Below are positions 1 to 20,458 of a DNA stretch of 20,458 nucleotides, one piece after another. The notes below the pieces were generated by a model that saw nothing but the letters and a program-made list of their open reading frames with translations, did not search any database and had not been told where the DNA came from. Every line of letters starts with the position of its first letter. Position 1 is the first letter of the stretch. The DNA is from a virus, in IMG/VR virus record IMGVR_UViG_3300021963_000810, positions 1-20,458 of that record. One strand, written 5' to 3'. The translations under genes and the position numbers were made by a program.

Positions 1-75
1 AATGATCTTTTCTTCATACAAGTTCTCATCTTCATCAGGAACCCAATACTCAATCAAGAGGCGATAGTTCTTCAT
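1..75 (-). CDS. Hypothetical protein, N-terminal part only
   Basis: An open frame begins with ATG at 75 and runs off the window after 25 codons; it starts MKNYRLLIEYWVPDEDENLY. Its ATG overlaps the TGA of the upstream gene in an ATGA arrangement, the junction seen throughout this window, which supports translational coupling and this start. The visible part is acidic. I do not recognise it. Confidence 0.65.
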   Translation of the reverse strand, partial: MKNYRLLIEYWVPDEDENLYEEKII

Positions 76-323
76 CAGTAGTGTGCCTCAGAAGTGTCAA
101 GAACTTCGCTGTACTTAGCGATACCGTCATAGCAACGCTTTGCCATTTCAGTGTCACCTTCAGCAACGTAACCTTTCAGAAACTCAAAGCAGTATTTGAT
201 ACGCAGTTCGGGTGCAACTGCTGCGAGTTGTTGTTGACGACGCTCATAGGCAGCGTTATATGCAAACATTTCACGATCTTCGAGAGAGATGTTGTGAAAC
301 TTGCGGTCGGTAGTGTTGTTCAT
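75..323 (-). CDS. Small hypothetical protein (82 aa)
   Basis: The frame is open upstream to an ATG at 371, but the 16 extra codons are mostly translation of the conserved intergenic element (KSYSPPKWTYS), so I place the start at 323 (MNNTTDRKFHNISLEDREMF). That ATG directly abuts the element with no spacer. The protein is mostly helical in character, with a Gln/Arg-rich stretch (ERRQQQLAAVAPELR, about residues 30-44). It overlaps the next gene by ATGA at 75. Function unknown. Confidence 0.75.
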   Translation of the reverse strand: MNNTTDRKFHNISLEDREMFAYNAAYERRQQQLAAVAPELRIKYCFEFLKGYVAEGDTEMAKRCYDGIAKYSEVLDTSEAHY

Positions 324-357
324 ACTATAGGTCCACTTTGGAGGTGAGTAACTTTTA
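324..357 (-). repeat. Conserved intergenic element, copy 1 of 8
   Basis: A 34-bp element lies between the stop at 365 and the ATG at 323. Read on the minus strand it has an A/T-rich lead, then TTACTCACCTCC, then AAAGTGGACCTATAGT, and the next three bases are the ATG. Internal CACCTCC equals the anti-Shine-Dalgarno core of 16S rRNA. The terminal TATAGT resembles a -10 hexamer, but the adjoining ATG leaves no room for a transcription start upstream of the gene. Confidence 0.9.
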
Positions 358-364
358 TTCCCTG

Positions 365-619
365 TTACCAAGTGCCTCTCTGGACGTGGATTTTACGGAT
401 CTCTTGATAAAGAAACTGACGAAGTTTAGGTTCGGTAGTGTTATCAAAAGCATAATATAATCGGTTTAGGTATTCATCTTGTGTTGCACCAATGTTACCA
501 TTTCCACCGATCTCATTGAGTGATGAACCTGCAACAACTTTCGATTTACCAAAGTTACCAGACACACGCCCAGTTGTTCTCAGTTTGGGCTTTATCTTTG
601 AGAGGTTAGAGTAAGTCAT
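365..619 (-). CDS. Hypothetical protein (84 aa)
   Basis: Last gene of a four-gene run reading 1477 to 365. Its ATG at 619 overlaps the previous TGA (ATGA). The N-terminal half is basic and Gly/Ser/Asn-rich (SKIKPKLRTTGRVSGNFGKS, GGNGNIG) and looks disordered. The C-terminal half looks helical (DEYLNRLYYAFDNTTEPKLR). No family recognised. Confidence 0.75.
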   Translation of the reverse strand: MTYSNLSKIKPKLRTTGRVSGNFGKSKVVAGSSLNEIGGNGNIGATQDEYLNRLYYAFDNTTEPKLRQFLYQEIRKIHVQRGTW

Positions 620-873
620 CGTGCTACAATGTCCAGAGTTTCCAACAACATCATCGAAAGTTCCATCTGGTTCTCATCATCAACCACAGGAATGTTTGCC
701 TCTACAAACTCACTAATCAGTTGAGCAAAGAGTTCAGTTGTGCGCTCATCTGCGAATAAAGCAGTGGCAAGTTCATTCTTGAACCCATCACGCAGAAGTT
801 TGAGAGACTTTGTGACAGTCATTTCTTTAATTTGTTCATCGTAAGTCATTTCAGTGTCAGGTTTTGTGCTCAC
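616..873 (-). CDS. Hypothetical protein, GTG start (85 aa)
   Basis: The start is GTG at 873, in a GTGA overlap with the upstream stop; an in-frame ATG at codon 9 is the alternative. The protein is acidic and helical, with a stretch ELATALFADERTTELFAQLI (residues 34-53) followed by SEFVEANIPVVDDENQMELS. It resembles, from memory, a small conserved protein of T4-like cyanophages with no assigned function. Translational coupling to its neighbours is inferred. Confidence 0.75.
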   Translation of the reverse strand: MSTKPDTEMTYDEQIKEMTVTKSLKLLRDGFKNELATALFADERTTELFAQLISEFVEANIPVVDDENQMELSMMLLETLDIVAR

Positions 874-1046
874 TCTTCATCCTCTTCATAAGGGAACATT
901 TCGTCGTATTCTTCATCAGTCAGAGTAAGATACTGAACATCAGCATTTCTATGCTCTTCAGCATACATTAACTGATAATGTGCGAAGTTTGAGGGACTGG
1001 TGCTAGCATATTCTAGCAAACCATCAACAAAACAAAGATAGTTCAT
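870..1046 (-). CDS. Hypothetical acidic protein (58 aa)
   Basis: The frame is open to a TTG at 1073, but the ATG at 1046 forms an ATGA overlap with the TGA of the gene above and is the better start (MNYLCFVDGLLEYASTSPSN). The C-terminus is very acidic (DEEYDEMFPYEEDEE). Ends in GTGA overlap with the next gene. Function unknown. Confidence 0.72.
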   Translation of the reverse strand: MNYLCFVDGLLEYASTSPSNFAHYQLMYAEEHRNADVQYLTLTDEEYDEMFPYEEDEE

Positions 1047-1477
1047 TTGGCGTACAAATACCCCCCGCTCCAATCTGCATTTTCCAGCAGATACTCACGA
1101 TCTTTGATCAATCGCAGATCATAGCGAACACCTTTCGCAGGAGATCTCCAAGTGGCAGACTTATACACTTCGCCAGTTTGCTTATCAATGAAGCAATGAA
1201 CACTACGCGATCCACCACCATTCACGAGAATGACTTTGTGATACTTTTTACCAGTTTCTACCTGATAATCAATGTCACACTTGCCAGACTTGAGTTCTTC
1301 AATCTTCTGCTGATGATAACCAGGAATTGCATCAAACCTTTCAGCAGAACGTTGGTGTCCACGAATAGAATACTGACGATAATTGTCTTTCAATGCTTCA
1401 ATCAGCAGCAGAGTGTTCTTATACACATTCTCTGCAATGGTTTGTTGTGCTTGTGCTTGCATTGTAAGAGTGCTCAT
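1043..1477 (-). CDS. Conserved cyanophage-type hypothetical protein (144 aa)
   Basis: First gene of the run that continues to 365, with ATG at 1477 directly abutting element copy 2. After a Gln-rich, helical N-terminus, the C-terminal 75 residues hold a compact motif (HCFIDKQTGEVYKSATWRSP, then AKGVRYDLR). I recall this motif from many T4-like cyanophage proteins of unknown function. No catalytic motif is visible. The gene looks intact; only its function is open. Confidence 0.82.
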   Translation of the reverse strand: MSTLTMQAQAQQTIAENVYKNTLLLIEALKDNYRQYSIRGHQRSAERFDAIPGYHQQKIEELKSGKCDIDYQVETGKKYHKVILVNGGGSRSVHCFIDKQTGEVYKSATWRSPAKGVRYDLRLIKDREYLLENADWSGGYLYAK

Positions 1478-1510
1478 ACTATAGGTCCACTTTGGAGGTG
1501 AGTAACTTTA
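1478..1510 (-). repeat. Conserved intergenic element, copy 2 of 8
   Basis: A 33-bp copy fills the gap between the stop at 1512 and the ATG at 1477. Its sequence is identical to copies 4 and 8. As in copies 1 and 3, the ATG follows TATAGT with no spacer. It heads the run of four overlapping genes 1477-365. Confidence 0.9.
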
Positions 1511-1511
1511 A

Positions 1512-2408
1512 TCAAGCCCAATTCTTTGCCATATTGAAGTTTGCGCGACTGAATTGGTAGCGATCAACAATCTTCATTGTGCCATAATCGTTTGACATAA
1601 CATAACCTTCGTGATCACTCTCATCATCACCAATCTTGCACGAAATGCTATCATCAGTGTGAATGAAGAAGAACAAATCTACCTTGATTGAATACATTAA
1701 CTTCCACAAACGCAGCAGGTTGATGTCAACATCATAATTTTCTGCAATTTCATGTTCATCCACCTCCTTACCCTCACGGATGTAGGAATTGATGATTTTT
1801 TTGAGTTCTGTTGCTTGTTTGTTGCTTACAAACTCACAAAGAGTGCTCATTTGCTTAGCAAACTTGCAGATGTCTTCGATGTCCTCACGATGAGGGCAAA
1901 TAGATGCCTTAGGAGACACAAACTTGACATAATGAGTATCCGTGATGATAAAGTTCATCGGATACGCAACAGCATCCCTCAGATCATTCTCTGCAATGTA
2001 GAATGTATGAGGAGCAATAATGATCTCTTGATCTACTACCTCAGGGAACTTGTAAGTGATCGTATTGGGGCGAAAAGTATCAGAACCGCCAAAACCAATA
2101 AAATCCCCTTGAAAGATATAATCTGTGCGAGGAAGATAATCAAGGCAAGCATGAAGAATAGACGCAACTTTACCTTCATGGTTCGCATCAATTTCATCGT
2201 GTGAATGATTGATCTTGATCTTTACTTTGTTGAAGACAGATTTAGTGCCAACGAAGAACTTACCATTGGCAGGATTGCGACCCCAAACAATAGCAGGAGC
2301 ACCATCAATCTTGACACTGATAGTAGAATCAGCACTGAACCAATCAAGTACAGAAAGATCACCCGTGAGGATCTGATCTTCAGGGTGTTCTAGGTGAGTG
2401 TTCTTCAT
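1512..2408 (-). CDS. Ligase-like nucleotidyltransferase (KxDG family, 298 aa)
   Basis: Probable member of the covalent nucleotidyltransferase superfamily (DNA/RNA ligases and relatives), which use a lysine-AMP intermediate. Visible: SVKIDGAPAIVWG with K33-x-D35-G36 as motif I; IFQGDFIGF (98-106) at the place of motif III; DHEGYVM with E267-G268 as motif IV; and MKIVDR with K279 as motif V. The order and spacing fit the adenylation domain. There is no OB-fold of usual size after motif V, so it is smaller than a full DNA ligase. I recall similar phage proteins annotated only as hypothetical. Starts with ATG directly after element copy 3 and ends just before copy 2, so it is a single-gene unit. 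Substrate unknown; nick sealing or RNA repair is inference. Confidence 0.72.
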   Translation of the reverse strand: MKNTHLEHPEDQILTGDLSVLDWFSADSTISVKIDGAPAIVWGRNPANGKFFVGTKSVFNKVKIKINHSHDEIDANHEGKVASILHACLDYLPRTDYIFQGDFIGFGGSDTFRPNTITYKFPEVVDQEIIIAPHTFYIAENDLRDAVAYPMNFIITDTHYVKFVSPKASICPHREDIEDICKFAKQMSTLCEFVSNKQATELKKIINSYIREGKEVDEHEIAENYDVDINLLRLWKLMYSIKVDLFFFIHTDDSISCKIGDDESDHEGYVMSNDYGTMKIVDRYQFSRANFNMAKNWA

Positions 2409-2442
2409 ACTATAGGTCCACTTTGAAGGTGAGTAACTTTTA
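2409..2442 (-). repeat. Conserved intergenic element, copy 3 of 8
   Basis: A 34-bp copy with one change: the plus-strand GGAGG is GAAGG here, so the minus-strand CACCTCC becomes CACCTTC. The ATG of the ligase-like gene follows TATAGT without spacer. The upstream gene ends at 2448, six bases away. Confidence 0.88.
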
Positions 2443-2447
2443 TTGCC

Positions 2448-2651
2448 TCAAACTTCCATCAGTTTCTGTAGACGATTGCGAATATCAAAGAGTTCCATAT
2501 CATCCATATCTACAGCATCAAAATCTACAGGAGCAAACTCTTCAAGATTTACACTACCATCGGAATAGATGGGAGCATAGTATAGCTCATCTCCATCTTC
2601 TTGCGACAGAGTATAAACACAACCGTGGTTGGCAGAAGTAACGAAGATCAT
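2448..2651 (-). CDS. Hypothetical acidic protein (67 aa)
   Basis: The frame is open to an ATG at 2693, but that codon lies inside the loop of a terminator-like hairpin (2680-2709), so I prefer ATG at 2651 (MIFVTSANHGCVYTLSQEDG). The C-terminal half is acidic (PVDFDAVDMDDMELFDIRNR). It resembles a short conserved cyanophage protein of unknown function, from memory. No Shine-Dalgarno is visible at either start. Confidence 0.65.
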   Translation of the reverse strand: MIFVTSANHGCVYTLSQEDGDELYYAPIYSDGSVNLEEFAPVDFDAVDMDDMELFDIRNRLQKLMEV

Positions 2652-2673
2652 TGGAGTTTCAGGAACAAAGGTA

Positions 2674-2709
2674 CAATAAAGGAGCACAAGCATAAAAGCA
2701 AGTGCTCCT
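2674..2709 (-). terminator. Stem-loop terminator
   Basis: An 8-bp perfect stem, AGGAGCAC (2680-2687) with GTGCTCCT (2702-2709), has a 14-nt loop that can add a short inner G-C pairing. On the minus strand it is followed by TTTATTG. It begins 11 nt after the stop of gene 2721-2987, the usual place for an intrinsic terminator, although the U-tract is imperfect. Confidence 0.55.
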
Positions 2710-2720
2710 GTGGCAGTTTA

Positions 2721-2987
2721 TCAAGCGGAACGACGCTTGCTGGTTTTGGTAACTTTCACTGCTTGAGTATCAACAGGAGGCAACACATTTGCATTGACAA
2801 CCTCATAAACAAATGCAGTGAAACGATTCATAACAAACAGAGTTTGATTTACAAACTTGCGAACTTTGTTTGCACCATCGTTCTCATTGAATGAACGAAT
2901 GAAGAACTGAACTACGCCAACAAAGATGGCAGAGATGGTAGCAACGTTCTTGACAAGAGTATCAACGAAAGTCCAGTAAAAAGTCAT
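2721..2987 (-). CDS. Hypothetical membrane-associated protein (88 aa)
   Basis: The N-terminal 35 residues are hydrophobic (TLVKNVATISAIFVGVVQFF), suggesting one membrane segment or an amphipathic helix. The C-terminus is basic (KVTKTSKRRSA). It lies alone between element copy 4 plus a 5' hairpin upstream and a terminator-like hairpin downstream, so it may be a monocistronic unit. I recall comparable small proteins with FIRSFNEND-like text in cyanophages, function unknown. Confidence 0.72.
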   Translation of the reverse strand: MTFYWTFVDTLVKNVATISAIFVGVVQFFIRSFNENDGANKVRKFVNQTLFVMNRFTAFVYEVVNANVLPPVDTQAVKVTKTSKRRSA

Positions 2988-3007
2988 AGTTTGGGTTAGA
3001 AACTGCG

Positions 3008-3025
3008 GTGGGGAGCGATCCCCAC
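3008..3025 (-). other. Leader hairpin between element copy 4 and its gene
   Basis: A perfect 7-bp GC-rich stem (GTGGGGA / TCCCCAC) closes a 4-base loop, TCGC in the mRNA sense. It starts directly after the element and lies 20 nt before the ATG at 2987. There is no U-tract after it, so it looks more like a leader structure (mRNA stability or translation control) than a terminator. Confidence 0.6.
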
Positions 3026-3058
3026 ACTATAGGTCCACTTTGGAGGTGAGTAACTTTA
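3026..3058 (-). repeat. Conserved intergenic element, copy 4 of 8
   Basis: A 33-bp copy identical to copies 2 and 8. Its first three minus-strand bases are the TAA stop of the methyltransferase gene. Here the ATG of the next gene is 38 nt away, with a hairpin in between, so a promoter role is possible at this site. Confidence 0.9.
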
Positions 3059-3880
3059 ATTTGTTTCGTAGTTTGTGATATAAAGGTGCTTTACTTTAGC
3101 TCCAGAGTGATCCTTTCCCTTACCAAATCGTTGAGCATAAGCAAAGTCCTTCTCGATAATATTGAAGTCTTTGTAACTCTCTCGATAGAACTCATGGTCA
3201 GAGTGAACAATCATCCATTTACCCTTTGTTGCTTTCAGACAACCTAAAAGGTCTTCATGTAGTCTTGAACCACCATCACCCTCAGTGTATCCTAGTCGCT
3301 CAAGATAGGGAGGATCAATGAACACAAAGTCATCTGCATTGATTTCACCAAACAGATCCACAAATGACCCATATCGGAATACACATTGCTTCTTCAGGAA
3401 ATTGTGATGATCTGGGGTCAAATTGCACGAAAATCGTTTATAGTGACCGAAGGGTACATTAAACTCACCTTTGGCATTGTATCTTTCCATTCCAGAGAAA
3501 CACAACTGTCGTACAATAATGTATGACAATGCTCTCTGGAGTTGATCTACACAATCCCATGATTGATTGATTGCTTCTCGCGCAGCATAAAACTCTTTCT
3601 GAAGATCATCATGCTCCAGTCCTTTGATACAATCAACCTTTACTTGTAGTTGAGGATAAAGATCCTCATTTGCGACCACGGAGTATAAGTTAATGACATC
3701 GCGATTGATGTCACTCATCAGAGCAGGATAACCCAACCCAAATGATACTGCAGCACCACCACAGAAGGGTTCTACAACCCTTGAAAACTGTGATGGTAGC
3801 ATTTGTTTGATGAGTGGCAATTCTTTACTCTTGCCACCCATATATTTTACAACAGGTTTTAGACAGATGATTGGTTTCAT
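3056..3880 (-). CDS. dam: DNA adenine N6-methyltransferase, D12 class (Dam-like)
   Basis: Transfers a methyl group from S-adenosylmethionine to N6 of adenine in DNA. At 274 aa it matches Dam-family length. Motifs appear in alpha-class order: KYMGGKSK (12-19, motif X); VVEPFCGGAAVSFG (35-48, motif I, SAM binding); SDINRDVINLY (56-66, motif II); FSGMERYNAKGEFNVPFG (128-145, typical of Dam and D12 enzymes); and FIDPPYLE with catalytic DPPY at 189-192. It lies directly downstream of a PD-(D/E)XK-type nuclease gene with 30 nt between them and has its own promoter (3902-3930), suggesting a restriction-modification-like pair or self-protection of phage DNA. The target sequence cannot be read from the gene; GATC is the family's commonest site. 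Confidence 0.92.
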   Translation of the reverse strand: MKPIICLKPVVKYMGGKSKELPLIKQMLPSQFSRVVEPFCGGAAVSFGLGYPALMSDINRDVINLYSVVANEDLYPQLQVKVDCIKGLEHDDLQKEFYAAREAINQSWDCVDQLQRALSYIIVRQLCFSGMERYNAKGEFNVPFGHYKRFSCNLTPDHHNFLKKQCVFRYGSFVDLFGEINADDFVFIDPPYLERLGYTEGDGGSRLHEDLLGCLKATKGKWMIVHSDHEFYRESYKDFNIIEKDFAYAQRFGKGKDHSGAKVKHLYITNYETN

Positions 3881-3901
3881 AGGTACTCAATCTTTCTCTT
3901 A

Positions 3902-3930
3902 ATTATACCATCAAAGACCCATTTCTTCAA
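3902..3930 (-). promoter_or_regulatory. Sigma70-type promoter for the methyltransferase
   Basis: Minus strand: -35 TTGAAG (3925-3930), 17-bp spacer, -10 TATAAT (3902-3907, perfect). The -35 and spacer overlap the 3' end of the nuclease gene. A start near 3895 gives a leader of about 15 nt before the ATG at 3880. It would let the methyltransferase be made independently of the nuclease. Confidence 0.7.
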
Positions 3931-4471
3931 GGATCGGAGCAACAACCTCGCGGAGGAAGGTGAAGTATTCTTCAGCGGTGAAAGGTGCTTGAATGGTCTC
4001 AATCATCCAATTCACACCATAAACTTCCACGCCTTTGTTGTTATACTTGGTTTTCTCTTTCTTGCTAACTTCTGCAACAACAGGGACAAAATATCCAGAC
4101 TTGACATTTACACCAAGAACGCTGGTAATGTCATTGATCTTGTCATTAGATGCACGAACTTTCTCACTATCAAAGTTGAGATTGCACTTGCTTTCGAGAT
4201 ACCAAGTCTCATCAATTCTGAACAAATGATCAATCTGACGTGTGCGACCATTCACATCAATCAGATTGCTTTCTTCGATGAGATTTTGTGCCGCCAGACT
4301 GTCACTGATAACAGTGTTCCAGAACTGCTCAATTCTCTCACCGAAAGCAATCAAAATCGACTGAGGAGAAACACGATCATCAAGACCAAGTGCCTGAAGA
4401 ATGTAAGATTCGGTCTGCTTTGGTTTGATAGACAGAACCAGCGGCAGTAGGTTTTCTTCTAGGTAGGTCAT
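3911..4471 (-). CDS. PD-(D/E)XK-type nuclease, possible restriction endonuclease (186 aa)
   Basis: I read this as a restriction-endonuclease-fold nuclease. The core is TRQIDHLFRIDETWYLESKC, in which D81 and E93-x-K95 have the spacing and strand context of the PD-(D/E)XK active site; E45 in FGERIEQFW could be the helical glutamate. Length fits small type II endonucleases. The methyltransferase gene directly downstream supports a restriction partner, but degradation of host DNA is an equal possibility. ATG at 4471 is 16 nt after element copy 5. The family assignment rests on this motif and context only. Confidence 0.62.
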   Translation of the reverse strand: MTYLEENLLPLVLSIKPKQTESYILQALGLDDRVSPQSILIAFGERIEQFWNTVISDSLAAQNLIEESNLIDVNGRTRQIDHLFRIDETWYLESKCNLNFDSEKVRASNDKINDITSVLGVNVKSGYFVPVVAEVSKKEKTKYNNKGVEVYGVNWMIETIQAPFTAEEYFTFLREVVAPILEEMGL

Positions 4472-4487
4472 TTTGATTGGTTGCTGT

Positions 4488-4520
4488 ACTATAGGTCCAC
4501 TTTAGAGGTGAGTAACTTTA
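4488..4520 (-). repeat. Conserved intergenic element, copy 5 of 8
   Basis: A 33-bp copy with one change, plus-strand TAGAGG in place of TGGAGG. Its first minus-strand bases are the TAA of gene 4518-4694. The nuclease ATG is 16 nt downstream of TATAGT. Confidence 0.88.
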
Positions 4521-4694
4521 ATTGATAGGAAGTTTGCCCAGTGATTTACCCTTTTTGTGGGCATCAATGAACTTTCTAGCTGATGCTTCAGTCCTACACA
4601 CTTTGAGTTGCTCTCCGTTGTGAATGACCATCAGTTGCTTACCATAAGGAATGGCAGCATAGTTACCCTTACCGACAATAAATCCTTCCATCAT
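4518..4694 (-). CDS. Small conserved hypothetical protein (58 aa)
   Basis: Begins with two ATGs (4694, 4691). The first makes an ATGA overlap with the upstream TGA and is chosen. The protein contains PYGKQLMVIHNGEQLKVCRT (16-35), then a basic helix (EASARKFIDAHKKGKSLGKL). I recall similar short proteins from cyanophages, function unknown. Its stop codon lies inside element copy 5. Confidence 0.75.
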   Translation of the reverse strand: MMEGFIVGKGNYAAIPYGKQLMVIHNGEQLKVCRTEASARKFIDAHKKGKSLGKLPIN

Positions 4695-5740
4695 ACCAAC
4701 TGGGTTGCTTCAGTTTCACCTTCAATTTGAGGCATCGACCAGATCTCAAGAGGAAGATCAGAGATCGAAACTTTTGGTAGTGTAATCATTCCACCAAAAA
4801 CAGAACTGATTTTTTGACTGAAGAAGTTGATAGGACCAACAAAGATTTCTTCCATCACTTTTACAATCTCAGAGCGTTCAGATTCGATTTGACTTTCGTG
4901 CTCTGCGTTGCTATAAACTAGGACACGAACTTTCTCACTCTTAGCCCACGCTTGAAATGCCCATTTCAGAATGTCACCAGCGTAACGATAGGTGAACTGT
5001 CCATCAAGAACTTTGCTCCTGACAGCAACTCCATCTACAGACGAGTAGTTGTTGTTACCAAAGAAAGGATTTGAAGTAATCCAATCTTTTTGTTCCTCTT
5101 TTGTTGTGTTAAAAACTTTAGTGGATTTTGTTTTCTTATCCAGAATAGCATTCACAATGGATGTGATTGTTGGGCGATAAGAATAACGCTCATCAACTCC
5201 AGTTACGGACAAAAGTTCATCAACAACTTCTTTTGTTTGAGGAAGGTTGTTCTCTTCGATTACAAGTTTGACTGCGTTAATATAATCGTTTTGTACAGAG
5301 TTGACAGTCCCATCAGTTCCATTTGCATACAATCCACTCAGGGTAAGGACAGAACTTTCCTTAAGATTGTCAAGGATGACATTACCAGTCTTTTTCCTTT
5401 CGTAGAGAGCAACTGGAGCAAGAGGATACTTATTCTCTTTGATTGCCTTTAATGTGTGCCTGCGGTCAAAGAGTTCTTCATCTTTGCTTTCACCAACAAA
5501 GACACTCATTGGCCAAGACTTTGTAGCCCAACCCCCAGCAGTTGAGGCAATCAAAACATCAACATTGCCTTTAGAACTTTCTGTTTTTCGGGGATAGTTT
5601 GCTTTTGTGGGAATAATTTTGTCAGGAACCCTTACGCCAAATCCTTTAAAGGAAAGTAGTGGGTAGTTAGGTCCATCTTCTTGAGATACTTCGATCAGTT
5701 CCGAGATCTTAGTGTCGGACGTTACTTTAACTTTTTTCAT
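4691..5740 (-). CDS. Unassigned protein with a ParB-like motif (349 aa)
   Basis: The frame is open to an ATG at 5800, but that codon sits between the -35 and -10 of a strong promoter (5791-5819) and cannot be in its transcript. I choose ATG at 5740 (MKKVKVTSDTKISELIEVSQ); ATG at 5773 or 5770 is the alternative. Residues 80-113 (VFVGESKDEELFDRRHTLKA, then IKENKYPLAPVALYE) resemble the core of ParB/sulfiredoxin-fold domains, usually LIDGxHRxxA, with Arg replacing the usual Gly. The rest is unrecognised. It leads the cluster that continues to the nuclease and methyltransferase, so a role with them is possible but unproven. Confidence 0.6.
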   Translation of the reverse strand: MKKVKVTSDTKISELIEVSQEDGPNYPLLSFKGFGVRVPDKIIPTKANYPRKTESSKGNVDVLIASTAGGWATKSWPMSVFVGESKDEELFDRRHTLKAIKENKYPLAPVALYERKKTGNVILDNLKESSVLTLSGLYANGTDGTVNSVQNDYINAVKLVIEENNLPQTKEVVDELLSVTGVDERYSYRPTITSIVNAILDKKTKSTKVFNTTKEEQKDWITSNPFFGNNNYSSVDGVAVRSKVLDGQFTYRYAGDILKWAFQAWAKSEKVRVLVYSNAEHESQIESERSEIVKVMEEIFVGPINFFSQKISSVFGGMITLPKVSISDLPLEIWSMPQIEGETEATQLV

Positions 5741-5790
5741 TTTAATAAAACGAGTGAACAGTGTGCCCATCATAATGATTGAGCAGGTTA

Positions 5791-5819
5791 AGTTTAACAT
5801 CTTTGGGTAGGGATGTCAA
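5791..5819 (-). promoter_or_regulatory. Sigma70-type early promoter
   Basis: Minus strand: -35 TTGACA (5814-5819, perfect), 17-bp spacer, -10 TAAACT (5791-5796, four of six). Expected start near 5784. It would drive the ParB-like gene and possibly the small protein and nuclease that follow. It also rules out the ATG at 5800 as start. Confidence 0.7.
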
Positions 5820-5841
5820 GCCCTGGATTATACTTTGGGAA

Positions 5842-5854
5842 AAATCAGTGATTT
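5842..5854. promoter_or_regulatory. 13-bp palindrome, possible operator
   Basis: AAATCA-G-TGATTT is a perfect inverted repeat around a single central base, 23 bp upstream of the -35 at 5814-5819. The position and symmetry suit a repressor or activator site, but no cognate regulator is identified and a 12-base symmetric match can arise by chance. Confidence 0.3.
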
Positions 5855-5912
5855 CCTTGCGGTGGATGGGTTCTAGGTCGTCTGCGGTAGAATTGCAGAA
5901 AAATTGGGTTTT

Positions 5913-5935
5913 GACCCTAGGCCACCACTAGGGTC
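5913..5935 (-). terminator. Stem-loop downstream of the helicase gene
   Basis: A perfect 8-bp stem, GACCCTAG (5913-5920) with CTAGGGTC (5928-5935), has a 7-nt loop and starts 10 nt after the helicase stop. On the minus strand it is followed by CAAAACCCAATTTTT, so the U-run is displaced by 9 nt. It may terminate or protect the 3' end. Together with 5842-5854 and 5791-5819 it accounts for the 205-bp gap. Confidence 0.55.
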
Positions 5936-5945
5936 TCGGTGGGTC

Positions 5946-7193
5946 TCACCTGCGAACCACCGACACGGCAGGTTCGCCCTTCTCGAAGATCGTATCAACA
6001 ACTGCTTGCACACTACGGGCGGTGGAGATGCCAACCTTAGAATACACAGGGATACAAACAAGACCGAACGATTTGCTATACTGACTGAGGTTGCCAGGTT
6101 GGATACGTCCATCGCGCATACCTTTGGCATCATCGTGATGCAGACGGATGCAACGTCCGATGGTCTGACTAATCCCAATGAAGTCCATGTTACGCAGGAA
6201 CAGCACTGCTTCCAGACCGCTCACATTGATACCCTCAGCGAGGATACTGTGGTGAAGAACAACGAACTTCTTATCGTTATCCTTACCCCAGGCAGATAGC
6301 GTGTCGAAGAATACTTCGCGGTTCACTTTCTTGCCATCAATCACAGCACCAGTCTTGGCAGTGATATACATCCAAGAGAAACCACGTTGCTCTAGTTCGG
6401 TGCAGAAATCAGTTTCAGACACCAGCGATACGATTTGCTTGGTTGCCTTAGCACAAATCAGGATCTTGCCGACTTGATTGTCATCAATGGTTTCCAGCAG
6501 ATTGTCAGCATCGCGGTCGAAGTTGGTCTGCTTGCCCTGTACCATCTCCAGTTGCTTGACGATCACTTTAGGGGGCACAATGTAACCACCTTCGACTAAC
6601 TCAGGAGCTGGGACTTTGCAGATTACCTGACCATAAACAGCAGCATCATTCATGCCAGGTTTGCCCACTGCCAGAGAATGTTTGGGAGTTGCAGTGAAGA
6701 AGTAGCAGCGACGTGCATTAGCAGCAAAGTGCTCAGTTGCAGGGAAAAAGTGACGCTGAACAGAATTATGTGCCTCATCAAAGTAAATGGTATCCACATC
6801 AATCTCTGCTGCTTGCAGACGATTAAGAGAGTTGTAAGTAGTGAAGATCAGTTGATGCTTACCAGCAGCGGCACACATACCAGCGTGAACAGCAATGTCA
6901 GCGGGTTTGGTAGTGCTAACGTGATGAGTTTCGCCACTGTGAACGTGCAGAACTTCAGCGTCAGTGATAAACTCCAGGAACTCAGAAGAGAGTTGCTCAG
7001 CAAGCAAGATGCGAGGAGCAACAACAACAATGGTCTGGGGGGTTTCAGACTGCAACTCGCGCAGACAATCATAGATCATCTTCAGCGTCTTACCGCCACC
7101 AGTAGGAACAATGACTTGACCCTTGTTGTGCTGTTGCATAGCAGCAACACCACGTTCTTGATGAGGGCGAAGTTTGATCAGATCAGAGAACAT
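5946..7193 (-). CDS. Superfamily 2 DNA/RNA helicase (415 aa)
   Basis: ATP-driven nucleic-acid translocase of the SF2, ResIII/DEAD-like type. Motifs in order: LRPHQERGV (8-16, Q-like), VPTGGGKT (29-36, Walker A), VAPRILLAEQ (58-67, Ia), TTYNSL (118-123, Ib), FDEAH (138-142, Walker B), FTATP (166-170, III), ILAEGINV (317-324, V) and QTIGRCIR (343-350, VI). All core residues are present, so it should be active. T4-like phages encode UvsW-type SF2 helicases for replication and recombination; I cannot say whether this is the UvsW equivalent or an extra accessory helicase. Its own stem-loop promoter lies upstream (7235-7270) and a hairpin follows, so it is probably a single-gene unit. Base composition looks richer in G+C than its neighbours. 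Confidence 0.9.
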   Translation of the reverse strand: MFSDLIKLRPHQERGVAAMQQHNKGQVIVPTGGGKTLKMIYDCLRELQSETPQTIVVVAPRILLAEQLSSEFLEFITDAEVLHVHSGETHHVSTTKPADIAVHAGMCAAAGKHQLIFTTYNSLNRLQAAEIDVDTIYFDEAHNSVQRHFFPATEHFAANARRCYFFTATPKHSLAVGKPGMNDAAVYGQVICKVPAPELVEGGYIVPPKVIVKQLEMVQGKQTNFDRDADNLLETIDDNQVGKILICAKATKQIVSLVSETDFCTELEQRGFSWMYITAKTGAVIDGKKVNREVFFDTLSAWGKDNDKKFVVLHHSILAEGINVSGLEAVLFLRNMDFIGISQTIGRCIRLHHDDAKGMRDGRIQPGNLSQYSKSFGLVCIPVYSKVGISTARSVQAVVDTIFEKGEPAVSVVRR

Positions 7194-7234
7194 TACGAAT
7201 TACAGAGTTTCAGGTGGTTTGGTATCTAGAAAGC

Positions 7235-7263
7235 ATTATAGCACGCTTCCAGGCGATTGTGAA
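7235..7263 (-). promoter_or_regulatory. Sigma70-type promoter for the helicase, embedded in a stem-loop
   Basis: Minus strand: -35 TTCACA (7258-7263, five of six), 17-bp spacer, -10 TATAAT (7235-7240, perfect). Expected start near 7228, about 35 nt before the ATG at 7193. The -35 spans stem and loop of the hairpin 7240-7270, and the first base of the -10 is the last base of its stem. Confidence 0.75.
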
Positions 7264-7270
7264 GCGTGCT
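7240..7270 (-). terminator. 10-bp perfect stem-loop overlapping the promoter
   Basis: AGCACGCTTC (7240-7249) pairs with GAAGCGTGCT (7261-7270) around an 11-nt loop. It starts 12 nt after the stop of gene 7283-7438, so it may end that transcript, while the same DNA carries the next promoter. This matches the layout of promoter/early stem-loop (PeSL) cassettes described in T4-type phages. There is no U-tract. Confidence 0.65.
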
Positions 7271-7282
7271 GGTGGGGTTTAA

Positions 7283-7438
7283 TCAACCCCCGAACATTTC
7301 ATCAAACAACCAATCACCAGAACGCTCTTTTTCTTCCCAGACTTTGTTAGCGTTTGCTTCAATCATTGCCCGTTCGATCTTAGCATCAATGGGAGATTGA
7401 GTGCTAAACCAGTTGCCATTACGATCTTGCCAGAGCAT
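7283..7438 (-). CDS. Small hypothetical protein (51 aa)
   Basis: ATG at 7438 lies 21 nt after element copy 6. The protein starts MLWQDRNGNWFSTQSPIDAK, has a helical middle (IERAMIEANANKVWEEKERS), and ends GDWLFDEMFGG. The gap to the element holds AGGAACG, a weak ribosome site far from the ATG. Followed by the stem-loop/promoter at 7235-7270. Unknown function. Confidence 0.68.
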   Translation of the reverse strand: MLWQDRNGNWFSTQSPIDAKIERAMIEANANKVWEEKERSGDWLFDEMFGG

Positions 7439-7459
7439 TGTGTTGTGTGTCGTTCCTAT

Positions 7460-7493
7460 ACTATAGGTCCACTTTGGAGGTGAGTAACTTTTA
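7460..7493 (-). repeat. Conserved intergenic element, copy 6 of 8
   Basis: A 34-bp consensus copy. Its first minus-strand bases are the TAA stop of the histone-like gene. The next ATG (7438) is 21 nt downstream. TATAGTATAGGAAC follows, giving an imperfect duplication of TATAG at the end of the element. Confidence 0.9.
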
Positions 7494-8192
7494 GACGCCT
7501 GCTTTTACAGTGCTATGAGCTAATCCAAGCAGTTTAGTTCTTTCGGTTCCTTTAGGTGCTCTACCATGCTTTTCAGTGAAATCTTTAATCAATTCTGCCT
7601 TTCTCTTCTTGAGTGCTTCACCCCTTTCTTTGTTTCTTGCTTTATCTCTTTCTGCCCTTGTCATAGGACCACCAGTTTCAGTTTTCCACTGTCTGCGTGG
7701 TTTTGCTGCTGCAGGTTTTGCTGCTTCAGGTTTCTTTGTGGAGAGAAGTTTAGATGCTTGCTTCTCAACTTCCTTTGCTTTTGGTTTTGCTGCTTCAGGT
7801 TTTGCACCTGCTTTCTTTGCAGCAATTCTAGCAAGTGCTGCTTTCTTTCTTTCTTCTTTTGCCGCTGCTGCTGCTCTTGCTTTTACATCAGCAGATCCAC
7901 GTTCTTGTGTTGGTTGTTGAACTCTTGTAGATGCTTGACGTTGAGTTCCAATATCCTTGCGTGGTTTATACTGAACTGGTTCAGTCTTGCCGCCACCAAC
8001 TGCTTTTACTCTAAGTTTTTCAGGATCTGTCTTTTTGCGTTCAGGACGAATCCTTCCACCTGCTTGTGCAGCTTTGATAGTTGCACCACCACCCCAACCT
8101 AGTTTACCAGCAGCATCTCCAGATTTACCAGAGGGATGACCAAACATACCCGTTTTTTCACAAAGAGACATAAACTCCTGAAATCTACGCAT
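7491..8192 (-). CDS. Basic Lys/Ala-rich protein, putative internal head protein (233 aa)
   Basis: The sequence is strongly basic and low in complexity: Ala/Lys/Pro tracts (AAAAAKEERKKAALARIAAK, PEAAKPAAAKPRRQWK) resemble histone H1 C-terminal tails, suggesting non-specific DNA binding. The N-terminus MRRFQEFMSLCE resembles the capsid-targeting peptide of T4 internal proteins (MKTYQEFIAEA), including an L-x-E site (L10-C-E12) of the kind cut by the T4 prohead protease. A glycine-rich stretch follows (GKLGWGGG). A late-promoter-like octamer lies at 8219-8226. I infer a DNA-associated protein packaged in the head; no search was done. A structural or tail role is the alternative. Confidence 0.65.
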   Translation of the reverse strand: MRRFQEFMSLCEKTGMFGHPSGKSGDAAGKLGWGGGATIKAAQAGGRIRPERKKTDPEKLRVKAVGGGKTEPVQYKPRKDIGTQRQASTRVQQPTQERGSADVKARAAAAAKEERKKAALARIAAKKAGAKPEAAKPKAKEVEKQASKLLSTKKPEAAKPAAAKPRRQWKTETGGPMTRAERDKARNKERGEALKKRKAELIKDFTEKHGRAPKGTERTKLLGLAHSTVKAGV

Positions 8193-8198
8193 TGTTCT

Positions 8199-8227
8199 AT
8201 CTAAACACTACTTTTTAGTATTTAGAT
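8199..8227 (-). other. Imperfect stem-loop upstream of the histone-like gene
   Basis: ATCTAAA (8199-8205) pairs with TTTAGAT (8221-8227), and TACT (8209-8212) with AGTA (8217-8220), around a TTTT loop with a 3-nt bulge. It begins at the stop of gene 8222-8422 and ends 7 nt before the ATG at 8192. The A/T-rich stem overlaps the late-promoter-like octamer. It may be a processing site or simply a by-product of base composition. Confidence 0.4.
8219..8226 (-). promoter_or_regulatory. T4-type late-promoter-like octamer
   Basis: Minus-strand TCTAAATA matches seven of eight bases of the T4 late promoter TATAAATA. It continues as CTAAAAAGT, nearly the same as the flank of the second candidate at 9049-9056. 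Expected start is about 20 nt before the ATG at 8192. Confidence 0.45.
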
Positions 8228-8422
8228 GTCCTCTTCCTTTGCTTTATATGAACCTTTGAATACGCGACCTTCAGCATAGAATTGCTTCACACGTTCACGG
8301 CGAGTAGCAAGCAAGAGATCGTATTCTTCTTGTTGTTGCTTACTAAAAGTGAAATCCTGCCGCCGCCAAGCATCTTTAAGATCACGAATGTGAGGAAGCA
8401 CGTTAGGGATTTGTTCGGTCAT
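8222..8422 (-). CDS. Conserved cyanophage-type hypothetical protein (66 aa)
   Basis: Starts MTEQIPNVLPHIRDLKDAWR and contains SKQQQEEYDLLLATRRERVK, a charged helical segment. From memory, this N-terminus recurs almost unchanged in many T4-like cyanophages, always without a function. It lies in a 60-nt gap below gene 8483-8620 and just above the hairpin at 8199-8227. Confidence 0.82.
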   Translation of the reverse strand: MTEQIPNVLPHIRDLKDAWRRQDFTFSKQQQEEYDLLLATRRERVKQFYAEGRVFKGSYKAKEEDI

Positions 8423-8466
8423 TTGAGTATGATAAAGGAAAAGTAGTCAGTGTGGGAGACTTAGTG

Positions 8467-8484
8467 GACAGTTTAGAGACTGTC
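8467..8484 (-). other. Short stem-loop at a gene end
   Basis: GACAGT (8467-8472) pairs with ACTGTC (8479-8484) around a 6-nt loop, overlapping the stop codon of gene 8483-8620. No U-run follows, so a terminator role is weak. The TTGACA here has no convincing -10 at 16-18 bp. Confidence 0.3.
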
Positions 8485-8620
8485 AATAGTCAATGTTGGA
8501 GTTAAGATAAGAATTGAACGATTTATCATTCTCTTCTTCCTCAAAAAGATCTTCAGTTACTTTCTCTACAAAATCAAAAGAAGAAAACTCTTCAATTTGG
8601 AGATCATCAAAGCAGTCCAT
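8483..8620 (-). CDS. Small acidic hypothetical protein (45 aa)
   Basis: Starts at ATG 8620, 18 nt after element copy 7. It is highly acidic (DCFDDLQIEEF, EDLFEEEEND), with a predicted isoelectric point far below neutral, and no cysteine beyond residue 3. Its acidity recalls small phage inhibitor or DNA-mimic proteins, but nothing specific supports that. Identified from the element, start codon and clean stop. Confidence 0.6.
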   Translation of the reverse strand: MDCFDDLQIEEFSSFDFVEKVTEDLFEEEENDKSFNSYLNSNIDY

Positions 8621-8638
8621 AAAAAGTGAGTTGCTTAC

Positions 8639-8672
8639 ATTATAGATCCACTTTGGAGGTGAGTAACTTTTA
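8639..8672 (-). repeat. Conserved intergenic element, copy 7 of 8 (TATAAT variant)
   Basis: The most diverged copy: the minus-strand end reads GGATCTATAAT instead of GGACCTATAGT, producing a consensus -10 hexamer. The ATG at 8620 is 18 nt further on, leaving room for a transcription start. The stop of gene 8673-9029 immediately adjoins it. The CACCTCC core is intact. Confidence 0.85.
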
Positions 8673-9029
8673 TTAGCGAGACATAATTGCTCTCATCTCT
8701 CTCCTTTTTTGTGCCTGCTGAGCACTTGCTTCGTGCTCCATTTCTCTCTGAGCATGTCTTTCTCTTTCTCTTTTTCTTGATAATTGACTTCTGGCAATTA
8801 GTTTGTTGTATAGATTGGGCTCCATTGTCGGAGTTTGTTCTGTCTGCAACTCTCTCTTGATTTCTTTCTTTAATGTCTCTCTTTCTGCTGATGCTTGTTG
8901 TCTCTCTCTTTGAGATGCTTGATGTGAAGCAACACGCTCTTTATGTGCTGCCATTTGTTTCAATTGTCTCTGGCGAAGTTCTTGTCTTCGTTGCTGGAGA
9001 TCTTCAGAGAATTGAATGAAAGTTTTCAT
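8673..9029 (-). CDS. Charged coiled-coil protein, putative internal head protein (118 aa)
   Basis: The open frame extends to 9125, but the N-terminus MKTFIQFSEDLQQ from ATG 9029 resembles the T4 capsid-targeting peptide MKTYQEFIAEA, and a late-promoter-like octamer lies 20 bp upstream at 9049-9056, so 9029 is the start. Extra codons before it are unlike any phage protein (KHHHQDKQTNH). The rest is rich in Arg, Glu and Gln with heptad character (RQELRQRQLKQMAAHKERVA), likely a long coiled coil, and basic overall. I infer a scaffold-associated or internal head protein. Only the N-terminal motif and promoter support this. Confidence 0.68.
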   Translation of the reverse strand: MKTFIQFSEDLQQRRQELRQRQLKQMAAHKERVASHQASQRERQQASAERETLKKEIKRELQTEQTPTMEPNLYNKLIARSQLSRKRERERHAQREMEHEASAQQAQKRREMRAIMSR

Positions 9030-9048
9030 TATTGCAGAACTTTTTGAG

Positions 9049-9056
9049 TATTTATT
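9049..9056 (-). promoter_or_regulatory. T4-type late-promoter-like octamer
   Basis: Minus-strand AATAAATA matches seven of eight bases of TATAAATA and is followed by CTCAAAAAGT. It overlaps the stop of gene 9052-9318 and lies 20 bp upstream of ATG 9029. It shares TAAATACT and AAAAAGT with the candidate at 8219-8226. Confidence 0.5.
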
Positions 9057-9318
9057 CAAACTCAAATGGTTTGTTTGTTTGTCTTGGTGGTGGTGTTTGA
9101 TAATCAGGTAACATAGAACCATCAATTACAACCTCAACAGTTGTTTTATCATTCCAATGTCTTACAGCATTTGCCACAATGAAACAGTTGGTGATAAAAA
9201 TAGACAGAAACATCATAAGGCGAATAAGTGCTACCTTATCCGCCTCTTTATCACATTTACTTGCTTTTTCACCTAGTGATTTAGCTAGCAATCGCCAAAA
9301 AGTTTTCCTCTTCTTCAT
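9052..9318 (-). CDS. Small membrane protein (88 aa)
   Basis: A basic N-terminus (MKKRKTFWRLLAKSLGEKAS) precedes one clear hydrophobic helix (ALIRLMMFLSIFITNCFIVA, about 30-49) and a polar, proline-rich tail (LPDYQTPPPRQTNKPFEFE). Topology would be N-in, tail outside or periplasmic. It overlaps the upstream gene by 38 nt, in a different frame. Unknown function. Confidence 0.75.
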   Translation of the reverse strand: MKKRKTFWRLLAKSLGEKASKCDKEADKVALIRLMMFLSIFITNCFIVANAVRHWNDKTTVEVVIDGSMLPDYQTPPPRQTNKPFEFE

Positions 9319-9550
9319 AGATTGATGTGCGTGACTTGATGTATTCTAAGTGTTTCCATTGTTCTTTGTAGCAAATCACAAGCAATCTTTCATTTGCGTG
9401 AATAGAACAGGCAAGGTAGTTGATTTCATCTTTAGGACGAACACTGTGTTCAATGGTGATATATTCATCACACTTGAAATATACCCATCCTTCAACACCT
9501 TTACCATTATTCCATACAACAAAATCATTGACTTGTGGATTGTAGGTCAT
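9281..9550 (-). CDS. Conserved cyanophage-type hypothetical protein (89 aa)
   Basis: Contains GVEGWVYFKCDEYITIEHSV (18-37) and ACSIHANERLLVICYKEQW (47-65), text I recall from many T4-like cyanophage genomes, with no known function. Mixed beta character suggests a small barrel or SH3-like fold, which is inference. ATGA overlap with the gene above at 9547-9550. Confidence 0.85.
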   Translation of the reverse strand: MTYNPQVNDFVVWNNGKGVEGWVYFKCDEYITIEHSVRPKDEINYLACSIHANERLLVICYKEQWKHLEYIKSRTSIYEEEENFLAIAS

Positions 9551-9837
9551 ACAAAAAACGCATCTAGTGGAGATTGTTTAATTGGCATCGCGGTGTAGTT
9601 CCGCGTTTCCTTGATATTTACACAAGCACCGATAGTCTTACTATTGATTGGGGCGAAGTATTCTCTAGTCTTGGTGTTGTAGAATGAGTGGATGGTCCTA
9701 GTTGGAGCACCGCCATTATAGACAAACTTGCGAGTGTTGCATAACCAAATACTGACAACATTTCGCTTGAACTCTTCGCACTCATAATAGTAACCTTCTG
9801 GAGGAGAATATGGCAAAGGTGGAAGTTCAACAGTCAT
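9547..9837 (-). CDS. Conserved cyanophage-type hypothetical protein (96 aa)
   Basis: The frame is open to 9906, but ATG 9837 gives MTVELPPLPYSPPEGYYYEC, a start I recall from other cyanophages; the upstream 23 codons overlap the coiled-coil gene. It continues KRNVVSIWLCNTRKFVYNGG and APINSKT. Conserved but unassigned. Overlaps upstream by 11 nt and downstream by ATGA. Confidence 0.82.
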   Translation of the reverse strand: MTVELPPLPYSPPEGYYYECEEFKRNVVSIWLCNTRKFVYNGGAPTRTIHSFYNTKTREYFAPINSKTIGACVNIKETRNYTAMPIKQSPLDAFFV

Positions 9838-9994
9838 AGAACTTGTCCTTTGACATATACTCAATTTGCTTTTGCAGTTGTGAGATTTCGTGTTCTTGTT
9901 CTGCAATTTTCTTTTGCAGTTGTTCTATTCTTTCCTGATACTGTTGTTTTAGATCAGATAACATTTGATTAGTATGAGAAACGTGGTTAGTCAT
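9827..9994 (-). CDS. Short coiled-coil protein (55 aa)
   Basis: ATG at 9994 overlaps the upstream stop by one base (TGATG). The sequence is a heptad-repeat helix (LKQQYQERIEQLQKKIAEQE followed by HEISQLQKQIEYM), with hydrophobic residues at a/d positions like a leucine zipper. It is probably a small oligomeric protein. Function unknown. Confidence 0.7.
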   Translation of the reverse strand: MTNHVSHTNQMLSDLKQQYQERIEQLQKKIAEQEHEISQLQKQIEYMSKDKFYDC

Positions 9995-10236
9995 CAGGTG
10001 GTGAAGGATTCAACTACTGCAGATTGTACATCTTCTGCAAGGGCATAAGTTCTTGCGCTTAACACATTTTCACGAAGAGCAGTATAATGCTGCTCATAGA
10101 AATTTCCATCATCTTCTGCAGCAATCAGATCAAAACATTCGTCATCATCTTCTGCAATTACATTCCAAAGTCCACCATATTCACTAGAAGGGAAGGGAAC
10201 GTAATGATCAACCAGATAAAGAAACTTTTGTGCCAT
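9994..10236 (-). CDS. Conserved cyanophage-type hypothetical protein (80 aa)
   Basis: First gene behind the promoter at 10260-10288. The N-terminus MAQKFLYLVDHYVPFPSSEY followed by GGLWNVIAEDDDECF is familiar from cyanophages, with no assigned role. Acidic overall. AAAGGAG at 10253-10259 lies 16 nt before the ATG, further than usual, and may still serve as ribosome site. Confidence 0.82.
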   Translation of the reverse strand: MAQKFLYLVDHYVPFPSSEYGGLWNVIAEDDDECFDLIAAEDDGNFYEQHYTALRENVLSARTYALAEDVQSAVVESFTT

Positions 10237-10259
10237 TTGTTTTTCTAAATTACTCCTTT

Positions 10260-10288
10260 AGTATAAGTTTAAGATAACAATTTGTCAA
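10260..10288 (-). promoter_or_regulatory. Near-consensus sigma70-type early promoter
   Basis: Minus strand: -35 TTGACA (10283-10288, perfect), 17-bp spacer, -10 TATACT (10260-10265, five of six). It lies just after the stop of gene 10285-10422 and drives the run 10236 to about 8673. It is one of the two strongest promoters in the window. Confidence 0.8.
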
Positions 10289-10422
10289 TAAAATTCGGAT
10301 AAGTAATAATCCACCGTGACCTCAAGTTTAGCCGCCTCACGTTCAACTTCTTTCCAGAACTCTTCTGCTACTTTGTCCATTTCTGCTTGTTTAATAAGGT
10401 CGCGAAGTCGTTTTGGAATCAT
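10285..10422 (-). CDS. Small conserved hypothetical protein (45 aa)
   Basis: Starts MIPKRLRDLIKQAEMDKVAE and continues EFWKEVEREAAKLEVTVDYY, a single amphipathic helix with alternating charges. From memory, strongly conserved among T4-like cyanophages, with no function known. ATGA overlap with the gene above. Its stop overlaps the -35 of the next promoter. Confidence 0.75.
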   Translation of the reverse strand: MIPKRLRDLIKQAEMDKVAEEFWKEVEREAAKLEVTVDYYLSEFY

Positions 10423-10544
10423 TTGGATTTCTCCCTAAGTTGTGCTTCTTCAAGAGGATACATTACCTTAATGTAATATATCATAATAGATGATACAAAT
10501 GCAACAAGTGCAGTATAGATTGCTATAGCAAATCCAATACTCAT
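10419..10544 (-). CDS. Small membrane protein (41 aa)
   Basis: A single hydrophobic helix occupies residues 4-26 (GFAIAIYTALVAFVSSIMIY) with a charged tail (LEEAQLREKSK). Both ends show ATGA overlaps, so it belongs to a chain of small membrane proteins at 10863 to 10419. Function unknown. Confidence 0.68.
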   Translation of the reverse strand: MSIGFAIAIYTALVAFVSSIMIYYIKVMYPLEEAQLREKSK

Positions 10545-10675
10545 TTCATTTGTTGAATTACTTGCTGGCGATAGTATGCTTTGTATAGCGCATCATCACG
10601 CTGAATTAGAAAGATATTCCAACCAAGAATAGCAACGAAACCAATCAGTCCAGCAGTGACATACTTGCGGTTCAT
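10541..10675 (-). CDS. Small membrane protein (44 aa)
   Basis: MNRKYVTAGLIGFVAILGWN followed by IFLI makes one membrane helix with a positively charged N-terminus; the tail is polar (YKAYYRQQVIQQMK). ATGA overlaps on both sides. Function unknown. Confidence 0.68.
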   Translation of the reverse strand: MNRKYVTAGLIGFVAILGWNIFLIQRDDALYKAYYRQQVIQQMK

Positions 10676-10863
10676 TTAGCAGAAACTCCTGTGGGTTTGA
10701 AGATAAGATTAGCAAGAGCAATGATAGCAAAGTTCTGCCAGAAGGTTAGAGATACATTGAACCAAGACAGAATAAGTCCAAGCAACCATGCTTCAAAGAA
10801 TAGACTTGCTGTTACAAGAACAACGGCAATAAAGAGAACACCAAAAGCAGTATTAGTTTTCAT
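10672..10863 (-). CDS. Small membrane protein, two helices (63 aa)
   Basis: Two hydrophobic segments are visible: AFGVLFIAVVLVTASLFFEA (6-25) and, after FNVSLTFW, FAIIALANLIF. This resembles, from memory, a small membrane protein widely found in T4-like cyanophages. It lies 3 nt below gene 10867-11283 and heads a chain of three membrane-protein genes. Confidence 0.75.
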   Translation of the reverse strand: MKTNTAFGVLFIAVVLVTASLFFEAWLLGLILSWFNVSLTFWQNFAIIALANLIFKPTGVSAK

Positions 10864-10866
10864 AGA

Positions 10867-11283
10867 TCAAACAGCAAGAGCAGCAGAGGGGATTTCAACG
10901 ATTTCGGGGAGTTTGCTATCGTCAAATTGATTCATATTATAGCATACCCATTCACCGTTGCGGAAGACATAGGCATACTCTTCATTCTTATGCGGAAGAA
11001 GATACTCACACAGATCAGCATCAAGGCGAGGAGGGCAATCATCACCACGATAAGAATAATAGTTGGGTCCATAAACACCCTTGACGCTACTATCATTCCA
11101 GCGGTCATCAGTCCAACAGCAGGACATATCGCCACCATCAATCAGTTCTTCAACAAGAGAACGTGAATTGTAGTGGGTTTTCAGAATACGACCCAACCAG
11201 GTTTCATAACCGTCCCAATGATGATAGACAGAGAGAATAGAACCATCCTTCAGTTCAAGACCAATTCGTGCTCGCGTTGACAT
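10867..11283 (-). CDS. Conserved phage hypothetical protein (138 aa)
   Basis: Contains RIGLELKDGSILSVYHHWDG (6-25), then ELIDGGDMSCCWTDDRW, YGPNYYSYRGDDCPPRLD and YVFRNGEWVCYNM. I recall this aromatic-rich family from many phages and some bacterial genomes, without function. The twin Cys and Asp/Trp-rich core may bind a metal, which is inference. ATG lies 17 nt after element copy 8. Confidence 0.85.
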   Translation of the reverse strand: MSTRARIGLELKDGSILSVYHHWDGYETWLGRILKTHYNSRSLVEELIDGGDMSCCWTDDRWNDSSVKGVYGPNYYSYRGDDCPPRLDADLCEYLLPHKNEEYAYVFRNGEWVCYNMNQFDDSKLPEIVEIPSAALAV

Positions 11284-11300
11284 TTGATCGTGGTGCTTAC

Positions 11301-11333
11301 ACTATAGGTCCACTTTGGAGGTGAGTAACTTTA
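11301..11333 (-). repeat. Conserved intergenic element, copy 8 of 8
   Basis: A 33-bp copy identical to copies 2 and 4, the one furthest upstream in the transcription direction. TATAGT is followed by GTAAGCA, as in copy 7, and the ATG is 17 nt away. No further copy is seen between 11334 and 20458. Confidence 0.9.
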
Positions 11334-11345
11334 ATTAAGAGAAAA

Positions 11346-11510
11346 TCAGCCTCCTTTTTCTCTCAAGCTACGCACAAGATACTCCGTAAATTGCTCCATC
11401 TTCTCAGGAACTACAGCAGCGGGACGTTGATTGATTACATTTTTAAGTGCAGTCATCTCTCTGAACTCTTCATCTGTCAGGTTTGTGTTTCCTTTTGAAG
11501 GAAGGGTCAT
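11346..11510 (-). CDS. Small conserved hypothetical protein (54 aa)
   Basis: Starts MTLPSKGNTNLTDEEFREMT, then ALKNVINQRPAAVVPEKMEQ and a helical C-terminus ending in LREKGG. I recall close relatives in T4-like cyanophages; function unknown. The gap to the upstream gene (11511-11599) holds a short palindrome GATATG-TTAG-CATATC at 11532-11547 and little else. Confidence 0.78.
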   Translation of the reverse strand: MTLPSKGNTNLTDEEFREMTALKNVINQRPAAVVPEKMEQFTEYLVRSLREKGG

Positions 11511-11599
11511 AATTTTGCTCCCGAATACTATGATATGTTAGCATATCCATACAAATTATCTAGACACTTAACAATCTCTTCGGGATTGATTAACAGTTC

Positions 11600-11830
11600 T
11601 TAATCTTCATCATTAAAGAAAGAACCAAAAGAACCCCTACTCCCTGGATTGCGCGTGTCTAGCATATCCATCAGTTCTTCAAATTTTTTGCATTGTTCAA
11701 TACTTAACAAGATTTTAGAGAGTTGCTGAACTACTGTTGCCTTCTCGTTAATAGCTGCAGATTTAATTGCAGCACGAAGATGTGATTCTGCTTCTAAAAG
11801 ATTATCAAGTGTTTGCTTACTCAGCGCCAT
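11600..11830 (-). CDS. Conserved cyanophage-type hypothetical protein (76 aa)
   Basis: Starts MALSKQTLDNLLEAESHLRA, then AIKSAAINEKATVVQQLSKI: two or three amphipathic helices and a Gly/Ser-rich acidic tail (NPGSRGSFGSFFNDED). Recalled as widespread in T4-like cyanophages, unassigned. Overlaps the upstream gene by 14 nt. Confidence 0.8.
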   Translation of the reverse strand: MALSKQTLDNLLEAESHLRAAIKSAAINEKATVVQQLSKILLSIEQCKKFEELMDMLDTRNPGSRGSFGSFFNDED

Positions 11831-12497
11831 TTACTTTCCTCATTTCAAAACTACCGTCATTGCGATCAATCCATTCTACAGTATCACCCTCTTTAAGTCC
11901 AGCAACTTCAAGTAAATCATCAGGCAATTCAATATAACAGTCTCCAGTCAGTCCATCAACCTGAACAGGAAGTTGCCACTTTACAACTTTATCTTTTCTT
12001 GGTGGAAATTCTTGATTAAACTTATCATCGCTCATAGTTTGCCAACCGGTATAAGACTGATTAGGGGGTAGTTGAACAGAAGTGGATAAATTTTCTCGAT
12101 TTGGATCATTTCTATCATACTCGTACCAGTATTTGGAGTGAATATGATCATTTTTCCAAAAATCATTCCAAGCACCTTGACATTCTGGTGATGGGTCATC
12201 TTTATCACAACTCAAAGAAACTTTATATTGAGAAAGTTCTTGTTCAGTCATATTGGATTGTTCATAATATTCTCTTTCTTTCACAACATCTTCATATGAC
12301 TGTCCACCACTATTCAAAAGTCCAAGAAGTTCATCTGCACGACTTACTTGGTCTTTATGATGATAATAAGTTTCTTTTACTACACCAACAATAACATCAT
12401 AAATCTCCTGAGGAGTTGCATCTCCACAAGAAATCGCATCGTTCATCCAATTCTCTAGGTTTTCAAGAGAATACTTTTTGTAATCAAAGTCAGTCAT
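11817..12497 (-). CDS. Protein with AbrB-like C-terminal domain (226 aa)
   Basis: The frame is open to 12545, but ATG 12497 gives the natural start MTDFDYKKYSLENLENWMND. The N-terminal 65 residues are helical. The C-terminal 50 residues (CYIELPDDLLEVAGLKEGDT, then VEWIDRNDGSFEMRKV) match the swapped-hairpin AbrB/MazE/SpoVT pattern, a small DNA-binding or dimerisation fold. I recall both parts from cyanophage proteins of unknown role. The middle region (residues 80-170) is polar, rich in Asp/Asn/Tyr and looks like an insertion. Whether it binds DNA is inference. Confidence 0.72.
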   Translation of the reverse strand: MTDFDYKKYSLENLENWMNDAISCGDATPQEIYDVIVGVVKETYYHHKDQVSRADELLGLLNSGGQSYEDVVKEREYYEQSNMTEQELSQYKVSLSCDKDDPSPECQGAWNDFWKNDHIHSKYWYEYDRNDPNRENLSTSVQLPPNQSYTGWQTMSDDKFNQEFPPRKDKVVKWQLPVQVDGLTGDCYIELPDDLLEVAGLKEGDTVEWIDRNDGSFEMRKVNGAE

Positions 12498-12696
12498 TTC
12501 TTGGTTTGGGTTTAGAGCAATCGTGGCAATAGTAAGAGAAACCATCGCGGAAGTATTTTACCACCTGATAGTGGTCTTTGTCAAGTGGTTTCTCCACTCC
12601 ACACTTATCACAAATCCTTGTCTTTCTTGATGGACTTTCGGATACGCTTGAGTTCTTTGAGTTCCATCTTAATATTTTTGTAAGCAGCGTCAGCAT
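12490..12696 (-). CDS. Four-cysteine zinc-ribbon-like protein, start uncertain
   Basis: The conserved core is ICDKCGVEKPLDKDHYQVVK followed by YFRDGFSYYCHDCSKP: a CxxC pair and a second CxxC about 25 residues later, likely a zinc site. The nearest ATG (12696) lies 27 codons before the first Cys and overlaps the gene 12608-12787 by 89 nt in another frame; those codons look unlike protein (MLTLLTKILRWNSKNSSVSE). No ATG, GTG or TTG lies in frame between the two. So the true start may be a rare codon (ATT just before the first Cys) or a frameshift from the upstream gene. Confidence 0.6.
   Translation of the reverse strand: MLTLLTKILRWNSKNSSVSESPSRKTRICDKCGVEKPLDKDHYQVVKYFRDGFSYYCHDCSKPKPRND
12555..12584 (-). 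promoter_or_regulatory. Possible internal sigma70-type promoter
   Basis: Minus strand: -35 TTGACA (12579-12584), 18-bp spacer, -10 TAAAAT (12555-12560, five of six). It lies inside the zinc-ribbon gene and about 55 bp upstream of ATG 12497. It could drive the AbrB-like gene. Intragenic location makes chance occurrence more likely. Confidence 0.35.
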
Positions 12697-12787
12697 CTAA
12701 TTTGCCTCCCATTTCCATTGCAATAATAACATCAACTCTTGTACCAAAGTGTGCTAATGCTTTTTCAAAGTTGTCTAATTCATACAT
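12608..12787 (-). CDS. Small hypothetical protein (59 aa)
   Basis: Start chosen at ATG 12787 (MYELDNFEKALAHFGTRVDV) rather than the alternative at 12808, which lies in the upstream gene. Helical, with a basic C-terminus (KMELKELKRIRKSIKKDKDL). Its stop lies within 3 nt of the zinc-ribbon core in another frame. Function unknown. Confidence 0.68.
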   Translation of the reverse strand: MYELDNFEKALAHFGTRVDVIIAMEMGGKLDADAAYKNIKMELKELKRIRKSIKKDKDL

Positions 12788-13001
12788 CTTTCTTATTCCA
12801 ACTTTCAAGAGTTAGAATATCTATACGCGCATCAACTGCATCAATACAATTTCCAAGTTCATAGAAACAATTGCTGTTCTCTACGCTTTCTGCTTCAAGA
12901 ACTTCAATACGTTCTTGCAACTCAATTAGTTTAGAATAAACATCATCAGCAACAATAGTTTCCGTTGGAGACATAAACCATTTAATAAACTTTCTAATCA
13001 T
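12780..13001 (-). CDS. Small hypothetical protein with coiled-coil segment (73 aa)
   Basis: ATG 13001 (MIRKFIKWFMSPTETIVADD) overlaps the upstream stop by 8 nt; ATG 13016 is possible. The centre KLIELQERIEVLEAESVENS has heptad character. The N-terminal amphipathic segment IRKFIKWFM could touch membrane. Unknown function. Confidence 0.68.
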   Translation of the reverse strand: MIRKFIKWFMSPTETIVADDVYSKLIELQERIEVLEAESVENSNCFYELGNCIDAVDARIDILTLESWNKKDV

Positions 13002-13173
13002 TATCAAGAAGTCCAACAGATTTCAAATAACGCCTATATGACATAAAACGCCCCAGAGATGGTTGTCCTGGAGCATTTAATTGATGGCAGATTTCACAGT
13101 AACATAACCACTCATACCAAGGGGTAGTTTTATCAAGAACGTGATAGGGATATTCTACAGTAGTTCTTTCCAA
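12994..13173 (-). CDS. Small Cys-containing protein, TTG start (59 aa)
   Basis: No ATG starts this frame. TTG at 13173 is preceded by AAAGGAG with 8 nt spacing, the best-placed Shine-Dalgarno in the window, so it is the start. Product: ERTTVEYPYHVLDKTTPWYE, then WLCYCEICHQLNAPGQPSLG and RFMSYRRYLKSVGLLDND. The CYCEIC cluster may bind metal. It overlaps the upstream gene by 19 nt. Function unknown. Confidence 0.65.
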   Translation of the reverse strand: MERTTVEYPYHVLDKTTPWYEWLCYCEICHQLNAPGQPSLGRFMSYRRYLKSVGLLDND

Positions 13174-13328
13174 AATTCTTCTCCTTTTTGTAATGCTAAT
13201 ACAACTGTTGTATGTTCTCTTGCGTGCCTATCAAGGTCTTTATCTTGAAAGTAAATGTTAGATCTTTCTACAGCACAGCGAAAGATATTTGCCCAAAACT
13301 GTTGATTAGGTGTTAGACGCATTTTCAT
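13155..13328 (-). CDS. Small hypothetical protein, paralog of 16124-16297 (57 aa)
   Basis: ATG at 13328, with a second in-frame ATG two codons on. Contains FWANIFRCAVERSNIYFQDK and DRHAREHTTVVLALQKGEEF. The pattern F-x-x-N-I-x-x-C-A, then A/H-REH-x-TV, also appears in the product of 16124-16297, indicating two members of one family. Both are unassigned. Confidence 0.68.
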   Translation of the reverse strand: MKMRLTPNQQFWANIFRCAVERSNIYFQDKDLDRHAREHTTVVLALQKGEEFWKELL

Positions 13329-13473
13329 TTTTTAGGTCAGGATGTGGCGCATACAAAGGGCCAGGATAGTTACTGGCAAAGTTTGCAAGTTCTTTAACTG
13401 CTTTCACAGTCTCTGCAGTCTCTTCCCATTCCCAGAAATTGCCATTCTTATCAACAAATGTACGTGTTGTCAT
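13306..13473 (-). CDS. Small conserved hypothetical protein (55 aa)
   Basis: MTTRTFVDKNGNFWEWEETA followed by ETVKAVKELANFASNYPGPL and YAPHPDLKN. I recall similar text (ETVKALKELANIAS) from cyanophage genomes. ATGA overlap with the gene above, 23-nt overlap with the gene below. Function unknown. Confidence 0.72.
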   Translation of the reverse strand: MTTRTFVDKNGNFWEWEETAETVKAVKELANFASNYPGPLYAPHPDLKNENASNT

Positions 13474-13688
13474 AGTTTTCCTCCAACTTCTCCAGAATAA
13501 CTCTTTTCAGGTGATTTGTCAAACTCACCTTCTTGTTTTGCTTTCAAATACCAACGTGTAGCAGTCACACATTGATGTTCAGTTAATGAGGTAATGATAC
13601 CACTGCCATCAGGATAATGTGATTGCCAAGTGCCCCAACTTTTTTGCTCTACGTAGAAAGCATCGTCGTCATAAAACTGTTTACTCAT
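13470..13688 (-). CDS. Conserved cyanophage-type hypothetical protein (72 aa)
   Basis: Starts MSKQFYDDDAFYVEQKSWGT and includes SLTEHQCVTATRWYLKAKQE, which I recall from other T4-like cyanophages. Mixed alpha/beta, no catalytic motif. Overlaps the gene above by 8 nt. Confidence 0.78.
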   Translation of the reverse strand: MSKQFYDDDAFYVEQKSWGTWQSHYPDGSGIITSLTEHQCVTATRWYLKAKQEGEFDKSPEKSYSGEVGGKL

Positions 13689-13833
13689 AATGACTTAGTT
13701 GCCTCTGTAGTTCTACTTGCACTGAAATTAGTTTACTGGTTAGCATAAACTCATACTCATTACCTTCCAAGAGTTTTGTAAGGTTATCAATCTGCATTAT
13801 AGCAAGAATGGTTTTAGTCTTATCATCCATCAT
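13681..13833 (-). CDS. Small hypothetical protein (50 aa)
   Basis: Begins MMDDKTKTILAIMQIDNLTK and ends VQVELQRQLSHYE; helical throughout, with leucine spacing that suggests a short coiled coil. A further in-frame ATG at 13797 would give 38 residues. It overlaps both neighbours (11 nt above, 8 nt below), consistent with coupling. Function unknown. Confidence 0.62.
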   Translation of the reverse strand: MMDDKTKTILAIMQIDNLTKLLEGNEYEFMLTSKLISVQVELQRQLSHYE

Positions 13834-13972
13834 TATTCAATACTTCAATAGATTGCTTAATTGCTCTAATAAAGTCATCTTCGGTCCAGGTGTTGAGAAT
13901 ACTTTCCGTAGGAGAATTCTCATCCCAGGAGATAGTGAACGATCCGTTTTCATTTTCAGTTACCTCTATCAT
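13823..13972 (-). CDS. Small conserved hypothetical protein (49 aa)
   Basis: MIEVTENENGSFTISWDENS followed by PTESILNTWTEDDFIRAIKQ: a short beta hairpin plus helix, acidic. Recalled from many T4-like cyanophages without function. ATGA overlap with the end of the glycosyltransferase-sulfotransferase gene. Confidence 0.78.
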   Translation of the reverse strand: MIEVTENENGSFTISWDENSPTESILNTWTEDDFIRAIKQSIEVLNNDG

Positions 13973-15516
13973 TTTAGTTCATTTAAAGTTTCTAATTCAT
14001 CATACAAGTTTAAGGTTTCTTGAGAAAGTAAAACACTTTCTCGTTTAGACCGAATATGATCCTTAATAACAAGGTTGTCTAGATTTTCATCATAGATTTT
14101 TAATCCAAATTTGTCAACTAGAAGTGGTTTAATTTTATTTGGATTTTGAGTTAGATTATTTGAGTTAATTACCAAACACCTATCTCTGTTTTTCTTTGCG
14201 AAATTTACAATGTTTTGATTGTGATCTCTCCAACATTGTTCAATGTATTCTGGATTTTCTTGAAACAATTGAATTCCTTTTAACTTCAGCACAGAATTAT
14301 AAACTTCTGCTGGATGCCTATAAACAAAAATGTATTTTGCGTGTGGAATAATTGGATCCCAAAAATCAAGCAGAAGACAAGTTCTTGGATCTTTCCACCC
14401 CCACAATCTTAATTTTCTTTTATCGTAAATAACTTTCTTCGCACACTCCTCAAATTCTTTTACCTTTTCAAAGTTCATCGTCAAATCTGATGACCAACCC
14501 CAATCTGGAAATGAGTTTTCAGATTCAGTTGAAATCTGACAGATCATCCTATCAAGATGCAGAAAGTCTTCACTTTCATAGTATCCTTCTGGATTATGAA
14601 TATCAGAAGATAGTATACTATTTCCCATAAAAATCCCAAGTTCATTCAACATACTTGAAGTAAGTGATGTGAAGGAACGATGCATACCAGTTAATACAAT
14701 TGGTTGAGATTTTTCAAAGTTTACACTTTCATAAACATCATTTGCTATTTTGTGCAAAAATACTATGAGATTATGATTTTTGTTTGCTATTACTTTTAGA
14801 TCTTCTTTCTTTCTTTCAAGTGAGTTGCATACTGATAGATAGCAGTCTCTACGGGAATCTAAAACCCCATCCGACAAAGAATGACAGTTATCGTCTCTAC
14901 GATAGAAATACAATGGTAGAGGAATGTAACCTATGTTTTGATGGTCTCCTATTTCTGATATTCGGAGAGATAAATCATAATCTCCACCATACTTAAATGT
15001 ATCATCAAAACCATTCACAGTATCATAAATTTCTTTTCTTATCACGCGAAGGTGAAAAGTCATAAAACTATATCTTATATTTTCTGGGGTGTATGGTTTT
15101 GATTGTTTTTCGCACAGTTGAAGGTGATTTCCATTCTCATCAACTTCAATACAATCAGTATAGACCATCCAATATTCTGGATGAGAATTTAAAACTCCCT
15201 CACATACGCGAATAGCATCTGGATACAAATAATCATCGGCATCTAGTTGGCAGATGTTTTCTGTATCTACGTTTTTAAAAATTTCTTTATATGAGCCGTA
15301 GATTCCTAGATTTGTTTTACCTTCAATGAGTGTAAAATCTTCTTCAGATGAATTCAAATCTCTTAAGTAGTTGAGTGTGTCATTATCACAAGAATTTTCA
15401 CCATCTGTTCGAAGTATTACTTTTACTTCTGTAGTTTGGTTCAATGCACTTTCAACACATTGCTTCACATAATCATATGATTTCTTATATAAAGAAATTC
15501 CTATAGTAGTAGACAT
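13969..15516 (-). CDS. Glycosyltransferase (GT2) - sulfotransferase fusion (515 aa)
   Basis: Residues 1-240 form a GT-A family 2 glycosyltransferase: TIGISLYKKSYDYVKQCVES start, RTDGENS (36-42), QLDADDYLYP with the nucleotide-sugar/metal-binding DAD at 92-94, and GGDYDLSLR (177-185) at the catalytic-base position. Residues 272-470 look like a PAPS-dependent sulfotransferase: VLTGMHRSFTSLTSSML (274-290, 5'-phosphosulfate loop), GWKDPRT (373-379) and YRHPAEVYNSVLK (399-411, 3'-phosphate-binding Arg/Ser). Together they would add a sugar and a sulfate to one acceptor, perhaps a host or virion surface glycan; the acceptor is unknown. The gene looks more A+T-rich than its neighbours and is by far the largest here, suggesting recent acquisition. 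Ends in ATGA overlap with gene 13823-13972. Confidence 0.85.
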   Translation of the reverse strand: MSTTIGISLYKKSYDYVKQCVESALNQTTEVKVILRTDGENSCDNDTLNYLRDLNSSEEDFTLIEGKTNLGIYGSYKEIFKNVDTENICQLDADDYLYPDAIRVCEGVLNSHPEYWMVYTDCIEVDENGNHLQLCEKQSKPYTPENIRYSFMTFHLRVIRKEIYDTVNGFDDTFKYGGDYDLSLRISEIGDHQNIGYIPLPLYFYRRDDNCHSLSDGVLDSRRDCYLSVCNSLERKKEDLKVIANKNHNLIVFLHKIANDVYESVNFEKSQPIVLTGMHRSFTSLTSSMLNELGIFMGNSILSSDIHNPEGYYESEDFLHLDRMICQISTESENSFPDWGWSSDLTMNFEKVKEFEECAKKVIYDKRKLRLWGWKDPRTCLLLDFWDPIIPHAKYIFVYRHPAEVYNSVLKLKGIQLFQENPEYIEQCWRDHNQNIVNFAKKNRDRCLVINSNNLTQNPNKIKPLLVDKFGLKIYDENLDNLVIKDHIRSKRESVLLSQETLNLYDELETLNELK

Positions 15517-15520
15517 TTAA

Positions 15521-15838
15521 TTATTTTTTGCGTTTTGTAGTGCGAGTAGTGTTTCTAACGGGATCCACGCTGGGTTTTCGTCCTTTACTTGTACTAGAAC
15601 TTCCTTTACTTTTTGGTTTAGGTTTTTGTTCCACACCTCTCTTACGTTTTTCACTGGTGTCAGGGGGTTTTCCATCACGATAATCAATCTTTGTGGTCTT
15701 ACTATCCAGTTTATATCTTTCTACATATTTGTCAAGATGTTCGGGGCATTCGAACCAACAAATCGTAGCATTCTTTCCTTCACCAATCTCCAGTCGGTAT
15801 CCAAACTTTTCATAAGGAAATAGTTCAGTCGATATCAT
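15521..15838 (-). CDS. Hypothetical protein with basic, disordered tail (105 aa)
   Basis: The N-terminal 50 residues look folded (FGYRLEIGEGKNATICWFEC, then PEHLDKYVERYKLD). The C-terminal half is Lys/Arg/Ser/Pro-rich (KRKRGVEQKPKPKSKGSSST and RTTKRKK), a likely nucleic-acid-binding or disordered tail. It overlaps the upstream gene by 14 nt and ends 4 nt before the GT2-sulfotransferase start. Function unknown. Confidence 0.75.
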   Translation of the reverse strand: MISTELFPYEKFGYRLEIGEGKNATICWFECPEHLDKYVERYKLDSKTTKIDYRDGKPPDTSEKRKRGVEQKPKPKSKGSSSTSKGRKPSVDPVRNTTRTTKRKK

Positions 15839-16124
15839 TATATTCTCCTAAAATCTCATCAAGTCTATAAGTTTTAACCTGACGTTCTTCCACTTCTTTA
15901 GCAAGTTTTCGTATGTGTTCAAGAAAACTCTTATCTAATGTATCATCATATCCAATAGAACCCCAAAACCATTCATAACACTCTTCATAAGGGTCATCAT
16001 ACCACATCAGAGCATAATCTTTATAGTTTCCAGTCACCAAGTCACGCCAGATACGAAAGTTACCTCCAATCGTTTGAAACCAAGAAGGAATAAGATATGT
16101 GAAGATGTATTCTGCCCAAGTCAT
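15825..16124 (-). CDS. Hypothetical aromatic-rich protein (99 aa)
   Basis: MTWAEYIFTYLIPSWFQTIG starts an unusually Trp/Tyr-rich N-terminus (YKDYALMWYDDPYEECYEWF), followed by a helical C-terminus (SFLEHIRKLAKEVEERQVKT). Its ATG shares one base with the upstream stop (TAATG). Function unknown. Confidence 0.75.
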   Translation of the reverse strand: MTWAEYIFTYLIPSWFQTIGGNFRIWRDLVTGNYKDYALMWYDDPYEECYEWFWGSIGYDDTLDKSFLEHIRKLAKEVEERQVKTYRLDEILGEYNDID

Positions 16125-16297
16125 TATAGGTAATGCGGTTTTTCTGTATCAAACTGATAGAACTTTATATCTTTCATATCAAGACACATACGCACAGTTT
16201 CGTGCTCTCTGTGTTCCCTATCAGTTCCTTTATATAGTCCCCTGCGTTGATAGGCACAGCACCAGATGTTATAGAAGATTTTAGATTTCTCGTTCAT
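16124..16297 (-). CDS. Small hypothetical protein, paralog of 13155-13328 (57 aa)
   Basis: MNEKSKIFYNIWCCAYQRRG, then TDREHREHETVRMCLDMKD. The N-I-x-x-C-A and REH-x-TV pattern matches the product of 13155-13328. ATGA overlap above, TAATG below. I recall REHETV-type short proteins from cyanophages, unassigned. Confidence 0.7.
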   Translation of the reverse strand: MNEKSKIFYNIWCCAYQRRGLYKGTDREHREHETVRMCLDMKDIKFYQFDTEKPHYL

Positions 16298-16494
16298 TTG
16301 CAGTGTAGAAAGAAATAATATCTACCAGAATATTCGGGAAGATATTGTACGACATCGCATCCTTTGTAAGTATCAACCACTTCAAACCTTGTCTCTGGTG
16401 GTGTTGGCCGTGATTCTATGTTACTCATACCAACATTTAAACCAAACATAACTATTGAAATGCCAATAACAAAAATAAAAATACCTTTAGTCAT
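16294..16494 (-). CDS. Small membrane-anchored protein (66 aa)
   Basis: A hydrophobic N-terminal helix (GIFIFVIGISIVMFGLNVGM, 4-23) acts as an anchor or uncleaved signal. The exposed part contains YKGCDVVQYLPEYSGRYYFF and ends LHCK. Two cysteines (in GCDV and HCK) could form a disulfide outside the cytoplasm. ATGA overlaps on both sides. Function unknown. Confidence 0.75.
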   Translation of the reverse strand: MTKGIFIFVIGISIVMFGLNVGMSNIESRPTPPETRFEVVDTYKGCDVVQYLPEYSGRYYFFLHCK

Positions 16495-16703
16495 TGACCC
16501 AATCTCAACTTGCGTTCTGGTGAAATAGTGGGATTAAAAGCATCATCATAAGGAAAAATATATTCTTCCATCCATCCATAAGAAAGTGCTTCCCAGAAGT
16601 CTTGCGGAAAGTGCTCTATAGTATCATAACTATCCCAAGCATACCAGAAGTTATGGAACCCATCAAGGAAGAGTTCCCATTTTGTTGGGTTTTCAAATCT
16701 CAT
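16491..16703 (-). CDS. Hypothetical aromatic-rich protein (70 aa)
   Basis: MRFENPTKWELFLDGFHNFW, then YAWDSYDTIEHFPQDFWEAL and SYGWMEEYIFPYDDAFNP. Trp, Phe and Tyr content is high, as in the product of 15825-16124. ATGA overlap below, 4-nt overlap above. Function unknown. Confidence 0.72.
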   Translation of the reverse strand: MRFENPTKWELFLDGFHNFWYAWDSYDTIEHFPQDFWEALSYGWMEEYIFPYDDAFNPTISPERKLRLGQ

Positions 16704-16879
16704 GAGGTTTCATCACTCCAATAATACTTCAATTTATCACCTGTAATATTCAAGTGATAAATTTTACCATCTTTACCATAAACACCAATCCAAAGTGAGC
16801 GTTCGTTCATACTTTCCAAGTGAAACATCTTCACATCTTCCAGTACAATTTCATCGGGATTTTCTGTAAATCTACTCAT
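16700..16879 (-). CDS. Small hypothetical protein (59 aa)
   Basis: MSRFTENPDEIVLEDVKMFH followed by WIGVYGKDGKIYHLNITGDK: predicted beta-rich, ending WSDETS. Overlaps both neighbours by 4 nt. Function unknown. Confidence 0.7.
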   Translation of the reverse strand: MSRFTENPDEIVLEDVKMFHLESMNERSLWIGVYGKDGKIYHLNITGDKLKYYWSDETS

Positions 16880-17025
16880 TCTGCCTCCTCATAAGCATCT
16901 TGAACCATCTGTGCGATTTCCATTACTTCTGTTTTCATTTCAGCAGGTGCGGTCTTTGCAATCTCATCATAGAACAGAGTAAGGGCCGTTGTCAAAAGAA
17001 CCAGTTGTCGTTTTGTGAAGTTCAT
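16876..17025 (-). CDS. Small hypothetical helical protein (49 aa)
   Basis: MNFTKRQLVLLTTALTLFYD, then EIAKTAPAEMKTEVMEIAQM and an acidic end (VQDAYEEAE). Two amphipathic helices. ATGA overlap with the gene below. Function unknown. Confidence 0.7.
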   Translation of the reverse strand: MNFTKRQLVLLTTALTLFYDEIAKTAPAEMKTEVMEIAQMVQDAYEEAE

Positions 17026-17228
17026 TTGAAACTTTCTAATACATCTTTGATGAACTTGATTGAATTATAATACTCCTCACCATCTTGACCACCTATTACG
17101 ATCGCAGCAAGTTCTTCCAGAGCAAGTTTAACCTTTTCATCAGTGGTGAGTTCAGCAATAGTTTTATTTGCTAATTCTCTTCGTTCTGCAATTTCCAACA
17201 TTTCTTCGTGTGTGAGATTATCGTTCAT
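17022..17228 (-). CDS. Small hypothetical helical protein (68 aa)
   Basis: The frame is open to 17297, but ATG 17228 (MNDNLTHEEMLEIAERRELA) is chosen because the longer version lies almost wholly inside the upstream gene. Helical and acidic; contains AAIVIGGQDGEEYYNSIKFI. Overlaps upstream by 11 nt and downstream by 4 nt. Function unknown. Confidence 0.7.
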   Translation of the reverse strand: MNDNLTHEEMLEIAERRELANKTIAELTTDEKVKLALEELAAIVIGGQDGEEYYNSIKFIKDVLESFK

Positions 17229-17484
17229 TATAAAATACAAATCCAGTTGAGGTTTCTTCGTCGTAGTAATAATATTCAGAAAATACTCCTGAAGCAAAAT
17301 CTGCTAAACTTTCTAACTCATTACTTCCAGTAGAATAATAGCAGTCCTCTACAAAATTTTCAAGTGATCCAACAGGGCCACAGAACCTATCACCAAACTT
17401 TGTAATGTCTTTATCAGGAAAGAGTTCGTAGTATGTGTCTAATACTTCTTGTCCATATTCTTCCAGAATTTCTTCAAGTGTCAT
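17218..17484 (-). CDS. Possible ArdA-like antirestriction protein (88 aa)
   Basis: The stretch FGDRFCGPVGSLENFVEDCY, then LADFASGVFSEYYYYDEETS and GFVFYNE, follows the spacing of the C-terminal part of ArdA proteins, which are acidic DNA mimics that block type I restriction. The common ArdA pattern there is an aromatic-x-G followed by S-x-E-x-F, then a YID-type helix and a final aromatic strand. The protein is very acidic, as a DNA mimic should be, but about half the length of full ArdA, and the match is by eye. It may be an unrelated acidic protein. Confidence 0.45.
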   Translation of the reverse strand: MTLEEILEEYGQEVLDTYYELFPDKDITKFGDRFCGPVGSLENFVEDCYYSTGSNELESLADFASGVFSEYYYYDEETSTGFVFYNER

Positions 17485-17810
17485 TGTTCATTGACCCAAA
17501 AATCTTTCCACTCTTCTTTATCTTGGTCAGTCATTTCTTCAACAATAAAACCACTGACATCTTCTGTTGGTAAAGTAAGGTCAAAGTGTTGAATGATTGT
17601 ATTCGCAATGTCATTTGCCAAATAATCACCAAAATCTTCTGGACTATTCAGTTCATTATATACGTTGTCGAGAGAATTGAACTTTACACAGAAAGTAACC
17701 TTATAACCAGCAGTACATTCTTTTGGTTCTTCTACTCTCTTGTACTTCACACCCATAATGGTTGCAATGTCTCCTTCTATAAGAACTTTTGAGATGTCAG
17801 TTTCAATCAT
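17481..17810 (-). CDS. Hypothetical protein (109 aa)
   Basis: MIETDISKVLIEGDIATIMG, then VKYKRVEEPKECTAGYKVTF; the C-terminal part is acidic (MTDQDKEEWKDFWVNEQ). Its EEWKDFW segment resembles EWKDFWEAL, the end of the partial gene at 20428, perhaps a shared short motif. ATGA overlaps on both sides. Function unknown. Confidence 0.75.
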   Translation of the reverse strand: MIETDISKVLIEGDIATIMGVKYKRVEEPKECTAGYKVTFCVKFNSLDNVYNELNSPEDFGDYLANDIANTIIQHFDLTLPTEDVSGFIVEEMTDQDKEEWKDFWVNEQ

Positions 17811-17983
17811 TTCAGTTTCCTCAAGATCGTGGTGGTTTCTTTCTGCCAGAGTTTTGGTTTCTTACCCTCTGTGAGTTTCTCATTATACCACGTTTCAGCA
17901 CCCCAAAGAGTATCAAAATATGCTTCTTTACGAGTGCGTTGAGTGTCTGATTTCCAACTGACTAGGTATTTGGTTTCAGTCAT
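17807..17983 (-). CDS. Small basic hypothetical protein (58 aa)
   Basis: MTETKYLVSWKSDTQRTRKE, then AYFDTLWGAETWYNEKLTEG and a Lys-rich tail. Basic, in contrast to its acidic neighbours. ATGA overlaps above and below. Function unknown. Confidence 0.68.
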   Translation of the reverse strand: MTETKYLVSWKSDTQRTRKEAYFDTLWGAETWYNEKLTEGKKPKLWQKETTTILRKLK

Positions 17984-18204
17984 AGGTTCTCCAATTCATC
18001 ACTCCAAGGATAATAATAATCTACCTCAATACTTTCTAAAAGTGTGCGGGCAAACATAATCTCACCATAATCAGAACCATCTTCAAAAATATCCCAACTA
18101 TGGTGTGGATATTCATAATCTGGATTTAGATTATAACAAGTTGGTTGTTGTGCGTAGTTTTTGAGAACTTTGAGAAGATGTGCGAATTTTTGTTCGTCAG
18201 TCAT
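17980..18204 (-). CDS. Hypothetical protein (74 aa)
   Basis: Start taken at ATG 18204 (MTDEQKFAHLLKVLKNYAQQ) rather than TTG at 18210; it overlaps the upstream stop by 8 nt. Followed by PHHSWDIFEDGSDYGEIMFA and an acidic end. Function unknown. Confidence 0.72.
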   Translation of the reverse strand: MTDEQKFAHLLKVLKNYAQQPTCYNLNPDYEYPHHSWDIFEDGSDYGEIMFARTLLESIEVDYYYPWSDELENL

Positions 18205-18499
18205 CACCAAACTCCTTTTTCAGTTTCTCATACTCTTTGCGTCGTCGTTCTTTTGCTTTGAGTTCTGCTGCTTTTTTCTTTTCCCGTTCTTTCATTCGTT
18301 TCGCATACTCTTTGTCGGTTTCGGGACGATGCTTGTAGAAATAATACTCTTGATAACCATCATATTGTTCGTATTCCATATCAATACCTTCCCAACCTTC
18401 ATCTAATGCAGATTGAAGTTTAGAAATAATATCTGCAAGAGAACCTTCAAATTCCCAATAAAATTGTTTAGTTTCTTTTACTTGAATACGGGCAGTCAT
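18197..18499 (-). CDS. Hypothetical protein with charged coiled-coil C-terminus (100 aa)
   Basis: The N-terminal part looks beta-rich and folded (QFYWEFEGSLADIISKLQSA, then LDEGWEGIDMEYEQYDG). Residues 60-97 are an almost continuous Lys/Glu/Arg helix (KRMKEREKKKAAELKAKERR). ATGA overlap with the gene above. Function unknown. Confidence 0.75.
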   Translation of the reverse strand: MTARIQVKETKQFYWEFEGSLADIISKLQSALDEGWEGIDMEYEQYDGYQEYYFYKHRPETDKEYAKRMKEREKKKAAELKAKERRRKEYEKLKKEFGDD

Positions 18500-18669
18500 A
18501 ATCTTACTTCTTGAAGTTTGGTAATCAATTCAGGCAACCAAAATTTATCAATAGTGAGGATGTACTCACTTTCAGCATCATTAGGTTCTCCTAACCACAC
18601 TTCAACCAAATTCTCTTTACTAACAATATGAAATGGATTTTCTTTGAATTTAGATTTGGTTTTAGTCAT
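18496..18669 (-). CDS. Small hypothetical protein (57 aa)
   Basis: MTKTKSKFKENPFHIVSKEN, then LVEVWLGEPNDAESEYILTI and a helical end (DKFWLPELITKLQEVRL). It lies 10 nt below the next gene upstream. Function unknown. Confidence 0.68.
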   Translation of the reverse strand: MTKTKSKFKENPFHIVSKENLVEVWLGEPNDAESEYILTIDKFWLPELITKLQEVRL

Positions 18670-18679
18670 TTTCAATACC

Positions 18680-18856
18680 TCAAAAACTAATAATAGGTTG
18701 GTCTAAACCAAAATTCACACTATCATAAGGAGCATACCAAAACTCTATATTACTTAGATAATACTCTTCATTCTCATAGTCGCAGATACAAACATCCATA
18801 TTCAGTTGGTCTTCGTTGAGTTGTTGAAGATGCTGTAGGAGTTCTTTGTAAGTCAT
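18680..18856 (-). CDS. Small hypothetical protein (58 aa)
   Basis: MTYKELLQHLQQLNEDQLNM, then DVCICDYENEEYYLSNIEFW and YAPYDSVNFG. I recall the pattern of a helix followed by a short beta unit (QLNMDVxI) from several phage proteins, unassigned. ATGA overlap with gene 18853-19062. Confidence 0.7.
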   Translation of the reverse strand: MTYKELLQHLQQLNEDQLNMDVCICDYENEEYYLSNIEFWYAPYDSVNFGLDQPIISF

Positions 18857-19062
18857 CGGTGTGAATTGATGTAATTAGGAATTTCAAGAATGCTGTATTC
18901 TCTTGCTAATCTATCATTCTCATAATCATAATAAGAAGGAAAGACAATACTGGGAACACAACCATCAATAATATCAGAAACTTGAAAGATTGCGTCATAC
19001 TTCTCCAGAAGTTCTTTGAAATCTTTTAGGAAATTTTGATGTAGTTGTTCCTTGTTATTCAT
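18853..19062 (-). CDS. Small hypothetical protein (69 aa)
   Basis: ATG 19062 (MNNKEQLHQNFLKDFKELLE) is chosen because the longer frame to 19110 would start inside the promoter/stem-loop at 19084-19123. First gene of the long run that reaches 13.5 kb or beyond. Contains SIVFPSYYDYENDRLAREYS. Function unknown. Confidence 0.72.
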   Translation of the reverse strand: MNNKEQLHQNFLKDFKELLEKYDAIFQVSDIIDGCVPSIVFPSYYDYENDRLAREYSILEIPNYINSHR

Positions 19063-19083
19063 CGGTTGGTTGCTTATGAGGAT

Positions 19084-19112
19084 ATTATACGACCAAACAC
19101 ACCCCACCACAA
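19084..19112 (-). promoter_or_regulatory. Sigma70-type promoter overlapping a stem-loop
   Basis: Minus strand: -35 TTGTGG (19107-19112, TTG conserved), 17-bp spacer, -10 TATAAT (19084-19089, perfect). Expected start near 19077, 15 nt before ATG 19062. The -35 covers the loop and first stem bases of the hairpin 19098-19123. Confidence 0.6.
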
Positions 19113-19123
19113 GGAGGAGTGTG
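19098..19123 (-). terminator. Stem-loop at end of gene 19132, fused to a promoter
   Basis: CACACTCCTCC pairs with GGTGGGGTGTG around a TTGT loop on the minus strand: nine standard pairs, one G-U and one U-U mismatch, then TTTGG. It starts 8 nt after the stop at 19132. With the -10 nine bases later it has the same design as the element at 7235-7270. Confidence 0.55.
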
Positions 19124-19131
19124 CCAGTTCT

Positions 19132-19692
19132 TCAAGTGTCCTTCTCATCAACCCAATAAAAACCAAGACAAGTTTTCATAAAGAAACGAACAATCATATT
19201 CGGTTTATCAGGCATATAATACTTGAAATATCTACGATTTCCATTCGTATAATAACCTTCGTGTTTGTTTCCCTGCTTGATTACAAAAGAGGGTTCCAAA
19301 GAACTACCAATCGCAACAAACTTGGAGGAATCAAGAGTAAGTGTTTGAATTTGAGGGAAAAATCCATTCTTCTTCGCATACTCAAAGTCCTGAATAATCC
19401 TATCAAACTTGTAGTCGTATGCGTTTTCAGTATATATTTTAGAATACTCAAATTGTCCCTTTGTTATTTTAATCAGTTTATCAATCTTCTCATCAAACTC
19501 TTGTTGAATTTCATCCAGAGTTTTTGGTTCTTCTTTACTCTCTTCTTCTTTTACCTGTTCAGCAGTAATCCATTCACTCCATTCTTTCCAAAATTGGTCG
19601 GCAATACATCCAGGAGGAAGTTGATTTTTATACCGATACTGAAAATCTGGACGGCACATCGGTCCATTATCAACAACTCTCATTTCAATCAT
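19132..19692 (-). CDS. Hypothetical protein (186 aa)
   Basis: ATG 19692 is chosen (MIEMRVVDNGPMCRPDFQYR) because it overlaps the stop of the small gene above in ATGA; the longer frame to 19707 is less likely. The N-terminus contains CRPDFQYRYK and PPGCIADQFWKEWSEW. A Glu/Lys-rich segment (VKEEESKEEPKTLDEIQQEF) links to a beta-rich C-terminus. No family recognised. Confidence 0.75.
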   Translation of the reverse strand: MIEMRVVDNGPMCRPDFQYRYKNQLPPGCIADQFWKEWSEWITAEQVKEEESKEEPKTLDEIQQEFDEKIDKLIKITKGQFEYSKIYTENAYDYKFDRIIQDFEYAKKNGFFPQIQTLTLDSSKFVAIGSSLEPSFVIKQGNKHEGYYTNGNRRYFKYYMPDKPNMIVRFFMKTCLGFYWVDEKDT

Positions 19693-19790
19693 TGTGATAC
19701 TCTCCAAAGAAAAATAGAGACAGGAACCATAAAAACTGCTAATTGAGCCACATCAATCCAAGTTGTAGGGTCAGACACACATTCACTCAT
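19689..19790 (-). CDS. Very small membrane protein (33 aa)
   Basis: MSECVSDPTTWIDVAQLAVF then MVPVSIFLWRVSQ: one membrane helix after a polar N-terminus. Start overlaps the upstream stop by one base (TGATG) and its stop overlaps the next ATG (ATGA); this perfect fit between two genes is the main evidence. Function unknown. Confidence 0.62.
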   Translation of the reverse strand: MSECVSDPTTWIDVAQLAVFMVPVSIFLWRVSQ

Positions 19791-20011
19791 CAGTTTTCTC
19801 CACAATCACAATCAAAGTCAAGATACTCAATCACAGGTTTTCTCAAATAGTTACAAAGGTGCCACTGTGCTTCTTCAAATGTAGGATAATCACCATCCCT
19901 ATATTCATCTACAAATAGATTATACCAAAACAATCCAAATCTTTTGTGCTGTGGGTAGTATCTGGTTGAGTGTCCGTCTGTTACTTTTTTGATGCGGTAG
20001 TTTTTAGTCAT
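19790..20011 (-). CDS. Hypothetical protein (73 aa)
   Basis: MTKNYRIKKVTDGHSTRYYP, then QHKRFGLFWYNLFVDEYRDG and DYPTFEEAQWHLCNYLRKPV. The C-terminus DFDCDCGEN has two close cysteines. I recall similar proteins with FGLFWYN-like text in phages, unassigned. Overlaps upstream by 8 nt. Confidence 0.74.
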   Translation of the reverse strand: MTKNYRIKKVTDGHSTRYYPQHKRFGLFWYNLFVDEYRDGDYPTFEEAQWHLCNYLRKPVIEYLDFDCDCGEN

Positions 20012-20186
20012 AAGGAACCTGTGCGTCTTTGTGCCATACTCGGGTGAAAACTAACCAAGGTTCTTGTTGATGTGACATTTCTGCCATCCAGTGTTGTCCA
20101 TCCTCATCAATCGCATCCAGATAATGAATATGGGTCTTTGGGTCAATGGTTCTTGTGACCTGTGTGAATTTTATTTTTTCAACCAT
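20004..20186 (-). CDS. Hypothetical protein (60 aa)
   Basis: MVEKIKFTQVTRTIDPKTHI, then HYLDAIDEDGQHWMAEMSHQ: beta-rich, with four histidines. Start shares one base with the upstream stop (TAATG). Function unknown. Confidence 0.72.
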   Translation of the reverse strand: MVEKIKFTQVTRTIDPKTHIHYLDAIDEDGQHWMAEMSHQQEPWLVFTRVWHKDAQVPYD

Positions 20187-20431
20187 TAGAGTTCATCATC
20201 CTCCAATTCATTAGCAAGACGCAGTATAGCATCCTTCACCCAGTTTTGTCCTTTGATGAAATAATGTTTTTCCATACTCAACTCTTGGTCAGGGTCTGGT
20301 TCAATATTGAGACCTTCCACTGCTTCACGGAGAGCAGCAGCAACGGCAGAATTATCATAATAATATGGTCCTGGACCCAACTTACTATAATACTCATTCA
20401 TTACTTGTTGTGCTCTGTTTTTTGTACTCAT
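20186..20431 (-). CDS. Hypothetical protein (81 aa)
   Basis: ATG 20431 is preceded by GGGAGG four bases away and overlaps the upstream stop in ATGA, so it is preferred to ATG 20455. Contains MSTKNRAQQVMNEYYSKLGP, then SAVAAALREAVEGLNIEPDP and an acidic end (LANELEDDEL). Helical, unassigned. Confidence 0.75.
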   Translation of the reverse strand: MSTKNRAQQVMNEYYSKLGPGPYYYDNSAVAAALREAVEGLNIEPDPDQELSMEKHYFIKGQNWVKDAILRLANELEDDEL

Positions 20432-20458
20432 AGTGCCTCCCAGAAATCCTTCCATTCT
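20428..20458 (-). CDS. C-terminal end of an upstream gene (partial)
   Basis: The last nine codons of a gene entering from the right edge read EWKDFWEAL followed by TGA at 20430-20428. The ATGA overlap with the next start supports a real gene end. The product cannot be named. Confidence 0.55.
   Translation of the reverse strand, partial: EWKDFWEAL

Follow-up and report, generated by a model that had tools for sequence, protein, structure and literature searches.

The window (the whole stretch of DNA that was analyzed) is a virus record of 20,458 bases whose nearest named relatives are S-PM2 and S-SRM01, both Synechococcus phages. The records fetched for these relatives belong to the Kyanoviridae. 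The site of interest lies between two genes on the minus strand, and its features are given here in minus-strand order.

19132–19707, minus strand: upstream gene (ORF), 191 aa, function unknown; its TGA at 19134–19132 lies inside the box
19120–19140, minus strand: the box, in this copy GACACTTGAAGAACTGGCACA, spanning about -59 to -42 from the presumed start
19098–19123, minus strand: stem-loop CACACUCC-U-CC-UUGU-GG-U-GGGGUGUG, then UUUGG; would presumably terminate the upstream transcript
19107–19112, minus strand: TTGTGG, a proposed -35 in the loop and inner stem, 17 nt before TATAAT
19084–19089, minus strand: -10 element TATAAT, 30 nt past the box
19075–19079, minus strand: initiation-region motif TCATA, from the column profile and the 51-copy alignment
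18853–19062, minus strand: downstream gene, 69 aa, function unknown; ATG at 19062, 27 nt past the first -10 base

The first-pass annotation had proposed a hairpin at 19098–19123 behind the stop at 19132, and we found the stem, the stop and the TATAAT where it had placed them. The stem has 10 bp with one U·U mismatch and a UUGU loop, and its 3' end lies 8 nt ahead of TATAAT. On the minus strand, the bases between the stem-loop (19123–19098) and TATAAT (19089–19084) are UUUGGUCG. The RNA fold of 19084–19135(-) came to -20.2 kcal/mol with a z of -3.3, and 1 of 200 shuffles was equally stable. The U-tract behind the stem is only UUU, and a terminator scan of 18001–20458 found none. Rfam returned no matches to the feature, which rules out a known structured RNA as its identity. 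For the downstream gene, the ORF list gives a start at GTG 19110, within the hairpin; we consider ATG 19062 to be the likelier start.

The 191-aa upstream protein matched no PHROG families. It has a relative in S-SRM01 with 72% identity over residues 67–191. In the 35 loci with relatives of this gene, residues about 1–59 and 59–191 occur separately (loci L031, L032 and L035 versus L004–L030), so the protein resembles two modules fused together. Elsewhere in the window, a 515-aa protein at 13969–15516(-) also matched no PHROG families; it looks like a putative two-part protein, glycosyltransferase-type at the N-terminus and sulfotransferase-like at the C-terminus.

A conserved box with constant spacing to the -10

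The first sign of the cassette was a conserved string behind the stop codon in several contigs and in S-SRM01, among the 35 loci of upstream-gene relatives. An IMG/VR scan for the box gave at least 119 stretches, and with the loci from gene relatives we have at least 135 distinct copies, the window's included. In order, the cassette consists of GACACTTGA(A/C)GAACTGGCACA, a spacer of 29–30 nt, TATAAT, N4, TCATA and the start codon; in relaxed form the box is GACACTT-N4-AACTGGCACA. The window matches the box pattern with 0 mismatches, where 0.02 matches are expected. These copies are a non-random sample with many from related contigs, and one contig may recur in several loci. Only identical sequences were removed from the copy sets, and kinship was kept.

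Among the matches listed, 123 of the 132 copies with enough flank have an exact TATAAT 28–30 nt past the box. Three of the other nine are one mismatch off at 29 nt, and the remaining TATAAT-less box copies likely include chance matches. For the column profile we used 126 copies with at most one mismatch in the -10, representing 106 distinct cores among the matches listed. In both alignment and profile, the box columns are invariant or nearly so, and TATAAT and TCATA are conserved. A start codon lies 27–33 nt past the first -10 base in 115 of 126 copies, and the upstream stop is a TGA inside the box, as in the window, in 59 of 123 (both among the matches listed).

A second scan, in which CTGGCACA, TATAAT and TCATA were the sole fixed elements, gave at least 157 distinct copies that overlap in part with the first set. 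Among the matches listed, the spacing was 27 nt in 2 copies, 28 in 6, 29 in 99, 30 in 48 and 31 in 2, or 29–30 nt in 147 of 157; spacings of 20–40 nt were allowed in the earlier loci, and the new loci were fetched with a spacing of 28–31 nt.

The TTGTGG that had been annotated as a -35 turned out to be merely the hairpin sequence of this copy. There is no conserved -35 column among the copies, and we dropped the reading because the hexamer is not conserved between them. Matches to TTGACA within 2 mismatches, 15–19 nt before the -10, occur in 50 of 140 cores versus 144 of 700 shuffled ones, which is a mild excess. The conserved upstream element is the box at about -59 to -42, at a spacing of 29–30 nt, and not a -35.

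To follow the cassette through named genomes we used a sequence-only model built from 51 diverse copies, with a cut-off of E<=0.1. It matched five Kyanoviridae genomes (21 matches in S-SRM01, 9 in S-PM2, 10 in S-CRM01, 15 in B23 and 34 in ACG-2014f) and had no matches in the T4 genome. All 79 matches in S-SRM01, S-PM2, B23 and ACG-2014f are on one strand, while S-CRM01 has 6 on the plus strand and 4 on the minus. The only model match in the window is 19070–19142(-), with an E of 8e-16.

Between 26 and 60 kb of ACG-2014f (NC_026927), 29 of 31 matches lie 64–89 nt ahead of an annotated CDS start. These 31 matches fall within 34 kb, and their -10 is mostly TATACT directly after TGC. We take the ACG-2014f cassettes to be a marine form of this promoter that occurs at high density; a scan for this variant gave three stretches. 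A host origin of the box was rejected after one strict GTDB scan, which gave three matches, none of them cyanobacterial (MAGs of Spirochaetales, Paceibacterota and Roseburia).

The hairpin in the spacer

The first-pass annotation had argued from two sites in the window that a hairpin directly before a -10 is a common functional design rather than coincidence, and had suggested searching intergenic gaps for it. A stem of at least 8 bp ends 0–10 nt before TATAAT at 4 of the 25 sites in the window; all four are among the 17 on the minus strand (19089, 15842, 7240 and 3907), and none of the 8 plus-strand sites has one. Shuffling the window 60 times gave a mean of 1.17 such sites and a maximum of 5, so the two window examples could not on their own exclude coincidence. 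We did the genome-scale test on 40–90 kb of S-SRM01, which is 50 kb with 129 annotated CDS. There, such a stem precedes 12 of the 21 plus-strand TATAAT in intergenic gaps, versus a mean of 2.06 and a maximum of 6 in 100 shuffles of the same upstream sequences. The controls from the same region gave 4 of 25 for TATAAT inside genes, 5 of 36 for minus-strand TATAAT, and 0 of 7 when the intergenic gaps were read on the minus strand. The suggested search thus came out above chance and the recurring design was borne out, well above chance across cyanophage genomes. The hairpin–TATAAT design is real at genome scale.

The spacer commonly contains an inverted repeat, and the sequences of the arms vary widely from copy to copy. 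Of the 106 distinct cores among the matches listed, 66 were equalled in no more than 5% of their own shuffles, and 6 were equalled in half or more. Gapless stems of at least 8 bp were present in 47 of these 106 cores, versus 5.7% of shuffles. In the second set, again among the matches listed, 82 of 140 distinct cores had p<=0.05 compared with 20 of 300 control TATAAT without a box. When each hairpin family was represented by a single randomly drawn copy, only 6 of 20 had p<=0.05. That an inverted repeat simply happened to precede a -10-like hexamer would agree with the window taken alone, where 4 sites fall within the shuffled range. However, box, spacing and flanks are conserved in more than 100 copies and the hairpins are several-fold enriched over controls. 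We consider coincidence to be refuted by the S-SRM01 intergenic test, the number of model matches per genome and this enrichment, and give it next to no weight.

There are also copies that are poor in hairpin. In 40–90 kb of S-SRM01, 5 of 15 copies (with up to 5 box mismatches) are essentially unstructured, and 14 of 31 ACG-2014f copies fold more weakly than -11 kcal/mol. The hairpin is optional in the cassette. The box-to-(-10) spacing is unchanged in copies that have no hairpin or a hairpin of another length; the variances of spacing and hairpin length are 0.23 and 8.5, with a correlation of 0.00. Since the spacing is independent of hairpin length, it would be promoter geometry that sets the box and the -10, with the hairpin a guest in the spacer.

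This independence bears on whether the hairpin acts in DNA, either as an operator or as a cruciform whose extrusion would place TTGA(A/C)G of the box, 39–40 nt upstream of the -10, only about 17 bp away from it. TTGA(A/C)G does resemble a -35, subtracting the mean hairpin of 23.6 nt from 39–40 nt leaves about 16–17 nt, and the hairpins occupy precisely the -35 region. But the length-independent spacing, which hairpin-less copies keep, led us to reject a loop-out that moves a distant -35 into register, and arm sequences that differ so widely argue against an operator. We think that action in DNA is very improbable.

An arm-swap control gave a weak signal, as did a fixed-register covariation test. 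We attribute this to the hairpins having different registers and to the shared GGCA/TGCC. In many copies the GGCA of the box is able to pair with a TGCC just before the -10, as an outer helix or a spaced inverted repeat, and GGCA/TGCC may be a two-part binding site for a protein instead of an RNA element.

The other hairpin of the original comparison lies at a helicase gene.

7235–7270, minus strand: the other hairpin–TATAAT; the stem runs into or abuts the -10 at 7240, and there is no box

The fold of 7215–7295 has a z of -4.3. A box is absent (10 of 19 positions mismatch), and the cassette model has no match here at E<=10. For relatives of the helicase gene we kept 80 of 389 loci, and upstream sequence was listed from 47 of the 80, giving 42 distinct regions. 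Within these 80 of 389 loci, the hairpin–TATAAT is kept in 12 matches (7 distinct sequences, one with TATTAT). The arms covary between relatives, AGCACGCTT/AAGCGTGCT versus AGCACCCTT/AAGGGTGCT, with the compensatory change seen as GCACG/CGTGC and GCACC/GGTGC. Other helicase relatives in the 42 distinct regions have a different upstream sequence without a hairpin. The orthologous helicase of S-SRM01 (46% identity) has a hairpin–TATAAT upstream together with a partial box, GGACACTT. The claim that 7235–7270 and the site at 19,084 share one design therefore survives in part: the hairpin–TATAAT is structurally conserved, but the box is absent and the model does not match. We conclude that 7235–7270 is a related arrangement, the same idea in a different build, and not the same module.

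Many helicase relatives are preceded by variants of a second repeated promoter-like element, which is hairpin-less and reads AGTTACTCACCTCCAAAGTG-GACC-TATAGT (GATC-TATAAT in one copy). The window has 8 copies with 0–1 mismatches, all on the minus strand in its first 11.3 kb, starting at 11330, 8668, 7489, 4517, 3055, 2438, 1507 and 353. This element may mark another expression class.

Reuse of the cassette and its relation to PeSLs

We compared flanks by direct blastn links, with both flanks available for 117 of 126 copies among the matches listed. There are 29 pairs of copies among the matches listed that are identical from the hairpin through the -10. Neither flank is common in 19 of these pairs; the downstream flank alone is shared in 8, the upstream alone in 1 and both in 1. 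ACG-2014f has the same hairpin and -10 in three cassettes (38216, 38321 and 48804). Identical cassettes with differing flanks are the pattern that would be expected from dispersal or exchange of a cassette between unrelated genes.

Promoter early stem-loops (PeSLs) of T4-like phages are dispersed between variable genes and are implicated in module shuffling. They are said, in work by Arbiol from 2010 and Comeau from 2014, to be composite terminator/promoter sequences found in T4 and KVP40-type pairs. The cyanophage cassette resembles them in placing a hairpin (whose role in termination would be analogous) and a -10 within the short intergenic space between stop and start codons. It also resembles them in its multiple dispersed copies, 9–34 model matches per genome in the five cyanophages, and in the way the same cassette is found between different genes (the 19 of 29 identical pairs, among the matches listed, without a common flank). 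Unlike the T4 PeSLs, it has no T4 early-promoter consensus, no conserved -35 and no model matches in T4; what it does have is a box specific to cyanophages, at constant spacing from the -10, and its hairpin lies between the two. A stretch of T4 that we inspected to see whether the stem-loop or the early promoter comes first showed nothing clear. Compared with a sigma-70 promoter, the cassette has a conserved TATAAT -10 and TCATA but not the -35 hexamer 15–19 nt before the -10. We regard the cassette as a cyanophage variant of the known PeSL-type regulatory cassette, differing in box and geometry.

Parts of this arrangement have been seen before. In the portions of Puxty et al. 2015 (PMC4503421) that we covered, S-PM2 was examined for PeSLs and is given a potential stem loop at 11369–11391 and a host-like early promoter, and PeSL density is said to be much higher in other T4-like phages than in S-PM2. 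That stem loop falls inside our cassette copy at 11349–11419; the same portions list single elements for S-PM2, with no description of a box or of a composite. Again in the portions covered, Sullivan et al. 2010 (PMC3037559) predicted sigma-70 promoters and terminators separately. As far as the literature covered here goes, host-like sigma-70 promoters are the sole account given of early transcription in T4-like cyanophages, and within that mostly open-access coverage we found no published description of the box or the composite in cyanophages.

Support for a terminator function comes from S-CRM01 (NC_015569). Of the 7 plus-strand terminator features that we inspected in its 134–178 kb, 3 (137087, 146122 and 150748) are Rho-independent terminators annotated directly behind the box. 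They are placed as in the window, but are annotated as terminators only, and these sites have a variant -10 (e.g. TATAGT) rather than TATAAT. This annotation favors reading the hairpin as a terminator. Weighing against termination, a T-run of at least 4 follows the hairpin in only 23 of 78 copies and of at least 3 in 36 of 78, among the matches listed; the window's copy has the stable stem of a Rho-independent terminator (z -3.3) but only UUU behind it. The hairpin could instead be a stabilizer or processing site at the 3' end of the upstream gene's mRNA, next to an independent promoter, and the many copies that have no U-tract would suit this. We believe that this is unlikely, given that a substantial subset does have a classical U-tract and that three such sites in S-CRM01 are annotated as Rho-independent terminators.

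Our preferred reading, which we consider probable, is that the feature is a composite terminator and early-promoter cassette, the cyanophage counterpart of the T4 PeSLs. Its promoter part is well supported as a prediction, on the basis of conservation and position. We infer from the sequence that transcription starts at the cassette, that this happens early, and that the hairpin terminates; the box would be read by a factor or by the alpha subunit of RNA polymerase. A dispersed cassette would in this way end one transcription unit and start the next within about 75 bp. In this model the upstream message would carry the hairpin at its 3' end, and the most likely role of the hairpin is to terminate or trim that message or to fix its 3' end. 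Right behind it, TATAAT and the TCATA start region, aided by the box, would launch a downstream transcript with a short leader. Each small group of genes would thereby have its own start and stop.

A bolder and more tentative form of this, which we hold to be possible but somewhat short of even, is a promoter class private to the Kyanoviridae. Such promoters would have no -35, a -10 with a fixed TCATA, an obligatory box (GACACTT-N4-AACTGGCACA) at -59 to -42 that a phage or host factor reads, and an optional terminator in the spacer that insulates neighboring genes, and the 75-bp unit would be an exchange point for the shuffling of small early genes.

A cassette this dense and recognizable would allow early transcription units and terminators to be annotated straight from sequence, and the box gives a concrete target for finding the factor that binds it. 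It would also bring cyanophages under the PeSL concept, in which phage genomes are reshuffled along joints formed by small regulatory cassettes.
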